A stretch of 64,000 nt of DNA, from assembly GCA_004299235.1 (NCBI GenBank), contig SCQL01000019.1, forward strand, positions 62,001 through 126,000, in the 5' to 3' direction. The translations under genes and the position numbers were made by a program. The first letter of the stretch is position 1. Each line of letters begins with the position of its first letter. Below are positions 1 through 64,000 of the stretch, piece after piece. The notes below the pieces were generated by a model. It was not told where the DNA came from. It searched no databases and saw only the letters and a list, made by a program, of their open reading frames with translations. The DNA is from a bacterium. GTDB taxonomy: Bacteria > Chloroflexota > Dormibacteria > Dormibacterales > Dormibacteraceae.

Positions 1-196
1 CGCGCTCGGCGACGTAGCGCTCGTTGTAGATCGGCACCTGCACGCACACGTGCGGCTCCTCCCCCTGGGCGATGGAGCGGCGCGGGCGGGCCCGCAGGCG
101 AGTTGCCCGCCACGTGAGGAACAGCAGGTTCACGCCGAAGGCGAAGAGGGCGGTGGTCGTGACGGCGAGGATGCCGACGATGATCGCGCTGATCAA
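1..196 (-). CDS. Glycosyltransferase family 2, N-terminal fragment (runs off window)
   Basis: Reading the minus strand leftward from a TTG at 196 gives a hydrophobic N-terminal helix (ISAIIVGILAVTTTALFAF...), a basic stretch (RATRLRARPRR), then the sequence HVCVQVPIYNERYVAER. The pattern VQVPIYNExxVxxR is the start of the catalytic domain of membrane-bound family 2 glycosyltransferases of the cellulose-synthase-like type. The enzyme would transfer a sugar from an NDP-sugar at the inner membrane face. The TTG overlaps the TGA stop of the upstream gene (TTGA), which implies one operon. Only about 65 residues are visible, so substrate and length are unknown. Confidence 0.7.
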   Translation of the reverse strand, partial: MISAIIVGILAVTTTALFAFGVNLLFLTWRATRLRARPRRSIAQGEEPHVCVQVPIYNERYVAER

Positions 197-1107
197 TCGG
201 CGCGCGATCCGTCGAACAGGGTGTAGGGACGCATGGTCGCGCGCACGAAGGCGACGCGCGCGAGCGCTTCCGGACGGTGGCGGCGCGTCCACTGCATGTA
301 TCGCCATGCGGTATGGCCAAAGACTCGAGCCGCGCCGTCGAGGCGCTTGGGGAAGAGCGCGGCCGGCACGCGCCGGGCGGGTGGATCGATGAGGAGGGGC
401 GCGGGCTTGCGGGCCAGCTGCGGGAAGTGGTCGAGCAGCGGCGGGTTGGCGTCGATCAGCTCGTTGATCGCATCCAGTCCGAAGACGGGCTCGGCCACCA
501 ATAGCTCGAACGCCATGTCCGCGTCCTGCCGCCGCAGCGGCAGGCACTGGGAGCGCTCGAGGATCAGGTTGGCGGTCATCAGGCGCGGCGCCAAGGGCCG
601 TCGCGTGAGGTCGTCCACTGGCTTGGCGCGATGGGGGATCGCATGCAGCAGGCCCAGAAGGTTGACGGCGACGTAGGCCAGGTGGCGGTGGCCGTCGTCG
701 ACGATGAGGTTCAGGTCGACGTCGTCCGATTCGCGAAAACCGCCGCTCGCGAGCGAGCCCGCGATCGAGACGCTCCGGATGAAGGGCGCCAGGGCGACCA
801 GGGCGCGGACGAAGCCAACGGTCAACCGCACGTAACGCCCCGCCTCCGAGCCGTGCGCCAGCGCTCGCGAGCGGATGTCCGCCACCCGGCTGGCCGCGGC
901 GCGATCGACCACCAGGTCCTGCACCAGCTCCAGGTCCGGGCTGGCGGCCACCGCCCAGCGGACCTCGTCGCCGGAGATCGAGCCGCCAAGGCACAGCCCG
1001 GCGAGGCGCTCGGGCGTCAGCGCGTAGCCGCGCCGCTGCAGCAGCGCGACCGTCTGGCGGACCCGGTCCGACGTGGGTGCAGAACGGGCTGGGGCGTAGC
1101 CAACCAC
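193..1107 (-). CDS. Nucleotidyltransferase-fold protein
   Basis: A 304-residue protein with the nucleotidyltransferase signature GSLASGGFRESDDVDLN near residues 118-134. The GS...SDxD arrangement supplies the nucleotide-binding Gly-Ser and two metal-binding aspartates of the Pol-beta/MNT superfamily. The N-terminal 100 residues look like a small helical (winged-helix-like) region. The C-terminus is basic (WTRRHRPEALARVAF). The stop overlaps the start of a family 2 glycosyltransferase, so the pair is probably co-transcribed and may act in surface polysaccharide modification. That role is inferred from context; the substrate is not recognisable. The start is the first ATG of the open frame, with nothing conserved to confirm it. 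Confidence 0.65.
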   Translation of the reverse strand: MVGYAPARSAPTSDRVRQTVALLQRRGYALTPERLAGLCLGGSISGDEVRWAVAASPDLELVQDLVVDRAAASRVADIRSRALAHGSEAGRYVRLTVGFVRALVALAPFIRSVSIAGSLASGGFRESDDVDLNLIVDDGHRHLAYVAVNLLGLLHAIPHRAKPVDDLTRRPLAPRLMTANLILERSQCLPLRRQDADMAFELLVAEPVFGLDAINELIDANPPLLDHFPQLARKPAPLLIDPPARRVPAALFPKRLDGAARVFGHTAWRYMQWTRRHRPEALARVAFVRATMRPYTLFDGSRAD

Positions 1108-1226
1108 CGCGGCGCCTCCAAAAGTGATGACCGAGTCAAGGTTGGATACGAGGCCGGGTTACGTCGGACGCCCGATTGGGTCATCATCGACGGTGACCCC
1201 ACCAAGCCAACACGCGAGGAGCGGAG

Positions 1227-2861
1227 ATGACGGCCGACGGACACTTCCGAGTCCCCAACCCAGTCAACGAGCCGGTGCGCCCGTACACCCCCGGCGATCC
1301 CCACCGCAAGAGCCTGAAGGCCCGGCTCGCCGAGCTCACCGACGCCCGCACCGAGGTGCCGATGCAGATCGGCGGCGAACGCCGCTGGGGCGCATCGAAG
1401 GGCGACCTGCGCTCGCCCCACCGGCACGAGCTCACGATCGCTGAGTACGCGAACGGTGCGAGCAAGGACTTCGATGACGCGGTCGAGGCCGCGCTCGCGG
1501 CGCGAAGGATGTGGGCGGCCACCTCGTACGCCGAGAGGGCGGCCGTGCTCCTGCGGGCCGCGGCGCTGCTGGCGGGCCCCTGGCGCGACACGATCAACGC
1601 CGCGACGATGCTCGGCCAGTCCAAGACCGTGCACCAGGCCGAGATCGATGCCGCGTGCGAGACGATCGACTTCTGGCGCTACAACGCCCACTTCGGCGAC
1701 CAGCTTCTGAGCCAGCAGCCGTTCAACGACGGCACGGCCTGGAACCGGCTCGAATACCGGCCGCTCGAGGGCTTCGTCTTTGCGGTCAGCCCCTTCAACT
1801 TCACCTCGATCGCCGGCAACCTGCCCACCGCGCCGATGCTCATGGGCAACACGGTGATCTTCAAGCCGGCCACCCAGACCTTGCTGGTCAGCCACTTCCT
1901 GATGGAGCTGTTGAACGAAGCTGGGCTTCCGCCGGGCGTGATCAACATGGTCAGCGGCAGCGCGGCCGAGATCTCGGAGCGGGTGATCGGTCACCGGGAG
2001 CTCGCCGGCATTCACTTCACGGGCTCGACGGCGGTGTTCCAGGGCATGTGGCGCGAGGTGGGCCAGAACATCGACCGTTACCGCACCTACCCCAGGCTCG
2101 TCGGCGAGACCGGGGGCAAGGACTTCGTCGTCGCCCACGCCTCGGCCGATCCCGATGCGCTGCGCACCGCGCTCGTCCGGGGGGCCTTCGAGTACCAGGG
2201 CCAGAAATGCTCGGCGGCCTCGCGCGCCTACATCCCGCAGTCGATCTGGAAGCGCCTCAAGTCCGAGCTCGCCGACCAGGTCGAGGCGATCCCACAGGGC
2301 GACGTCGCCGACTTCCGCAACTTCATGGGCGCGGTGATCGACGGCAAGGCCTACTCGAATCACATGAAGGCGATCGACTTCGCCCGCCAGGCGGACGGCG
2401 CCAAGGTCATCGCCGGCGGCAAGGGCGACGACAAGGTCGGCTGGTTCATCCGCCCGACGGTCATCGAGGCGAGCGACCCCGACTTCAAGCTCCTGCGGGA
2501 GGAGCTCTTCGGCCCAATCCTCACCGTGTATCCCTACGCCGACGGCAAGTTCGAGGAGACGCTCGAGCTGTGCGATCGGACGAGTCCCTATGGCCTCACG
2601 GGTGCGATCTTCGCGCGTGACCGGCAGGCGATTCGCAAGGCGTCCGAGACCCTGGTCAACGCGGCGGGCAACTTCTACATCAACGACAAGCCGACCGGTG
2701 CGGTCGTCGGTATGCAGCCGTTTGGCGGCGCCCGCGCGTCGGGCACCAACGACAAGGCGGGTTCGTTCCTGAACCTGATTCGCTGGGTGAGCCCCCGCGT
2801 GATCAAGGAGACGTACGCACCGCCCACCGATCACCGATATCCGTCCATGGACGCGGAGTGA
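1227..2861 (+). CDS. pruA: L-glutamate gamma-semialdehyde (1-pyrroline-5-carboxylate) dehydrogenase
   Basis: A 544-residue aldehyde dehydrogenase that oxidises glutamate semialdehyde to glutamate with NAD+, the last step of proline and arginine catabolism. It is of the ALDH4A1 length and type. Visible motifs are the general-base region VGETGGKDF (Glu about 294) and the nucleophile region FEYQGQKCSAASRAY with catalytic Cys at about 328. SPFNFTSIAGN near 188-198 forms the cofactor-binding floor, and the C-terminus carries PFGGARASGTNDKAG. A good ribosome-binding site (GGAGCGGAG) precedes the ATG. There is no proline dehydrogenase beside it, unlike bifunctional PutA or rocA operons. Confidence 0.93.
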   Translation: MTADGHFRVPNPVNEPVRPYTPGDPHRKSLKARLAELTDARTEVPMQIGGERRWGASKGDLRSPHRHELTIAEYANGASKDFDDAVEAALAARRMWAATSYAERAAVLLRAAALLAGPWRDTINAATMLGQSKTVHQAEIDAACETIDFWRYNAHFGDQLLSQQPFNDGTAWNRLEYRPLEGFVFAVSPFNFTSIAGNLPTAPMLMGNTVIFKPATQTLLVSHFLMELLNEAGLPPGVINMVSGSAAEISERVIGHRELAGIHFTGSTAVFQGMWREVGQNIDRYRTYPRLVGETGGKDFVVAHASADPDALRTALVRGAFEYQGQKCSAASRAYIPQSIWKRLKSELADQVEAIPQGDVADFRNFMGAVIDGKAYSNHMKAIDFARQADGAKVIAGGKGDDKVGWFIRPTVIEASDPDFKLLREELFGPILTVYPYADGKFEETLELCDRTSPYGLTGAIFARDRQAIRKASETLVNAAGNFYINDKPTGAVVGMQPFGGARASGTNDKAGSFLNLIRWVSPRVIKETYAPPTDHRYPSMDAE

Positions 2862-2907
2862 GCCGCCGCCCGGTCCAGCCCTGAGCCTTGTAGAGTCGGA
2901 TGTGGCC

Positions 2908-3900
2908 ATGACTGAGGCCGGGATGGTGATTCAGGCCCAAGGCCTGGTCAAGCGATATGGCGCCCTCGAGGCCGTGCGCGGCATCGACCTCGGGGTGCGC
3001 GCGGGAGAGATCTTCGGCTTCCTCGGGCCGAACGGCGCCGGCAAGTCGACGACCATCTCCATCCTCTGCACGCTGCTGACCCCGACGGCAGGCACGGCGC
3101 GCGTCGCCGGGATCGACGTCATGCACGACCCCGCGGGCGTGAGGCAGCGCATCGGACTGGTCTTCCAGGACCCCTCGCTGGACGATCAGCTGACCGGGCG
3201 CGAGAACCTGGAGTTCCACGCGTTCATCTACAGCGTCCCGGCATCGGTGCGGCGCCAGCGCATCGACGAGATGCTCTCCCTCTTGCAGCTCACCGATCGC
3301 GCGGGTTCGCAGGTCAGGACCTATTCAGGAGGCATGAAGCGGCGGCTCGAGATCGCTCGTGGCATGCTGCACCAGCCACAGATCCTCTTCCTCGACGAGC
3401 CCACGCTCGGCCTCGATCCGCAGACCAGGCAGAGCATCTGGGCGCACCTCAATGCGCTTCGCGGGGCCAAGGGCATCACGATCTTCATGACCACGCATTA
3501 CATGGACGAGGCGGAGTATTGCGACCGGATCGCGATCATCGACCGCGGCCACATCGTCGCGCTGGGCACGCCGGACGAGCTGAAGGCGATGGTCGGCGGC
3601 GACGTGGTGACGATGACCTCGAGCCGGCCTGACGAGGCGGCCACCGAGATCCGGGAGGTTCTCGGCGTCACGCCATTTCGCGAGAACGGGACCCTTCGCA
3701 TGGAGGTGCCGGACGGTAAGGCGTTCGTGCCGCGGTTGGTGCGCGAGCTGGTGGCGCCGGTCGACACCGTCTCACTGCGCCGCCCGAGCCTCGATGACGT
3801 CTTTCTCAAGCTGACCGGCCACGCCATCCGTGACGAGGAGGCCGGCACCAAGGACCAGATGCGCGCGATGGCCAGCCGCTGGATGGGACGGCGGCGGTGA
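2908..3900 (+). CDS. ABC transporter ATP-binding protein, DrrA/daunorubicin-resistance type
   Basis: ATPase of an ABC-2 exporter. Walker A GPNGAGKST lies at about residues 40-48, a Q-loop glutamine in LVFQDPSLD, the signature YSGGMKRR at about 139-146, Walker B ILFLDEP and H-loop histidine TTHYMDEAE. A roughly 90-residue C-terminal extension ending in the IRDEEAG region is typical of DrrA-like subunits (CcmA/NatA class). It overlaps the permease gene by GTGA, so subunits should be made stoichiometrically. ATG 2908 is preferred over the GTG two codons upstream; neither has a strong Shine-Dalgarno sequence. The substrate could be a drug, lipid or polysaccharide. Confidence 0.9.
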   Translation: MTEAGMVIQAQGLVKRYGALEAVRGIDLGVRAGEIFGFLGPNGAGKSTTISILCTLLTPTAGTARVAGIDVMHDPAGVRQRIGLVFQDPSLDDQLTGRENLEFHAFIYSVPASVRRQRIDEMLSLLQLTDRAGSQVRTYSGGMKRRLEIARGMLHQPQILFLDEPTLGLDPQTRQSIWAHLNALRGAKGITIFMTTHYMDEAEYCDRIAIIDRGHIVALGTPDELKAMVGGDVVTMTSSRPDEAATEIREVLGVTPFRENGTLRMEVPDGKAFVPRLVRELVAPVDTVSLRRPSLDDVFLKLTGHAIRDEEAGTKDQMRAMASRWMGRRR

Positions 3901-4772
3901 GCGGGATCGCCGTCGCCGCGACGCCGGCCGCCACGACGGCCCCCGCCGACACGCGCCTTGCCAGCCTGCGCGCGATCTACATCATCTGGTACCGCGACAT
4001 CCTCCGGTACTGGCGCGACCGCTGGCGCCTGGTCGCTTCGCTGGCGCAGCCGCTTTTGTTCCTGATCGTGTTCGGGTCCGGCCTGAGCTCCTCGCTGAGA
4101 TCCGGCCTCAGCTTCGGCTCCGGCGGCCTCTCCTACATCCAGTTCATGTACCCCGGCATCATCGGCATGGCCATCCTCTTCACCGCCATCTTCGGTGCGA
4201 TGTCCATCGTCTGGGACCGGGAGTTCGGCTTTCTCAAGGAGGTGCTGGTGGCGCCCATCGACCGCTGGTCGGTGGCGATCGGCAAGGCGCTCGGCGGCAC
4301 GACCCAGGCCATGATCCAGGGCCTGGTCCTGCTGGTCCTGGCGCCGCTCGTCGGTGTGAAGCTGAGCCCGCTCACCGTGCTGGAGATCGTTCCGCTCGCG
4401 GCGGTGCTGGCGTTCGGGCTGTCGGCGTTCGGGGTTGCCCTGGCCTCGATGATGAAATCGCTGCAGGGCTTCCAGGTGGTGATGAACTTCCTGATGATGC
4501 CGATGTTCTTTCTCTCGGGCGCGCTCTTTCCGCTCACCAACCTGCCCGGCTGGATGACCGTGCTGACCCGGCTCGACCCGGCGTCTTACGGCATCGATCC
4601 GCTGCGGCGCGTCGTGCTCTCGGACTCAGGCCTGCCCGGTGCGCTCATCGACGGGCTCAGCCTTTCGATCAACGGTCATGCGCTCGCCATCCCCCTCGAG
4701 GCCGGCATCATGTTCGCGTTCGGCGCCGTGATGCTCGCGATCGCGGTCATCAACTTTCAACGCCGCGACTGA
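3897..4772 (+). CDS. ABC-2 type transporter permease (DrrB-like)
   Basis: A 291-residue membrane subunit with about six hydrophobic segments (for example PLLFLIVFGSGLSS, MYPGIIGMAILFTAIFG, LVLLVLAPLVGV, VVMNFLMMPMFFLSGALFPL). The FLSGALFPLTNLP sequence is characteristic of the ABC2_membrane family of daunorubicin-type exporters. The GTG start overlaps the stop of the ATPase gene by four bases (GTGA), so translational coupling is expected. Its last 147 bases are also read in antisense by the convergent glycosyltransferase gene. Confidence 0.9.
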   Translation: MSGIAVAATPAATTAPADTRLASLRAIYIIWYRDILRYWRDRWRLVASLAQPLLFLIVFGSGLSSSLRSGLSFGSGGLSYIQFMYPGIIGMAILFTAIFGAMSIVWDREFGFLKEVLVAPIDRWSVAIGKALGGTTQAMIQGLVLLVLAPLVGVKLSPLTVLEIVPLAAVLAFGLSAFGVALASMMKSLQGFQVVMNFLMMPMFFLSGALFPLTNLPGWMTVLTRLDPASYGIDPLRRVVLSDSGLPGALIDGLSLSINGHALAIPLEAGIMFAFGAVMLAIAVINFQRRD

Positions 4773-5855
4773 GAGCAGCGCCAGGCTCGTGAGCTCGCCG
4801 GCGATCACGGGCAGCGGCCCCCAGAAGGTGATGCCCTCGACCGCGATCACGGCGGCCGGCACCAGGACCCAGGCCCGGGCCGGCCCGCCGGCTCGGAGAT
4901 AGAGCCAGCCGGCGAGCCCGAGCATCACCAGGTCGTCGAGATGCAGGTAGGGGCTGGCCAGCAGGGCGCCGATCAGCGCGGGCAGCAGGATCCATTCGGG
5001 GCCTCTTCGGCGTAGCCGGTATGAGAGCGCGAGCGCCCAGAGCGCGATCGCGCCCTGGACCGAGCGGGTCACGGCCAGGCTGCCGATGAGCGGTGCCAGC
5101 GTGAGCTCGCGGTTCACCGGTACGCTCGCGGCAAAGCTCAGGCGTGCCTCGTAGGCGGCCATGCCCTGGGGTCCGAGGCTGATCGCCGACGCGATCCCCA
5201 GCAGGCCGAGGGTGAGGACGCTGAACCAGAAAGCTCGGTGCCTGCCCGCCACCAGCAGGGCGGCCGGGACCAGGAACGCCAGCTGCGGTTTCAGCGCGAG
5301 GACGCCGAGGGCGACGCCCGCCCAGCCCGGCCGGCCCGCGCCCAGCAGCGCGCAGGACGCGGCGAGGCCGAGGGCGACCAACAGCCCCGGCTGGCCCAGC
5401 TGCAGACCGTAGATGACCGGCAGCCAGCCCAGGGCGGCGGCCAGATGGATGAGCCGCGCCGGACCGTGCCCCGGAGCGGCCAGGCGCCAGGTCAGCGCGA
5501 GGGCGAAAAGGAGGAGTGCGCTCCAGATCCAGTACGCGACCGGGTATGGAAGCGCGGTCAGCGGGAGCACGGACCAGGCCACAGGCGGCGGGCTGATGTA
5601 ACGCGCCAGCTCCGCGATCTGGATGCGCGAGCCGATGGCGTCCAGCTCGACCTGCTGGAGGTGCAGGTCGTAGATCGACTGCCAGCCGTGGCCGAGGCCG
5701 ACGCGCGCCGCGGCGTAGTAGAAGGTGAAGTCGTTGTGGAATGCGTCGGACAGATAGGCGAGCGCCCACTGGTACAGGTCGAAAGTGGCGAACAGGGTCG
5801 CGGTGACGGCCCCGGCGGCGATACCGAGGTTGCGCCAGCGCCGCGAGCCGCCCAT
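4626..5855 (-). CDS. DUF2029/GT87-like polytopic membrane glycosyltransferase
   Basis: A 409-residue integral membrane protein with around ten hydrophobic helices. An acidic first loop (DFTFYYAAARVGLGHGWQSIYD) has the xDFxxYYxAAxxxxxGxxxYD pattern of GT-C enzymes of the GT87 (DUF2029) group, polyprenyl-phosphate-mannose-dependent mannosyltransferases in actinobacteria. Later loops contain KPQLAFLVP and SPYLHLDD, also typical. The enzyme would act on lipid-linked or cell-envelope glycans on the outer face of the membrane. The last roughly 45 residues are charged and unlike the rest; they lie antisense to the neighbouring permease gene, so the true stop may be inherited from a tail-to-tail fusion. 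Confidence 0.75.
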   Translation of the reverse strand: MGGSRRWRNLGIAAGAVTATLFATFDLYQWALAYLSDAFHNDFTFYYAAARVGLGHGWQSIYDLHLQQVELDAIGSRIQIAELARYISPPPVAWSVLPLTALPYPVAYWIWSALLLFALALTWRLAAPGHGPARLIHLAAALGWLPVIYGLQLGQPGLLVALGLAASCALLGAGRPGWAGVALGVLALKPQLAFLVPAALLVAGRHRAFWFSVLTLGLLGIASAISLGPQGMAAYEARLSFAASVPVNRELTLAPLIGSLAVTRSVQGAIALWALALSYRLRRRGPEWILLPALIGALLASPYLHLDDLVMLGLAGWLYLRAGGPARAWVLVPAAVIAVEGITFWGPLPVIAGELTSLALLSVAALKVDDRDREHHGAEREHDAGLEGDGERMTVDRKAEPVDERTGQA

Positions 5856-5890
5856 GGACGCGGATGTTAGTTGGCCGCTACCTTGTTGCC

Positions 5891-6436
5891 ATGCTGCCGC
5901 CTCCCTTCGAGCCTCGCCTCCTCGAACTGCGCGACGGGACGAAAGTCCACGTGAGGCCGATCGCCCCCGATGATGAGTCGCGACTGCACGAGGCCATGGC
6001 GGCGATGTCCGAGCGATCCGTGTACTTCAGGTTCTTCTCGCCGCTCAAACGTCTGCCCGACGCGCTCGCGCACCGGCTCGCCGTGGTCGACTACAAGGAC
6101 CGGTTCGCGCTGGTCGCGACCACCCACAAGCCGGCCAGCAAGGACAGGGAGCGGATCCTGGGGGTGGCGCGCTACGACCGTGTGGCGGGGACCGAGGTGG
6201 CCGAAACGGCGGTGGCGGTGGTGGACGAGTTCCAGCGCCGCGGCCTGGGCGGTGCACTCATGGCCATCCTCGGCCGGGTTGCCCGGGAGCACGGGATCAA
6301 GACCTTCTCACTCATCGTCCTGCCCGAGAATCGCCAGATGCTCGGGCTGCTGCGGAAGATGGGTTGGATCCACCAGGCCAAGCTGGCCGGAGGCGTATAC
6401 GAGATCACCTTCGACCTCCCGGCAGAGAGCCGCTAG
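5891..6436 (+). CDS. GNAT family N-acetyltransferase
   Basis: A protein of about 181 residues with the GNAT acetyl-CoA fold: VAVVDEFQRRGLGGALM supplies the pyrophosphate-binding Q/RxxGxG/A loop, and the following helix-strand LIVLPENRQMLGLLRKMGW completes motif A/B. The N-terminus LRDGTKVHVRPIAPDDESRL and the YFRFFSPLKRL segment resemble the acetyltransferase domain fused to Pat-type protein lysine acetylases. The target is unknown. ATG 5891 is chosen because the sequence following it matches the family; an ATG nine codons upstream is also possible. The TAG stop lies inside a CTAG that abuts the IS481 transposase gene. Confidence 0.85.
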   Translation: MLPPPFEPRLLELRDGTKVHVRPIAPDDESRLHEAMAAMSERSVYFRFFSPLKRLPDALAHRLAVVDYKDRFALVATTHKPASKDRERILGVARYDRVAGTEVAETAVAVVDEFQRRGLGGALMAILGRVAREHGIKTFSLIVLPENRQMLGLLRKMGWIHQAKLAGGVYEITFDLPAESR

Positions 6437-7281
6437 TTGTACTTCCCAGGGACGTTGTTTACAAGCGCCTGCATCGGCGTCGTGCCTAGCTCGGTATGGA
6501 TCCGGTGGCGGACGTAGTAGTGGATCCAGTTGGGCAGAGCGTCCTTGCGCTCGGCGTTCGACCTGTAGAGCTGGGCGTAGGCCCACTCGCGAAGCGATGT
6601 TTTGATGAAGGCCTCGGCCTTTCCATTCGTCTGCGGATGGAAGGGCTTGGTCGGGCGATGCTTGGCGCCGATCTCGCCGAGGCTTGCCTTGAAGCGTTTG
6701 GAGAGCATGTAGGCGTATGCCCGGTCCGTCATGACGCGCTCGATGTGGACTCCCAAGCTCTCGAAATAGGAGGCAACATCGAGAAGGAACTCGGCTGCGG
6801 TAAGCCCGTCGTCATGGTCGAGGACCTGACCGAAGGCAACGCGAGAGCAATCGTCCACAGCGACGTGGTAGAACTCCCAGCCACCACCTCGTCGGATTCT
6901 TGCGCTGTTGCCCAAAATGGCGTGGCCACCGCCATCTGGTATACGGCCCAGCCTCTTGACGTCGAGGTGAACCAATTCGCCGGGGTTGTCTTTGACATAT
7001 CGGATCCGGACTCCGGTGACACGGTCGACGTCAGACAATCGCGACTCCCCGGCGCGTCTCAAAACGGCGTGGACGGTCGACGGGGCCATGTCCAGCATCA
7101 GCCCAATCTGATGAGGTCCCCAGCGCAGACGTCGTCGAAGATCGAGGATCGCTTCAGTCCGATCGCTAGAAGTTGTCCGCGCCTCTTTGATGCCGTCCCG
7201 ATACGTGGTAGCGGTCGATGGTGAGCTCGGCGAGGGGGAAGTTCGCACCTCGTCGACCCCCCGATTCAGGAGCTGGAGCAC
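6433..7281 (-). CDS. IS481 family transposase, N-terminally truncated
   Basis: Integrase-core (DDE) transposase of 282 residues. The catalytic triad regions are visible: HLDVKRL, the second Asp in VMTDRAYAY, and the Glu in NGKAEAFIKTSLREWAY. An HTH-like segment RWGPHQIGLMLDMAPSTVHAVLRRAG precedes the core, as in IS481 transposases. Family members are usually somewhat longer with another HTH at the front. Here the first roughly 30 residues are unlike the family and run into an ISL3 relic, so the 5' end looks lost. Its C-terminal codons overlap what appears to be the terminal repeat next to the GNAT stop codon. Confidence 0.85.
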   Translation of the reverse strand: MLQLLNRGVDEVRTSPSPSSPSTATTYRDGIKEARTTSSDRTEAILDLRRRLRWGPHQIGLMLDMAPSTVHAVLRRAGESRLSDVDRVTGVRIRYVKDNPGELVHLDVKRLGRIPDGGGHAILGNSARIRRGGGWEFYHVAVDDCSRVAFGQVLDHDDGLTAAEFLLDVASYFESLGVHIERVMTDRAYAYMLSKRFKASLGEIGAKHRPTKPFHPQTNGKAEAFIKTSLREWAYAQLYRSNAERKDALPNWIHYYVRHRIHTELGTTPMQALVNNVPGKYN

Positions 7282-7290
7282 GCGGCTGTC
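6433..7290 (-). mobile_element. IS481-type insertion sequence, one end only
   Basis: The transposase reading frame ends on a TAG shared with CTAG at 6433-6436. IS481 elements are known to insert at CTAG-type targets, and the bases just inside (TTGTACTTCCCAGGGACGTT from 6437) look like the element's terminal sequence overlapping the transposase C-terminus. No matching inverted copy was found to the right, where an ISL3 relic begins at about 7289. The element therefore seems to have lost its upstream end and is probably immobile. Confidence 0.6.
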
Positions 7291-7480
7291 AGAGATCGTC
7301 GCTGAAGTTGGTCACCTTGGCGGCATCTCCGCCGTGGGCTTCAAGGTCGGTTTTGAACTCGCCGATCACCTTCTTCTCCCGAGTCGGGTGGCGAACACGA
7401 CTTTGGCCCGGTCCAGGTCGACGAACACGCTGACGTAGTCGTGGCCACGGCGGTGGCTGGTCTCATCGACGTTCGTACGG
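7289..7480 (-). pseudogene. ISL3 family transposase relic, frameshifted
   Basis: On the minus strand the frame from about 7480 to 7366 reads TNVDETSHRRGHDYVSVFVD followed by LDRAKVVFATRLG and a stop. A second frame from 7372 to 7289 reads KVIGEFKTDLEAHGGDAAKV and ends shortly after. Together these match the catalytic-domain start of ISL3 transposases (xxDETSxxxGHDYVTxxVD...EFxxDLxxHGGD). A single frameshift near 7370 and loss of both flanks make it non-functional. It sits between the IS481 and IS21 pieces. Confidence 0.6.
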
Positions 7481-7518
7481 CGCAACGTACAAGGTCCGCA
7501 TCCTCAATGAATACGGCG

Positions 7519-8318
7519 AAGATCCTGGTCAAGGGCGTGGTCGAAAACCTGGTCGGCTATGCCCAGCGCGACTTGGTGGTTCCGGAAGGCAACTTCGGCG
7601 GCAACGTCGCCGAGGGCAACCGTCAGGCCAAGCTGTGGGGAATCGAGGTCAATGCCCGCCTCCATAGCGAGACCCAAGCCGTGCCGGCGATGCGCCTCGA
7701 GCAGGAGCGTCAACTGATGCGACCGCTGCCGTCCTTGCGACCGGCGCCGTGCCGAGGTGAGCTGCGCAAGGTGAACAAGACGCAGACGATTCGCTTCGGC
7801 TCGGCGCGCTACTCACTGCCGACGGAGTGGGTCGACAAGGTGGTCGAGGTCTCGGTCGTCGACCACCAAGTGGTGTTGGCCTATGACGGTCGCCAGATCG
7901 ACCGCCATCCGCTCAGGCTCCGGGCGAGGTCTCCATTAAGGACGAGCACTACAAGGGCAAGCCCAGAGTGCCGGCGCGGGCGATTCGTGTTCGCACCGGA
8001 ACCGAGCGTGCCTTCATCGCGCTCGGTCCTGCAGCCGAAGCCTTCCTCCGCTCAGCTGCAGCGACCGGCAGTTCGCGCCTGGCCGCTGAGCTAGCCGACA
8101 TCGTCACCCTGGAGCGAAGCTGGGGCCACGACCAGCTGCTGACAGCCCTGGAGCGGGCGACTCGCTTTCGCCGCTTCAAGGCCAAGGATGTGCGCGACAT
8201 CCTGGCCGCGGGCTGGCTCGCTCCCAACCCCGCACCGCCGGGCAAGACCTTGAAACTGAATTTGCCTGAAGTCCCGGTCCGACCTCTCAGTGCCTACGCC
8301 TTGGAGGAGGTTCGATGA
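7519..8318 (+). pseudogene. istA: IS21 transposase IstA, C-terminal half with frameshift
   Basis: The first frame reads KGVVENLVGYAQRDLVVPEG then a region ending RYSLPTEWVDKVVEVSV and AYDGRQIDRHPL, all recognisable as the middle and late part of IstA. Near 7912-7920 the frame must slip by one base. Continuation in the new frame reads APGEVSIKDEHYKGKPRVPA, then RAFIALGPAAEAFLR, and ends at 8318 with SAYALEEVR. The DDE catalytic half is missing at the 5' side. The end overlaps istB by ATGA as in intact IS21 elements. Confidence 0.75.
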
Positions 8319-9094
8319 CCGCTCCGGCGGCCGCTCTGGCGCCCGACTTGGTCGCCGGACTGCGTCGACTCAAGCTCGCTCGCGTCAGGGTCATCGCGCC
8401 CGAGGTCTGCCAGACCGCCAAGACTCAGCGCTGGGCACCAGACGAATTCCTGCGCACCCTCATCGAGGCCGAGCTTGCCGCCCGCGACGAGTCCAACCTG
8501 CGCGGCCGCGTCAAGCAGGCCGGCTTCCCGGTGGTCAAGAGCCTGGACGACTTCAAGGTCCAGGCCTCGTCGGTGCCGCAGGCAACCTTCAACTACATCG
8601 CCGGCCTGGAATGGATCCGCGCCAAGGATAACCTCTGTCTGGTCGGTCCCGCCGGCACCGGTAAGTCTCACCTTCTGGTTGGCGTCGGTCACGCCGCCGT
8701 GCAGACCGGGCTACGCGTTCGCTATTTCACCGCATCCGACCTCGTCGAGACGCTCTATCGCGGTCTGGCCGACAACTCGGTCGGTCGGGTCATCGACAAC
8801 CTGCTCCGCGTCGACCTGGTCATCCTCGACGAGCTAGGGTTCGCCCCTCTTGACCCAACCGGAAGTCAGCTCTTCTTCCGCTTCATCGCCGCCGCCTATG
8901 AGCGACGCAGCCTGGGCCTCGCCAGTCACTGGCCCTTCGACCAGTGGGGTCACTTCCTTCCCGACGAGACCACCGCCGTTTCAATGATTGATCGCATCCT
9001 CCACCACGCGGTCGTGGTCGTCACCGAGGGCGAGTCCTTCCGCATGAAAGAGGCCAAGACTAGAGGAGGTGAGCTGGCTAGAAAGAAGGCTTGA
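8315..9094 (+). CDS. istB: IS21 helper ATPase IstB
   Basis: A 259-residue AAA+ ATPase that assembles on target DNA and activates the IstA transposase. Walker A is GPAGTGKSH, Walker B LVILDELGF, followed by the sensor region SHWPFDQWGHFLPDE and IDRILHHAVVV, all standard for IstB. Its length matches the family. The ATG overlaps the istA stop. The gene is intact although its partner is broken, which argues for fairly recent decay of the element. One substitution is worth noting: the usual asparagine-rich sensor (TSNxxF) reads ASHWPF. Confidence 0.9.
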   Translation: MTAPAAALAPDLVAGLRRLKLARVRVIAPEVCQTAKTQRWAPDEFLRTLIEAELAARDESNLRGRVKQAGFPVVKSLDDFKVQASSVPQATFNYIAGLEWIRAKDNLCLVGPAGTGKSHLLVGVGHAAVQTGLRVRYFTASDLVETLYRGLADNSVGRVIDNLLRVDLVILDELGFAPLDPTGSQLFFRFIAAAYERRSLGLASHWPFDQWGHFLPDETTAVSMIDRILHHAVVVVTEGESFRMKEAKTRGGELARKKA

Positions 9095-9109
9095 GAAGCC
9101 TCACTGGGT

Positions 9110-9157
9110 GCGGACTTTCAGTTGGCCAAAACCGCGGACTTTGAGATGGCCATTGAC
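9110..9157. repeat. IS21 right-end repeats, type A (two copies)
   Basis: Two consecutive copies of about 23 bases beginning GCGGACTTT, at 9110-9132 and 9134-9157 (GCGGACTTTCAGTTGGCCAA and GCGGACTTTGAGATGGCCAT). They lie just after istB. IS21-family ends carry such multiple terminal repeats as transposase-binding sites. Confidence 0.55.
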
Positions 9158-9169
9158 AGAGCACCCGGC

Positions 9170-9211
9170 TGGTCAGTTTCAGCGATCGTAGGTGGTCAAT
9201 TTCGGCGATCG
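9170..9211. repeat. IS21 right-end repeats, type B (two copies)
   Basis: Two 19-base copies at 9170-9188 and 9193-9211 (TGGTCAGTTTCAGCGATCG and TGGTCAATTTCGGCGATCG), differing at two positions. The second marks the probable outer edge of the IS21 element, because recognisable xre coding sequence starts immediately to the right. Confidence 0.6.
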
Positions 9212-9433
9212 TCATCAGTTCTCCGTGGTCTGGCCGTCGCCCTGTCGGTAAGCGCCGACCTGCTCATCTTCGATAAAGAGGAACGCGGCCCCGACGACAC
9301 CCTTCGCCTACAGATCGAGGCCGCCGCCCGACTCAACCCCGAGGAGAAGAAGGCTCTCATGCTCATCTTCGAGGGCATCCTCCTCCAGCACCAGCACGCA
9401 GAAGCAGCCCTCCGCCTCACTCGCGTCAGCTGA
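9212..9433 (+). pseudogene. XRE-type regulator, C-terminal remnant
   Basis: The frame reads SSVLRGLAVALSVSADLLIF then DKEERGPDDTLRLQIEAAAR and KKALMLIFEGILLQHQ, ending at 9433. It resembles the end of the Cro/CI-type HTH (LxxLAxALxVSxDxL) followed by the short C-terminal helix region of small XRE regulators that carry a D/E-ERGPDD motif. The first HTH helices are missing; the open frame instead extends back into the IS21 terminal repeats (to an ATG inside the IS end). It is therefore a gene truncated by the IS21 right end, unlikely to bind DNA normally. Confidence 0.6.
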
Positions 9434-9605
9434 GGGCGATCAAACAGTCAGCGACAGGAGCAAGCAGCTCACCGCCCGACAGCGATAGAAGACCGCCGTC
9501 GAGCGCCTGAAGGCGAGCCTGAGTTCGAAACTCGATTCGCCGTCCCTTCTTCCTCCCCAAGCGCGACTCCTGACCCCTGCCGATTTCGTCGATGACGACC
9601 TCGTT

Positions 9606-9992
9606 TCAGCCGACCCGTTCCGGCTGACCGGCGACTCGGGACATGAAGTCGGGGCTCTCACAGGTCAACACATATCGCCGCTCATCGGTGTCAGTCGCCG
9701 GCTGCGCCGACACATAGGCGACAGCTGCCTTGAGGGAGCGCGCCACATAGTCAGAGTCGGAGTCCGACGGCAAGCGTTTTGTGTCCCACGTCCCCCCAGC
9801 ACCCACGGGCAGCCACCTGCCGTCTTCGCGCTTGGTCCACACGTCGCCGCCGAGGATGGCATAGCCGTTGGCGGCAACTGCGGCTGCAACCTCTGGCACG
9901 TCGTTCTGCGTCCACCCGAGTTCACCAGTGAAGAACCGAGTGGCCCGCTCGAGAAGCGCTGCGTTCAAGAACCTGGAGATGTCCACGGTCAC
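9606..9992 (-). CDS. Probable immunity protein for the adjacent Rhs toxin (Imm40-like)
   Basis: A 128-residue acidic, soluble protein starting at a GTG whose GTGA overlaps the stop of the Rhs gene. This is the usual position of an immunity gene, and the coupling would ensure antitoxin synthesis. Visible segments are DISRFLNAALLERATRFFTG, then ANGYAILGGDVWTKREDGRW and YVARSLKAAVAYVSA. The AILGGDVxxxxxGRW core followed by a YVxRSxxxAxxYI helix resembles, from memory, the Imm40 group of polymorphic-toxin immunity proteins. The family name is tentative; the genetic position is the stronger evidence. The upstream part of the longer open frame is only antisense-like shadow within the Rhs gene. Confidence 0.6.
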   Translation of the reverse strand: MTVDISRFLNAALLERATRFFTGELGWTQNDVPEVAAAVAANGYAILGGDVWTKREDGRWLPVGAGGTWDTKRLPSDSDSDYVARSLKAAVAYVSAQPATDTDERRYVLTCESPDFMSRVAGQPERVG

Positions 9993-11905
9993 GTTCCCGG
10001 CGCGAAGAATCGGTGCGTGATCTCGCCCGCGCCATTGATGACCCACTGGTAGGTGCCAGAGCAGCCGTTGATGAAGCCGGGCAGATTGACGTACGTGTAG
10101 GCTTGGCCGTCGGCCCCGACTCCCGCAGTTGCATCGCTCTCGTTGACCATGCTGTCCATCAGGGTCGGAAACCCGTGGTAGTCGTCTTGGCTCATCTGAG
10201 CCAGCACTCTCGCGGTGTAGATCCCACCAAGCGGTCCATAGACCGCCGCGGCTTCGGAAGTCGCTGCTATTGCACCACTCACCGCTTCGATCCCGGCCGC
10301 CACGGCTGCGCCCCCGCCGGCGACGAAGATGACGCCGGCAATCGGCGCTGCGATCACGACCGACTCGGCCACTCCGAGCGCGACCAGCGCGGGATTGCTG
10401 CTGTGCAGGTTGTCGACCGCGTTGCCCACGAACGCGCCGACACCACCAACCACCGCCGCGGCCGCCTGGTTCCACCACGCGAGCCCCGCAGGATCTGTTC
10501 CGTTCAGCGGCGTATCGCCGGCGTAGGTATATGCCTGCCGCGTGATCCGCACCATCGGGTCACGAGACATGAACTGGCCCGTCCCCGGGTCGTAATACCT
10601 GGCCCTCAAGTAGTAAAGGTCGGACTCAGGATCGAGATACTGACCAGCAAATCGGAATGGATTGGTCAGTGCTCCCGTGCTGGCGACCAGGTTCCCATAC
10701 GGATCGAACGTGTAGGTGGCCTGGCCTGTTCCCGATGAGTCGGTCACTAGCCGCGTGGATCCGAGCTGGTCGTGGTGTAGATAGTAGGTTGCGCTGCCGC
10801 TGATCTGCTCGAGCGGCAGCCCGCCAGGTCCGTACACGTAGGCCGTGGTCCCGTCTTTGAGCAACAGCGGTAGGCCTGCGGCCATATCCCACACGAATTG
10901 TGTGGTAGCGGTGGCAGTTTTGGACATTCTCAATCCGTCGGCGTTGTAGCCGTAGCTTGTGGTGCTAGCCGCGGCGTATTTGGTCAGGCGGTTCGCCTGG
11001 TCGTAGGTCAAGGTCTGGGCTTGACCCGTAGCCGGGGTGACCGATGTGCGATTTCCCCGCGTGTCGTACTGGTAGGTGGTCGCGCCGGTCGGGGGAGTCG
11101 AGCAAGTACCCGACGTCGATGCCGTCCAGCACAGCTCGTCAGCATTGTTGAAGACCTGCTGGGTGCTGCCGGTCTGCGTGAGGTTGTCGGCAGCATCGTA
11201 TTTGTAGGTAATACTGCTCGGTGGGGGCGAGGAACAGGCGGTCAGGTTTGCGGCCCCGGCATAGCAGAGCTGATTGAGCGGTGTGTACTTGTAGGAGCCG
11301 GCCCCAGTCGAAGCCGAGCTGTCGCTGGTCAACTGGTTGGCGGCGTCGCGAGTGTAGTTGGCGGTGAAAAGGGGCACGAGCCCCTTGGTCACCTTGATCG
11401 CGCTCAGCCGATCGGCGTTATCGAAGGTGGAGGTGTCGACGACGCCGGATGCGGTCGGGAGAGTCTCAGTCGTCAGGTTGGAGTTGGCGTCGTAGCCAAA
11501 GCTCGTCTGGTTGCCGTTCCAGTCCTGGACCGAGGTCCAGCGACCGGCGGCGTCATAGCCTCGACTCACGTTTAGATTCCCCGGGTACGTGATCGTGGTC
11601 GGCAGGTTGCGCAGGTTGTAAGCCCATTGCACCTGGGCGCCGTTGCCGTTGGTGTAGCTGACCATCCGGTGGAGGCTGTCCAAGCTCCAGGCACTGGTGC
11701 CCGTACCGTCCGCCAGCCCGGTTCGCTGCCCGTCGAGGTCGTAGGTGATGCCGGAAACGTTGGGCGTGAGGCCGTCGCTGTAGTTGATCCCGATCAGCTG
11801 GTTGGCCGCGTCGTAGGCAAAGCTGGTACAGGCGACCCCGGGAGTGGCGCTGCAGTTCCCGCCGGGATCCTGCTTGGTGAGCCGATTGCCATTGCCGCAG
11901 GTGGG
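9989..11905 (-). pseudogene. Rhs/YD-repeat protein with C-terminal toxin tail, 5'-truncated (orphan Rhs)
   Basis: About 639 codons of Rhs shell: many YD repeats (for example GYDANSNLTTE, YKYDAADNLTQTGS, YQYDTRGNRTSV), then the Rhs-associated core with HHDQLGSTRLVTDSSG, DPYGN and YYLRARYYDPGTGQFMSRDP. The tail after NGTDPAGL is about 160 residues, with a hydrophobic Ala/Gly/Val-rich stretch and a C-terminal domain ending YTYVNLPGFINGC...WVINGAGEITHRFFAPGT, a probable toxin I cannot assign. The N-terminal shell, signal and start codon are absent: homology stops abruptly near 11905, and upstream lies the lysE 3' end in another frame. It could be a displaced Rhs C-terminal cassette kept as a recombination donor, or a dead fragment. 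Confidence 0.8.
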
Positions 11906-11973
11906 CCTAAAGATTCCCGCCCTGCGGCAGGCCGCTGACGCGCTCCAGTGGGCCCGAATTTCGGGAAGGACTG

Positions 11974-12603
11974 CTATAGCCGCTCGACCGCCAGCCGGGC
12001 TCCGAAGCCGAGCAGGACCACGCCCGTGACCCGTTCCATCCACTGGCGAACGCGCGGCGCGGTGATGAAGTCGCGGATCCGCGTGACGAAGATGCCGTAG
12101 ACGTTCATCCAGGTCCATCCGATCACGGCGAAGACCAGCCCCAGCAAGAGCAGGCGGGGCAGCAGCGCCTGTCCCGGAGCCACGAACTGCGGCAGGAAGG
12201 TGACGAAGAACACTCCCAGCTTGGGATTGGTGAGGGCGGAAAGAAATCCCTGCCGGAAGATGGCATGCGCGGGCGCGGGCGGCGGCGTGCCGGCCAGGAG
12301 GTCGGCGGGCCGGCGCCGCGAATCGTTGAGCGCGCGCAAGCCCAGGTACGCGAGATAGGCGGCGCCGGCAATTTTGAGCATGAACAGCAGCTCGCTCGAG
12401 GTGCGCAGCAAAGCCGAGAGGCCGACCGCCGTGGCGGTGACCCAGATCGACAGCGCGAGGGCGATGCCGGTCGTGGTCAGGATGACTCCCCGCCGGCCGT
12501 GAGCCAGCGCGTTCTTGGTGACGACCGCCATGTCAGGGCCGGGCGTCACCGCCAGGAGCAGCGAGACGCCGGCGAAGGCGAGGAGCTCGGAGTCCACGTT
12601 CAC
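11974..12603 (-). CDS. LysE/RhtB family amino-acid exporter
   Basis: A 209-residue inner-membrane exporter with six hydrophobic segments. The N-terminus SELLAFAGVSLLLAVTPGPD followed by MAVVTKNALAHGRRG is the LysE/RhtB signature (xxxPGPDxxxVxxxxxxxGrrxG). FRQGFLSALTNPKLGVFFV matches the conserved loop F..G...nl.NPK...ff. GTG 12603 is chosen because the family sequence starts there and it lies 10 bases after the upstream zinc-ribbon gene's stop; upstream in-frame codons are shadow of that gene. The exported amino acid is unknown. It is the last gene of the minus-strand string that begins with the CDF transporter. Confidence 0.9.
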   Translation of the reverse strand: MNVDSELLAFAGVSLLLAVTPGPDMAVVTKNALAHGRRGVILTTTGIALALSIWVTATAVGLSALLRTSSELLFMLKIAGAAYLAYLGLRALNDSRRRPADLLAGTPPPAPAHAIFRQGFLSALTNPKLGVFFVTFLPQFVAPGQALLPRLLLLGLVFAVIGWTWMNVYGIFVTRIRDFITAPRVRQWMERVTGVVLLGFGARLAVERL

Positions 12604-12613
12604 CGATTTTGCA

Positions 12614-13387
12614 CTAGCCCCAGCGGAACTCCTGGCACAGGTAGTCGAACTCCTGCCCCTCGGGCATGCCGTGCGGGGAATTTTTCGGGTCGGCCGGCCC
12701 GACGGCAAGGATGACCACGGTCACTCCCTGCCGGCTGGCGACGATGACGGCAAACCGCACCTTGGCCGCCTGCGAGTTCGCGCCGATTAGGTTCGCGGCG
12801 TAGACGGCTCCGATCCCATCCTGGCTGCCGATGTGCGCGCCCTTCAACCCTGAGACCTGGCTCACGTCCTGCCACTCGGACGAGGGCAGGGCCGAGACCG
12901 TGCTCCGCATCACCGAGTCGAGAGGCTGGCCGGCCTTCATGCCCGTGACCTGAAGCGTGCCGAGCTTGGTGCCGAACGAGATCCCATCGGCGTCCTGGTT
13001 GCGCACGGTCCACTGCGCGCTGTAGTCCACCTCGTACTTGAACGCCGCGCTGCGGTAGGTGCTGGACTCCGGCAGCGGGGTGAGGATCTTGGGACCGCAG
13101 CCGGCCTTGCACGCCGGGTGATTCCCGACGGCTCGAGACACCGCCAGCGCGCTCACTCCCAACATCGCGATCGCCAGGATCACGAGCAGGCCGCCGGCGA
13201 TCGCGATCGGTGCGAGCTTGGACCGGCCCACCGTGGGGTAAGCCGTGCGCTGGGCCATCGGGTAGGTGTAGGGGGCCGGCGCCGCCATCGCCTGGGGGAC
13301 CTGGGCCGCGCCGCATCGACCGCAGAACCCGGCGCCGGGGACGAGCCGGCTGCCGCATCGGCCGCAGAAACGCGGCTGGGCGGCCAT
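12614..13387 (-). CDS. Zinc-ribbon, single-pass membrane protein of unknown function
   Basis: A 257-residue protein. A double-knuckle zinc ribbon CGRCGSRLVPGAGFCGRCG occupies about residues 9-27, then a Pro/Ala/Tyr-rich linker and a transmembrane helix (PIAIAGGLLVILAIAMLGV, about 63-82). The extracytoplasmic domain of about 170 residues (YRSAAFKYEVDYSAQWTVRN onward) resembles lipoprotein-like domains that follow such ribbons in Chloroflexota and actinobacteria, but no enzyme motif is seen. ATG 13387 shares one base with the stop of the PrsW-like gene (TGATG). I infer a membrane sensor or a partner of the PrsW-like protein and S53 peptidase. Confidence 0.7.
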   Translation of the reverse strand: MAAQPRFCGRCGSRLVPGAGFCGRCGAAQVPQAMAAPAPYTYPMAQRTAYPTVGRSKLAPIAIAGGLLVILAIAMLGVSALAVSRAVGNHPACKAGCGPKILTPLPESSTYRSAAFKYEVDYSAQWTVRNQDADGISFGTKLGTLQVTGMKAGQPLDSVMRSTVSALPSSEWQDVSQVSGLKGAHIGSQDGIGAVYAANLIGANSQAAKVRFAVIVASRQGVTVVILAVGPADPKNSPHGMPEGQEFDYLCQEFRWG

Positions 13388-14571
13388 CAGGCGGCCCCGC
13401 CCGGTCGCGGCCGGCCCTGCTTCGGCGCCGCCGCCCGCGCTGCGCCGCACGCCGGACAGAACGTCATCGCCGGCACGACCCGGTGACACTCGGGGCACGG
13501 CCCGTCGGGACCGATTTCGTGTTCGGCGCCTTCAGCCAGAAGCGCCTCGTGGATCACCAAACGGACGTAGAGCAGCACCGCGACCGTCGCCAGCACGCGG
13601 CTCGCCACCACCGTGACGAGGTCGGGGAGGGCGAGGTCGAGCGTGGCGAGCAGGACCTGCGATCCGATGGCGACGACCAGGGCCGCAAGGATGCTCGATG
13701 CCCACGGCCGGCCTGCCCGACGCCGGTTGTAACGATGCAGCCACACCGATGCCGCGATCAGGGCGGTCGTGCTGGCGTTGACGAGTGAGACAAGGATGCC
13801 CGCCTGGAGCAGCCGGAGGGACCAATCGAGTGGGGCGCCGGTCGCGACCAGCGGGCCGTTGATCAGCGGCCAGAACGCGGCGAGCGAGCTGCTCAGGGTG
13901 AATCCGAGCGCCGACGCCGCGCCGAAGGTGAGGCCGTCGAGCGGCTCGCGAAACCGGCCTCCCAATAGGAAGAGGAACAGCGGCCCGGCGAGCATCAGGG
14001 CTTGCGCGACGATGGGGAGGGCCACGCCGGCGAGCACGAAAGCGTTCTCCCTGTCGCCCGTGAGGTTCAGGTGGGCGACGGCGCCGCCCGCGAACGTGAT
14101 GAAGGCGTAGCCGAGCACCACGCCGGCGACCATCGTTGCCCCGATGACGAGCCATGGCTCGCTCTCGTACACCTCGACCTCGTACAGGTACAGCAAGTAG
14201 AGCGCCGGCAGCAGGAACGTCGCGGCGGCCGTGGCCGGAGCGAACAGGTGCAGGGCCGCCAGCAACACGACCGCGGCGATGCCGGCGATGAGCGCGGTGC
14301 GGAAGGCGCCGCCGCGGCGATGGGGCAGATGCGGGAACAGCGTGCTGATGATGGCCACGTGCGCCACCGCCTCGGAGGGCACGGCCGCGAAGGCGTGGCG
14401 GCGCGAACGGCTGGCGGACGTGAGGTGCGCGCCGCAGTGGCCGCAGAATGCGCCGGCAGGCACCGGCATCGCGCAGTGCGGACACGTGACTAGCGGCGGT
14501 GCCTCGTGCGGACGGGCGCCGCTATCACTGGCGTCCTTTTCCCGCCCGCCACGGCGTTCGGAAGGGCTCAT
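13387..14571 (-). CDS. PrsW-like polytopic membrane protein with two zinc ribbons, catalytic residues lost
   Basis: A 394-residue protein: an N-terminal zinc ribbon (CPHCAMPVPAGAFCGHCG, about 30-47), about eight membrane helices with PrsW-family landmarks, and a C-terminal ribbon (CPECHRVVPAMTFCPACG). The PrsW landmark EPLDGLTFGAASALGFTLSS aligns with the site-2-like protease PrsW, whose motifs are an EE pair, a GFAxxEN segment and HAxxxxxxG. Here the corresponding places read AQ (PIVAQALML), SSS (GFTLSSSL) and N (LVNASTTAL), so no catalytic Glu or His remains. ATG 14571 overlaps the S53 stop (ATGA). It is therefore likely a non-proteolytic relative acting as sensor or scaffold. Confidence 0.7.
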   Translation of the reverse strand: MSPSERRGGREKDASDSGARPHEAPPLVTCPHCAMPVPAGAFCGHCGAHLTSASRSRRHAFAAVPSEAVAHVAIISTLFPHLPHRRGGAFRTALIAGIAAVVLLAALHLFAPATAAATFLLPALYLLYLYEVEVYESEPWLVIGATMVAGVVLGYAFITFAGGAVAHLNLTGDRENAFVLAGVALPIVAQALMLAGPLFLFLLGGRFREPLDGLTFGAASALGFTLSSSLAAFWPLINGPLVATGAPLDWSLRLLQAGILVSLVNASTTALIAASVWLHRYNRRRAGRPWASSILAALVVAIGSQVLLATLDLALPDLVTVVASRVLATVAVLLYVRLVIHEALLAEGAEHEIGPDGPCPECHRVVPAMTFCPACGAARAAAPKQGRPRPGGAA

Positions 14572-16214
14572 GCCCCGCCACCCTTGATGTAGAGGATCCA
14601 CGCGGCATCCAGCGCCGCCCCGTCCATGCTTCCCCATCCGGTCGCGAAGTCCCAACCCGGACCGGCATCGTAGGCGAGGTTGTTGCCGATGCTCACGTCA
14701 TGGAACGGCTTGGCGGGCAGCTTCGATGCGTTCTCGCCCATCCAGTAAAGGGCGGGGTTGGCGAAACCCGTCTCGCGCAGCCCCTTTTGCCTGAGGTCCT
14801 GGTCGATCAGCGCCACCGTCGCGGCCCACAGCGGAGTCGCCGCCGAGGTGCCGCCCGCCTGCCCGTCCTGGCCCTGGAAGAGGATGTGGAACCCGGTCGC
14901 CGGATCGGCGTCCGCGGCCACGTCAGGCACCTGTCTCAGGCCGTGCCCGGCGGCCGCCGCCTCGCTTTTCTGGTAATCGGGAACCGGGTAGAACTGGCTC
15001 GGCCCGCCGCCGCTGCCGCTCTCGTCGAGGGGGCTCCCCCATGCGGCTTCCCTGAAGTACGCCCCCTGCAGGGACTCGAACACGCTCGTGCCGCCGACGG
15101 CGGTCACGGTCGGCAGGGTCGCCGGGAAACTGGCCGCGGGATCCTGGTCCTGGCCGCACGTGTAGGCGCCGTTGTCGCCGCTGGCGACGAAGTGCGACAT
15201 CCCCTCGGCCACAGCGCGGTCCTGGATGCTCGCGTACGTGTTGCGGTGACCGCTCGGCGTCTGGGACTCGCACGAGCCGAGGCTCTCGGAGATGATCGAG
15301 CCCAGATGATCGGTGACCATCTGGTCGAAAGCGCGGTCGCCGTGCCCGAAGTCCGCGGCGGAAAGGTAGACGACCAGGTGCGCTCGGGGGGCCACCTCGT
15401 GGATGATCTCGAGGTCGAGCACGGTCTCGCCTTGAGGTTTTGCCGGCGTGCCCCAGCCGGGGTCACGCTTGATCGTCAAGATCGGATCGAAAGGCGGCAA
15501 CCCGAACTCGGCGGCGAACTGGTCGAGGTCGTTGAGGTTGGGCAGGTCGTCGATCTCCGGCAGAACGATGGTTTCACCAGACCCGTCGAGTCCCCTGTCC
15601 CGCAGCGCCTTGAGGTCGTAGAAAGCCAGAACGTCCGTGGGCGTCAGTCCGCCTGGGCGGACCGCCAAGCCCCGGGCCCGGTGGTAATCGTCGAGCCCAC
15701 TCACGCTGCCGGCCACGACGGCCAGCGGCGGTGGCAGCTGAGGCTCGTCCAGCGACGCGTAGAAGGTCGTGCCGTCGGCCCGCCGGTAGGCCTCGATATC
15801 CATATGCAGCAGTGAGGCCGCCACGGGCGCGGGACCGTCGGCTGCGATCACGCTCGATCCCTCTCGCCATGAGGCGCGGAGCCCGGCACCGTCCAGCGCC
15901 GTCACGGCTCGCCGCACAAGGGCGGGGTCGGGCCCGAACTCGGCGGCATACGCGGCCGGCGTCACGGTGCGACCCGAGGCGATGAGTGAGGCCAGCAGGT
16001 CCGGCCGGCGAACCCTGAGGCCGAAGCTGAGAGAGACGATGGTCGCCGCGCCCGCCGGGCCGAGGTGGGTCGACGCGCGGATGGCGCTGGCGATGGGGGC
16101 GGGCGGCTTGCTTTCCGTCTTCGCTGTGATGTGAGGGCCCGGGGGTGGGGATCCACAAGCCATGGCGGTCGCGCCCGCCAGGAGGGCGAGCGCCAGCCCG
16201 GCTCGGAACTTCAC
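14568..16214 (-). CDS. S53 family (sedolisin/kumamolisin-type) serine-carboxyl peptidase, predicted lipoprotein
   Basis: A 548-residue secreted acid-type peptidase. The N-terminus has a lipoprotein-like signal with Cys at residue 20 (LLAGATAMACGS), then an activation (pro-kumamolisin) domain to about residue 190. Catalytic residues are visible: Glu263 and Asp267 in GETVLDLE, oxyanion Asp347 in ASGDNGAY, and Ser457 in GGTSAATPLW. The calcium-site region near the end (DVSIGNN... WDFATGWGSMDG) is present. The GTG start overlaps the GNAT relic stop (GTGA) and the stop overlaps the PrsW-like gene, so it is in a tight operon. It would digest proteins outside the cell or at its surface. Confidence 0.9.
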   Translation of the reverse strand: MKFRAGLALALLAGATAMACGSPPPGPHITAKTESKPPAPIASAIRASTHLGPAGAATIVSLSFGLRVRRPDLLASLIASGRTVTPAAYAAEFGPDPALVRRAVTALDGAGLRASWREGSSVIAADGPAPVAASLLHMDIEAYRRADGTTFYASLDEPQLPPPLAVVAGSVSGLDDYHRARGLAVRPGGLTPTDVLAFYDLKALRDRGLDGSGETIVLPEIDDLPNLNDLDQFAAEFGLPPFDPILTIKRDPGWGTPAKPQGETVLDLEIIHEVAPRAHLVVYLSAADFGHGDRAFDQMVTDHLGSIISESLGSCESQTPSGHRNTYASIQDRAVAEGMSHFVASGDNGAYTCGQDQDPAASFPATLPTVTAVGGTSVFESLQGAYFREAAWGSPLDESGSGGGPSQFYPVPDYQKSEAAAAGHGLRQVPDVAADADPATGFHILFQGQDGQAGGTSAATPLWAATVALIDQDLRQKGLRETGFANPALYWMGENASKLPAKPFHDVSIGNNLAYDAGPGWDFATGWGSMDGAALDAAWILYIKGGGA

Positions 16215-16347
16215 GGAGACGTAGCTTCCCAGACCCCAGCCTCGAATGCCACCTCAAAACCGAGCATTTCGTACAGGTCGAACGCGCGCGTGTGGTTCCA
16301 GACAGCTCGAGGATGGCGGGCAGGTCCTCCTCGCGACCGGGTCTCAT
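16211..16347 (-). pseudogene. GNAT acetyltransferase relic with large internal deletion
   Basis: From ATG 16347 (overlapping the CDF stop as ATGA) the frame starts MRPGREEDLPAILEL, a typical GNAT N-terminus. After about 16 codons the sequence jumps, in another frame, to NHTRAFDLYEMLGFEVAFEA and stops at 16211, the typical GNAT C-terminus (N..A..LYexlGFev). About 100 codons of the middle, including the acetyl-CoA loop, are missing. Both ends keep the 4-base overlaps with the flanking genes, showing that a full GNAT gene was once part of this operon. Confidence 0.6.
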
Positions 16348-17717
16348 GCGGTCGCCCGCGCCACCACCTCATGGACCTCTGGCATGGCGCGCCGGATGTT
16401 CTCCTCCAGCTCGGTTTCGATCTGGTGCGCATGCTCCAGGCTGACGTGGCCGGAAACCTCGGCGACGACGTGCGCATGGATGCGGTGGTGGCGGTCGCTC
16501 AGCTCGACGTCGACGCATCGCTGCACGTCGGGATGCGAGGCGACCACTTCGCGCATCCGCGCGGCGAGGTTGGCCCGTCGCGCGGTAACGTCCTCTCCCG
16601 CCACCAGATGCGGCTCCATCGGCTCGAGGTGGATGTCGATGCGCGTGGCCTCCGGCAGCTCTGTGCGCAGGGTGTGCTCTAGTCCGGCGCTGGCCCGGGT
16701 CGCCCTGGCGAGCGTTATGTCTCCAGGCAGTTTCGCGTGCATCGTGAGGTGCAACGACCCGTCGGCTTCACGCTCCACCGTCACGTTGTGGAGGTCGCGC
16801 ACGCCGCCGTTGCGTGCCGCCGCGGCATGGATGCGCTCGACCAGGTCACTCGGCTGCGCCTGTCCCTCGACGAGCACGGTCAGGTCGAGGGTGGGCAGGA
16901 CCGAGCGGGCTTTGAGCTTGACGTCACTGGCGAGGGCTCCGGCCGCTTCGACCGAGAGCATGCGGGCGGTCGCGACGCTGGCGTCGCCGATGAGGTTGGG
17001 CCCAGACCGGCGCACGCGTACGGATCTCACCTCGCGGACCCCGCTCACACCCTGGATGGCGGCGCGCAGCTGCTTCTCGGCTCCAGCCGGTGCGCGGTCG
17101 ATGAGAATGTCGCCCGAGTGCCAGGCCAGCAGCGCGGCGGCGCGCGCGATGATCGCGGCCACCAGCAGCGCCGCCACCGAGTCCGCCCAGGCAAAGCCCA
17201 TGCGCACGCCCACCAGCCCGGCGAGGACGCCAAGCGTGGCAAGGACGTCGGCGAGCCGGTTGGTGGCGTCGGCCAGCATCGCTTCGCTGTCCGCCAAACG
17301 GCCCACCCGCCGCAGGATGCCGGCCCGGCCTGCCTCGACCAGCAGGGTCGCGAGCAGGAGCGCGAAGGCGTAACCGGCGGGGTTGACGATGCCGCCGCCC
17401 ACCAGCAGCCGGCGCAGCGCTTCGAACGCTATCCCCGCCGCGGTGACCATCAGCAGAACGCCCTCGGCGAAAGCAGCCAGGTTCTCGGCCCGGCCGTGCC
17501 CGTACGGGTGCTCGGAGTCGGCGGGCTTGCGCGAGGTGCGGACGGCGATCAGGGTGAAAGCGCTCGCCACCAGGTCGAGGGTCGAGTGGACCGCCTCACT
17601 CAGGATGCCGAGGCTTCCGGTGAGCAGGCCGACGATGAGCTTGCCCAGCACCAGCGCCACGCCGATGAAAACCGAGCCGAGGGCGACGAGCTCAGGGCGC
17701 CGTCCCAGCGATTTCAT
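16344..17717 (-). CDS. Cation diffusion facilitator (CDF) transporter with extended C-terminus
   Basis: A 457-residue protein: six-helix CDF membrane domain (about 1-210), then about 240 cytoplasmic residues, long enough for three ferredoxin-like dimerisation domains where one is usual. The TM2 metal site is HSTLD (HxxxD). The TM5 site reads DATNRLAD, where Fe/Zn members such as FieF have His in place of this Asn, so metal specificity may differ (Mn or Fe is possible). HPYGHGRAENLAA is the conserved loop. It exports divalent cations by H+ antiport. It is first in the minus-strand string leading to the S53 peptidase. Confidence 0.88.
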   Translation of the reverse strand: MKSLGRRPELVALGSVFIGVALVLGKLIVGLLTGSLGILSEAVHSTLDLVASAFTLIAVRTSRKPADSEHPYGHGRAENLAAFAEGVLLMVTAAGIAFEALRRLLVGGGIVNPAGYAFALLLATLLVEAGRAGILRRVGRLADSEAMLADATNRLADVLATLGVLAGLVGVRMGFAWADSVAALLVAAIIARAAALLAWHSGDILIDRAPAGAEKQLRAAIQGVSGVREVRSVRVRRSGPNLIGDASVATARMLSVEAAGALASDVKLKARSVLPTLDLTVLVEGQAQPSDLVERIHAAAARNGGVRDLHNVTVEREADGSLHLTMHAKLPGDITLARATRASAGLEHTLRTELPEATRIDIHLEPMEPHLVAGEDVTARRANLAARMREVVASHPDVQRCVDVELSDRHHRIHAHVVAEVSGHVSLEHAHQIETELEENIRRAMPEVHEVVARATA

Positions 17718-17758
17718 GTCACCGAAAACTCTAGACGCAGCTGGCTTGCCGGCTTGGG

Positions 17759-17970
17759 CCAGGTCCAGCAGCCCGTCGCGTGCGAGCTGGTCTTGGCCAG
17801 TTCCAGCAGCCCCGTCGCGTGCGAGCTGGTCTTGGCCAGTTCCAGCAGCCCCGTCGAGTGCGAGCTGGTCTTAGCCAGTTCCAGCAGCCCCGTCGCGTGC
17901 GAGGTGGTCTTTGCCAGTTCCAGCAGCCCCGTCGCGTGCGGGCTGGCCTTTGCCAGGTCCAGCAGCCCCC
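17759..17970. repeat. 39-bp tandem repeat (minisatellite), about 5.5 copies
   Basis: Units start CCAGTTCCAGCAGCCCCGTC and end GCGAGCTGGTCTTGG. Copies: 17759-17796 (38 bp, one C fewer), 17797-17835, 17836-17874, 17875-17913, 17914-17952, and a partial from 17953. Because the unit is a multiple of three, reading frames stay open; the minus strand would read a 13-residue unit GLLELAKTSSHAT. There is no convincing start signal, and it lies between two genes, so it is treated as non-coding. Unit-to-unit differences are few point changes. Confidence 0.9.
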
Positions 17971-18000
17971 TCACCGGACCTCTCCCCAAAGGGGAGAGGG
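17966..18000. repeat. GC-rich palindromic intergenic element; possible terminator for the K+ channel gene
   Basis: A perfect 9-bp stem CCTCTCCCC/GGGGAGAGG with AAA loop at 17979-17999, preceded by CCCTCACCGGA. The combination CCCTCACC...CTCTCCCC-loop-GGGGAGAGGG is a form seen scattered in intergenic spaces of many bacterial genomes (recollection, REP-like). It starts three bases after the stop of the minus-strand channel gene at 18004, so it could also end that transcript. Confidence 0.6.
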
Positions 18001-18003
18001 CAT

Positions 18004-19014
18004 TTATTTGAGCATGGCGGCTGAGGCGAAGAGCTGGTTCTCCGAGCCCAACGCGATGACCAGGTCACCCGCTTCCAGTCGCAGGTCGCCGTCCGGGCTG
18101 ACGTGCAAGGATCCGTCGCGCCGTCGCAGCGCGAGCAACCTGGCCGCGGATGGGTCGAGCAATCCGGACTCCTGGATGGTCTTGCCGGCGGCGGCCATGC
18201 CCGCCGTGACGAGCATCTCCTCCACGCCGATCTCCGACTCGCGGTGATGGAGGGTGTCCAGAACGTCGACCACCGCGGGGCGGACCGCGAGCTCGGCCAT
18301 TCGATGCCCGGCCATCAGGTAGGGCGAGATGGCCCGCGTCGCGCCCGCCAGCTCCAGCCGCCGTATCGATTCCGGGCGGCCCCCCCTCGCGATGATGTAG
18401 AGCTCCGGGCTGAGCGCCCGAGCGGCGAGCGTGATGTAGACGGCACGCTCGTCTGAATCCACCGCTGAGATCAAGCCTCGGGCCCGCTCGATCCCCGCCT
18501 GCTTCAGGATGTCCTCGCTGGATGCGTCGCCCTCGACGTGAAGCCTGTCCTCGGCGCGCAGCCGTCCCAATGCCTCTTCGGTCTGGTCGATGACCGCGTA
18601 CCGGACCTTGTGCCGTTCGAACTCAGCCACGATCTGGGTCCCGATGCGGCCGTAGCCGCAGATGATGAAGTGGTCGCGGAGCTGGCTCAGCCTGCGCTCC
18701 AACTGGCGCTCCCTCCTGTAGTTGCCAAACGCGTTGTCGGCCAGGGTCTCGGCGAACACGCCGAAGCCATACAGCATGGTAGCCACCCCGACCACGATGA
18801 GCGCCGAGGTGAAGACCTTGCCCGCGGCGGCCTGAGGGTGGACCTCGGTGTATCCGACCGTGCTGATGGTGATGATCACCATGTAGAACGCGTCGAGCAG
18901 ATTCCACCCGTCGATCAACATGTAACCGGCGATGCCGCAGACGATGACCACGGCGAGGAGCACGATCGCAAGTCGAAATCGGAGCAGCGGGTTGGGCGCG
19001 CGCGCTTTCCTCAC
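18004..19014 (-). CDS. Two-TM potassium channel with RCK (TrkA-N/TrkA-C) domains
   Basis: A 336-residue channel subunit. Two membrane helices (about 12-33 and 66-88) flank a pore helix and selectivity filter TISTVGYTEV (about 49-58), where most K+ channels have TVGYG. A Rossmann RCK domain begins DHFIICGYGRIGTQIVAEF (GxGxxG nucleotide site), and a TrkA-C domain follows from about residue 250, ending in IALGSENQLFASA. It would gate K+ flux in response to ligand or nucleotide. GTG 19014 begins a basic N-terminus just before the first helix. Confidence 0.88.
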   Translation of the reverse strand: MRKARAPNPLLRFRLAIVLLAVVIVCGIAGYMLIDGWNLLDAFYMVIITISTVGYTEVHPQAAAGKVFTSALIVVGVATMLYGFGVFAETLADNAFGNYRRERQLERRLSQLRDHFIICGYGRIGTQIVAEFERHKVRYAVIDQTEEALGRLRAEDRLHVEGDASSEDILKQAGIERARGLISAVDSDERAVYITLAARALSPELYIIARGGRPESIRRLELAGATRAISPYLMAGHRMAELAVRPAVVDVLDTLHHRESEIGVEEMLVTAGMAAAGKTIQESGLLDPSAARLLALRRRDGSLHVSPDGDLRLEAGDLVIALGSENQLFASAAMLK

Positions 19015-19034
19015 CGCTTTTCCGTTCTGCCCGC

Positions 19035-20453
19035 CTAGCCGCCTCCGCCGGGTCCTTCGAGGCCGGGCTTGGTCATCTTGCCCAGGTCGAGGACCTTGTT
19101 GAGCACGGCTTCGCTCACGCCCTTGCTCCGGGCGAGCTGCCGGATCGAGCGCCCGGTGCGGATCGACTCTTTGGCGATCTTCGCCGCCTCGTCGTAGCCG
19201 ATGACCGGGTTGAGCGCTGTCGCCAGCATGGGGCTCCGCTCGACCAGCTCAGGCCCGCGGTCGGTCGCCTGAAGGCCTTCGACGCATCGCTCGGAGAAGT
19301 TGCGCGCTGACGTCGCCAGCAGGGTGATCGACTCGAGGGCCGCGACTCCCGCCACCGGCATCATCACATTCATTTCGAACAGGCTCCCCGACTGGCCGCA
19401 GAGGGTGACCGTGAGGTCGTTGCCGAACACTCGCGCGGCGGCCATCGTGAGCGACTCCACGATCACTGGATTGACCTTGCCCGGCATGATGCTCGATCCG
19501 GGCTGCGTTTCCGGCAGCCGCAGCTCGCCGAGTCCCGCGATGGGCCCGGTGCCCATGAGCCGGATGTCGGAGCCGATCTTCCAGAGGCTGGACGCAATCG
19601 TTCGCAGCGCGCCGTGCGCGGCCACCAGGACGTCGAGGGTCGCCTGCGCGTGGAAGTGATTGCGCGCCTCGCGTACGCTCAACCCGGTCGCGCGCGACAG
19701 CCGGGCGCAGGTCATCCGGGCGTACTGGGCGTGGGAGTTGAGGCCGGTGCCGACGGCCGTTCCGCCAAGGGGCACCCGAACCAGCTCATCCACGGCGGCC
19801 TGCGCCCGGCGAATGGATTCCTCGACCTGGCCCGCGTAGCCCTTGAACTCCTGGCCGAGCCGGATGGGGGTCGCGTCCTGGAGGTGGGTCCGGCCGGTCT
19901 TCATCACCGGCCAGAACTCGTCGCCCTTGGCCTCGAGGGCTTTGAGCAGCTGCCTCAGCGCGGGGATGAGCTCGCCGGCGATCGCCATCGCGCTCGACAG
20001 CTGGATCGCGGTCGGGATGACGTCGTTGGAGGATTGGCACAGGTTCACGTGGTCGTTCGGGTGCACCAGCTTCGAGCCGCGTTCCCCGCCGAGGATCTCG
20101 GTGGCGCGATTGGCGATCACCTCGTTGGCGTTGGTGTTGGTCGAGGTTCCCGACCCGGTCTGATAGATGTCGATGGGGAACTGATCGTCGAGCTTGCCGT
20201 CGATGACCTCTTGCGCGGCGGCGCTGATCGCGCGCGCCCGCCGCCTCGTCAGCAGGCCGAGCCCGGCGTTGGTCTGGGCGGCAGCCTTCTTGACCAATCC
20301 GAGCGCGCGGATGAAGCGGCGGGGAAACGGCTGGCCGGAGATCGGAAAGTTGAGGACCGCCCGCTGCGTCGAGGCGCCGTAGTAAGCGTCCGCGGGGACC
20401 TCCATCTCGCCCATGGAGTCCCGCTCGACGCGAACGCCTTTCTTCTGTGGCAC
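19035..20453 (-). CDS. fumC: Class II fumarate hydratase
   Basis: A 472-residue fumarase converting fumarate and malate in the TCA cycle. The N-terminus ERDSMGEMEVPADAYYGAST, the segment TGSGTSTNTNANEV, the HPNDHVNLCQSSND region, and the superfamily signature GSSIMPGKVNPV are all present, and the length matches FumC. GTG 20453 is chosen because the conserved ERDSMG region must lie inside the protein; the later ATG at 20414 would remove it. Its promoter must lie in the 27-bp divergent space shared with the Ppx/GppA gene or inside that gene. Confidence 0.95.
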   Translation of the reverse strand: MPQKKGVRVERDSMGEMEVPADAYYGASTQRAVLNFPISGQPFPRRFIRALGLVKKAAAQTNAGLGLLTRRRARAISAAAQEVIDGKLDDQFPIDIYQTGSGTSTNTNANEVIANRATEILGGERGSKLVHPNDHVNLCQSSNDVIPTAIQLSSAMAIAGELIPALRQLLKALEAKGDEFWPVMKTGRTHLQDATPIRLGQEFKGYAGQVEESIRRAQAAVDELVRVPLGGTAVGTGLNSHAQYARMTCARLSRATGLSVREARNHFHAQATLDVLVAAHGALRTIASSLWKIGSDIRLMGTGPIAGLGELRLPETQPGSSIMPGKVNPVIVESLTMAAARVFGNDLTVTLCGQSGSLFEMNVMMPVAGVAALESITLLATSARNFSERCVEGLQATDRGPELVERSPMLATALNPVIGYDEAAKIAKESIRTGRSIRQLARSKGVSEAVLNKVLDLGKMTKPGLEGPGGGG

Positions 20454-20480
20454 CGAGGGAGATTCTAGAGTGAGGAACCT

Positions 20481-21374
20481 ATGCGTCTCGCCGCGGTCGA
20501 CATCGGCAGCAACACCGTTCACGCGCTGGTGGCCGACGTCGTGAGGGGCCGGCTCGAAGACGTCGCCCATTACGTCGAGATGCCGGAGCTCGGGCCGCAC
20601 GTGGCCCGCACGGGCGCCATCGGCACCCGCAAGCGGCAGGCGATCCGAGCCCTGGTCTCCGTTCTCGCACAAGCTCGCGGCCATGGGTACGAGCACCTGA
20701 TCGCCGGCGCGACCGAGGCCGTCCGGCAGGCGTCGGACGGGCCGGCCTTCGTCCAAGAGGCGGGTGACGCGATCGGGGTGCCGGTCCACCTCATCTCCGG
20801 GCGGCGGGAAGCGGAGCTGAGCTTCCTGGGCGTGGCCAGCCGTCACGCAGCCAAGCGTGAGTGGACGATGGTCGACCTTGGCGGGGCCTCCACGGAGGTG
20901 GTGATCGGGCGCGGTCGTGAGCTGGTTCGCGCGGCCACCCTGCCGCTCGGTTCCGGGGTGCTGTCCAGCACCTATTTGTCGGATCCACCCCGGCCGGATG
21001 AGCGCGCCCGCCTGCGCCAGGCCGCGCTCCGCGAGCTCGTCCATGCCCCGGACGGCGAGGCGGAACGCCTGGTGGCGACCGGAGGCACCGCGTCCAACCT
21101 GCCCCACGTGCTGACCCGGCACCACCCGCCCTCGGTTTTGACCACCGCCGACCTGCTCACCTGCGCCGCACGCCTGGACGGAGGCCGGGCGGCCGACGTG
21201 GCCGGGGCGGTCGAGCTGCCGGTCAACCGGGTCAAGGCGATGCGGGCGGGAATCGAGGCGCTGCTGCTCTTCCTCGATTGGTATGGGCTAGCGGAGCTGC
21301 GGATCAGTCACCAGGGACTCCGCCACGGCATGCTGCTCAGCTACCTGGAGCGGGGGGACGACTGGTGGCACTGA
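20481..21374 (+). CDS. Ppx/GppA family phosphatase
   Basis: A 297-residue actin-fold phosphatase (exopolyphosphatase or pppGpp phosphatase type). The ATP-site-like motifs are AAVDIGSNTVHALVAD at the start, MVDLGGASTEVV (phosphate 2) and a later ATGGTASNL segment (adenosine-type motif). The catalytic Glu is probably in the GATEAVRQASDG region. It lacks the C-terminal HD-like domain of long Ppx proteins, so it is the short form. It is divergent from fumC with only 27 bases between starts. Confidence 0.88.
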   Translation: MRLAAVDIGSNTVHALVADVVRGRLEDVAHYVEMPELGPHVARTGAIGTRKRQAIRALVSVLAQARGHGYEHLIAGATEAVRQASDGPAFVQEAGDAIGVPVHLISGRREAELSFLGVASRHAAKREWTMVDLGGASTEVVIGRGRELVRAATLPLGSGVLSSTYLSDPPRPDERARLRQAALRELVHAPDGEAERLVATGGTASNLPHVLTRHHPPSVLTTADLLTCAARLDGGRAADVAGAVELPVNRVKAMRAGIEALLLFLDWYGLAELRISHQGLRHGMLLSYLERGDDWWH

Positions 21375-21462
21375 GGGCCGGCCGCCGTCCACCCTTGGGG
21401 TTCCCCGCCGGAAGCGCGCGGAAGGGGGATGAATCGTTGCAGCGGGTGGGTAGGATGAATCG

Positions 21463-22440
21463 ATGGAGCACGTGAGCGACCGCGGCCGGACCCTGAAGCG
21501 GGCGCTGGCCCTCACCGCCCTGATTCTCGCGGTCGAGTTTGCCGGGGGCCTGATCTCCCACTCCCTGGCGCTTCTCTCCGATGCCGGGCATGTGCTCACC
21601 GACGTCTTTGCGCTCGGCCTTGCCTGGTTCGCGGTGGAGCAGGCCAAGCGCCCCGCCGACCAGCGCCGCAGCTACGGGTACCACCGCGTGAGCATCCTTG
21701 CCGCGCTCGTCAACTCAGTGACCTTGATCGTGATCGTGATCGCCATCGCGTACGAGGCGGTTCGCCGGCTGATGAGCCCGGAACCGGTCCAGGGCGGCGT
21801 GGTGATCGTCACCGCGCTGGTCGGCATCGCCATCAATTCGTTCGTCGCCCTCAGCCTGCACGGCGACGAGAAGAGCTTGAACCTGCGAGCGGCGCTTCTC
21901 CACGTCACCGGCGACCTCGCCGCCTCCGGGGGCGTGGTGATTGCGGGCGCCGTCATCCTGCTCACCGGCTGGCTCTACATCGACCCGCTGCTGTCGCTGG
22001 GCATCGCGGCCCTGATCGCGTGGGGCGCTTGGAGGATCGTGCGCGAGACGGTGAACCTGCTCCTCGAAGGCACGCCAGGCGAGATCGATCTCGCCGCCGT
22101 GACGGCTGAGATCACGAGCACCGAGCTCGTGACGGCCATGCACGACCTGCACGTCTGGGCGCTGTCGTCGGACGAGACGGCTCTCAGCTGCCACGTCGTG
22201 ATCGGGGAATGCCCGCTGGGCGATGCCGAGCACGTCGTCCGCGACCTGGAGAGCCGGCTGTGCGGCCGTTTCTCGATCGGACACACGACCATCCAGGTCG
22301 AGAGCTGTCACCCGTGCGGTGAGATCCACCACGGTGCGGGCGACCACAACCACCCGCACCAGCACGTGGTGTTCGTCAGCCCTGGGTCTGGTGCAGAAGA
22401 GCTCCCTCCCGCCGCAGGATCCTCCGCGCGACAGCGATAG
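21463..22440 (+). CDS. Cation efflux (CDF) protein, CzcD/ZitB type
   Basis: A 325-residue Zn/Cd-type exporter with six membrane helices. Metal site residues are in TM2 (SDAGHVLTD, HxxxD) and TM5 (LLHVTGD, HxxxD), the zinc-type arrangement that the other CDF in this window lacks. The C-terminal cytoplasmic domain (MHDLHVWALSS... LSCHVVI) is standard, followed by a Cys/His-rich tail (CHPCGEIHHGAGDHNHPHQH) that could bind zinc. The 3' end overlaps the convergent gene by 65 bases. Confidence 0.9.
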   Translation: MEHVSDRGRTLKRALALTALILAVEFAGGLISHSLALLSDAGHVLTDVFALGLAWFAVEQAKRPADQRRSYGYHRVSILAALVNSVTLIVIVIAIAYEAVRRLMSPEPVQGGVVIVTALVGIAINSFVALSLHGDEKSLNLRAALLHVTGDLAASGGVVIAGAVILLTGWLYIDPLLSLGIAALIAWGAWRIVRETVNLLLEGTPGEIDLAAVTAEITSTELVTAMHDLHVWALSSDETALSCHVVIGECPLGDAEHVVRDLESRLCGRFSIGHTTIQVESCHPCGEIHHGAGDHNHPHQHVVFVSPGSGAEELPPAAGSSARQR

Positions 22441-24070
22441 CCGAGGCGTAGGTCGAGTCCATACCCCGATAGCTCAGGCCGCGAGCCCCCAGGGTGCGGG
22501 CCTGCGTGTAGGGGGTGTCGGACGCGTAGTGGACGATGCCCAGGTCGAAGTTCAGCTGGGCCATGTTGACGCTCTCGCCGATCGGATACCGGCCGGGCTG
22601 GACGATCTCATAGCAGGCATCGAGATAGGGTCCGGCCTCCATCTCGACCACCGTGTATCGCCCGTGATAGTAGAAGTCGAGATAGTCGCGGTTCTGCAGG
22701 AACGTGCCGCGCACGGTGACCGCCCGCTGGTTGTCCAGGGCTGACCCGTAAACCAGGTTCGGCTGCACGTCGGCGGCCGTGAAGCAATTGTCGAGCCAGT
22801 AGGTGTCGCTCGAGTGCTCGTTATGGACGACGTTCGGGATCATCACGTCGCCGACGTCCGCGTTGAGCGTTGCCGCCTTGCCCAGCACGTACACGCCCGC
22901 CACCCATGATGCTTGCTCGGCGACCTGCCGGAGAATGTGGTACGCGGCCTGGCCGAGCGGGTAGTCGACGTTGAGGATGCACGCATCCGAGGCGTGGAGC
23001 TTGCGCTCGTCCACTGTGCCGATTCGCGGATCGATCGATGCCGGGTCGAGCTGGGAGAGTTTGAACACCTGCGCCGCCGAGTCGACGCCCGTCCCCTTGG
23101 CGGCGATGTGCCGGATGCCGTTGGCCGCCTCCATCTCGGCGCGCCGGCGGCGCAACCGCTCACGATCGGGATGCGAGTCGAACACCTGGCGCGCGCCGTA
23201 GTACAGCCAGTTGTCGCGCGAGGCGCGGCTGTGCCCCGCCTCCAGCTTGCGGCGCTCGTCGTCGAGCTCCGGGTTGTTCTTCGCGATCCAGTCCACGATC
23301 TCGTTTTCGAACTGGCGGGCGACGCCGGTCAGGACGTTGACCAGGCTGTGCGAGTTGGAGGACACGAAATATAGCGGCGCGTCCCGCGCCCCCATCTCCT
23401 GCATCACCGACGCGATCGGCAGCCACCAGCGACTCGCGTTACGCGCGTAACCCAGGTGGCTGCCGCCGATGAGGCGGAGGACGATCTTGCACTCCTCGCG
23501 CTTGACGGCGGCGAGGATCGAGTCGAAGGCGTCGCCCCACGCGTCACGCAGCCGGCGCCAGTCGTCCTCGGTGGCACCCGCCGCCAGCCGCGCCTGTTCG
23601 TCGGAGGTCTCGACGCCCTGGAGCGAGCGGTGCAGCTTGTTCCATTCGATCTGGTAGGCGACGAGCGTCGGCACCAGGTCGTCGATGTCCGAGGTCGAGG
23701 CGATCAGCACCGCCAGGGTGTCCTTGCCGTCGTGGTACCAGCGGCGCCGCCGGGCCGGCGCCTTGACCGCCTGCCACGCCAGGATGTCCGCGCGAAGGAC
23801 CACGCTGAAGCCCTGCGGGCTCTGGCCCATGACGACGTGGCGGCAGCGGCTGATGGCTTCCGGCAGCCGCCGCACCGCGTACAGGAGCGCTCCCATGTCG
23901 ATCTGGGGCTGGGCGGCCAGCGGGTGCAGCACGGAGCCCATGCCGAGGTGGGCCTGGACCAGGGATTCGACCTTGATGTCCCCCGAGCTCTGGAGCATGG
24001 TCGTGTAGGTGCGCACGTAGAGCTCGACGGCGTGCTTGCCGGTCCAGCCCGGGGCCGGCGGCGATTCCAT
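22376..24070 (-). CDS. Uncharacterised protein with a nucleoside-phosphorylase-like C-terminal half (possibly DUF6909)
   Basis: A 564-residue soluble protein. The first half is helical with few motifs (ELYVRTYTTMLQSSGDIKVE; IVLRLIGGSHLGYARNASRW). The second half contains VYVLGKAATLNADVGDVMIP, then YGSALDNQRAVTVRGTFLQN and FYYHGRYTVVEMEAGPYL. The GKAxxLxxxxGDVMIP and VVEMEAGPY segments correspond to the GDvvip and ME-A nucleoside-binding regions of the purine nucleoside phosphorylase/MTAN superfamily. I recall a family of unknown function (DUF6909) of this kind but cannot verify the name. It stands alone on the minus strand, convergent with a CDF gene. Function unknown; a nucleoside or nucleotide substrate is inferred. 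Confidence 0.6.
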   Translation of the reverse strand: MESPPAPGWTGKHAVELYVRTYTTMLQSSGDIKVESLVQAHLGMGSVLHPLAAQPQIDMGALLYAVRRLPEAISRCRHVVMGQSPQGFSVVLRADILAWQAVKAPARRRRWYHDGKDTLAVLIASTSDIDDLVPTLVAYQIEWNKLHRSLQGVETSDEQARLAAGATEDDWRRLRDAWGDAFDSILAAVKREECKIVLRLIGGSHLGYARNASRWWLPIASVMQEMGARDAPLYFVSSNSHSLVNVLTGVARQFENEIVDWIAKNNPELDDERRKLEAGHSRASRDNWLYYGARQVFDSHPDRERLRRRRAEMEAANGIRHIAAKGTGVDSAAQVFKLSQLDPASIDPRIGTVDERKLHASDACILNVDYPLGQAAYHILRQVAEQASWVAGVYVLGKAATLNADVGDVMIPNVVHNEHSSDTYWLDNCFTAADVQPNLVYGSALDNQRAVTVRGTFLQNRDYLDFYYHGRYTVVEMEAGPYLDACYEIVQPGRYPIGESVNMAQLNFDLGIVHYASDTPYTQARTLGARGLSYRGMDSTYASAIAVARRILRREGALLHQTQG

Positions 24071-24163
24071 CAGGCGACTATAAGACGCTGCCCCGGCCGG
24101 GCTTACAAAACCTTGACCTTCTGAGTGAGGAACCTGAGACCGCCACGTCGTTTAGTTGAGGGC

Positions 24164-24904
24164 GTGATCACCAGCATCGCGAAAATGCGCTACATCCGGA
24201 TCGCCGGCTTTGCCGCCGGTGCCGTCGCCGTCAGCGGCGCCGCCGTCTTGATCACCGCTTCGGCCGCCGGTCTTCAACTCGGCTTCCACTCGTCTGGGTC
24301 CCAACCCAACCCGGCGGACACGGCGGCGTTCGCGCAGAAGACGGGCAAGGCATCCGCGGTGTGCGGGGACTTCGTCTCGCATCTCTCCAACGATCTTGGT
24401 ATCAGCCAGAGCAAGCTCAATGCGGCCATCCAGAAGGCCGCCGGCGAGACCCTCGCCGACGAGGTCAAGAACGGCGACCTCACCCAGGCGCAGGCCGACG
24501 CCATCAAGCAGAAGCTGACGGGACAGGCGCCTTGCTCGCTCGCAGGCGGTCTCGGCAGGAAGCCCGGCGCTCGGTCCGGGGCGGGCGCGTACTTGCAGCA
24601 GTTGCTGAGCGCCGCCGCCTCGGCGCTCGGTATCAGCGAGGCGCAGCTGAAGGCCGATCTCGCCCAGGGCATGACGCTCTCGCAGGTCGCGGCGGCTCAG
24701 AACCCGCCCGTGACCGAAGCGCAGTTTCGCTCGCGCCTGATCGGGAAGCTCACTCCGCTGCTGGACGCGGCCGTCAAGAGCAAGCGGTTGACCGGCACCC
24801 AGGAGCAGGCGATCCTCAAGCAGCTGCAGACCGGGCCAATCCCGTTCTGGAACACGCCGGCGCCGCGGGCGAAGTCCTGGGTGCCGGCCGCCTCGACGAC
24901 CTAG
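24164..24904 (+). CDS. Exported or membrane-anchored helical protein of unknown function
   Basis: About 246 residues. A signal/anchor helix (IAGFAAGAVAVSGAAVLITA) follows the basic start. The mature part has two related helical modules: LGISQSKLNAAIQKA...GDLTQAQADAIKQKL and LGISEAQLKADLAQG...KRLTGTQEQAILKQL. Each pairs an LGIS-x-(S/A)QL motif with a later LTxxQ(A/E)xAIxxxL motif, as in small secreted proteins common in Chloroflexota and actinobacteria. No function is known. Start choice is uncertain among GTG 24125, GTG 24164 and ATG 24185; all keep the anchor helix. The 3' end overlaps the convergent gene by four bases. Confidence 0.6.
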   Translation: MITSIAKMRYIRIAGFAAGAVAVSGAAVLITASAAGLQLGFHSSGSQPNPADTAAFAQKTGKASAVCGDFVSHLSNDLGISQSKLNAAIQKAAGETLADEVKNGDLTQAQADAIKQKLTGQAPCSLAGGLGRKPGARSGAGAYLQQLLSAAASALGISEAQLKADLAQGMTLSQVAAAQNPPVTEAQFRSRLIGKLTPLLDAAVKSKRLTGTQEQAILKQLQTGPIPFWNTPAPRAKSWVPAASTT

Positions 24905-25266
24905 TCAGTCGGCGCGTCGGGCGGTCCGCCCAGCCGGCGCATCAGGTCCTCGAGCAGCTGCCGCGTCTCCGGGTCGGCCATCAGGCGCTCCTGCATCTGC
25001 TCCGCCGAACGGCGGATCTCGGGGTCGGACATCAGGCGCTCGGACATCGCCTGGAATCGGGTCGCCATGTCATTCATGGCCGATTCCTGCGCGACCTGGA
25101 TGAGGATCGGCTGGCTCGCCGCGGCGACCATCGCCTCGGCCTGGGCGCGCACCATCTCGATCCCCTTGCAGCCCAGGCACTCGCCCTTGAGCCCGCAGTG
25201 GCAGAGCTGCGGTCGGAGGCGATCGAGCGCCGCGTGAAGCTCTGACATGTCCGCGGGGCCCGCCAT
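24901..25266 (-). CDS. Small cysteine-containing helical protein, unknown
   Basis: A 121-residue protein with an N-terminal cysteine cluster CHCGLKGECLGCKG (about residues 22-35), which could hold a zinc or an Fe-S cluster. The rest is a Met/Arg-rich helical segment (MATRFQAMSERLMSDPEIRR, then MQERLMADPETRQLLEDLM) with two similar DPEx(R) helices. It starts 10 bases after the acyl-CoA synthetase stop, so it is probably the last gene of a greA-fadD transcript. Not recognised. Confidence 0.6.
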   Translation of the reverse strand: MAGPADMSELHAALDRLRPQLCHCGLKGECLGCKGIEMVRAQAEAMVAAASQPILIQVAQESAMNDMATRFQAMSERLMSDPEIRRSAEQMQERLMADPETRQLLEDLMRRLGGPPDAPTD

Positions 25267-25276
25267 GCCGCCAAAT

Positions 25277-27019
25277 TTACGCGGGCTGGGTGCCTGCCGT
25301 GTACATCGCGTCGATCTGCGCCGCGTACTTCTGGGCGATCACCCGGCGCTTGATCTTGAGGGTCGGGGTGATCTCGCCGCCCCCCTCTGTGAACGGGTGG
25401 GGCAGCAGCCTGAAGCGCTTGATCGACTCCCAGTTGCCCAGGGTCTTGTTGAGGGCGTCGACGCCGGGCTGAATGAGGCCGATCACGCGCTCGTCGTCGA
25501 CCAGGTCTTCCGGACGCCCGGGCACCTTCTGAGTGACCGCGTCCCAGTCGGGGACGATCAGCGCGGTCACGTAGGGCCGGCTCTCCCCGATGACCACGGC
25601 CTGCTCGACGAATTCGTCGCGCTGGATCTGGAACTCGAGCGGCTGCGGCGCCACGTACTTGCCGCCCGCGGTCTTGATCAGGTCCTTCTTGCGATCGGTG
25701 ATCTTGAGGAAGCCATCCTCGTCGATCTCCCCGATGTCCCCGGTGTAGATCCAGCCGTCCTTGATCATGTCGGCGGTCGCGCCGGGGTTGTTGTGGTAGC
25801 CGGACATGTTGCCCGGGCTCTTGACCAGGATCTCTCCGTCCTCGGCGATCTTCAGCTCGACGCCCGGAAACGGCTTGCCGACGGTGAGGAAGCGGTGCCG
25901 TGAGAGGGTGTTCGAGCAAACCCCCGACGAGGTCTCGGTCAAGCCCCAACCGTTGAGGATCGGCACGCCGATCGCCCAGAAGAACTCTTCGATGTCGCGC
26001 GCCAGCGCCGCACCGCCGCTGATGACGAATCGGAGGCGCCCACCGGTCAGGCGGCGCCGGAGGGCCGCCAGGACGACTCGCTCGGCGAGCCGGCGCTCGG
26101 CGGTGAGCGCGGGTCCCGGCCGGGCCTCGTGAGAAAAGCGTATCCCGACCCGGATCGCCCAGTTGAACAGCGCCCGGCGGATGGGACTCGCCGCTCGAAC
26201 GCGCTGCATGACCGCAGCGTGCATCTTCTCGTACACGCGCGGGACGCTGACGAGGATGGTGGGCCGCACCTTCACCAGGTCTTCGGCCAGGTGTTCGACA
26301 CCGCGCGAGATCCACATCTGGCCGCCGAACGAAAGCAGCGTGAAGGTGCCGTTGATGCGCTCGAACACGTGCGAGTAAGGCAGCCAGGAGAGGGTCGAGT
26401 CGCCCGGCTCGAGCGGGAAGACCTGCATGACCGCACGAGCCGAATCGACGAAGTTGCGGTGGGTGAGCTCGGCGCCTTTCGGATCGCCCGTCGTGCCCGA
26501 GGTGTAGACAATGGTGCAGATGCCGTCCGGACCGATCCGCTCGAGCCGGGCGGCGATCTCCTCCATGCGCCGCGGGGGCGCCTGCAGCCACTCCGCCACC
26601 TCGACGTCCATGCGCACGATGCGGCGGAGAGGGCCTGCGGCCTTCAGCTTGGCGGCCATCCCCTCATCGGATGCGATCGCCAGCACCGCCTCGCAGTCGG
26701 CGGCGATGACCTGAGCCATGTGGGGGACGGTGCCCGAATAGATCGGCACGGTGACCGCTCCCGCCGCCTGGATGCCGAAGTCGCAATACAGCCATTCGAC
26801 GCGGTTCTCGCTGATGAGCACGACGTGATCGCCCGCCTTGACGCCGGCATCGATGAGGGCGGAAGCGATCGCCAGCACGCCGCGCTTCATGTCCGCCCAG
26901 GTGGCGACCTTCCAGGCCTCGCCGTCGGGGTGATGAACAAGGGGCCGGTCGCCGAAGCGAGCCGCCTGCCTGAAGAAGACGCCGACCGTCGTGCGGTCGG
27001 CGATGGTATCGGGGTTCAG
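25277..27019 (-). CDS. Long-chain fatty-acid--CoA ligase (AMP-forming synthetase), FadD15-like
   Basis: Activates long-chain fatty acids to acyl-CoA with ATP. The P-loop is CTIVYTSGTTGDPKGAELTH, followed by GWGLTETS (A5), DGWIYTGDIGEIDEDGFL (A7) and DRKKDLIKTAGGKYVAP (A8); the LPYSHVFERI region matches the membrane-associated long-chain group. The first canonical start is ATG 26890, but conserved N-terminal sequence continues upstream (DRTTVGVFFRQAARFGDRPL) to about 27019. There is no ATG, GTG or TTG in that frame before it runs into greA; CTG at 27017-27019 is the best guess. It directly follows greA. Confidence 0.88.
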   Translation of the reverse strand: MNPDTIADRTTVGVFFRQAARFGDRPLVHHPDGEAWKVATWADMKRGVLAIASALIDAGVKAGDHVVLISENRVEWLYCDFGIQAAGAVTVPIYSGTVPHMAQVIAADCEAVLAIASDEGMAAKLKAAGPLRRIVRMDVEVAEWLQAPPRRMEEIAARLERIGPDGICTIVYTSGTTGDPKGAELTHRNFVDSARAVMQVFPLEPGDSTLSWLPYSHVFERINGTFTLLSFGGQMWISRGVEHLAEDLVKVRPTILVSVPRVYEKMHAAVMQRVRAASPIRRALFNWAIRVGIRFSHEARPGPALTAERRLAERVVLAALRRRLTGGRLRFVISGGAALARDIEEFFWAIGVPILNGWGLTETSSGVCSNTLSRHRFLTVGKPFPGVELKIAEDGEILVKSPGNMSGYHNNPGATADMIKDGWIYTGDIGEIDEDGFLKITDRKKDLIKTAGGKYVAPQPLEFQIQRDEFVEQAVVIGESRPYVTALIVPDWDAVTQKVPGRPEDLVDDERVIGLIQPGVDALNKTLGNWESIKRFRLLPHPFTEGGGEITPTLKIKRRVIAQKYAAQIDAMYTAGTQPA

Positions 27020-27056
27020 CTCGTGGGTCGAAGCGGTCGTTGCCCCAGCCGTCTGC

Positions 27057-27521
27057 TTATTTGACCGCCTTGATCGTGAGCGTGAGCGTGCCCGACGGTA
27101 CGCTCACCGTAACCCTGTCCCCCTTCTTCCGGCCCACCAGGGCGCGGCCGACGGGCGACTCGACGGAGATACGGCCGGCCGACGGGTCGGACTCCACCGC
27201 GCCCACCAGATGGTAGGTTTCGGCGGCGCCTTCGGTGTCGACGACCTCGATCGTCGAGCCCGGCCCGGCCACGCTGGAGTGCGTGTCCCTGATGATCTGC
27301 GCCCGGCCGATCATCTCCTGGAGCTCGTAGATCCGGCTGTCGAGGAGTCCCACCTCCTCCTTCGCCTGCTCGTACTCGGGGTTGTCCTCGATGTCACCGG
27401 GCTGAAACGCCTCCTTCAGGCGCTCGCCCGCCTCGGCACGCCGGTTCAGCGCGACCTCGAGGTTGCGCTTGAGCTTCTCCAGCCCCTCCGGCGTCAGCAA
27501 GACAGGTTCAGTTAGATCCAT
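27057..27521 (-). CDS. greA: Transcription elongation factor GreA
   Basis: A 154-residue GreA. An N-terminal coiled-coil hairpin holds the acidic tip GDIEDNPEYEQAKEE that enters the RNA polymerase secondary channel and triggers cleavage of backtracked RNA. The C-terminal FKBP-like domain has ISVESPVGRALVGRKKGD, the standard signature. ATG 27521 is preceded by a strong Shine-Dalgarno sequence (GGGGAGAG). It lies upstream of the fatty-acyl-CoA ligase gene, with its stop about 40 bases before that gene's inferred start. Confidence 0.95.
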   Translation of the reverse strand: MDLTEPVLLTPEGLEKLKRNLEVALNRRAEAGERLKEAFQPGDIEDNPEYEQAKEEVGLLDSRIYELQEMIGRAQIIRDTHSSVAGPGSTIEVVDTEGAAETYHLVGAVESDPSAGRISVESPVGRALVGRKKGDRVTVSVPSGTLTLTIKAVK

Positions 27522-27557
27522 CTCTCCCCAGCCCTTCGGGAAATAATAACCTGGCGA

Positions 27558-27902
27558 ATGGACCCCACTGACTTGAGGGCCGGGCTGGCCGAGCGGCTGG
27601 CCGGAGCCAGACCGATTGACGCGCAGACGTTCAACACCGCCTGCTTCGTGCTCTCCCGCGCCCTGGAGGATCTCAGTCTGAGCGTCCCCGAGGCGGCGCC
27701 GCTGGCGCGGCGCTTGCTGCGTATCGCCGGCCGCGTCGTCATCGATGCCGGCATGCCGGGTTCCCCCGCGGGCGTCTGGCCCAACACCGAGGAGATGGCG
27801 CTGCAGTGGATCGACGAGGCTCTGCGGGCTCTCGGCTATCAGGTGAGTCCGGTGCCCGGCGGGGGGCGGCCGGAGCTGACACGCCCCGATGCGACCTGGT
27901 GA
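27558..27902 (+). CDS. Small hypothetical protein
   Basis: A 114-residue, mostly helical, soluble protein (for example FNTACFVLSRALEDLSLSVP, then LARRLLRIAGRVVIDAG). No recognised motif. It is divergent from greA with 36 bases between starts and convergent with the TadG-like gene, ending six bases before that gene's stop. The codon use and frame are consistent with a real gene; function unknown. Confidence 0.5.
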   Translation: MDPTDLRAGLAERLAGARPIDAQTFNTACFVLSRALEDLSLSVPEAAPLARRLLRIAGRVVIDAGMPGSPAGVWPNTEEMALQWIDEALRALGYQVSPVPGGGRPELTRPDATW

Positions 27903-27908
27903 TGCGCG

Positions 27909-30161
27909 TCAGTTGATGAGGCGGGCGGCAGGAGGCACGGGGGAGTAGTTCGGGTTGAAGTCGATCCCGACCGAGGCTCCACCGCTGACGCTGGCGGTGG
28001 AGCAGATGACCTGGCCGGCGAGTGGCGCTATGTTGCCGCCGTTGATCGTCCAGTTGGCGGCGGGGGTGTAGATCGTGCCGATGTACTGCGTGGCCGAGCC
28101 GCCGTTCATCGTGTTCGAGCAGGTGTTGCCGGCCGGCTGGTAGATCACGATCCAGTTGTACTGCAGGCCGCTGAAGACGTAGGTCGCGCCCTGGGCGTTC
28201 TGGCTCATGCAGGACCCCGCGGGCATGTAGAACTGGACCGCCCCCGGCGTCACCTTGGCGCCCGAGCAGGGGGCGTTGGGGTCGCCCGGGTTGGGCGAGA
28301 TCACGCAGTAGTTCTCGTTGGTGACGTCGCCGCCGCTGGACGGCGCGTACTGGAGCGACATCGGTGAGTTCTGCTGGCTTATCGTCCCCGGCGGAGGGGG
28401 GCACCCGCTGAAGCACTGCGGCGCGACCTCGTCGGCGGGCGGCTGGCACCCCACGGCGCGGGCCAGGCTGTAGCACTTGACCGGGCTGTAGAGGATGCCG
28501 AGGTGGGTGAGGTTCATGATCGTGGCCACGCTCGGCGGCTGATTGGTGGTGTAGCCCAGCGTGATCTGGGAGCCAGTGTTCGGGTAGGGGTTGGCGCCCG
28601 ATCCGTCAGGCGAAGCGGGCGGGGAGCCGCCGAGGTACGGGGACGCCCCGCCCGCGGGAGGGACGCCGCCAACGTCTCTGAACCCGGGCGCCAGGAAGCG
28701 GCCGACGAATCCAAAGTCGCTCGGGATGCCGTCACACCCGTAAACGTCCAGGTAGACGTTGTAGTACTGCGCGCCCGGGGCGTTGCGCGTGATGTTGACG
28801 TCGATCCCCGTCGTCCCGTTGTTGGTCATGTTCCCAGGCGTCAGCTGACATTCAGAGGGCGCGCTCTCGCGCGGACATCCCGGCGATGAGGAGCAGGGGT
28901 TGGGCGTGATGTTCGGGTCGGCGAAGGTGTCGTATCGAACCGCCGTCACGACGACGCCCCACTGGTTGAGCTTGTTCTTGGAACCCTTCTCCGCGACCCC
29001 GTTGCCGGCCGCCGTCGCCGGCATCGTGACGTTGAAATCGCCCGCGCAGGTGACGCCGTTCTGGTTCCAGAACTGCGGGTTCGCAAGGTTCGTCGTGCCG
29101 GGAGCTGAGTACCGCTCCTCGTCCGGCGCCTTCAGCTCGTTGGACAAGAGGCTGCCGGTGGCGTCGGACTGATAGCCGCCGGTCCAGTTGTAGACGCCGG
29201 CATCGAGAAAGGCGCAGCTGGCCGAGCCGCCTGAGAGGTGAAAGCTGCCGTACTGGCCTGGCTGCATCTCGGTCCACGTGCCGCGGTTGTACTGGTTGTA
29301 GCTCTGCACGGTCGAGTAGTAGGAGACGGAGTTGGCCAGGTAACCGGGGTCGGGCAGCGTCGGGGCCGGCACGATCGGCGCGCCCGCGGTGTCGCCCGCC
29401 AGGCAGGGAGGCGGGTAGGGGACGAAGCCGGGGGTGGAGTTGTAGCAGTAATACGAAGCGGAGCTGCAGGTCGATCCGGCCGCTCCGTAGCAGTTGCCCG
29501 CTTCCTTCAGACCGGCGTCGACGCAGGCGGTGCCGTTGGAATACGTGTCGCCCAGGATGGTCAGCGAGGCTGAACCCTTGAGGTTGGTCGCGCACGTTCC
29601 TGTGCTGAGCGTGAGCAGCGCCGGCGTCTGGCGCTGGTTGCCGACGATGGCCGTCGCCGTGGCGTTGACGGTGACGGTGGTCGGGCCTCCGAAGATTTGC
29701 ATGAAGGCAAGCGGGAGAGCGTGGACGGAGGTGAAGGTGAACTCGTAGCCGTTGAACAGGGTGTTGGTGGCGACGATCGTGAGCGTGTAGCCGCCCGTGT
29801 AGCTGTAGGTCCAGGTGTCCTGCTGAAGGTTGTTGCTCGGTCCGACGAGCGCGATCGTATGGGTGGAGGAGGCGGAGCCGGAATACAGGTGCAGGTCGTT
29901 CTGGTAGAGCTTCACCGACTGTGGCACGGTGCTGCCCGTGAGGTTGCGGAAGTTTTCGTACCAGTCGCCTGACGCCAGCGCCGCCGCGTCGACGGCGGCC
30001 TGCTGGTCGCGGCGGTCGACGTAGCCTCGACCCGAGTCGATGGCGAGGCCGAGCATGCCGAACAGCACCAGGATCAGAAGGCCGATCAGGACGATCGCCT
30101 GTCCCTCCTGCAGCCGTCGCTGCGGCGACCTAGTTCGAGTACTCGGCACGGTAGACCGCAT
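27909..30161 (-). CDS. TadG-like pilus-assembly/secreted surface protein
   Basis: A protein of about 750 residues. A class-III-pilin-like N-terminus has EGQAIVLIGLLILVLFGMLG followed by AIDSGRGYVDRRDQQAAVDAAALA, the signature of TadG-like proteins (PF13400). The rest is a large Gly/Pro/Ser/Thr/Asn-rich exported region with many cysteines and repeated Tyr/Asn motifs. It is probably anchored or assembled with the Tad pilus at the cell surface. The start overlaps the upstream TadE-like gene; ATG 30161 or GTG 30149 are both possible. It is the third gene of a three-gene cluster. Confidence 0.8.
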   Translation of the reverse strand: MRSTVPSTRTRSPQRRLQEGQAIVLIGLLILVLFGMLGLAIDSGRGYVDRRDQQAAVDAAALASGDWYENFRNLTGSTVPQSVKLYQNDLHLYSGSASSTHTIALVGPSNNLQQDTWTYSYTGGYTLTIVATNTLFNGYEFTFTSVHALPLAFMQIFGGPTTVTVNATATAIVGNQRQTPALLTLSTGTCATNLKGSASLTILGDTYSNGTACVDAGLKEAGNCYGAAGSTCSSASYYCYNSTPGFVPYPPPCLAGDTAGAPIVPAPTLPDPGYLANSVSYYSTVQSYNQYNRGTWTEMQPGQYGSFHLSGGSASCAFLDAGVYNWTGGYQSDATGSLLSNELKAPDEERYSAPGTTNLANPQFWNQNGVTCAGDFNVTMPATAAGNGVAEKGSKNKLNQWGVVVTAVRYDTFADPNITPNPCSSSPGCPRESAPSECQLTPGNMTNNGTTGIDVNITRNAPGAQYYNVYLDVYGCDGIPSDFGFVGRFLAPGFRDVGGVPPAGGASPYLGGSPPASPDGSGANPYPNTGSQITLGYTTNQPPSVATIMNLTHLGILYSPVKCYSLARAVGCQPPADEVAPQCFSGCPPPPGTISQQNSPMSLQYAPSSGGDVTNENYCVISPNPGDPNAPCSGAKVTPGAVQFYMPAGSCMSQNAQGATYVFSGLQYNWIVIYQPAGNTCSNTMNGGSATQYIGTIYTPAANWTINGGNIAPLAGQVICSTASVSGGASVGIDFNPNYSPVPPAARLIN

Positions 30162-30768
30162 ATGCGGTGATGACGATCTGGTTGCCGACAACTTGCTGGA
30201 TCACGGGGGTCAGCGGCTGGAAGTTGAACCAGAGGGTCACCTTGATCGGATCGTTGCCCTGGGCCGCCTGGATGGGGTTGCAGCCGGCTCCGGCGTTGGG
30301 CGGCGGGTAGGAACCGAGGCCGCCTTTCGGGCCGTTCGGATAGCCGTTGCCGGCGGGGCTGGGATCGGTGATGAAGATCCAACCGGTGTTGGGTGCCGGC
30401 AGCGAAGGCGAACCCACGGGGTTGCCGCCGTTGGGGAGCGGTCCGTTGGGGCACGCCGGGTTGTTGGCGAGGTTTTCGGTGACTGCGTGCGCTTGGATGG
30501 CGGTTGCCACGTCGGTGTCGGTGGGCCAGCAGTGGACGTAGGCGGGCGGCGCGCAACCGACACCGTTCGGGTCGATGTAGTCGGACGCCCGCACGGCCGC
30601 CCGCGCGCCTTCGTTGGCCGCCTGCTGCAAAGTGATGTAGAAGTACAGGCCGCGACCGAAGTCGATGATCCCGAACGTCAGAAGCAGGATCACCGGTGCG
30701 ATGAGCGCGAATTCGGTCATCCCCTGCGACTTCTGGCTGCGGAACCACACGCGCATCGCTTTTTTCAT
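30130..30768 (-). CDS. TadE-like pseudopilin (second copy)
   Basis: A 212-residue protein starting MKKAMRVWFRSQKSQGMTEF, with a prepilin-type segment QGMTEFALIAPVILLLTFGI (the Glu is the +5-type residue) and IIDFGRGLYFYITLQQAANEGARAAVR, the TadE signature (PF07811). A Pro/Gly/Asn-rich exported domain follows. ATG 30768 overlaps the stop of the preceding TadE-like gene (ATGA), and its stop lies within the TadG-like gene start, so the three are translationally coupled. Confidence 0.88.
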   Translation of the reverse strand: MKKAMRVWFRSQKSQGMTEFALIAPVILLLTFGIIDFGRGLYFYITLQQAANEGARAAVRASDYIDPNGVGCAPPAYVHCWPTDTDVATAIQAHAVTENLANNPACPNGPLPNGGNPVGSPSLPAPNTGWIFITDPSPAGNGYPNGPKGGLGSYPPPNAGAGCNPIQAAQGNDPIKVTLWFNFQPLTPVIQQVVGNQIVITAYAVYRAEYSN

Positions 30769-31367
30769 GGCTTGCCTTGGATGGTGAAATGCTCGTTGTA
30801 CGCGAGCGGGATACCGGCGCCGAACAGATTCTGGATGAACGGCGTGATGAGGGCGAAGTTCATCAGGATGGAGACGTTGATGTCGCCCAGCCGCCACGAG
30901 TTGTCGGTGGGATGGCTGGCCATCGTCCCGGTCTGAGGGTTGCCGCCGGGGTACGTGTAGCAGATGTAAATCCACGGCGATTGCGTCGCCGCCGGATAGG
31001 CCGCCGCGGCATACGGCTTGTTGTTGACGGCGTTGCCGTCCGTCGGGGCCAGGCAGGAGCCGCTTGCCTTCAGCGTGCCCGTCAAGCCGGAGCCTGAAAG
31101 CGACTGGTTGACGGCGGTGATGACATCCGCGTCGTCGAGATAGATATTGAGCCGTGATCGAGTGTCGAACCAGGCGCCGTGGCGGGCGCCCTCGCGGGCG
31201 GCGCCCTGCATGTTGACGGAGAAATAGAACGCCCGCGACAGGTCCAGGAGGCCCATCATCAGCAGCAGCAGGACGATCGACGAGATGGCGAACTCGACCA
31301 GCGACTGCCCGCGCTGGCGTTTGGCCGCCATGCCGTGAACGCTTGTTCGGTTCATTTCAGCGCTCAT
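30765..31367 (-). CDS. TadE-like pseudopilin (first copy)
   Basis: About 200 residues. Signature RQRGQSLVEFAISSIVLLLL then GLLDLSRAFYFSVNMQGAAREGARHGA is characteristic of TadE/TadE-like minor pilins of the Tad (Flp) system: processed at the GQxLVEF site and inserted in the inner membrane. ATG 31367 is preferred over the TTG two codons earlier. It is the first gene of the three-gene Tad-type cluster and divergent from the GGDEF-HD gene with about 110 bp between. No Tad ATPase, prepilin peptidase or outer-membrane genes are in the window. Confidence 0.88.
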   Translation of the reverse strand: MSAEMNRTSVHGMAAKRQRGQSLVEFAISSIVLLLLMMGLLDLSRAFYFSVNMQGAAREGARHGAWFDTRSRLNIYLDDADVITAVNQSLSGSGLTGTLKASGSCLAPTDGNAVNNKPYAAAAYPAATQSPWIYICYTYPGGNPQTGTMASHPTDNSWRLGDINVSILMNFALITPFIQNLFGAGIPLAYNEHFTIQGKP

Positions 31368-31474
31368 ATTCAATCGGATCGCGCACCAGGATGCACCATG
31401 TGTACCGCGTCTAACGAACTTAAGACGGTTTTCAGTCGCGTTGCACGCGAGTAAGTTAACGGCGGCAATCGCTG

Positions 31475-33646
31475 ATGGCGCAAAGCATGACCACCAAGCC
31501 CGCTGACGTCCACGAGTCGCGTCGCTGGCAGGACATCCGCGCGCGGGCCATCGACGCCACCTTCGATTCCGATCGCCGCCGCGTCGGGGAGCGGGTGGCG
31601 GTCGTCTTCCGCTGGCTCTTCCTGATCGTCCTGGCGGTGCTGAACACCGTCAACCCACACAGCGGGGCGGAAGCCAAAGTGACCAGCGACGCCGTCCTTG
31701 CCGGCTGGGGAGCCATGAACGTCGCGGTGAACGTGCTCCTCGCCCGCGGTTACCGGCCGGGGAAGCAGTTCAGCCTGACGACCATGGCGCTCGACATCTT
31801 TTTCGCGGTCGCCCTGGTCTACCTGTCGGACGGCTTCAGCAGCCCTTTCTTCTTGGCGCTGTTTCTGGCCGTGATCACCAACGCCGTGCGGTTCGGCGCC
31901 ACCGCCAGCTTCATGTCGGCGCTGATCATCTCTTTCATCTACCTGTTCATCGGCGGCAGTTTCACGCCCGCCAACTTCTACATCGACCCCAACGCGACGG
32001 TGGGCAAGGTGTTCCTCTTCCTCGTTGTCGCGCTCACCACCGGTTACATGACGCGCGAGCTGGAGCGCCAGAGGCGCTCGGCCGTCGAGCGGGCGGCGCA
32101 GGCGGACTCGCTCCGCGAGCTGAGCATGGACATGACCAGCGACACCGACATCAAAGACGTGTTCGACGTGCTGATCGACAACGCCGTCCAGATGACGAGC
32201 GCCGAGCGCGGGCGCTTGATTCTCGCTTCGCAGGAGGGGTTCACCGTCGTCGCCAGCGCGAGCCGCGGGCCGGAGTCGGAGCTCGCTCCCGAAGGTGAAA
32301 CGATTGACGAGCACCAGCTGGCCCAGGCGGCCACCACAGGCGAGGCCGCCTTCGCCGCCGACCGCAAGGGCCTGGTGATTCCGATCGCATCCGGCGAAGG
32401 TGTCACCGCCCTCGCGTGCCTGACCCAGATCGCCGCCACCTTCACCAACCAGGACCTGTTCGTGGTGAACGCCCTGTCCGGCAGCTCGGCGGTTCCGCTC
32501 GCCAACGCGCTTCGCTACCAGCGGAGCCGGCAGGAGGCGACCACGGACGCCTTGACGGGGCTGGCCAACGTCAGGGAGTTCCGCCGGCGGCTGGAGGCCG
32601 CGTTCGCGCGGCCTGACCGCCGCAACGCACCGCTGTCGCTGCTCCTCGTCGATTTTGACCATTTCAAGTCCGTGAACGATGAGCTCGGCCACCAGCACGG
32701 CGACCTGGTGCTGCAGATGGGGGCCAGGATCGTGCGGGCGGCGGCGCGAGCGCAGGACCTGGTGGCGCGTTACGGGGGTGACGAGCTGGCGGTGATCGTC
32801 GCCGATACCAACGGTACCGGAGCGCAGCGTTTGGCTTATCGCATCGTGGACGCGGTCCATGCCGCGGCGGTGTCGACGACTCCAGGCGGTCACCTGACGT
32901 TCAGCATCGGGGTCGCCACCTACCCGGATGACGCCTTCACGGCGACTGAGCTCGTGGCGGCGGCGGATCAGGCGCTGTACCTGGCCAAGCGCGAGGGCAA
33001 AGACCGTCCGTGCACGTTTCCCCAGCTCGTCACCGAGCTCGAGCTCGCGGACGGCAACCTGGTCTCGATGCTGACCGAGGCCGGGCCCCAGGTGATGGTG
33101 GCGGCCGCCCATGCGGTCGATCACCGCAGCCCCGTCGCGCAGGGACACTCGAGCCGCGTCGCCGCCATCGCGGATGCCATCGGCCGCCGCTCGAGCTTTT
33201 CCTCAAGTCAGCTGGAGAACCTCCGGACAGCGGCGTTCCTCCACGATGTCGGCCACATGACGCTCGGCCCGGACGGACAAGGATTCGAGGTCCCGGGCCA
33301 TGCGGAGGCGGGCGAGAGGATAGTCGCCGGGGCGAAATTCCCGGCCGAGGTGGTGGCCGCCGTCCGGTTCCACCATGAGCGTTGGGACGGTGGCGGCAAA
33401 ACCGACGGCATGACCGGGGACGGCGTTCCGATCAGCGCGAGAACCCTCGCCGTGGCCGAGAGGTATGAGGCGCTGACCGCCGGGCGCGCCTGCACGCGGT
33501 TGACGCCGCAGGAGGCGTTGGCGAAGCTGGCGGAGGGGTCGGGTTCCGAGTTCGACCCGGCCGCCGTCGAAGCGCTAGGGCGGGCCGTCCGGGATGGGAG
33601 CCTCGAGCTGAACCTCCCGGACGTGGCGCTGCCCGCGACGGCTTAG
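31475..33646 (+). CDS. Membrane GAF-GGDEF-HD hybrid, probable c-di-GMP enzyme
   Basis: A 723-residue protein: five or six membrane helices (about 43-195), GAF domain (about 215-345), GGDEF domain (about 350-515) and HD-GYP-like domain (about 540-700). The active site reads GGDEL at about 434-438 with an inhibitory I-site RAQD exactly five residues upstream, so diguanylate cyclase activity is expected. The HD part has HDVGH (590-594) and HHERWDGGG (about 633), but the GYP motif is absent, so phosphodiesterase activity is doubtful. It is divergent from the Tad-type genes, and c-di-GMP control of attachment is a natural inference. Confidence 0.88.
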   Translation: MAQSMTTKPADVHESRRWQDIRARAIDATFDSDRRRVGERVAVVFRWLFLIVLAVLNTVNPHSGAEAKVTSDAVLAGWGAMNVAVNVLLARGYRPGKQFSLTTMALDIFFAVALVYLSDGFSSPFFLALFLAVITNAVRFGATASFMSALIISFIYLFIGGSFTPANFYIDPNATVGKVFLFLVVALTTGYMTRELERQRRSAVERAAQADSLRELSMDMTSDTDIKDVFDVLIDNAVQMTSAERGRLILASQEGFTVVASASRGPESELAPEGETIDEHQLAQAATTGEAAFAADRKGLVIPIASGEGVTALACLTQIAATFTNQDLFVVNALSGSSAVPLANALRYQRSRQEATTDALTGLANVREFRRRLEAAFARPDRRNAPLSLLLVDFDHFKSVNDELGHQHGDLVLQMGARIVRAAARAQDLVARYGGDELAVIVADTNGTGAQRLAYRIVDAVHAAAVSTTPGGHLTFSIGVATYPDDAFTATELVAAADQALYLAKREGKDRPCTFPQLVTELELADGNLVSMLTEAGPQVMVAAAHAVDHRSPVAQGHSSRVAAIADAIGRRSSFSSSQLENLRTAAFLHDVGHMTLGPDGQGFEVPGHAEAGERIVAGAKFPAEVVAAVRFHHERWDGGGKTDGMTGDGVPISARTLAVAERYEALTAGRACTRLTPQEALAKLAEGSGSEFDPAAVEALGRAVRDGSLELNLPDVALPATA

Positions 33647-34738
33647 GCGCCTTGCCACCTTCCGGCGCAGCCGTTCGCGCCTGTGGTCCAGGTCCCGCGC
33701 CGCCTCGGGCATCCGCCGCTGAGCGGCCTCGACGACGGTGAGCGCCTGCTGCGGGTCGCGTCGCCGCCATTCCAGCAGCCGGGCCCGAGCGACCGACACG
33801 CGGATGTCCTCGGGGACGCTCGACTCCAACCAGCCGAGCAGCTGGTCGGCGGCGGCGACCGAGCCGCGCCGCACGAGCCGCCGTGTGATCAAAAGGCCTG
33901 CGCTGGCGGCGGCTTCGCCCTGGGCGAACGACGTCGCGTTGCGCAGCGCCCTCCAGCCGTCGGCCCGAGCTCCCCGGCGAAAACGGTGACGACCGAGGGC
34001 GAGCCAGTCCGCGGCGTCCATCCCAGGCTCGCCCTGTAGCCGGAGCAGCAGGCGCGAGTGAAGGTGGACGAGGCTGATCACATCCAGCCGGTTGTGCTCC
34101 AGGGCCGCCTCCAGCAGGTCGCTCGTGCCGGCGCGCAGGTAGTCGAAGTAGGCGTCGGGCACCAGCGCGCTGGGGAGGGGGTCGTCGCGCTCGTAACCCA
34201 GGACGCGCTCCTCGACCGATCGCAGGGTGCAGCTCTCCAGGCGGTGCCTGTACAGCGCTCGCACGAGCGTCAGCAGGTCGACGTGGGGCAGGTCGACGAA
34301 GTCGCCAGGCATGCGCGCCATCACCCACCGCGTCCGCAGGACCGGGAGGTCGAACGAGCCGCCGTTGAAAGTGCCCAGCGCCTCGGCCGCCTGCAGCTCT
34401 TCGCGCAAGGCATGCAGGAATGCCGCCTCCATGCCGGGCTGCGGCAAGAACAGCTGGGCGACCCTCAGGCCGCAGTCGATGGGACGGGCCACGGCGGCGG
34501 CGAAGACATAGGTCCCGGCGCCGCCGCTGAGCCCGGTGGTCTCGGTGTCGAAGTACGCGATGCTGCCCGGATCCGGATCCAGCGCGGGCAGCCGGACGAC
34601 GTCCTGGCGGAGGACGGCGGTGCCGAAAGGCGTCGACACCTCCTCGAACCCTCGCGGCAGTTCCCCCGGCGGCTGCGGCCGGGGCCGCCGGGGAGCGCCT
34701 AGACGGGTAAGGCGGTCGCGGAGAGCAGTTTCAGGCAC
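33575..34738 (-). CDS. Ribonuclease H-like 3'-5' exonuclease, YprB/MrfB type
   Basis: About 387 residues. The DEDD exonuclease motifs are FDTETTGL (Asp-Glu), TFNGGSFDLPVLRTR (Asp), and HNRLDVISLVHL (Asp). It matches YprB (PF13482), known in Bacillus as MrfB, which acts with the helicase MrfA in excision of mitomycin-type DNA damage. The start is uncertain: GTG 34738 begins just before the family's usual N-terminus (ALRDRLTRLGAP); upstream ATGs lie inside the helicase gene. The helicase stop is at 34699, so the two overlap. The last 72 bases are antisense to the GGDEF-HD gene. Confidence 0.85.
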   Translation of the reverse strand: MPETALRDRLTRLGAPRRPRPQPPGELPRGFEEVSTPFGTAVLRQDVVRLPALDPDPGSIAYFDTETTGLSGGAGTYVFAAAVARPIDCGLRVAQLFLPQPGMEAAFLHALREELQAAEALGTFNGGSFDLPVLRTRWVMARMPGDFVDLPHVDLLTLVRALYRHRLESCTLRSVEERVLGYERDDPLPSALVPDAYFDYLRAGTSDLLEAALEHNRLDVISLVHLHSRLLLRLQGEPGMDAADWLALGRHRFRRGARADGWRALRNATSFAQGEAAASAGLLITRRLVRRGSVAAADQLLGWLESSVPEDIRVSVARARLLEWRRRDPQQALTVVEAAQRRMPEAARDLDHRRERLRRKVARRLSRRGQRHVREVQLEAPIPDGPP

Positions 34739-36951
34739 GCCTGCTTGGCTCCTTGGGCGAGATGCAGCGGCCCGATGCATGAGGGGCACCCGGCAAGGCA
34801 CGGGCATTCGCGCACGAGCGAGGCGGCGTCTTCGAACAGCTCGCGGTGCAGCTCGTACATTCGCGCCGAGAAACCGACGCCGCCGGGATAAACCTCATAC
34901 ACCGTGACGGTGGGGAGCATCGTCGTCACCGAGCGAACCTCGGCGACCGCGCCCAGGTCGCGGGGGTCGCACATCAACCGCATGCTGGCCACGTGCCGCA
35001 GCGCATGGGCCATTCCCTGCAGCCCTGCCTCCAATGTCTCGCGGCCGAGCGACCGCCACAGGCCTTCCTCCACCGTGACCCAGTAACCCGTCGTGTGCAG
35101 CGTCTGCTCCGGCAGGTGGATGGGACCCGAGCCGATGTTCTCGTGCGTGTGAAATTTGATCTTCTTGAACATGCTCGCGAGCGAGGTGATCTTCAGCTCG
35201 CCGTGACCGCGCGAAATCGCAGCCAGGTCCGGGCCGGCAAACGTGTCGAGGACCTGAACCGTCACCGACGCCAGCGCGTCTGTGTAGTAATCGACCTCGA
35301 CCGGGCGGACGTAAGCCTTCTTCTCGTCCCAATCCAGGCGGTCGACGTGAAACTGCGCGCCTTCGTGCAGGTAGACCGCCTCCTCGTGCAGCAGCACGGG
35401 AGCGGAGAACTGGTCCATCTCACCGATGACCTGTGGCCGCGGGTGCGAGGTGTCGATGATGACCACGTTGTCGGCGGCGATCCGGCGCAGGTGCACCTCC
35501 TCGGCGGGGAATGCCTGTCGGCTCCAGAACCAGCGCCCGCCGGAGCGGGTCGCCGAGCCGTCCTCCTCGAACAGCTGCAGCAGCTCACGCACGTCGGCGC
35601 GGCCGAGCCGTTCCTCTGACTCGAACGGGAGCTCGAAGAGGCCGGCCTGCAGGTGGCCTGCCAGCAGCAACAGGTTGTCGGGATCGATGAGCCCTTCCTC
35701 GGGATCCGCGCTCAAGAAGTACTCCGGGTGACGCACGATGAACTGATCGAGCGGCGAGCTGGACGCCACGAACACGCCGATGGACCCGGAGCGGCGACCG
35801 GCCCTGCCGAGCTGCTGCCACGTCGACGCGATGGTTCCCGGATATCCGACCAGCACCGCGGTCTGCAGGGTGCCGATGTCGATGCCGAGCTCGAGCGCGT
35901 TCGTGCTGACGACGCCGGTGATCTCGCCGTTTCGCAGCCCGGCCTCGATCTCTCTTCGGTGCAGCGGCAGGTAGCCGGCGCGGTAGCCGCGAACCCGCTG
36001 CGCGACGTCGAGCCGCGGCGCGAGGTCCTGCCTCAAGTAGCTGAGCATCACCTCAACCTGCAGGCGGCTTTTGCAGAAGACGATGGTCTGCACGCCGGCT
36101 CGGATCCAGGGTGCCGCGATGCGCCGCGCTTCGAGCATCGAGCTGCGCCGCACGCCCATCTCGCGATTGATCAACGGCGGGTTGTAGAAGATGAGCCGGC
36201 GCTCGCCACGCGGTGCGCCGCTGCGGTCGACCAGCTCGATGTTCTCTTCCTCGAGGAGGCGCTGCGCGAGCTGCAGCGGATTCGCGATCGTCGCGGACGC
36301 GCAGATGAAAGTCGGGTTCGAGCCGTAGAACGTGCAGATTCGCTTCAGCCTCCGGATGACGTTGGCTACCTGGCTGCCGAACAGTCCGCGATACGTGTGG
36401 AGCTCGTCGATGACCACGAACTCCAAGCTCGAGAAGAGCCGGCGCCAGCGGGTGTGATGGGGCAGGACGCCGGCATGCAGCATGTCCGGATTGGTCATCA
36501 CGACATGACCGCCTTCGCGGATCGCGGTCCGGCGGCCGGGAGAGGTGTCGCCGTCGTAGGTATCGACCCGCACCTCGATGGGCAGGCCGTGCTTCAGGGC
36601 GCTGAGCTCCGCGAGCTGGTCTTGCGCCAGCGCCTTCGTCGGATACAGGTACAGCGCCCGCCGCTCGGGGCTTTCCAGCAGGCGCTCCAGGACCGGGAGG
36701 TTGTAACAGAGCGTCTTGCCGCTCGCCGTCGGCGTCACCACGACCAGGTGGCGTCCACGCCGCACGGCGTCATAGGCGTCGGCCTGGTGGGAGTACAGAC
36801 GCTGGATTCCCCGCCGGGCCAGGGCTTCAACCAGCTCCGGTCGCAGGTCGGACGGCAGCGGGGCGAAATTCGCCGGTGCTTCCGGAATCCCGTGGTCCAG
36901 CGTTATATCCCCTTGGAAGCCGGCTGCGTCGAATGAAGGAAAGCTGGCCAT
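34699..36951 (-). CDS. DEAD/DEAH-box helicase, YprA/MrfA type
   Basis: A helicase of about 750 residues. Motif I is TPTASGKT, motif II DELHTY, later VVSTNALELGIDIGTL and QQLGRAGRRSGS (motifs V and VI). The C-terminal part ends with a four-cysteine zinc site (CDPRDLG, ECPCLAGCPSC), as in the MrfA/YprA family with the DUF1998 region. It unwinds DNA together with the neighbouring exonuclease to repair interstrand-crosslink or mitomycin damage. ATG 36951 (MASFPSFDA) is chosen over an in-frame start further upstream (36993) that lies within the ECF sigma frame. Confidence 0.9.
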   Translation of the reverse strand: MASFPSFDAAGFQGDITLDHGIPEAPANFAPLPSDLRPELVEALARRGIQRLYSHQADAYDAVRRGRHLVVVTPTASGKTLCYNLPVLERLLESPERRALYLYPTKALAQDQLAELSALKHGLPIEVRVDTYDGDTSPGRRTAIREGGHVVMTNPDMLHAGVLPHHTRWRRLFSSLEFVVIDELHTYRGLFGSQVANVIRRLKRICTFYGSNPTFICASATIANPLQLAQRLLEEENIELVDRSGAPRGERRLIFYNPPLINREMGVRRSSMLEARRIAAPWIRAGVQTIVFCKSRLQVEVMLSYLRQDLAPRLDVAQRVRGYRAGYLPLHRREIEAGLRNGEITGVVSTNALELGIDIGTLQTAVLVGYPGTIASTWQQLGRAGRRSGSIGVFVASSSPLDQFIVRHPEYFLSADPEEGLIDPDNLLLLAGHLQAGLFELPFESEERLGRADVRELLQLFEEDGSATRSGGRWFWSRQAFPAEEVHLRRIAADNVVIIDTSHPRPQVIGEMDQFSAPVLLHEEAVYLHEGAQFHVDRLDWDEKKAYVRPVEVDYYTDALASVTVQVLDTFAGPDLAAISRGHGELKITSLASMFKKIKFHTHENIGSGPIHLPEQTLHTTGYWVTVEEGLWRSLGRETLEAGLQGMAHALRHVASMRLMCDPRDLGAVAEVRSVTTMLPTVTVYEVYPGGVGFSARMYELHRELFEDAASLVRECPCLAGCPSCIGPLHLAQGAKQACLKLLSATALPV

Positions 36952-36977
36952 GCTGCGCCTTGGGAGGTTAAACGAAC

Positions 36978-37541
36978 ATTCGTTCGGAGTCAAGTGAAGC
37001 GGAGGTCCGCGGCGCTCGGTACGGACGCTACGAGCCGGGCTCGGAGGCGGACTTCGAGCGGCTCTACCGGAGCGCCTACCGGCAGATCCTGGGCACCCTG
37101 ATCACCCTGCTCGGCGACCGGGCGGCGGCGGAGGATTGCGCCCAGGACGCCTTCGAGCGTGCCTACAAGAGCTGGAGGACATGGCGCGACGACGCGCCGG
37201 CCGAGGCCTGGCTGCATCGCATCGCGATCAACGTCGCGATCTCGGATCGGAGGCATCAGCGCCTGCGCCAGGCGGGCGAGGTCATCCGCCGCCTGGGCCG
37301 CCCCGCCTCGCCCGCCGATCCGGCGACCCTCGCCGAAAGATCCGATCTCCTCCGGGCGCTCCGGCGGCTTCCGGCCAGGCAGGCCGCCGCGCTGGTGCTG
37401 CGCCACTACCACGGCTACAGCAACCGGGAGATCGCCACCGCGCTCGGCGTGCCGGAGCGGACCGTCGCCTCCCGCCTGGCGGCGGCGAAAAAACAGCTGA
37501 GCGTCACCCTGGCTGACGCGCGGAAAACCAAAAATGGGTAG
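36978..37541 (+). CDS. ECF-type RNA polymerase sigma factor, start codon unresolved
   Basis: The frame ending at TAG 37541 reads DFERLYRSAYRQILGTLITL then AEDCAQDAFERAYKSWRTW (region 2), AWLHRIAINVAISDRRH, and region 4 HYHGYSNREIATALGVPERT followed by VASRLAAAKKQL. It is a clear sigma-70 family protein of extracytoplasmic-function size. No ATG, GTG or TTG occurs in frame between the upstream TAA and the first conserved residues. Candidates are ATT 36978 (with GGGAGG ten bases upstream) or, with a frameshift, GTG 36994 (with GGAG four bases upstream). The next gene is probably its regulator. Confidence 0.8.
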   Translation: MRSESSEAEVRGARYGRYEPGSEADFERLYRSAYRQILGTLITLLGDRAAAEDCAQDAFERAYKSWRTWRDDAPAEAWLHRIAINVAISDRRHQRLRQAGEVIRRLGRPASPADPATLAERSDLLRALRRLPARQAAALVLRHYHGYSNREIATALGVPERTVASRLAAAKKQLSVTLADARKTKNG

Positions 37542-37573
37542 TTGCCCTTGAGCCGGCGTTGGTTCTTCCCGAC

Positions 37574-38125
37574 ATGAACGATTTCGAGCGGGAGCTGGAG
37601 CGCGAGCTGCAACGGATCCTGGACCCGATCGCGGCCGCCGCGATCCCGGCTCGGAGAGTCACCACCACTGGAGGGACGATGAAGAGGCTTTTGGGAGGCG
37701 CCGGTGCGGCGCTGGGGATGAAGGTCGTGACCGGTCTTGCGGTGGCCGCGATGGCGGCGACGGCGGCCGGCGTGGCGACCGAGATCGCGACCACCGGCAG
37801 CATCAACCCAGCGGACTGGGGTCAGCAGGTCACCAAGCAGGTCCAGACGTGCAAGGACACGCTTCGGGCCTCTGGCACCCGCGGCATCGGCCACTGCGTG
37901 AGCCAGTTCGCCAAGCAGCATGGCGACGCGGTGAGCGACCAGCACCAGGCCAGCCAGGCGCGTGAGCATGGCAACGGCAACGCCGGCGGCAAGGACAATG
38001 ACAAGCAGAAGCACCAGGGGGCTGGCCCGGGCGGCTCGGGCGCGCATGCCAAGTCGACGCCCGGTGCACAGGCGGCGGGCGAGTCACATGTGCCGGGAGC
38101 GCCGGCGAGCAGCCCTCAGCCGTAA
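37574..38125 (+). CDS. Small membrane protein, possible anti-sigma or sigma-linked exported protein
   Basis: A 183-residue protein. The N-terminus MNDFERELERELQRILDPIA is soluble, followed by a transmembrane segment (VVTGLAVAAMAATAAGVA). An extracytoplasmic part has two cysteines (TCKDTLR...GIGHCVSQF), then a long low-complexity Gly/Ala/His/Lys tail. It lies 32 bases after the ECF sigma gene in the same direction, the usual place for an anti-sigma factor. No zinc HxxxCxxC (ZAS) motif is seen, so the anti-sigma role is inference from position. Confidence 0.6.
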   Translation: MNDFERELERELQRILDPIAAAAIPARRVTTTGGTMKRLLGGAGAALGMKVVTGLAVAAMAATAAGVATEIATTGSINPADWGQQVTKQVQTCKDTLRASGTRGIGHCVSQFAKQHGDAVSDQHQASQAREHGNGNAGGKDNDKQKHQGAGPGGSGAHAKSTPGAQAAGESHVPGAPASSPQP

Positions 38126-38155
38126 TCGCGGTCGACCAGAACCCCTTCCTCTGGC

Positions 38156-38184
38156 GGGGCCGGGCCGCAAGGTTCGGCCCCTTT
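38156..38184 (+). terminator. Putative rho-independent terminator after the ECF operon
   Basis: A 7-bp stem GGGGCCG (38156-38162) and CGGCCCC (38175-38181) with a 12-base loop, then TTTG. It sits about 30 bases after the stop of the small membrane protein gene and before the convergent cysS gene. The T-tract is short, as is common in GC-rich genomes. Confidence 0.5.
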
Positions 38185-38201
38185 GCGTTCGTGCGGCCGC
38201 C

Positions 38202-39617
38202 CTATTTGTCGCCGGCGACCTTCCAACGCTGGCCGGCGGCGGTGTCGGTGACGGCGACGCCGAGGGTCGCCAGCTCGTCGCGCAGCCGATCCGCGGTGGC
38301 GAAGTCTTTGGCCGCCCGCGCTCTCTCGCGCGCCTCGAGCAGGCTTGATGCGCCGCCGGGCAGGGCCACGTCAGGCTGGGATCGGTCGAGGTCGAGTCCC
38401 AGCACGCGGTCCCACGAGCGCAGCAGGGCCGCACGCGCGCCCGGTGCGACATCCGAGTGAGCCAGCTCGGCCACGAGCGCCATCACCGCCGGCAGGTCGA
38501 GGTCGTCCGCGAGGGCGGATCTGAACCGTGACTCGAACGCGGCGGCGTCCGCGCCCTGGAGGTCGCCGCCGCTTGAGTCACGAGACCAACCGGCGACGCG
38601 TTCGCGGAGCTGGCGCAGGGCACGGTCGGCGCCCGCGAGGCCGCCGGTGCTGAAGTTGAGCTTGGTGCGGTACTTCGCCTGGAGCGCGAGATATCGGAAC
38701 GCCAGCGGGTCGAAGCCCTGCTCCTCGAGCTCGGTGATACGAAAGAAGTTACCGGCTGATTTCGCCATGCGCGAACCCGCGAGCATGAGCAGCCCGCCGT
38801 GCATCCAGCAGCTCACCACGCGGTGGCCGGTGACCCCTTCCGACTGTGCGATCTCCGCTTCGTGGTGCGGAAACACGTTGTCGGCGCCGCCGGTGTGGAT
38901 GTCGAAGCGCTCTCCAAGGAGCGACATCGACATCGCCGAGCATTCGATGTGCCAGCCTGGAAAGCCAGGCCCCCACGGGCTCGGCCACACCTGCTGCCGG
39001 TGCTCACCGGCGGCCTTCCAGAGCGTGAAGTCACCGGGATGGCGCTTCCGCGGGTCGACTTCGCCGCGGGCGCCCGCCAGCAGCTTGTCGATCGTGTTGC
39101 GCGAAAGCTTGCCGTAGGCGGCAAAGCTCCCGATGTCGTAATAGACCGTGCCGCCCGCCTCATAGGCATGCCCTTTGGCGATCAGCGTGGTGATCAGCTC
39201 GATCATCCGCGGTATGAAGTGGGACGCGTGCGGATACTGGGCCGCACGGCGGATGTTGAGCTTCGCCGCATCCGCCATGAATGCCGCGGTGTAGTGAGCC
39301 GCAATCTCTGCCGGCGACTTTTTCTCCAGGCGCGCGGAGACGAGCATCTTGTCCTCGCCGCGGTCGAACGTGTCGTCGGTGAGATGGCCGACGTCGGTGA
39401 TGTTCATCACCTGCTCGGTGCGGTAGCCGAGGTACTCGAGGCTCCGGCACAAAAGGTCCGGCAGCATGAACGTGCGGAGGTTCCCAACATGCACGTAGCG
39501 ATAGACGGTGGGCCCGCAGGAGTAGATCCGGACGGTCCCGCCGGCCAGAGGACGGAGCCCCTCCTTGGTGCGCGTGAAGGTGTTGTAGAGCCGGATCGCC
39601 GGAGTGGTCGCCATCAT
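38202..39617 (-). CDS. cysS: Cysteinyl-tRNA synthetase
   Basis: Charges tRNA-Cys. The N-terminal class I catalytic domain has the HIGH-equivalent HVGN in GPTVYRYVHVGNLRTF, zinc ligands including SCGPTVY and the HIECSAM region, and the KMSKS-equivalent GSRMAKSAGNFF. The C-terminal DALR-type helical region ends in ADRLRDELATLGVAV. Length about 471 residues, normal. ATG 39617 or 39614 are both possible (tandem ATGs). It is divergent from a molybdopterin-binding-domain gene by nine bases. The long upstream open frame on this strand is shadow of that neighbour. Confidence 0.93.
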   Translation of the reverse strand: MMATTPAIRLYNTFTRTKEGLRPLAGGTVRIYSCGPTVYRYVHVGNLRTFMLPDLLCRSLEYLGYRTEQVMNITDVGHLTDDTFDRGEDKMLVSARLEKKSPAEIAAHYTAAFMADAAKLNIRRAAQYPHASHFIPRMIELITTLIAKGHAYEAGGTVYYDIGSFAAYGKLSRNTIDKLLAGARGEVDPRKRHPGDFTLWKAAGEHRQQVWPSPWGPGFPGWHIECSAMSMSLLGERFDIHTGGADNVFPHHEAEIAQSEGVTGHRVVSCWMHGGLLMLAGSRMAKSAGNFFRITELEEQGFDPLAFRYLALQAKYRTKLNFSTGGLAGADRALRQLRERVAGWSRDSSGGDLQGADAAAFESRFRSALADDLDLPAVMALVAELAHSDVAPGARAALLRSWDRVLGLDLDRSQPDVALPGGASSLLEARERARAAKDFATADRLRDELATLGVAVTDTAAGQRWKVAGDK

Positions 39618-39626
39618 TCTGAATCT

Positions 39627-40628
39627 ATGCTGCCAGGTGTGAGGGCTCACCGGCTGGACGGATCCGCCCGGGTCGAGGACGTGGTCGGACGGGTCCTGGT
39701 CCACGACCTCGGGCCCAACCTTCGCAAGGGGACGGTGCTGGGCGGCGAGCACCTCGATCGGGTCCGGCAGGCGGGCGAGGTCCATGTCGTCGAGCTCGAG
39801 CCTGGCGACCTCCACGAGGATGCCGCCGCGCGCCGGCTGGCCGCGGCGCTCGTCAGGCCGGGTCTCGAGCCGCGGCGACCGGTCCAGAGCCAGGTCCGCC
39901 TGGTCGCCCGGCGTCGCGGTCTGTTGCGTGTGCGCGGCGACCTGGTGGACGCCCTCAACGCACTCGGCTGCATCTCCGTCTTCACCCTGATGGACGGCCA
40001 GGCGGTCGCCGAGGGTGAGGAGGTCGCCGGCTGCAAGGTCACGCCGGTGGCCGTGCCGGGCCGCCTGGTGGCGGCGGCGGAGGAGATCTGCCGTGAGCAG
40101 GGCCCGGTGGTGGAGCTGCTCGAGTTCCGGCCGCTCAAGACCTTCGTCGTCGCGACCGAGCGCTTGAAGCCGAAGGCGCGCGAGCTCTTCCGCGTCGCGG
40201 TGACCGCCAAGCTCGGCTGGTATGGCGCGGACGTCCTGGAGGTGCGTGAGGTGGCGCGCACGGCTGAGGCCGTGGCCGCGGCTTACCAGGAGGCGGTGGC
40301 GGTGGATGCGGACCTGGTGCTGTTCGCCGGCGCCTCCGCGATCGATCCCCTCGACCCCGCGTACGCCGAGCTGACGCGCGCGGGCGGCTCGCTGCTGCAG
40401 CTGGGGGCGCCGATGCACCCCGGCAGCATGCTGTGGCTCGGCCGCCTGGGCGAGGCCGCGGTGGTCGGCGTGGCGTCGTGCGCGGGCTTCGGCCGATCGA
40501 GCTCGCTCGACCTGCTGCTCCCGTTCGTCTTCGCCTACGGCCGCGCTGAAGCCGGGGACCTGCGGCGCCTCGGCCACGGCGGCCTCATCGAATCCGCCGC
40601 CGGGCGCCGCTTTCCTCCCTATTCCTGA
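39627..40628 (+). CDS. Molybdopterin-binding (MoCF-like) domain protein
   Basis: A 333-residue protein. The C-terminal half, LFAGASAIDPLDPAYAELTR then LGAPMHPGSMLWLGRLGEAA and GVASCAGFGRSSSLDLLLP, matches the molybdenum-cofactor-biosynthesis fold (PF00994) as found in proteins beside molybdenum-dependent dehydrogenases. There the equivalent motif is GMPVDPGNLLLLG...GxPGCARSPKxNG. The N-terminal half (LNALGCISVFTLMDGQAVAE, KVTPVAVPGRLVAAAEEI) is typical of the same long form. A role in Mo-cofactor insertion or substrate handling is inferred. ATG 39627 is chosen; GTG 39639 is an alternative. It is convergent with the DUF309 gene by ten bases of overlap. Confidence 0.75.
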   Translation: MLPGVRAHRLDGSARVEDVVGRVLVHDLGPNLRKGTVLGGEHLDRVRQAGEVHVVELEPGDLHEDAAARRLAAALVRPGLEPRRPVQSQVRLVARRRGLLRVRGDLVDALNALGCISVFTLMDGQAVAEGEEVAGCKVTPVAVPGRLVAAAEEICREQGPVVELLEFRPLKTFVVATERLKPKARELFRVAVTAKLGWYGADVLEVREVARTAEAVAAAYQEAVAVDADLVLFAGASAIDPLDPAYAELTRAGGSLLQLGAPMHPGSMLWLGRLGEAAVVGVASCAGFGRSSSLDLLLPFVFAYGRAEAGDLRRLGHGGLIESAAGRRFPPYS

Positions 40629-40966
40629 AGGCGGATCACCGGCATCGTGAGCTCCGGCCAGCCGTTGGCCGCCATCGCCGCGAGCAACCCGTCCACCGCC
40701 GTCACCAGCTCCACCAATCGCACCCCGCGGTGCTCGGGCAGGTACGGGCGGAGGTAGTCCGCGCCGCTCCGCCACTTGTTGCTCGCGCCGCGCCGGTTGC
40801 GGCGGCCGTAATGCAGGCAGCCGGCCGCGACCTGGATCATTCCCTTGTAAAAGCCGGCGTCAGGACCCTTGCGATCCGGCAGCCACTCGCCTTCCCAGAC
40901 CTCGTGCGCGTCCCAGTAACGACCGCGGTTGAAAAGCTCGATGCCGTGCCTGAGCCCGTCGCTCAC
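40619..40966 (-). CDS. DUF309 domain protein
   Basis: A 115-residue protein with the DUF309 pattern: ELFNRGRYWDAHEVWEGEWL, YKGMIQVAAGCLHYGRRNRR, GASNKW. The paired His residues (AHEVWE and CLHYGR) and Glu of the family are present, suggesting a small metal- or ligand-binding helical bundle; the function is not known. GTG 40966 is chosen because the family sequence begins there and it leaves 27 bases to the divergent HD gene. Confidence 0.85.
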   Translation of the reverse strand: MSDGLRHGIELFNRGRYWDAHEVWEGEWLPDRKGPDAGFYKGMIQVAAGCLHYGRRNRRGASNKWRSGADYLRPYLPEHRGVRLVELVTAVDGLLAAMAANGWPELTMPVIRLQE

Positions 40967-40993
40967 GCTGACACGGGCCGCGATAATCGCTGC

Positions 40994-42379
40994 ATGGCTG
41001 AGCTTCCGGCCGAGTACTCGCGCGCCAACCTGTCGAGCGATCCCATCTACCGATACCTTCGCATCACCAAGGGCGGGCCTGGGGGCGTGGCCGGGCTGGC
41101 GGCCGAGCAGGACCTGGTCGATTCCGCCTGGCTCCAGCGTCTGCGCCGCATCCACCAGCTGCAGAGCGCCTGGTGGGTGTTCGCCACGGCGGAGCATTCG
41201 CGCTTCCAGCACGCCCTGGGCGCCATGCACCTGGCCGGGGAGTGGGCTCGCCACCTGTACCCCTCGCTGCGCGCCAGCTGCGAGTCCGTGCCCTCGGCGC
41301 AGGTGGTCGAGGAGACCATGCGCATGGCGGGGCTGCTGCACGACGTCGGCCACGGTCCGTTTGGCCACTTCTTCGACGAGAACTACCTCGACGCATGGGG
41401 CATCGATCATGAGGTGATCGGACGGGCCCTGATCACCGGGCCCCTGGCTCCGCTGATCGAGGCCCTGGGCGCGTCGCCGAGCGCCGATTTCGAACGGAGG
41501 GAGCAAATCGATCCGCGCTGGGTCGCATACCTGATCTCATCGGCCGACCTGGACGGCTTCCACCCTCCTCCGTGGCTCGCGGCATTGAGGCCGGCGCTGG
41601 TCGGCGCCTATTCGGCGGACAACATGGACTACGTCCCGCGTGATTCCTACATCTGCGGCGTCGCGGCGGGGCCGGTCGACGTGCAGCGGATCATTCACTA
41701 CTCCTTCATCTCGGAGCGCGGCCTGACGCTCCATGCCCACGCCGCCGAGGCGCTGTACATGTTCCTTTCCGCGCGGCTGTACCTGTACCACCAGGTCTAC
41801 TTCCACCGCACCGTGCGCCGCATCGACCTGCAGCTGCGCGAGGTGTTCCGCCCGACGCTGCAGCTGCTGCTCGGGGGCAATCCGCTGCAACTGCTGGACC
41901 GCTACCAGGCGCTCACCGAATGGTCGCTGCTTTCGGAGGTCAACCGGTGGGCGGCGGGTGACGGCGACGCCGAACGCCGGGAGCTTGGCCGCGCATGGGC
42001 GGACGTGGTCGCGCGCAAGCTCAGATGGAAGCTCATCTACCAGGGCCACACCGATGCCCGAGACATCCCGAACGAAGCCCTCAGCGTCACCCGCGAGCAG
42101 TTCGCGCGTCATATCCGCGAGCGGTTGCCGGAGACGGCGCGCGACATCGTGTTCGAGGTCGACGTGGCCGCGCAGGAGTCGCGCGCCTTCAACCCGATCA
42201 ACGAGACCGCCGACATACTCATCTATGAACCGCTCGAAGACCGCTACCAGCAGAGCCGCGTGCTCGACCTGTTCAAGCGGCTGCCGGTGCGCATGGCGCT
42301 GTTCCGGATCTTCGCCCACGACGAGGCCCACAGCCGGGAGCTCATCCAGGCCGCGAACGACGTGCTGGGCGTCGGTTAG
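40994..42379 (+). CDS. HD-domain phosphohydrolase (SAMHD1/dGTPase-like)
   Basis: A 461-residue HD-superfamily protein. Metal ligands are in the patterns EHSRFQHALGAMHLAGEWA (first His), LLHDVGHGPFGHFFDE (His-Asp) and SSADLDGF (distal Asp). The MDYVPRDSYICGV motif is characteristic of dGTPase-like HD phosphohydrolases including SAMHD1. It probably removes triphosphate from dNTPs or acts on a related nucleotide. ATG 40994 follows 27 bases from the divergent DUF309 start. The protein ends just before the FmdB-type gene on the other strand. Confidence 0.88.
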   Translation: MAELPAEYSRANLSSDPIYRYLRITKGGPGGVAGLAAEQDLVDSAWLQRLRRIHQLQSAWWVFATAEHSRFQHALGAMHLAGEWARHLYPSLRASCESVPSAQVVEETMRMAGLLHDVGHGPFGHFFDENYLDAWGIDHEVIGRALITGPLAPLIEALGASPSADFERREQIDPRWVAYLISSADLDGFHPPPWLAALRPALVGAYSADNMDYVPRDSYICGVAAGPVDVQRIIHYSFISERGLTLHAHAAEALYMFLSARLYLYHQVYFHRTVRRIDLQLREVFRPTLQLLLGGNPLQLLDRYQALTEWSLLSEVNRWAAGDGDAERRELGRAWADVVARKLRWKLIYQGHTDARDIPNEALSVTREQFARHIRERLPETARDIVFEVDVAAQESRAFNPINETADILIYEPLEDRYQQSRVLDLFKRLPVRMALFRIFAHDEAHSRELIQAANDVLGVG

Positions 42380-42682
42380 CTAGAAATCGTCGCCGCCGAA
42401 GTCGTCACCGCCGCCGAAGTCGTCACCGCCGCCGAAGTCGTCACCGCCGCCGAAGTCGTCACCGCCGCCGAAGTCGTCACCGCCGCCCAGGTCGTCGTCG
42501 CCGAATTCGCCCTCGTCACCGCCATCCCCTTCAGCGGAGCGCACGGTGGCGAAGTTCGAGACGAGGCGATGGAGAGCGGGCTTGCCGCAGTGGGGGCACG
42601 CCGGGTCGGGCGAGGCAAAGCTGCCCAGGAGCGATGACGATCGCTTGCCGCACGCCTCGCACCGGTACTCGTAAATCGGCAT
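42380..42682 (-). CDS. FmdB-type zinc-ribbon protein with Asp/Phe/Gly repeat tail
   Basis: A 100-residue protein. The N-terminus MPIYEYRCEACGKRSSSLLG then PACPHCGKPALHRLVS is the FmdB/putative-regulatory zinc ribbon (two CxxC pairs). Normal FmdB proteins end near residue 70. Here the tail is GDDDLGGGDDFGGGDDFGGG and continues as six-residue DDFGGG units to the last Phe. The tail is encoded by 18-bp tandem repeats. The tail is strongly acidic and probably flexible. Function unknown. Confidence 0.88.
   Translation of the reverse strand: MPIYEYRCEACGKRSSSLLGSFASPDPACPHCGKPALHRLVSNFATVRSAEGDGGDEGEFGDDDLGGGDDFGGGDDFGGGDDFGGGDDFGGGDDFGGDDF
42384..42489 (-). repeat. 18-bp coding tandem repeat in the FmdB-type gene
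   Basis: Near-identical units (plus-strand form AAGTCGTCACCGCCGCCG) repeat about six times, each encoding GGGDDF on the minus strand; the outer units are slightly diverged. An exact short unit like this would be prone to copy-number change, so tail length may vary between strains. Confidence 0.88.
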
Positions 42683-42698
42683 CCCTACGATTATCCGA

Positions 42699-43610
42699 GT
42701 GATTGGCGTCGAGCGGATAAGGACGGCGGCGGAGCGGGCGCGGCCCTACGTCCAGAGGACGCCCCTGGTCCCGGTGGAAGGCGCGCTCCTCAAGCTCGAA
42801 TGCGTCCAACCGACTGGGAGCTTCAAGGTGCGGGGTTTCTTTGCCGCCGCTCTGGCGCTGCCCGAAGACGAGCTACGCCGGGGCCTGATCACCGTGAGCG
42901 CCGGCAATGCGGCCCAGGCCTGCGCCTACGTCGCTCACCGGCTGGGCGTCCCGTGTCGGGTGGTCATGTTCGACACCGCCCCGCCACCCAAGGTCGAAGG
43001 CGTCAAGCGCTGGGGCGCCACCCCCATTCCGATGCCGCGCGAGGCTCTATACGAGTGGATGGCGGCAGAGGGCTGGACGAAGGAGCCTGAAGCGTTCATC
43101 CACCCCTTCGCCTCACCCGAGGTGATGGCCGGCCACGGGGGCATCGGGTTGGAGCTGCTCGAGGACGTGCCCAACCTCGCGAGGGTCCTCGTCCCGGTCG
43201 GAGGCGGCGGGCTGGTGGGCGGCATCGCTTCGGCGCTCAAGGGATCGCGCCGCGATATTGAAGTGATCGGCGTGCAGTCGGACGGCTATGCGCTCTGGAC
43301 CCGCAGCCTGGCGGCCGGCGGGCCCGTGTCGATGCGCCCGGACACGATCGCCGACGGCACGACGGCGCCCTTCGACGCGCGGATGTTCGAGCTGCTGAAG
43401 GAATGCGTCGACCGCTGGCTGACCGTGCCCGAGCCACGGCTGCGGGCCGCGGTCCCTCAGCTCGCGGCCGCCGGAAAAGTGGTCGCGGAAGGCGCGGGGG
43501 CGCTGGCGTATGCGGCCCTGGAACAGCTGACTCCCGGGGTGCCGACCGTCGCCGTGGTCAGCGGCGGGAACATCGATCCGATTCTGCTGGCCTCGCTGCT
43601 CGCGGACTAG
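42699..43610 (+). CDS. PLP-dependent threonine/serine dehydratase family protein
   Basis: A 303-residue fold-type II PLP enzyme. The lysine that binds PLP is in QPTGSFKVRGF, the PLP phosphate loop is VPVGGGGLVGG, and VSAGNAAQACA is the substrate-binding SAGN loop (SxGNHxQG in most dehydratases). It lacks a regulatory ACT domain, so it is the short catabolic or racemase-like form. Substrate (threonine, serine or 3-hydroxyaspartate) cannot be fixed. GTG 42699 begins the family N-terminus. It is next to the threonine aldolase gene, which supports a role in hydroxy amino-acid breakdown. Confidence 0.85.
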   Translation: MIGVERIRTAAERARPYVQRTPLVPVEGALLKLECVQPTGSFKVRGFFAAALALPEDELRRGLITVSAGNAAQACAYVAHRLGVPCRVVMFDTAPPPKVEGVKRWGATPIPMPREALYEWMAAEGWTKEPEAFIHPFASPEVMAGHGGIGLELLEDVPNLARVLVPVGGGGLVGGIASALKGSRRDIEVIGVQSDGYALWTRSLAAGGPVSMRPDTIADGTTAPFDARMFELLKECVDRWLTVPEPRLRAAVPQLAAAGKVVAEGAGALAYAALEQLTPGVPTVAVVSGGNIDPILLASLLAD

Positions 43611-43646
43611 CTCGCTTGGATGCCCGTCAGGGGGAGGGCCGCCCGC

Positions 43647-44678
43647 TCAGGCGCTGAGCACGTCCTCGCAGACCTTCAGCGCCGACCGGATGTCGGCGGC
43701 GCTGATGCCGTGGTGGGTCACGAAACGCAGGCGGCGCGGACCGGTGGCGCCACCGAGGAGGCCGCGCCGCCGGCACTCCTCCTCGAATTCGGAGGCGGTC
43801 GTCTGCTGGAGGTCGAAATACACGATGTTGGTCTGGACTCGCGAGAGCTCACAGCCGATGCCCGGTAGCTCGGCGAGGCCCTCGGCCAGGATTCGGGCGT
43901 TGGCGTGGTCCTCGGCCAGGCGGTCGACCATGCTGTCGAGGGCGATCAGCCCGGCGGCCGCCAGCACCCCGGTCTGGCGCATCCCACCGCCGAGCCGCTT
44001 GCGCCAGCGCCGGGCCCGCTCGATCGCCTCACGCGACCCGCAGAACATGCTGCCGGCCGGGCAGGCGAGCCCTTTCGACAGGCAGAAGGTCACGGTGTCG
44101 CCGCACGCGGCGATGTCCGCGACATCGACCCCCAGCGCCACCGCCGCGTTGAAGATCCGGGCGCCGTCGAGATGCACCCGCAGGCCCTGAGCCCGGGCCG
44201 CGTCGGAGGCCGCGCGCAGCGCGGGCATCGGCCAGACCACGCCGCCGTGCAGGTTGTGCGTGTTCTCAAAGCTCACCATCGCCGTCAGGGGGAAATGCGA
44301 GTCGTCACGCGGCCGCACCGCAGCGACGACCTGCTCCGCCGACATGACACCGGCTTCGGTTTCCACGGGTTGGATCTGCACCCCGGCGATGGCGGCGGCG
44401 CCGGCGGCCTCGTAGAGAAACGTGTGCGAGTGCGCGTCCGCGATCATCTCGTCACCGGCGCGGGCGTGGACCGCGGTGCCGATCAGGTTGCCCATCGTGC
44501 CGGTCGGCACGAACACCGACGCCTCCTTACCGAGCCGGGCGGCGGCGACCTCCTCGAGGCGGTTGACCGTCGGATCGTCGCCGAAAACGTCGTCGCCAAG
44601 CGGCGCGTTCATCATCGCCCGTCGCATTTCCGGGGTCGGCTGGGTGACGGTGTCGGAGCGGAGGTCGATCGCCGTCAC
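43647..44678 (-). CDS. ltaE: Low-specificity L-threonine aldolase
   Basis: A 343-residue fold-type I PLP enzyme that cleaves threonine or allo-threonine to glycine and acetaldehyde. The N-terminus [20 protein letters not shown] and [15 protein letters not shown] are diagnostic. [22 protein letters not shown] (Asp that holds the pyridine ring) and [13 protein letters not shown] (PLP lysine) are all visible. Length is normal. It is convergent with the dehydratase-family gene and divergent from the amidohydrolase gene by 19 bases. Confidence 0.92.
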
Positions 44679-44697
44679 GCGATTAATCTAACCCCGC

Positions 44698-46227
44698 TTG
44701 AAAGCCGACCTCATCCTCGCCGGCGGCCGCATTCGCACGCTCGGACGCTCCGGCCTCAGGACGAACAGCCACCTCGCGGTCGCCGGCGGGCGGGTGATCG
44801 CCTGCGGCGGCGCCGAGCTGATGGGTCTTCGAGGCTCGCGCACCCAGGTCGTCAAGCTCTCGGGCTCGGCCGTCCTGCCGGGGTTCAATGACGCGCACGC
44901 CCATGTCGTCTACTACGGCCTGACCCGTTTCGGCGCGGACCTTGGGGGCGCGCGGAGCGTCGGTGACATCCTCGATCGATTGAAGGCGCATGCGCGGCGC
45001 CTCAAGCCCGGCGAATGGCAGCACGGGATGGGCTACCGGGCGGATGAGCTGGCGGAGCGCCGGCAGCCCCACCGGCGCGAGCTGGACCGCGTCACCGGCC
45101 GGCGCCCGTGCTTCATCGACGAGCGTGGCGGCCACGCGCGCGTCGCCAACTCGGCCGCGCTGGAGGTGGCTCGAATCACCGCCGACACAGCGAATCCGCC
45201 TGGCGGCCGGATCGGCCGTGAACTTGACGGCACGCCCAACGGGCTGCTGCTCGAGACCGCCATGCGCCTGGTCGCCGACGTGCAGCCGCCGCCGAGCCTC
45301 GAGCGCCGAACGCAGGGGATCCTGAGAGCCCAGCGCCTGCTGCTCTCGCGCGGCATCACCTCGGTCGGCGCCGCCGTCAACCGCGGCTTCGCGGACGACC
45401 TGCGCGCTTACCAGGGGCTGGCCGCGGGCCGGCGGCTCAAGCTGCGCGTCAACGAGTTCCTCTCCTGGGAGCTGCTGGACGCCGCCTCCAGCCTGGGCGT
45501 CCGGGCGGGCTTTGGCGGCGCCCTCGTCAGAGCGGGCCCGATCAAAGTCTTCGTCGACGGAGGTGCGGATCGAGTTGCGATGCGATCGGGCGGGGGCGTC
45601 TGGCGCACGTCGCCGGCCGAGCTCCGCGAGCTCGTCGGCCGCGCGACCGCGGCGGGGTTGCAGGTGGCGGCGCACGCCATCGGGGATGGCGCCATCGAAG
45701 CCATGTGCGACGCCGTTGAAGCGTCCGGCGGCGCTCACCTGCGCCATCGCGTCGAGCACTGCACCATCTGCCCGCCCGACCTGCAGGCCCGGCTGGCCAA
45801 GCTTGGCATGGTGGCGGTCATGCAGCCGATGGCGGCTCGCTTCGGGCGGGTCGCGTCGGCGATCTTCTTTCCGGCTCGTGACCGCTCTCACCTCGTCCCC
45901 CATGGCCCCCTGCTGCGATCTGGGGTCCCGGTCGCGTTCAGCTCGGACCTGCCGGTCGTTCCCGATCCCAACCCGTGGACCGGAATTCGCGTCGCCGTCG
46001 ACGACCAGGTGAACGGCATCAGCTTGCTGGCGGCGCTGCGCGCGTACACGTCGGCCGGCGCCTACGCAAGCTTTGAGGAAAACCGGAAGGGAAGCCTCGA
46101 GCCGGGCATGCTGGCGGACCTCCAGGTCTACGAAGGCGACCCCCTCATGGCGACTGGACCCCACCCCGAGGGCCCCCGCCCGAGAGCGGTCCTCCTGGGC
46201 GGAGTACGCGTCTTCGGCTCGCTCTAG
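44698..46227 (+). CDS. Amidohydrolase family protein, YtcJ-like
   Basis: A 509-residue metal-dependent hydrolase of the amidohydrolase-3 type. Metal-ligand motifs are GFNDAHAHVVYYG (HxH), later HAIGDGAI and HRVEHCTI (His ligands), and FSSDLPVV (Asp). The N-terminal beta-sandwich start (KADLILAGGRIRTLGRSG) and the C-terminal return (GSLEPGMLADLQVYEGDPL) are typical. The substrate is unknown (N-acyl or cyclic amide). The start is TTG 44698; there is no upstream ATG before the divergent threonine aldolase start. Confidence 0.88.
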   Translation: MKADLILAGGRIRTLGRSGLRTNSHLAVAGGRVIACGGAELMGLRGSRTQVVKLSGSAVLPGFNDAHAHVVYYGLTRFGADLGGARSVGDILDRLKAHARRLKPGEWQHGMGYRADELAERRQPHRRELDRVTGRRPCFIDERGGHARVANSAALEVARITADTANPPGGRIGRELDGTPNGLLLETAMRLVADVQPPPSLERRTQGILRAQRLLLSRGITSVGAAVNRGFADDLRAYQGLAAGRRLKLRVNEFLSWELLDAASSLGVRAGFGGALVRAGPIKVFVDGGADRVAMRSGGGVWRTSPAELRELVGRATAAGLQVAAHAIGDGAIEAMCDAVEASGGAHLRHRVEHCTICPPDLQARLAKLGMVAVMQPMAARFGRVASAIFFPARDRSHLVPHGPLLRSGVPVAFSSDLPVVPDPNPWTGIRVAVDDQVNGISLLAALRAYTSAGAYASFEENRKGSLEPGMLADLQVYEGDPLMATGPHPEGPRPRAVLLGGVRVFGSL

Positions 46228-46245
46228 CGTCCCGGCGAGGCCGGA

Positions 46246-46785
46246 TCAGCTGGCATTGCCGTCCGCGTCGACCCCCTTCGGTGGCGGGCCGGGCATCGAG
46301 CCCGGGGGAGCCGGCTCGACGTGCGGCCCGGCCGCCGCGGCGGTCCGCCGCGACGATGGACGCCTCGCCGCCGCGATTCCGCGGGCGGCTGTTTTGGGGG
46401 CCGCCTTGGGGGCGGCAGACCGGCGCGCCGCGGGTTGGCGTGCAGCCGCGTGGCGCCCCGCGGGCTTGCGTTCGGTTTTTCTGGGGGCGACCTCGGCGCC
46501 GCGCGATGCCGCGGCGCGCGCCAGTTGCTGGACCTGCCGGCTCAAGCCGTCCAGGCGCTTCAGAGCCTTGTCGAGGTCGGCCTGACGCGCGGTGCGATCC
46601 ACCTGGGCCTGCACCTGCTGGAGAGCGGATTGCAACGTCTTCTGCCCATCCTTGATCGTTCGCTCGAGCTGTTGGCGCAGGTCACCGGGCACCCGTTTCT
46701 CCGCTTCGCGCAGCGCCGACCGGCCGGCCTTCACCGCCCGCTTCAAAAGCCTGGATCGCGTTGACGCCCGCTTTGGTGCTGCCAT
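46246..46785 (-). CDS. Phasin-like or histone-like Ala/Lys-rich protein
   Basis: A 179-residue protein. An N-terminal amphipathic helical region (SRLLKRAVKAGRSALREAEK; IKDGQKTLQSALQQVQAQVD) is followed by a Lys/Ala/Pro/Arg-rich tail (RHAAARQPAARRSAAPKAAP) like those of histone H1-type or phasin tails. It is divergent from a PhaR-type regulator, 47 bases apart. PhaR homologues control phasin genes, so a granule-associated phasin is the favoured reading; a nucleoid protein is the alternative. Confidence 0.55.
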   Translation of the reverse strand: MAAPKRASTRSRLLKRAVKAGRSALREAEKRVPGDLRQQLERTIKDGQKTLQSALQQVQAQVDRTARQADLDKALKRLDGLSRQVQQLARAAASRGAEVAPRKTERKPAGRHAAARQPAARRSAAPKAAPKTAARGIAAARRPSSRRTAAAAGPHVEPAPPGSMPGPPPKGVDADGNAS

Positions 46786-46832
46786 GCATCAACCTCCCTG
46801 ATAACGCACCGCGTTAGAATGGGCCGGACGAA

Positions 46833-47339
46833 ATGACTCCAACCCCTGAACGACACCTTATCAAGAAGTACGCGAATCGCAAGCTCTATGACACGCGCAC
46901 GAGTCGCTACATCACGCTGGAAGGTATCGCCGAGCTCGTGCGCGACGGGCATGAGATCAAGGTTGTCGACCGGGAGAACGGACACGACCTGACCCAGGTG
47001 ATCCTTTCGCAGATCGTCCTGTCCGAGGAGAAACGCGGCCCCGCGCGGCTGGTCGACGCCGGCGGCGAGGTCATCCACGAACGCGGCCAGGCGCTTCTGG
47101 ACTACGTGCGCAAGACCCTCAACGTCCCCGCCGATCTGAGGCACCAGATGGAGCGGCGTCGCGGCGACCTCGAGGTGCTGGCCGACGAGGCGATCGAGCG
47201 GGCGCTCCGCCGCCTTCGCATCCCAAGCCGGTCGGACATCGACCAGGTCAACGAACGCCTCGACCGGCTGGCCGCCCAGCTCAAGCGGCTGGGCGCGCAG
47301 ACCCCGGCCAAGACCAACAAGAGCCGGCGGGGTAAGTAG
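46833..47339 (+). CDS. phaR: PHA/PHB accumulation regulator DNA-binding domain protein (PhaR-like)
   Basis: A 168-residue protein. IKKYANRKLYDTRTSRYITL then EGIAELVRDGHEIKVVDREN and TQVILSQIVL are the PHB_acc_N signature (PF07879). PhaR binds DNA and polyhydroxyalkanoate granules and represses phasin genes until granules form. A basic, Arg/Lys-rich C-terminus follows (LERRR-like helix, then KTNKSRRGK). No PHA synthase is in the window. The divergent neighbour is phasin-like, consistent with autoregulation at a shared promoter. Confidence 0.85.
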   Translation: MTPTPERHLIKKYANRKLYDTRTSRYITLEGIAELVRDGHEIKVVDRENGHDLTQVILSQIVLSEEKRGPARLVDAGGEVIHERGQALLDYVRKTLNVPADLRHQMERRRGDLEVLADEAIERALRRLRIPSRSDIDQVNERLDRLAAQLKRLGAQTPAKTNKSRRGK

Positions 47340-47344
47340 CCGGG

Positions 47345-47431
47345 CTCATACCGGCCGTGACCCCGCTGGTGCCGTGCGTGAGCGAGGAGCGGAGCCGACT
47401 ACGACGCAGATGGGCCGCTCTGGGGTATGAG
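47345..47431. other. Intergenic inverted repeat between phaR and the DUF881 genes
   Basis: CTCATACC at 47345-47352 is the exact complement of GGTATGAG at 47424-47431, enclosing about 70 bases of GC-rich sequence. The two terminators below lie immediately after it. It may be the base of a larger RNA fold or a small mobile repeat. No protein function is claimed; a 42-codon frame inside lacks supporting features. Confidence 0.4.
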
Positions 47432-47448
47432 TTTCGGCGCCGCCGAAA
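47432..47448. terminator. Hairpin, possible bidirectional terminator (1)
   Basis: A 7-bp stem TTTCGGC/GCCGAAA with three-base loop GCC. It lies between the convergent phaR and DUF881 genes, where both transcripts need to end. There is a short A/T-containing stem end on both sides but no long T-tract. Confidence 0.45.
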
Positions 47449-47454
47449 TTGCAC

Positions 47455-47469
47455 CGCCCCGCAGGGGCG
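47455..47469. terminator. Hairpin, possible bidirectional terminator (2)
   Basis: A 6-bp stem CGCCCC/GGGGCG with loop GCA, seven bases after the first hairpin. As a second structure in the same convergent gap it would strengthen termination for either strand. Confidence 0.4.
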
Positions 47470-47502
47470 CTGCAACCCGCAAAGTATTTCTGGGTCGGTG
47501 CG

Positions 47503-48195
47503 CTAGGTCGCATAAACGAAAGGCCGCTCGCTGACGACCGCCCGGATCACCACGTCCGCCTCGACGCGGTAGGTCGCCTGACGCACGCGGCGGTCGGCGC
47601 GCAGCTGCTGCGTCATCAGCTCGGCCGTCTCCGCCAGGCGGTTGGCGTCACCGATCGTCGTGATCGTCCAGGGGGGTGGCACGACCACTCCTCCGATCGC
47701 GACCCCGCCTGGGGCCTGCTCGATCGGCACGCCGGCGACGACCCGCCGGTCGTTGACCGCGATCGCCTCCGCTCCGCCGACCGCGAGATTGTTCAACGCA
47801 TCCTGCAGGTCCAGGACCTTCAGCCCGCCGGCGTCGATCACGAGCACCACTCCGGGTCCGTGCACCGGAACCAGCCCTTCCAGCGCCCGCAGCCGGTTGG
47901 CCTCATCGGTCAACACCTGGTCGGCGGCGCCGCTGGTGCCCGACTGCAGCGCGACCTGGCGTTTGGTCAGGTCGGTCGTTTCGGCGTCGAGCAGGTCGTT
48001 GGCCCGGTGGAGGTCGTCGATCAAAAAGGCGAGCGAGGTCGTGTCCGTGCCGGCCAGGCTTCGCTCGACCTCCGCCTGGCTGCGGATCTGCACGGTGGCG
48101 ATGAACGCGACCGCCAACGCGATCAGCCAGACGCTGACGCCGCGGGCCGTCGACCGCCGCCGCGGGCCGCGAGCCGGCCTAGAACGGGCTGACAT
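47503..48195 (-). CDS. DUF881 family membrane-anchored protein (copy 2)
   Basis: A 230-residue protein: basic start, one membrane helix (VSVWLIALAVAFIATVQI), a short coiled-coil linker, then the DUF881 domain with GPGVVLVIDAGG, LQDALNNLAVGGAEAIAVND and the ending WTITTIGDANRLAETAEL (IxAIGd pattern). DUF881 proteins are cell-surface proteins often found near division or Sbp genes. Its start overlaps the upstream paralogue's end by 17 bases, so the two are co-translated and may form a heteromer. Confidence 0.85.
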   Translation of the reverse strand: MSARSRPARGPRRRSTARGVSVWLIALAVAFIATVQIRSQAEVERSLAGTDTTSLAFLIDDLHRANDLLDAETTDLTKRQVALQSGTSGAADQVLTDEANRLRALEGLVPVHGPGVVLVIDAGGLKVLDLQDALNNLAVGGAEAIAVNDRRVVAGVPIEQAPGGVAIGGVVVPPPWTITTIGDANRLAETAELMTQQLRADRRVRQATYRVEADVVIRAVVSERPFVYAT

Positions 48196-48901
48196 GTGAG
48201 ATCTGCAAGCTCGAGTCGTACGCCGGGAGCGACAGGTCGGGGCTGCCGGAATAGGTGACTCGAAGCTGGAATTGCACCTGCCGCGCGCGTATGTCCGGGA
48301 GCGCCGACGGGGCGTCGAGCGCCGCCTGCATCCGGTTGCGGTCGCCGACGGCGATGACCTTGATCGGCGAGGACAGGGGCGGCCCCTGGTCGATGACGAC
48401 CTGGCCTTCGGATCCTGAAAACGCGGTCAGCGGGGTGATCCGCCGCCCATTGACGGCAATGCCCTCGGCGCCCTGCGCGAACAGCAGGTTGACCACGTCC
48501 TGGACGTCCTGGAAATTGACCAGGTAGCGGGTCTGCCCGCTCTGGTCGGGCGCCGGCACGCCGTTGCCTAGGTCGACCTCGATTCCCGGTCCGTGCATCG
48601 AGGTGAGCCCGGCGTGAGCGCGCAGGTCCGAGACCTGGTTCTGAAGGGCCTGGGTGGCGGCGGAGCGCTGGGCGGCGTCCGATTCCAGCACGTCGATCTG
48701 CGTGCGCAGGGCGGCGATCTTGCGGCGCGACCCGGCATTGGTCGCTTCCAGGTCCTGCACGCTGCGCACGAGAGCCTGGTAGCGGGCGACCTGGTTGGAG
48801 GGCGTCAGTAGCTGGGCCTTGACCTGGCCGGCGACCAGGAACCCGGTCGCTAGGGCGACCGCCGCCACCACGACGGCGCTGGCCAGCTGTTGACGCGACA
48901 T
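48179..48901 (-). CDS. DUF881 family membrane-anchored protein (copy 1)
   Basis: A 240-residue paralogue of the next gene: N-terminal helix (LASAVVVAAVALATGFLVAG), coiled-coil segment (QDLEATNAGSRRKIAALRTQ), then HGPGIEVDLGNG, QDVVNLLFAQGAEGIAVNGR and SPIKVIAVGDRNRMQAAL. The sequence is diverged from copy 2 but the same motifs align, showing an old tandem duplication. It is divergent from the glutamate dehydrogenase gene with about 140 bp between. Confidence 0.85.
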   Translation of the reverse strand: MSRQQLASAVVVAAVALATGFLVAGQVKAQLLTPSNQVARYQALVRSVQDLEATNAGSRRKIAALRTQIDVLESDAAQRSAATQALQNQVSDLRAHAGLTSMHGPGIEVDLGNGVPAPDQSGQTRYLVNFQDVQDVVNLLFAQGAEGIAVNGRRITPLTAFSGSEGQVVIDQGPPLSSPIKVIAVGDRNRMQAALDAPSALPDIRARQVQFQLRVTYSGSPDLSLPAYDSSLQISHVSPF

Positions 48902-49043
48902 GCCCGCAATTCTGCTTGAACAAGATCAACGCGTCGCCGTCACCCCGCACCCCTTCTCGGCACCCCCAAGCTTCGCCCGGAGTTTTGTTGCGGCGAGATC
49001 TTTAGATCTCCCAGCCTCTTCGGAGTAGTATCGGAGTCCCGAA

Positions 49044-50300
49044 ATGGCGGTCGAAACTCGCGCTCCGGCCTTCCAGACCGCCCAGCGGCGCTTTGACGCC
49101 GCTGCCGACGTGATCGGTCTTTCCGACGGCGCGCGCCGCGGCCTGCGCGATGTCAAGCGTGAGCTCACGGTGCATTTCCCGGTGCGCATGGACGACGGCT
49201 CGGTCCGCGTGTTCACGGGCTGGCGCGTGCAGCACAACATCAGCCGCGGGCCGGCGAAGGGAGGCATCCGCTACCACCCCGACGTCAACCTGGACCTGGT
49301 CAAAGCGCTGGCCATGCTCATGACGTGGAAGTGCGCCGCCGTCGGCATCCCTTACGGCGGTTCGAAGGGCGCGGTCGCCTGCGACCCCAGCAAGATGTCG
49401 TCGAGCGAGCTCGAGCACCTGACCCGGCGATTCGCGACCGAGATCGCGATCCTGATCGGCCCGGAAAAGGACATCCCCGCGCCGGACATGGGCACCAACC
49501 CCCAGGTGATGGCTTGGATCATGGACACCATCTCCATGCACTCCGGACACTCGGTGACCGCATCGGTCACCGGCAAGCCGGTCGACGTGGGCGGGTCGGA
49601 GGGACGTGTCGACGCCCCCGGACGCGGCGCCACCTACCTCACGCTCGAGGGCCTGAAGTACCTTCACGTCGACGATGAAACGCCGACGGTGGCCGTGCAG
49701 GGCTACGGCCAGGTGGGCGGATCGGCGGCCCGCCTGCTGGCGGAGGCCGGGCTCAAGGTGGTGGCCGTGAGCGACTCCAGAGGTGGCGTGTACAACCCGA
49801 AAGGCCTTGATCTGGCCGCCCTGGAAGAGCACCGGCAGGTTCGCGGCGGGGTGAGCGGTTTCAAGAAGGCCGACAACCTCACCAACGCCGAGCTCATCGA
49901 GCTGCCGGTCACCGTGCTGGTGCCGGCGGCGGTCCAGGATCAGATCACCGAGGAAAACGCCAGCCGCGTTCGCGCCCGCCTGATCACCGAAGGCGCCAAC
50001 GCCGCGGTCGCGCCCGGGGCCGACCCCATCCTTCACGACCGCGGGATTTTCGTCGTCCCGGACATCATCGCGAACTCGGGCGGCGTGATCGTCTCCTACT
50101 TCGAGTGGGTCCAGGATCTCCAGGCTTTCTTCTGGGAGGAGGAGGAGATCAACACCAAGCTCCACCACGTCATCACGCGCGCCTTCTACGAGATCCTCCA
50201 CACCTCGGTCAACAAGCACATCGACATGCGGCTCGCGGCCTACGCCCTGGCCGTGCAGCGGGTGGCCAACGCGACGACTGTCAGGGGCATCTATCCATAA
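49044..50300 (+). CDS. gdhA: Glutamate dehydrogenase (Glu/Leu/Phe/Val dehydrogenase family)
   Basis: A 418-residue hexameric-type enzyme for reversible oxidative deamination of glutamate. The catalytic-lysine region is GPAKGGIRYHP and the following MTWKCAAVGIPYGGSKGAV, and the Rossmann nucleotide site is AVQGYGQVGG. The C-terminal FEWVQDLQAFFWEEEEIN region is typical of short NAD-linked or dual members. Start ATG 49044. With P5C dehydrogenase elsewhere in the window it supports growth on amino acids. Cofactor use (NAD or NADP) is not settled from sequence. Confidence 0.92.
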   Translation: MAVETRAPAFQTAQRRFDAAADVIGLSDGARRGLRDVKRELTVHFPVRMDDGSVRVFTGWRVQHNISRGPAKGGIRYHPDVNLDLVKALAMLMTWKCAAVGIPYGGSKGAVACDPSKMSSSELEHLTRRFATEIAILIGPEKDIPAPDMGTNPQVMAWIMDTISMHSGHSVTASVTGKPVDVGGSEGRVDAPGRGATYLTLEGLKYLHVDDETPTVAVQGYGQVGGSAARLLAEAGLKVVAVSDSRGGVYNPKGLDLAALEEHRQVRGGVSGFKKADNLTNAELIELPVTVLVPAAVQDQITEENASRVRARLITEGANAAVAPGADPILHDRGIFVVPDIIANSGGVIVSYFEWVQDLQAFFWEEEEINTKLHHVITRAFYEILHTSVNKHIDMRLAAYALAVQRVANATTVRGIYP

Positions 50301-50307
50301 TCGGGGA

Positions 50308-51375
50308 GTGATCCCCGCAGGGCCCAACCGCGTCCTGATCACCGGCGTATCCAATCCCCTCGGCGCTGAGGTCGCGCGCCGCCTCGCCCCGCAGGTCCCG
50401 CATCTGTTCGGCTGCGACCTGGCCGACCCGGTCAGCGCGCTCGAGGCGATGGACTTCGTGCATGCGGATACGCGGCAGTCGGTGATCGGTAAGCTGGTGC
50501 GCCGGCTCCACATCGACACCGTCGTGCACCTGGCCGTGATGGTCGACTCCCCACACCACGAGCGGGCCGTCCACGAGACGGACGTGATCGGAACCATGAA
50601 CGTGCTGGTCGGATGCGCCGGTCCCTCGAGCCCGGTCCAGCGGCTGATCGTGAAATCGAGCCAGGCGGTTTACGGCGCGGGGCCGACCGACCCGTCCTTT
50701 TTTGCCGAAGAGATGAACATCGGCGAGCGGCGGGGCTCCTCGGTGACGCGCGACCTGATCGAATTGGAGCAGCTCGTCGGCGAGTTCGCCCTCCGCAACG
50801 AGGCCTGCCGGGTGACCGTCCTTCGTCTGGGATTCCGCGTGAGCGAGGACACCACGCTTGCCCGGTACCTGTCACTGCCGATCGTGCCGACCTTCGCCGG
50901 CTTCGATCCGCGCCTGCAGCTGCTGCACGAAGACGATGCGGCCGAGGCGGTCGTCCGAGCGGTGATGGGCGACCACGCGGGTGTTTTCAACGTCGCCGCG
51001 GACGGCGTCGTCCTGCTGAGCCAGGCGATCGCCATCATGGGCGGCCGGCCGGCACCCGTGCTGCTTCCGGTCGGGCGTTGGCTGATGCGGCTCGGGCTGC
51101 GCGCGGCGACCCACGTGGACCTGCCGGGCCACCTGGCGGACGTCATCGCGTTCGGCTCGGTGGCCGACACCTCGCGGCTGGCAGCCGAGTTCGGCTGGAA
51201 GCCCGGCCACAGCTCGCGGGCGGTCATGGACGGCCTGGCCCGAGGCAAGGACACCGAGGTGATCGGGGCCCCGTCGCCGCCGCAGGAATACGAGCTTCAG
51301 CGCTACCTGCAGCGCCGCCGCCGCCATGAGCGCAACGGCCACCGGGGCGGCTCCGCCGTGGTCGCGCATCGATGA
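50308..51375 (+). CDS. NAD-dependent epimerase/dehydratase-family protein (extended SDR), GalE2-like
   Basis: A 355-residue extended SDR. The nucleotide loop reads VLITGVSNPLGAEVARRL (GxxxxxGxxV) and the SSQAVYG serine region is present. The usual active-site YxxxK is replaced by SVTRDLIELEQLV, with no Tyr at that place. It overlaps an acyltransferase gene by ATGA; the same pair (galE2-like and a PlsC-like gene, Rv0501-Rv0502 in Mycobacterium, from memory) is conserved in actinobacteria. A role in lipid or glycolipid modification is inferred; ordinary UDP-sugar epimerase activity is doubtful. GTG start 50308. Confidence 0.8.
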   Translation: MIPAGPNRVLITGVSNPLGAEVARRLAPQVPHLFGCDLADPVSALEAMDFVHADTRQSVIGKLVRRLHIDTVVHLAVMVDSPHHERAVHETDVIGTMNVLVGCAGPSSPVQRLIVKSSQAVYGAGPTDPSFFAEEMNIGERRGSSVTRDLIELEQLVGEFALRNEACRVTVLRLGFRVSEDTTLARYLSLPIVPTFAGFDPRLQLLHEDDAAEAVVRAVMGDHAGVFNVAADGVVLLSQAIAIMGGRPAPVLLPVGRWLMRLGLRAATHVDLPGHLADVIAFGSVADTSRLAAEFGWKPGHSSRAVMDGLARGKDTEVIGAPSPPQEYELQRYLQRRRRHERNGHRGGSAVVAHR

Positions 51376-52406
51376 GCGCGTCTCCGCAGGCGAAGGAGCG
51401 GAGGCGCAACAGCCAGAAGGCGGCGATCGTGCCGAACGGCAGGCTGCCGCGGCTGCCCAGGCCGGTGCGCCGGCTGCGGCGCCAGGCTCCGCTCTACGCC
51501 CTCCAGGGACTGGGCGAACTCTCGCTTCGCCTGCGCCGGCTGACCGGAAGGGATGTCATCGACCTCAACCGGGTCATGGAGTTCGTCCAGTTCGCGTACA
51601 GGCAGCGCGAGCTCGCGAAGCGCGGCCCGAACTATGAGGTCGACGATTTCGGATTCGATGCCGAGTGGACCGAGTCGTTCCTGTCGGTGTTCATGGTCAT
51701 GTACCGCGACTACTGGCGGGTCGAGACGACCGGCGTCGAGCACGTGCCGGCCACCGGCCGCGCCCTCCTGGTTGCCAACCACGCAGGCGTGCTGCCGTGG
51801 GACGGAACGATGATCAAGACCGCGGTTTTCGCCGAGCACCCGCAGCCGCGCCACGTGCGCGCCCTCGTCGCCAGCCTCTTCATGGGCATGCCGGTTCTGA
51901 GCTGGTTCCTGCGCCGCACGGGGCAGACGGTGGGGCACCCTGACGACACACGCCGCCTGCTCGAGCGCGACGAGCTGGTCCTCGTCTTCCCCGAAGGGGT
52001 CAAGGGCACCGGCAAGCGATTCAAGGACCGCTACCGCCTGCGGCGCTTCGGCCGTGGGGGTTTCGTGGCGACGGCGATCCGAGCCGGGGCGCCGATCATC
52101 CCCGTCTCGGTCGTCGGCTCCGAGGAGATCTACCCGATGATCGCCGATCTCGCGCCGGTCGCCAGGTTCTTCGGCCTGCCCTACTTCCCGGTGACGCCGT
52201 TCTGGCCGTGGCTCGGTCCGCTGGGCATGATCCCCCTGCCCAGCAAGTGGCGCATCCAGTTCCACGCCCCGATCCATGTCGAGGCGAATCCGCCGGAAGC
52301 GGCGGACGACCAGAGCCTGGTGATGGGGCTCGCGGATGAGGTGCGCGAAACCATCCAGCGGGGCATCTACGACAACTTGAAAAAACGCCGGGGCGTCTTC
52401 GTCTGA
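51372..52406 (+). CDS. 1-acyl-sn-glycerol-3-phosphate acyltransferase family (PlsC-like)
   Basis: A 344-residue lysophospholipid-type acyltransferase. The catalytic NHxxxxD motif is LVANHAGVLPWDGTMI, and the second block is VLVFPEGVKGTGKRF (FPEGxxS/G variant); RAGAPIIPVSVVGSEEI is the third. The N-terminal 70 residues are basic and partly hydrophobic (membrane associating). It overlaps the preceding SDR gene by four bases (ATGA). It would esterify a lipid precursor, with the SDR as a possible partner. Confidence 0.88.
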   Translation: MSASPQAKERRRNSQKAAIVPNGRLPRLPRPVRRLRRQAPLYALQGLGELSLRLRRLTGRDVIDLNRVMEFVQFAYRQRELAKRGPNYEVDDFGFDAEWTESFLSVFMVMYRDYWRVETTGVEHVPATGRALLVANHAGVLPWDGTMIKTAVFAEHPQPRHVRALVASLFMGMPVLSWFLRRTGQTVGHPDDTRRLLERDELVLVFPEGVKGTGKRFKDRYRLRRFGRGGFVATAIRAGAPIIPVSVVGSEEIYPMIADLAPVARFFGLPYFPVTPFWPWLGPLGMIPLPSKWRIQFHAPIHVEANPPEAADDQSLVMGLADEVRETIQRGIYDNLKKRRGVFV

Positions 52407-52463
52407 GCACACCAGGGGTGATGGTTGAACCCGGCCGTCCCGGCCGCGCCGCTCGTCGAAGAC

Positions 52464-52886
52464 CTAGGTCGTCAGCCGGAGCGGGGCCTTTTCATCCGGT
52501 TGCTCGACGATGTCCAGTGCGGTCGCCTGGCTGATCCAGTACTGCACGTCGGAGATGCGCGGTGCGCCCGCGAGGCCGACCGCGTCTGTGATCTTGGCAT
52601 GCAGCTGAGTCGCGTCCTGGGCGCGCAGGTCTCGCATCGAATTGATTCCGAGGCGGCGGACGATCGGCAGAAACCGCTCCATCCCGGAGATCTCGAGCAG
52701 CGTGCATTGGTGGGCGAACTCCAGCAACCGGTCGGTGCTGATCCCGGTCCTCCTGGACAGGCGCTCACGGTCGATGGCGAGTGATGTGCGGTGCAGGAGC
52801 TGGTTGGTGTGCTGGACGCCGCGCGCCCGCAGACGGCGGACGTCGTCATCAGCAATCCCTCGCAGGTACTCGAGTGTTCGATACAT
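52464..52886 (-). CDS. DUF4332-like helix-hairpin-helix protein
   Basis: A protein of 140 residues. The pattern LEYLRGIADDDVRRLRARGV, then LSRRTGISTDRLLEFAHQCT, LLEISGMERFLPIVRRLGIN and ISDVQYWISQA follows the DUF4332 layout (helix-hairpin-helix with a G-I-S-xxxLL and a trailing W(I/V)xxA). Members are thought to be DNA-binding-like helical proteins, function unknown. ATG 52886 is preferred to a GTG eight codons upstream. It is divergent from the guaB3 gene. Confidence 0.7.
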   Translation of the reverse strand: MYRTLEYLRGIADDDVRRLRARGVQHTNQLLHRTSLAIDRERLSRRTGISTDRLLEFAHQCTLLEISGMERFLPIVRRLGINSMRDLRAQDATQLHAKITDAVGLAGAPRISDVQYWISQATALDIVEQPDEKAPLRLTT

Positions 52887-52928
52887 TCGGTAAAAGGATA
52901 TGCGGCTCACGGCCGCACCGCCTTCCCC

Positions 52929-52934
52929 TATAAT
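52929..52934 (+). promoter_or_regulatory. Putative -10 box (TATAAT) upstream of guaB3
   Basis: A perfect TATAAT in an AT-poor region, about 35 bases before the inferred start of guaB3. No convincing -35 element is seen at 16-18 bases upstream. It implies a leader of about 30 bases starting near 52941, followed by a GGAG at 52956-52959. Confidence 0.5.
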
Positions 52935-52969
52935 CGGCCAACCCCCGCCACCACTGGAGTAAACACACC

Positions 52970-54184
52970 CTGAATCAGACCCGACTCGAAGCCCGCGGAG
53001 CGGTTCCCGGGGAGCAGTCTGGCCTCGAGATAGGGATCGGCCGGAGAGCGCGCCGCGCCTACGGTTTCGACGAGGTCGCGCTGGTCCCCGGCGGCGTCAC
53101 GCTCAATCCCGAAGAGGTCGACATCTCCTTTTCGATGGGCGATCGCTTCAAGCTGCCGATCCCGATCTGGGGCTCTGCGATGGACGGCGTCGTCGACGTC
53201 GACTTCGCCATCGCGATGGGCGGGCTGGGCGGAGTTGCCGTCCTCAACCTCGACGGCGTGCACACGCGGTACGAGGATTCGGCGCCGATCATCAAGAGGA
53301 TTGCCGAAGCCGACAAGTCACACGTCAACGCCGTGCTCAAAGAGGTTTATCGCGAGCCGGTCCAGCCCAGACTGATCGCCGAGCGCATCAAGGCGATCAA
53401 GGCGGCGGGCGTCCCCTGCGCCGTGTCGACGATCCCCGCGCGAGCCGGGGAGCGGGCCGACGTGGTGCAGAAGGCCGGCGCCGACGTGCTTCTCGTCCAG
53501 GGGACGGTGCTCACCGCACGCCACTCGTCGAAGTCTTACCACCAGCTGTCGTTCGAAGAGCTGGTGCGTGCGTGCGACATCCCCGTCGTCGTCGGCAACT
53601 GCGTCCACTACGAAACCGCGCTCGAGCTGATGGAGACCGGAATCGCCGGCATCCTGGTCGGCGTCGGCCCGGGGGCGGCGTGCACGACCCGCGGCGTCCT
53701 CGGCGTCGGCGTGCCGCAGGTGACCGCCACGGCCGATGTCGCCGCCGCCCGTGACGAGCACATGCGCCGCGGTGGCGTGCGGGTCGCGGTCATCACGGAC
53801 GGCGGCATGCGCATCGGCGCGGACGTCTGCAAGGCATTCGCCTCGGGCGCCGACGCCGTGATGATCGGCACTCCGCTCGCCGGCGCCGAGGAGTCCGCGT
53901 CGAAGGGCTTCAACTGGGGCATGGCGACGCCCGACCCCAACCTGCCGCGCGGCACACGGATCCACGTCGGCACCAGGGCGACGCTCCAGGAGATCCTCCT
54001 CGGCCCGGCGCGCGTGGACGACGGCACTCAGAACTTCGCCGGCGCGCTGCGCTCCGCCCTGGGCGTGTGCGGCGCCCACGACATCGCCGAGTTCCAGCAC
54101 GTGGAGCTGGTCATCGCGCCCGCGATCACCTCCGAAGGCAAGGTCTTCCAGCAAGCCCAGCATGTCGGCATGGGGAAGGGCTGA
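52970..54184 (+). CDS. GuaB3 family IMP-dehydrogenase-related protein
   Basis: About 405 residues. GRRARRAYGFDEVALVPGG, then WGSAMDGVVDVDFAIAMGGL and VLNLDGVHTRYEDSAPI are typical of GuaB3, and the catalytic-cysteine loop is GPGAACTTRGVLGVGVPQV. GuaB3 lacks the CBS pair of true GuaB; cyanobacterial GuaB3 has been described as having GMP reductase activity (recollection). The conserved N-terminus extends upstream of the first canonical start (ATG 53135) with no ATG/GTG/TTG. CTG 52970, with GGAG ten bases before it, is the best candidate. It heads the purine cluster. Confidence 0.88.
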   Translation: MNQTRLEARGAVPGEQSGLEIGIGRRARRAYGFDEVALVPGGVTLNPEEVDISFSMGDRFKLPIPIWGSAMDGVVDVDFAIAMGGLGGVAVLNLDGVHTRYEDSAPIIKRIAEADKSHVNAVLKEVYREPVQPRLIAERIKAIKAAGVPCAVSTIPARAGERADVVQKAGADVLLVQGTVLTARHSSKSYHQLSFEELVRACDIPVVVGNCVHYETALELMETGIAGILVGVGPGAACTTRGVLGVGVPQVTATADVAAARDEHMRRGGVRVAVITDGGMRIGADVCKAFASGADAVMIGTPLAGAEESASKGFNWGMATPDPNLPRGTRIHVGTRATLQEILLGPARVDDGTQNFAGALRSALGVCGAHDIAEFQHVELVIAPAITSEGKVFQQAQHVGMGKG

Positions 54185-54262
54185 GCTGAGGCGCGCAGGG
54201 CGGCAGGAGCAGCCCGATTGAACCCCAGGACCGCCACCGCCGCCGGGCCCCCCAACCAGACC

Positions 54263-55837
<1,575 letters not shown>

Positions 55838-55866
55838 AGCTCCCGTCGTGATCCAATAACCCGCCG

Positions 55867-57141
55867 GTGAAGGTCCTGGTCGTCGGCTCGGGCGCGCGCG
55901 AGCACGTGCTCGTCTGGAAGTGCATGCAGTCGGACCTCGTGGAGCGGGTCTACTGCGCGCCCGGCAACGGCGGCACCGGGGGCATGGCGCTCAACGTCCC
56001 GATCGGGGCCGCCGATGTGGTTCGACTCGTCGATTTCGCCAAGCGCGAACGTGTCGGCCTAGTGATCCTGGGGCCGGAGGCGGCGGTGGATGCGGGGGTG
56101 GGCGATGCCCTGCGCGGCGCGGGGTTCAACGTCTTCGGTCCCAATCGCGGCGCGGGGCGTATCGAGTCGAGCAAGTCGTTCGCCAAGGCGCTGATGAGGC
56201 GAGCGGGCATCGCGACCGCGGACTTCGAGGTGTTCACCCAGCCCGCGCCGGCCAAGGCCTGGGCGCGGGAGCGCGGCGGCCGTGTCGCGGTCAAGGCCGA
56301 CGGCCTGGCGCGGGGTAAGGGCGTCATCGTGTGCTCTGGCGTCGACGAGTCGGACGCCGCCATCAGCGCCATGCTCGTCGAGAGCCGCTTCGGCCGCAGC
56401 GGGGCTACGATCGTGGTCGAGGAGCGCCTGGAGGGTCCGGAGCTGTCGGTGCTCGGGGTGACCGACGGCAGGGCGGTCGTCGCCCTGGCCCCGGCGCGTG
56501 ACTTCAAGCGCGCGTACGACGGCGATCGTGGGCCGAACACCGGCGGCATGGGCGCCTACTCGCCACCGCAAGCGGTGGATGACGCGCTGGTGCAGGAGGT
56601 CGTCGACACCGTCCTCGTCCCCGCCGTCAGAGAGCTGGCGAGCACAGGTGACGAGTTCTGCGGCGTCCTGTACGCCGGTGTGATGCTGACGAGCGCGGGC
56701 ATCCGAACGCTCGAGTTCAACGCGCGCTTCGGCGATCCCGAGGCACAGGTGGTGCTGCCGCGGCTGGGCACCGATTTCGTGGCGCTCGCGCTGGCCGCGG
56801 CCAAGGGGACGCTGGCCGGCTTCCCAGACCTGCTTTGGAGTCCGCACGCCTGCGTCGGCGTGGTCGTGGCGTCAGCGAACTACCCCGATGACGCGGCGAT
56901 GAAGACAGGCTTTCAGATCCGCGGCCTGGCCGAGATGCCGCGCGGCGTGTTGATCTTCCACGCTGGCACGCGGTTCGAGCCAGGCCAGGGCCTGGTGACC
57001 GATGGCGGGCGGGTGGTGACCTCGGTCGCGCTGGGCGAAACCGTCGCCGAAGCTCGGGACAAGGCGCTGGCCGGGGCTCGGCAGGTACGATTCCAGGGGG
57101 CGTTCTTTCGCTCAGATATCGCTGAGGAGGCGGTTCATTGA
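55867..57141 (+). CDS. purD: Phosphoribosylamine--glycine ligase
   Basis: A 424-residue ATP-grasp enzyme of purine synthesis making GAR. The start [17 protein letters not shown], the segment [41 protein letters not shown] and [18 protein letters not shown] are standard. The GTG start is 55867. The stop overlaps the purE start by TTGA, so it is co-translated with purE. Confidence 0.95.
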
Positions 57142-57602
57142 GTCCAGTCGTCGGCGTCATCCTCGGCTCCAAATCCGATCTGCCGCTGATGGAGTCGTGC
57201 GTCAAAGTGCTCCAGGACCTCGGCATCGAGCACGAGATCAAGATCTGCTCGGCCCACCGCAACCCGCGTGGGGTGATGGAGTGGGCCTCGTCCGCGCGCG
57301 AGCGCGGCCTCAAGGTCGTCATCGCCGCCGCCGGCGGAGCCGCCCACCTCCCCGGCGTCGTCGCCGCCTGGACCGACCTGCCGGTGATCGGGGTGCCGGT
57401 GCCCACGCAGCACCTGGGCGGCGTCGATTCCCTCTACTCGATCGTGCAGATGCCGTCGGGCATTCCTGTCGCCACGGTCGCCATCGGCGAGGCGGGCGCG
57501 AAGAACGCCGGCTGGCTGGCCGCGCGCATCATCGGGCTCGGCGATCGCGAGGTTGAGCGCCGTCACGCCGACCGGCGCGCGGCGCTGGCAGGACCAGGGT
57601 GA
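57138..57602 (+). CDS. purE: N5-carboxyaminoimidazole ribonucleotide mutase (PurE)
   Basis: A 154-residue class I Pur[11 protein letters not shown] (phosphate loop), [11 protein letters not shown] and [16 protein letters not shown] are the conserved blocks. It rearranges N5-CAIR to CAIR, a step needing PurK, which is not in the window. The TTG start lies in purD's last codons. Its TGA shares one base with the ATG of the pyruvate-carboxylase-type gene (TGATG), a link from purine to central metabolism by overlapping genes. Confidence 0.93.
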
Positions 57603-59437
57603 TGGCGAAAAAGGCCGCTCGCGTCCGGCTGGTCGATACGACCTTCCGCGACGCGCAGCAATCGCTGCTCGGCGGGCATCTGCTGGGCGAGGAGATCATC
57701 CCCGTCGCCGCGAAGATGGACGCCATCGGTTTCGCGGCCATGGAGGCGTTCGGCGGCGCGACCTTCGAGACCAAGCTCAGCCGGCGCGAGGATCCCTGGG
57801 ACTTCCTGCGCAAGCTCCGGAAGGTGACTCCCAACACGCCGATACAGGCGCTGATTCGCGGTCAAAACCTCGTCGCCAACCGCAACTTCGCCGACGACGT
57901 GGTCGAGCTCTTCATCAAGCACGCCGCCAAGTGCGGCGTCGACGTCTTCCGAGTCTTCGACCCCCTCAACGACCTGCGCAACATGGAGTCGACGATCGCG
58001 GCGGCGCTCAAGGCCAAGAAGAAGGTGCAGGGGGCGCTGAGCTACGCGGTCTCCCCCGCCCACAACCTCGAGCTGTGGTGCTCGCTCGCCAAAGGGCTGG
58101 TCAACATGGGCTGCCACGAGGTCGTGATCAAGGACACTTCTGGCCTGCTCAGCCCGCAGGCGACATGGGAGCTGGTCACCGCCCTCAAGCAAACGGTCAA
58201 GGTGCCGATCGACGTGCACTCGCACTGCTCGAGCGGCATGGCGCCGATGGCCTACATGGCCGCCGTCGAAGCTGGGGCGGAGGTCCTCGACGTCGCCATC
58301 TCGCCGCTCGCCTGGGGCACGTCGCAGCCGGCGGCGGAAAGTGTGGTCGCCGCCCTCGCCGGCGGCGAGTACGACACCGGCTTGGACCTCGACCGGATGT
58401 GGGAGGTGCAGCACGAGGTGGAGGAGCTCAAGCGCAAGCACATCGAGCACCTGAGCCCGGTGGCCGACCGCGTCGACGCGAGCATCCTCCGCTACCAGAT
58501 GCCCGGCCTGATGCTCGAGGACATCTTCCACCAGCTCGCCGCCCACAATGCGGCGGACCGGACCGCGGCGGTGCTGGAGGAGGCCAACCTCGTGCGTCGG
58601 GAGCTCGGCTATCCGCCTCTGGTGGCGCCGATCCGGCAGATGATCGCCGCGCAGGCCGTCTACAACGTGATCGGCGGCGACCGCTACGCGACCGTCACGC
58701 AGGAGCTGAAGGATTACCTGCAGGGCCTGTACGGCCGTCCGCCCGTGCCCGCGGACCACGAGCTGCGACGGCTGGTCCTCGGTCGCGAGGAGCCGATCAC
58801 GATCCGGCCGGCCGACCTGCTCGAACCCCAGGTCGAGCGAGCGCGCCAGCAGGTGAGAAAGGCCGGCTTCGAAGCCAGCGACGACGCGGTCCTCATCCAT
58901 CTGATGTTTCCGAATCTCGCACCGGACCTCATGCGCGGCCCAGAGCCGAAGGCCGGCGCCGGACGCACGCGGGGCGCGAACTCCAACGAGAAGCCGCAGC
59001 CCGCCCTGCCGGCGGCGGTGAGCGCCGCCGCGCCGGCCGATCCACCGGCCGCGCCCGCGGCCGATCCGCCCGACCCGCCGGCGCCGGCCGCCGCCGAGTT
59101 CGAGGTCGAAGTCGAAGGCGAGGTGTTCAAGGTGCGTGTCACCGGCGCGGGCATGATGGTCGTGCCGTCAGGGGGCGGAGGAGCCGCACCGAGCGTATCC
59201 ACGGCGGCGGCGCCAAAGGCCGGCGAGGGCACGGTGATCGCCCCGATGCAGGGGCTCATCGTCAAGCTCCCGGTCAAGGTCGGGGATGACGTCAAGCTGG
59301 GCGAAATCGTCGCGGTGCTCGAGGCAATGAAGATGCAGAACGACATCGTCACCACCGTCGCCGGTCGCGTCGCCCAGGTCTACGTCAAGGAAGGCGAGGT
59401 GGTCAGCCCCAACCAACCGTTGCTGGCGATCGGATGA
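57602..59437 (+). CDS. pycB: Pyruvate/oxaloacetate carboxylase carboxyltransferase subunit with biotinyl domain
   Basis: A 611-residue protein: carboxyltransferase TIM-barrel (starts VRLVDTTFRDAQQSLLGGHL; metal ligands include the VHSHCSSGMAP region and the VVIKDTSG Lys/Asp motif), then an Ala/Pro-rich linker (about 460-510) and a C-terminal biotinyl domain with AVLEAMKMQNDI (biotin-lysine). With the next gene this forms a two-subunit pyruvate carboxylase or an oxaloacetate decarboxylase-type unit; no membrane beta subunit is present, so carboxylase (anaplerotic) is favoured. ATG 57602 overlaps purE. Confidence 0.9.
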   Translation: MAKKAARVRLVDTTFRDAQQSLLGGHLLGEEIIPVAAKMDAIGFAAMEAFGGATFETKLSRREDPWDFLRKLRKVTPNTPIQALIRGQNLVANRNFADDVVELFIKHAAKCGVDVFRVFDPLNDLRNMESTIAAALKAKKKVQGALSYAVSPAHNLELWCSLAKGLVNMGCHEVVIKDTSGLLSPQATWELVTALKQTVKVPIDVHSHCSSGMAPMAYMAAVEAGAEVLDVAISPLAWGTSQPAAESVVAALAGGEYDTGLDLDRMWEVQHEVEELKRKHIEHLSPVADRVDASILRYQMPGLMLEDIFHQLAAHNAADRTAAVLEEANLVRRELGYPPLVAPIRQMIAAQAVYNVIGGDRYATVTQELKDYLQGLYGRPPVPADHELRRLVLGREEPITIRPADLLEPQVERARQQVRKAGFEASDDAVLIHLMFPNLAPDLMRGPEPKAGAGRTRGANSNEKPQPALPAAVSAAAPADPPAAPAADPPDPPAPAAAEFEVEVEGEVFKVRVTGAGMMVVPSGGGGAAPSVSTAAAPKAGEGTVIAPMQGLIVKLPVKVGDDVKLGEIVAVLEAMKMQNDIVTTVAGRVAQVYVKEGEVVSPNQPLLAIG

Positions 59438-60888
59438 GGCGCAGGCTCTTCAAGAAGATCCTCATCGCGAATCGGGGCGAGATCGCCATTCGCGTCATGC
59501 GCGCGTGCCGGGAGCTCGGCATCGCCACGGCGGCCGTCTACTCCGACGCCGACCGCAACGCCATCCACGTGCGCTACGCGGACGAGGCGCATCACATCGG
59601 TGGAGCGCCGCCGAGCGAGTCGTACCTGCAGCTCGATCGCATCGTCAAGGTCGCGCGCGACTGCGGCGCCGAAGCCATCCACCCCGGATACGGATTTCTT
59701 TCTGAGAAGCCGGCCTTTCCTGAAGCCTGCGTGGCGGCGGGGATCCGTTTCATCGGGCCGCCCGCGTCGGCGATGCGCGCGCTCGGTTCCAAGCTCGCCG
59801 CGCGGCAGCTCGCCATCGAGCATGGCGTGCCGGTGACCCCTGGGAGCGGCGCGGTCGATCCCGCGGGAGCCCTGGCCGCGGCGCGGAAGATCGGCTTTCC
59901 GGTCATGGTCAAGCCGTCCGGCGGTGGAGGCGGCATCGGCATGAAGGTCGTGGAGTCCGAGGACGAGCTGGTCCCGGCCGTCGAGAGCTGCGCCCAGGCC
60001 GCGCGCTCGGCATTCGGCGATCCGACCGTCTACATCGAGCGCTACGTGCGCAAACCCCGGCACGTCGAGATTCAGGTCCTCTGCGACAGCCATGGGAATG
60101 CCGTCCACCTGGGCGAGCGTGAATGCTCCATCCAGCGCCGCCATCAAAAGATCATGGAGGAGACTCCATCCCCGGCGGTGACCGCCGAGATCCGAGCGGC
60201 GATGGGCGCGGCCGCGATCAAGGCCGCGACCGCGGCGGGCTATGTCAATGCGGGCACGGTCGAATTCATCTTCAGTGAGGGCGAGTTCTATTTCCTGGAG
60301 GTCAACGCCCGGCTGCAGGTGGAGCATCCGATCACGGAGGCGGTGACCGGCATCGACCTGGTGAAAGAGCAGATACGCATCGCCGCCGGAATGGAGCTCG
60401 GCATGGCCCAGAAGGATGTCAGCTGGACCGGCCATGCGATTGAGATGCGAATCAACGCGGAGGACCCGGTGCGTAAGTTCCTGCCCAACCCCAAGCGCAT
60501 CTCGCGCTGGGTCGCGCCGGCCGGACCTGGGGTTCGCGTCGACTCGGGCTTCGGCCCGGGCTCAGACGTCCCCCCCCACTACGACTCGCTGATCGCCAAG
60601 CTCATCGTCCACGGCAGCGACCGGGCCGAGGCGATCGCGCGGGCGAGCCGCGCACTGCGGGAGTTCGTCGTCGCCGGTCCCGCCACCACGATCAGCTATC
60701 ACCGCGCGATCCTGGAGAACACGGATTTCCGCGCCGGCAACCTCAGCACGCGCTTCATCGAAGATCACCCCGAGCTGCTGGAGCAGGCCAAGGAGCTGGC
60801 CGGCGATTCATCGCCGTTCGATTACGGGGCTGATCCGCGTCACATCGCGGCCGCCGTGGCCGCAGTCGCGGCGGCGGTGCAGAGATAG
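59434..60888 (+). CDS. pycA: Biotin carboxylase subunit (ATP-dependent)
   Basis: A 484-residue ATP-grasp biotin carboxylase. KILIANRGEIAIRVMRACRE (N-terminal signature), ATP-grasp KPSGGGGGIGMKVV, and ERECSIQRRHQK are present, then FLEVNARLQVEHPITE and EMRINAEDP. It carboxylates the biotin carried on the previous gene product. The ATGA overlap with pycB at 59434 fits co-assembly. The C-terminus ends in an Ala/Val-rich segment after the B-C domain, a little longer than E. coli AccC. Confidence 0.92.
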   Translation: MRRRLFKKILIANRGEIAIRVMRACRELGIATAAVYSDADRNAIHVRYADEAHHIGGAPPSESYLQLDRIVKVARDCGAEAIHPGYGFLSEKPAFPEACVAAGIRFIGPPASAMRALGSKLAARQLAIEHGVPVTPGSGAVDPAGALAAARKIGFPVMVKPSGGGGGIGMKVVESEDELVPAVESCAQAARSAFGDPTVYIERYVRKPRHVEIQVLCDSHGNAVHLGERECSIQRRHQKIMEETPSPAVTAEIRAAMGAAAIKAATAAGYVNAGTVEFIFSEGEFYFLEVNARLQVEHPITEAVTGIDLVKEQIRIAAGMELGMAQKDVSWTGHAIEMRINAEDPVRKFLPNPKRISRWVAPAGPGVRVDSGFGPGSDVPPHYDSLIAKLIVHGSDRAEAIARASRALREFVVAGPATTISYHRAILENTDFRAGNLSTRFIEDHPELLEQAKELAGDSSPFDYGADPRHIAAAVAAVAAAVQR

Positions 60889-60941
60889 CTCCGCTCGCGC
60901 ATCCCCAAAGCGGCCGGCCGTTTGCAGTCACCGCCACCGCC

Positions 60942-61448
60942 GTGACCGGGCGCTCGGGCCCATTCGAGCTTCGCGACGACGAGATTCGCTTTCCCGACGG
61001 CGCCGAAGCTACCTACACGGTCCTCAGCAACCCGGACTCCGCCTTCATCGTTCCCTATTTCGACAACGGGGACACGATGCTGGTCCGGCAGTGGCGCCAC
61101 GCCTGGGACGAGTCGTCGTGGGAGGTGCCCGCGGGGACGTTTGAGGGGGCCGAGGAGCCGATGGCGTGCGCTCGACGGGAGCTGGCTGAGGAGACCGGCC
61201 TGGTGGCCGCCCGCTACAGGTCCCTCGGCGTCGTCCACGGGGCGGCGTTCCTGACCGGGCGCGCGCACATGTTTTTGGCCGAAGCCCTCACCGAGTCGGA
61301 TCGCAATCCCGAAACCTACGAGCAGGACATGGAGATGCTTCGCCTGCCTTTCCGGGAGGCCTTCGAAGCCGCCCTCAACGGACGGATCGTTCACTCGGGC
61401 TCCGTGACGGCGCTCAGCCGCGCGGCGCGCGCACTGAAGCTGATCTAG
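60942..61448 (+). CDS. NUDIX hydrolase (ADP-ribose pyrophosphatase-like)
   Basis: A 168-residue NUDIX protein. The box G-x5-E-x7-REUxEExGU is seen as GTFEGAEEPMACARRELAEE followed by TGL, and the preceding MLVRQWRHAWDESSWEVPAG matches ADP-ribose pyrophosphatase-type enzymes. It hydrolyses a nucleoside diphosphate linked to another moiety. GTG 60942 follows the carboxylase gene by 53 bases, so it may be cotranscribed. Its 3' end overlaps the convergent gene by four bases. Confidence 0.88.
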   Translation: MTGRSGPFELRDDEIRFPDGAEATYTVLSNPDSAFIVPYFDNGDTMLVRQWRHAWDESSWEVPAGTFEGAEEPMACARRELAEETGLVAARYRSLGVVHGAAFLTGRAHMFLAEALTESDRNPETYEQDMEMLRLPFREAFEAALNGRIVHSGSVTALSRAARALKLI

Positions 61449-63631
61449 CTCGGGGCCGGGCTCGCCTCGGGGCTCGCTGCGGGCGGCGGCGGCGGCACGG
61501 GGCCGCTGCCCTGGCGGCCGCTGCGATCCTTCACCGCCGGCCCGAACAGGTCCAGGTCGTACTCGGACGCGACGTTGTGGCCGAGCACATCCCGCACGGT
61601 GGTCAACACCACGAGCCGGTACGGGTTCCCGGGCTTCAGATCCAGCCCGGTGACGGTCACTGTCCGGTTCGCGTAAGTGGCCGAGCTGCCGACCTGCTTG
61701 CCCTTGCTGTCGAGCACGATCACGCCGTTCGACACCGAGTTCGGATCCAAGTCGCTGTCGAAGGTGACCTTGAGGGTGCCGGCGGCGACCTCCACCCCGA
61801 CCACCTCGGCCCCCTTGCCCAGGTCTCGGTGCGCGCCCGCGGTCGCCTGGTCGATGAGGAACTGCCTGCCGGCCGGGTCGCGCTGCAGAGTCAGCGTCTC
61901 CTCGAAGCTGCTCACGTCGAGCTTGCCGTGCGTGAGCACGAGGCGGACGACGAACCGAGCGGTGTCGGGCTGAGTGCCGGTGACCTCCTGCGTGAGGACG
62001 TAGAAGCGCGAGAAGAACGGGTCGCCGCCGAGCGTGAGGTTGAGCCCTCCGGGGGCGTAAGCCTGCTTGCCGTTGTCGTCGAGGAACGCCGTGGCCTGGT
62101 CCGGCTGACCCCTGAGCCGCGCCTGCATGAACGAGTTCACGACGGCGGCTGCTTGGTCGAGCGCGGTCGGCTGCGGCGGCAGCGGCGGCGCGGACCCGCT
62201 CCAGAGCGCACCGCCGCGGAAGAACGCGAACGCGGTCCCGTTGGGCGCCCAGACCGGGGCGCGGTAGGTCCCGTCGGCCAGCTTGGTCAAAGCCGTGCCG
62301 TCGGGGCGCACCTGGTACAGATCCGTCTCGCTGCCGAGCAGGATCGCGTCCTGGTTGGACCAGCTCGGCTCGCCCGATGGAATCGTCGCGACCGTGCCGC
62401 CCTGCATGTCCGAGACCACGATCGCGGCCGCGGCCGAGTAGAGCAGCTGCGTCCCGCTGGGCGACCAGACGAGGAAGCGCGCGCCGGCCTGGCCGAGTTG
62501 GACGCTCCTGGCCGTGGCCAGGTCGAGCAGCCAGAGGTTCTGTTCCTGCTGGTACACCGCGTGGGCGCCGTCAGGTGCGATCGCGACGGCGCTCACATTG
62601 CCGTTCGCAGGCAGTGGAGCGAGCTGGGCCGGCCCGCTGGCCCCCGGCGTGTAGATGCCATCGGCCGCCGCCCACACGAGCTTGTCCTTCGCCCAGCCGA
62701 CCGCTGACGGGGGCGGCGTCACCGCCAGCTCCGAGGTCGTGCCGGCGGCGAACGTGAGGACTTCGATCCTGCCGTCGCGGATGTAGGCGAGGCGGTCGCC
62801 GGCCGGAGCGACGGACGGCGACGACACGCCGTCAGGAGCCACGACCGTGACATTGCCGCCCTTGGCCGGGACCAGCTCGAGCGCCCCTTGGGCGTTGACG
62901 AAGTAGATGGCCGTCGAGTCGGCCGACCATTGCACCGCGGACCTGACGCTTCCAGCGAGCGCCGCCAGCTGCTTTTCGCCCAGGGGCGCGCTGGGCGACG
63001 GGCGGGGCGAGGGCGAGGGTGAGGGTGACGGGATGGTCGAAGGTGGCTGGGTGACGAAGGTGATTGTCTGCGGGCTCGCCAGCAGCTGACCAGCCGCGGT
63101 TTTCGCGCCCGGACCGATGGTCACCTGGTACTGGGTGTTCGGGGCGAGGTCGCCGCTGCTCGGCTGGACGGCCAGGGTGTTTGATTGCCATGAGAAGGTG
63201 ACCGTGGTCGCTGGCGTGATCTGGACGGCGGCCTCCGTCGAGGGGTGATCCATGGGCTGGTTGAAGGCGACCAGGATGGGCTGCTCCAGCCGCACCGCGT
63301 GGGCGCCGTCCATCGGGCTGTTGACGACGAGCTGGCTGAAGCCGCCCGCCGGCTGCATCGCCATGTAGACGACGACCGAGGCGATGAGGACCAGGCCGGC
63401 GGCCGCGCCTGCCCAGGCCAGGCGGGGCGGGGCGGCGAAACGATGCCACCACGACGGGCGGCCTTCCCCCATCTCCCATGCCTTCTGCATGAGCTGGCGC
63501 CGGAGAGCCGAGCGGAACGCCTCGTCCATCGGCGGCTCTGGGCGGCGAGCGGAGCCGAGCAGCTCCGCGAGGTGCAGCAGCTCGGCGTCCTGCAGGATGT
63601 CGTCCAGCTCGGGATCGTGCCGGATGCTCAT
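61445..63631 (-). CDS. Multidomain membrane protein, probable anti-sigma partner: short cytosolic domain, TM, Ig-like and beta-propeller domains
   Basis: A 728-residue protein. The N-terminal 70 residues are cytosolic and helical (anti-sigma-like), then a TM helix (AWAGAAAGLVLIASVVVYMA, about 73-92). Outside come an Ig-like domain (SPMDGAHAVRLEQPILVAFN, the Big_5 type), a Pro/Ser linker (PSPSPSPSPRPSPS), a TolB/WD40-like propeller with repeated WSPSGTQLLYS, IAPDGAHAVY and WAPNGTAFAFF motifs, then a ligand-type domain and a last Ig-like part. It overlaps the upstream ECF sigma gene by ATGA, so it is likely that sigma factor's membrane regulator. No ZAS zinc motif is visible. Confidence 0.75.
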   Translation of the reverse strand: MSIRHDPELDDILQDAELLHLAELLGSARRPEPPMDEAFRSALRRQLMQKAWEMGEGRPSWWHRFAAPPRLAWAGAAAGLVLIASVVVYMAMQPAGGFSQLVVNSPMDGAHAVRLEQPILVAFNQPMDHPSTEAAVQITPATTVTFSWQSNTLAVQPSSGDLAPNTQYQVTIGPGAKTAAGQLLASPQTITFVTQPPSTIPSPSPSPSPRPSPSAPLGEKQLAALAGSVRSAVQWSADSTAIYFVNAQGALELVPAKGGNVTVVAPDGVSSPSVAPAGDRLAYIRDGRIEVLTFAAGTTSELAVTPPPSAVGWAKDKLVWAAADGIYTPGASGPAQLAPLPANGNVSAVAIAPDGAHAVYQQEQNLWLLDLATARSVQLGQAGARFLVWSPSGTQLLYSAAAAIVVSDMQGGTVATIPSGEPSWSNQDAILLGSETDLYQVRPDGTALTKLADGTYRAPVWAPNGTAFAFFRGGALWSGSAPPLPPQPTALDQAAAVVNSFMQARLRGQPDQATAFLDDNGKQAYAPGGLNLTLGGDPFFSRFYVLTQEVTGTQPDTARFVVRLVLTHGKLDVSSFEETLTLQRDPAGRQFLIDQATAGAHRDLGKGAEVVGVEVAAGTLKVTFDSDLDPNSVSNGVIVLDSKGKQVGSSATYANRTVTVTGLDLKPGNPYRLVVLTTVRDVLGHNVASEYDLDLFGPAVKDRSGRQGSGPVPPPPPAASPEASPAPS

Positions 63632-64000
63632 TCCACCGGCCTCAGGGCGCCGGCGTCCTCACGGAGACGGCTGACGCCTCGATGGATCAGGAGCTTCACC
63701 GCGCCGGCCGACTTGCCCATCGCGGCGGCGATGTCGTCGATCTTCATGTCCTCCTGGAACTTGAGCACCAGCGCCGTGCGCTGCTGCGAGGGCAGCCCTT
63801 CGACCAGGGCCCAGATCCGTCGGATCTCATCGCGGTGGGCGGCGAGCTCTTCGAGCGCCGGCCCGGCCACGGAAAGGTCGTGGAAATCGTCGAGCGGCTG
63901 CGCGGTGCGGAGCGTGCGGTACCGATCCGCGATGGCGTTGGCCGCGATCTGGTACAGCCAGGCAGCGAAAGGACGCCCCGTGTCCTGGTATCGGGGCACA
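63628..64000 (-). CDS. ECF-type RNA polymerase sigma factor (5' end outside window)
   Basis: The C-terminal 123 residues of a sigma-70-family factor. Region 2 end is GRPFAAWLYQIAANAIADRY and region 4 is LPSQQRTALVLKFQEDMKID followed by DIAAAMGKSAGAVKLLIHRG. The order and length are of ECF class. The stop overlaps the next gene by ATGA. The N-terminal half lies beyond the right edge. Together with the 61.4-63.6 kb gene it forms a sigma/regulator pair. Confidence 0.85.
   Translation of the reverse strand, partial: VPRYQDTGRPFAAWLYQIAANAIADRYRTLRTAQPLDDFHDLSVAGPALEELAAHRDEIRRIWALVEGLPSQQRTALVLKFQEDMKIDDIAAAMGKSAGAVKLLIHRGVSRLREDAGALRPVE

Follow-up and report, generated by a model that had tools for sequence, protein, structure and literature searches.

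Ntox19 is a toxin family catalogued in 2012 and described by a signature of conserved residues (D, H, DxxxR, E, and HxxF); it is predicted to adopt a BECR fold and to act as an RNase through two histidines (Zhang et al. 2012, PMC3482391). Its members occur in MafB of Neisseria, in Rhs, and in further toxins, with N. meningitidis NMW_1482 as the type example, as well as in mimivirus, where the domain is fused to ankyrin repeats (Zhang et al. 2012, PMC3482391). Its listed partners are Imm38 (= DUF2247) and Imm40, the latter having a GGD, F, and W motif and Ntox19 given as its toxin (PMC3482391). Ntox19 and Imm40 have also each been reported for Rhs/T6SS effectors of Salmonella Agona (PMC12994826, PMC11669294). 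We found no experiments on any Ntox19 in the literature searched. Neither Pfam nor NCBIfam has a model that matches the family, and such tails are therefore left unnamed in annotation, which is how a known pair came to be overlooked here.

The window, i.e. the whole stretch of 64,000 nucleotides that was analyzed, carries a Rhs reading frame that runs into a small overlapping gene. With a family name now given to both genes, this locus is no longer a candidate 'new toxin-immunity pair'. We regard it, with high confidence, as the 3' end of a 5'-deleted rhs polymorphic-toxin gene that keeps its YD core, linker, Ntox19 tip, and coupled Imm40 gene. The gene order, the overlap, both family memberships, the conservation of the partner, and the truncation are all established directly. 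The components are listed below.

11897..11973, no strand: junction from the rhs remnant to the lysE stop (own-genome DNA search)
10709..11896, minus strand: YD-repeat region of the 5'-truncated rhs (PF05593, 11 stretches; 68-70% amino acid identity to the G017 Rhs)
10481..10708, minus strand: Rhs-associated core ending in DPAGL (TIGR03696)
10241..10480, minus strand: Ala/Gly-rich hydrophobic linker from the Rhs core to the toxin domain (translation)
9989..10240, minus strand: Ntox19 toxin domain, 83 aa (homologous-tail HMM, column census, AlphaFold model, giant-virus fold matches)
9989..9992, minus strand: GTGA overlap of 4 nt between the toxin stop and the immunity start (sequence)
9606..9992, minus strand: Imm40-type immunity gene, 128 aa (sequence, Imm40-partner HMM, hhalign)

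The truncated rhs gene and its surroundings

The Rhs reading frame lies on the minus strand and is free of stops from 12532 down to its own stop TGA at 9991-9989. Along it, YD repeats are followed by the Rhs core, NGTDPAGL (ending at 10481), the linker, and a tail that ends in FAPGT immediately before the stop. The frame matches both RHS_repeat (Pfam PF05593, 11 stretches, E 1.8e-24) and Rhs_assc_core (NCBIfam TIGR03696, residues 410-485, E 3.5e-20), and the two features expected of a Rhs polymorphic toxin, YD repeats and a Rhs-associated core ending in DPxG, are thus present. The first-pass annotation had described the YD repeats, the DPxG core, and the complete tail ending in FAPGT, and all of its statements about the sequence hold. 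Judged from its translation, the linker at 10241..10480 is a possible candidate for an entry segment.

Upstream, homology to the relatives begins abruptly at GNGNRL (~11896), about 80 bases from the lysE stop, and no N-terminal shell or secretion region was found. The only in-frame start codons upstream of the remnant lie within lysE, in another frame and without a ribosome-binding site, indicating that the front of the Rhs is truly missing, and the absence of a credible start together with the end of homology at ~11896 identifies the gene as an incomplete remnant. The loss of the front next to lysE had already been recognized, with the edge placed at 11905. A search for sigma-70-like promoters found none. 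A useful comparison is the Rhs of G017, a genome of the same class, which is 68-70% identical in amino acid sequence to the window Rhs from GNRL to DPAGL and extends further upstream with more YD repeats; the homology of relatives therefore continues beyond the ~11896 edge of the window copy. The G017 gene is itself frameshifted, and its tail after DPAGL differs from that of the window. Compared by sequence, the two genes appear as a conserved core with tip exchange after DPAGL. The locus had previously been described as a displaced cassette. That description has to be qualified: ~480 residues of YD-repeat core are retained, which is far above a typical orphan toxin cassette, and a 5'-deleted rhs gene is therefore the simpler reading.

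We considered whether the lysE junction (11897..11973) is the end of an insertion sequence and rejected this, since the genome has no second copy: an own-genome DNA search with the junction returned only itself and short chance matches. No second rhs of similar core occurs in the genome, apart from one distant fragment of 34% identity at a contig edge. On the other side of the locus, an IS21 istB and a C-terminal piece of istA occupy 7441-9094, 0.5 kb downstream of the rhs/immunity pair. Beside them, on the minus strand, is a gene with an IS481-like integrase core (6433-7281), such that 6433-9094 forms a cluster of insertion-sequence remnants adjoining the rhs fragment. Between this cluster and the pair, an open frame at 9122-9433 resembles the C-terminal portion of a regulator of the phage-repressor type and is apparently cut by the IS21 end; it has no Pfam match.

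Identity and predicted fold of the toxin tail

The tail has no match in Pfam, NCBIfam, or PADLOC, a direct PHROGs scan of the tail and its partner (run alongside the other three libraries) likewise gave nothing usable, and PDB sequence searches using single sequences and profiles of both proteins found no relatives. By tblastn, however, the last 71 residues of the tail matched a Neisseria gonorrhoeae MafB tail (33% identity, E 4e-6) and a Nocardia toxin tail (E 9e-9). Further relatives of the MafB tail came from a Leptospira plasmid, Duffyella, Deinococcus, and 16 loci of a species-genome collection. A 15-tail profile built without the window had the Rhs frame as its sole match among the 694 ORFs of the window (61.2 bits, E 3.3e-18). 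The score of the tail ranged from 60 to 67 bits across runs, and 2000 shuffles of the tail scored ≤8 bits against 67 bits for the real sequence.

In the homologous tails, the conserved residues occur in the order D, H, DxxxR, E, HxxF, which is the published Ntox19 signature. The similarity to Ntox19 (Zhang et al. 2012) further extends to the location at the C-terminus behind Rhs or MafB fronts, the Imm40/Imm38 partners, and giant-virus ankyrin proteins as fold relatives, with the window tail being 25-40% identical to the 14 other aligned tails. From its signature, partners, and viral relatives, we identify the window tail (the last ~80 residues) as Ntox19, a predicted RNA-cutting toxin. A column census of the alignment located the following residues in the window:

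10177-10175, minus strand: conserved H (H22)
10111-10097, minus strand: DGQAY replacing DxxxR
10048-10046, minus strand: Gln replacing the near-invariant Glu
10015-10004, minus strand: HRFF (H76-F79)

Six residues (H22, F24, G62, I74, R77, and F79) are invariant in the 15-tail alignment and all are kept in the window, as is H76, which is found in 14 of 15 tails. Both conserved histidines of Ntox19 are consequently present, the N-terminal H22 and that of the HxxF motif (H76-R-F-F79). Two signature positions are altered. Position 48, the Arg of DxxxR, is Tyr in the window and likewise in 4 of the 14 relatives, all four of which keep the Glu, whereas position 65 is Gln in the window and Glu in 13 of the 15 tails; one relative (L057) has Ser at the Glu position. 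As the Arg and Glu positions vary among profile-confirmed members, we treat them as signature residues and not as strict criteria. The change from Glu to Gln may weaken the toxin.

An AlphaFold2 model of the tail built from the 15-row alignment (pLDDT 91.6, pTM 0.81) consists of two helices followed by four antiparallel strands. Among predicted viral structures, its top matches were ankyrin proteins of Megavirus, Bodo saltans virus, and Edafosvirus (probability 1.00, TM 0.61-0.68 of the query, E 0.004-0.035), and these model-based matches agree with the published viral home of Ntox19. A scan of viral contigs with the tail alignment confirmed 0 of 12 pattern matches and phages yielded no match. 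Against the PDB, nothing was significant (best E 0.5) and the BECR-like MqsR/MqsA complex 3hi2 appeared only at E 1.2. The BECR assignment consequently stays a published prediction, with which the modeled tail is compatible. The RNase A-fold structure of MafB2 (PMC9970974) was also considered as a relative and rejected; its catalytic histidines (335, 402, and 409) are spaced differently and there was no PDB sequence match, and we therefore take MafB2 to have a different MafB tail. Within Chloroflexota, Ntox19 is rare, occurring in 2 of 400 genomes including the source genome.

The immunity partner and its conservation

The partner gene opens with the GTG at 9992, which overlaps the Rhs stop (GTGA), and ends at 9606. 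It encodes 128 aa with an AILGGDV core, as first annotated, and has an alternative in-frame GTG start at 9986. LGGD (residues 47-50) lies at the center of the protein and is followed by GTW (67-69, W69), and both the GGD and the W of Imm40 are accordingly present; the alignment does not clearly assign the F of the published motif to a residue. The resemblance to Imm40, already suspected from the sequence, was borne out by an Imm40-partner profile built without the window, which had the partner gene as its sole match among the 694 ORFs (36.7 bits, E 1.1e-10). Against Imm40-type homologs the partner scored 36.7-39.6 bits by HMM and 97.7% by hhalign (E 1.8e-12), while 2000 shuffles reached ≤6.2 bits versus 40 bits for the real sequence. 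The Pfam Imm40 model (PF15569) misses the window partner even at E 10, which reflects a detection threshold and not a biological feature: 9 of 13 aligned partners match the model, and 4, including that of the window, miss it at E 1. Therefore, the partner is filed as Imm40-type and not as a PF15569 match. In size, in its LGGD motif and subsequent W, in its place directly after a Ntox19 tail, and in its profile match it resembles Imm40 (PF15569), but it is only ~13-26% identical to the aligned members and falls below Pfam detection. On these sequence grounds, we assign it as an Imm40-type immunity protein.

The same pairing recurs among the relatives. The gene following the Neisseria MafB tail matches Pfam Imm40 (E 1.8e-4, just under the curated cut-off), that following the Leptospira plasmid tail is annotated 'Imm40 family immunity protein' (RefSeq 'imm40'), and most of the 16 species-genome loci have an LGGD-type Imm40 protein directly after the tail. 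Overall, Imm40-type partners follow tails in Neisseria, Leptospira, Citrobacter, Ignatzschineria, Bergeyella, Sphingobacterium, Dysgonomonas, and others. The Nocardia tail is instead followed by a gene matching DUF2247 (= Imm38, E 6.6e-16), and DUF2247 genes also stand directly after the Duffyella and Deinococcus tails. The Imm40-paired tails of the window, Neisseria, and Leptospira share Y[TS]..[KR]VL.Q....H.FP, whereas the Imm38-paired tails share LKPDP.H. In Citrobacter sp. (L048), a Rhs core, a Ntox19 tail, and an Imm40 gene directly downstream occur in an order identical to that of the window, and the Salmonella Agona effectors are likewise reported to combine a Rhs core and toxin tail with an Imm40 partner directly downstream. 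These are all long Rhs proteins, the Citrobacter open frame exceeding 1400 aa and the Salmonella ones being T6SS effectors, whereas the window gene lacks its front. With Imm38 and Imm40 as published partners of Ntox19 (PMC3482391) and the same order in Citrobacter, the suggestion of a new toxin-immunity combination no longer stands; as judged from sequence, the Ntox19-Imm40 pair is a known combination.

Among PDB structures, an AlphaFold model of the partner (pLDDT 89.4) came closest to ImmE5, the immunity protein of colicin E5 (2fhz_A; Foldseek probability 1.00, TM 0.51/0.60, E 0.014), well ahead of a next match at E 0.24 and probability 0.16. By hhalign, the Imm40 alignment matched the single ColE9-J ImmE5 with P 4e-4 in a plausible register, compared with 0.32 for the ColE9 immunity protein, but a six-sequence ImmE5 alignment ranked only 2 of 301 against column shuffles. 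The resemblance of the modeled partner to ImmE5 is thus a lead, being a fold match at E 0.014 only with weak sequence-profile support. A homology between the toxin tail and the colicin E5 RNase was tested as well and rejected, as the Ntox19 alignment gave no match. We entertain as a speculative and rather unlikely idea that Imm40 is a remote relative of ImmE5 and that Ntox19 toxins are tRNA-type RNases blocked by RNA mimicry like colicin E5, with the window copy, given its Gln and Tyr at motif positions, a variant using two histidines alone. If confirmed, the fold match would hint at the target cut by the Ntox19 family.

Competing readings of the locus and variant pairs elsewhere

In an intact relative, the tail would be enclosed by a shell of YD repeats, released at the Rhs core, and then delivered into a neighboring cell. 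There, Ntox19, with its helices, four-stranded antiparallel sheet, and histidines near the N-terminus and in HxxF, is predicted to cut RNA independently of metal. The producing cell and its kin would be protected by Imm40, the product of the overlapping gene, which would bind the toxin and inhibit it. For the fold class, the RNase activity, and Imm40 binding, we rely upon the published families. Secretion or delivery from the window copy is unlikely, which together with the change of Glu to Gln makes the locus best read as a remnant, probably one of recombination, with immunity as its remaining function if it still has one.

A related and doubtful reading takes the tail to be catalytically dead, from both the Glu to Gln and the Arg to Tyr changes, with the pair kept only as immunity against the Ntox19 of neighbors. 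It gains from the Gln found where 13 of 15 tails have Glu and from an Imm40-like gene that stands alone, without a Rhs tail, in a genome of the same class (L006), yet neither histidine is lost, the HxxF motif and the fold are intact, and the Tyr is common to four relatives that retain the Glu. It is less probable still that the locus functions as a stand-alone cassette, with translation beginning internally or coupled to lysE, that serves as a reservoir of tips recombining into another rhs. The frame does stay intact for ~640 codons, reaching into the overlapping immunity gene, and tails are exchanged after DPAGL between related genomes, but such a cassette lacks a credible start or promoter, carries the Glu to Gln change, and has in its own genome no other rhs of similar core as a recipient, apart from the 34% fragment at a contig edge. 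That the tail belongs to a new toxin family with an Imm40-like protein as its partner is highly improbable; its failure to match Pfam, NCBIfam, and PADLOC would fit, whereas the strong profile match to tails having both the Ntox19 signature and Ntox19 partners argues against it. We therefore retain the 5'-deleted rhs gene with its Ntox19-Imm40 end as the explanation of the locus.

Several variant arrangements were observed in other genomes. The stand-alone Imm40-like gene in L006 (1471-1908, genome G119) contains LGGDVW and, with no Rhs tail seen alongside, is possibly an orphan immunity gene by sequence. In a genome of the same phylum (G243, L005), a divergent Ntox19-like Rhs tail that keeps the Glu (1501-1722) is followed 8 bases on by a 180-aa protein (1731-2273) matching neither Imm40 nor any Pfam family, which makes it a candidate for a third kind of Ntox19 immunity protein. 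In a Rickettsiales MAG (L060:1506-2684), a Ntox19-like tail precedes a 221-aa protein without clear Imm40 character, and the gene after that encodes a leader-like N-terminus and again a Ntox19-like C-terminus. Lastly, Bergeyella zoohelcum (L053:4001-5329) carries two tandem Ntox19-Imm40 pairs of different subtypes, the second of which has Tyr at the DxxxR position.
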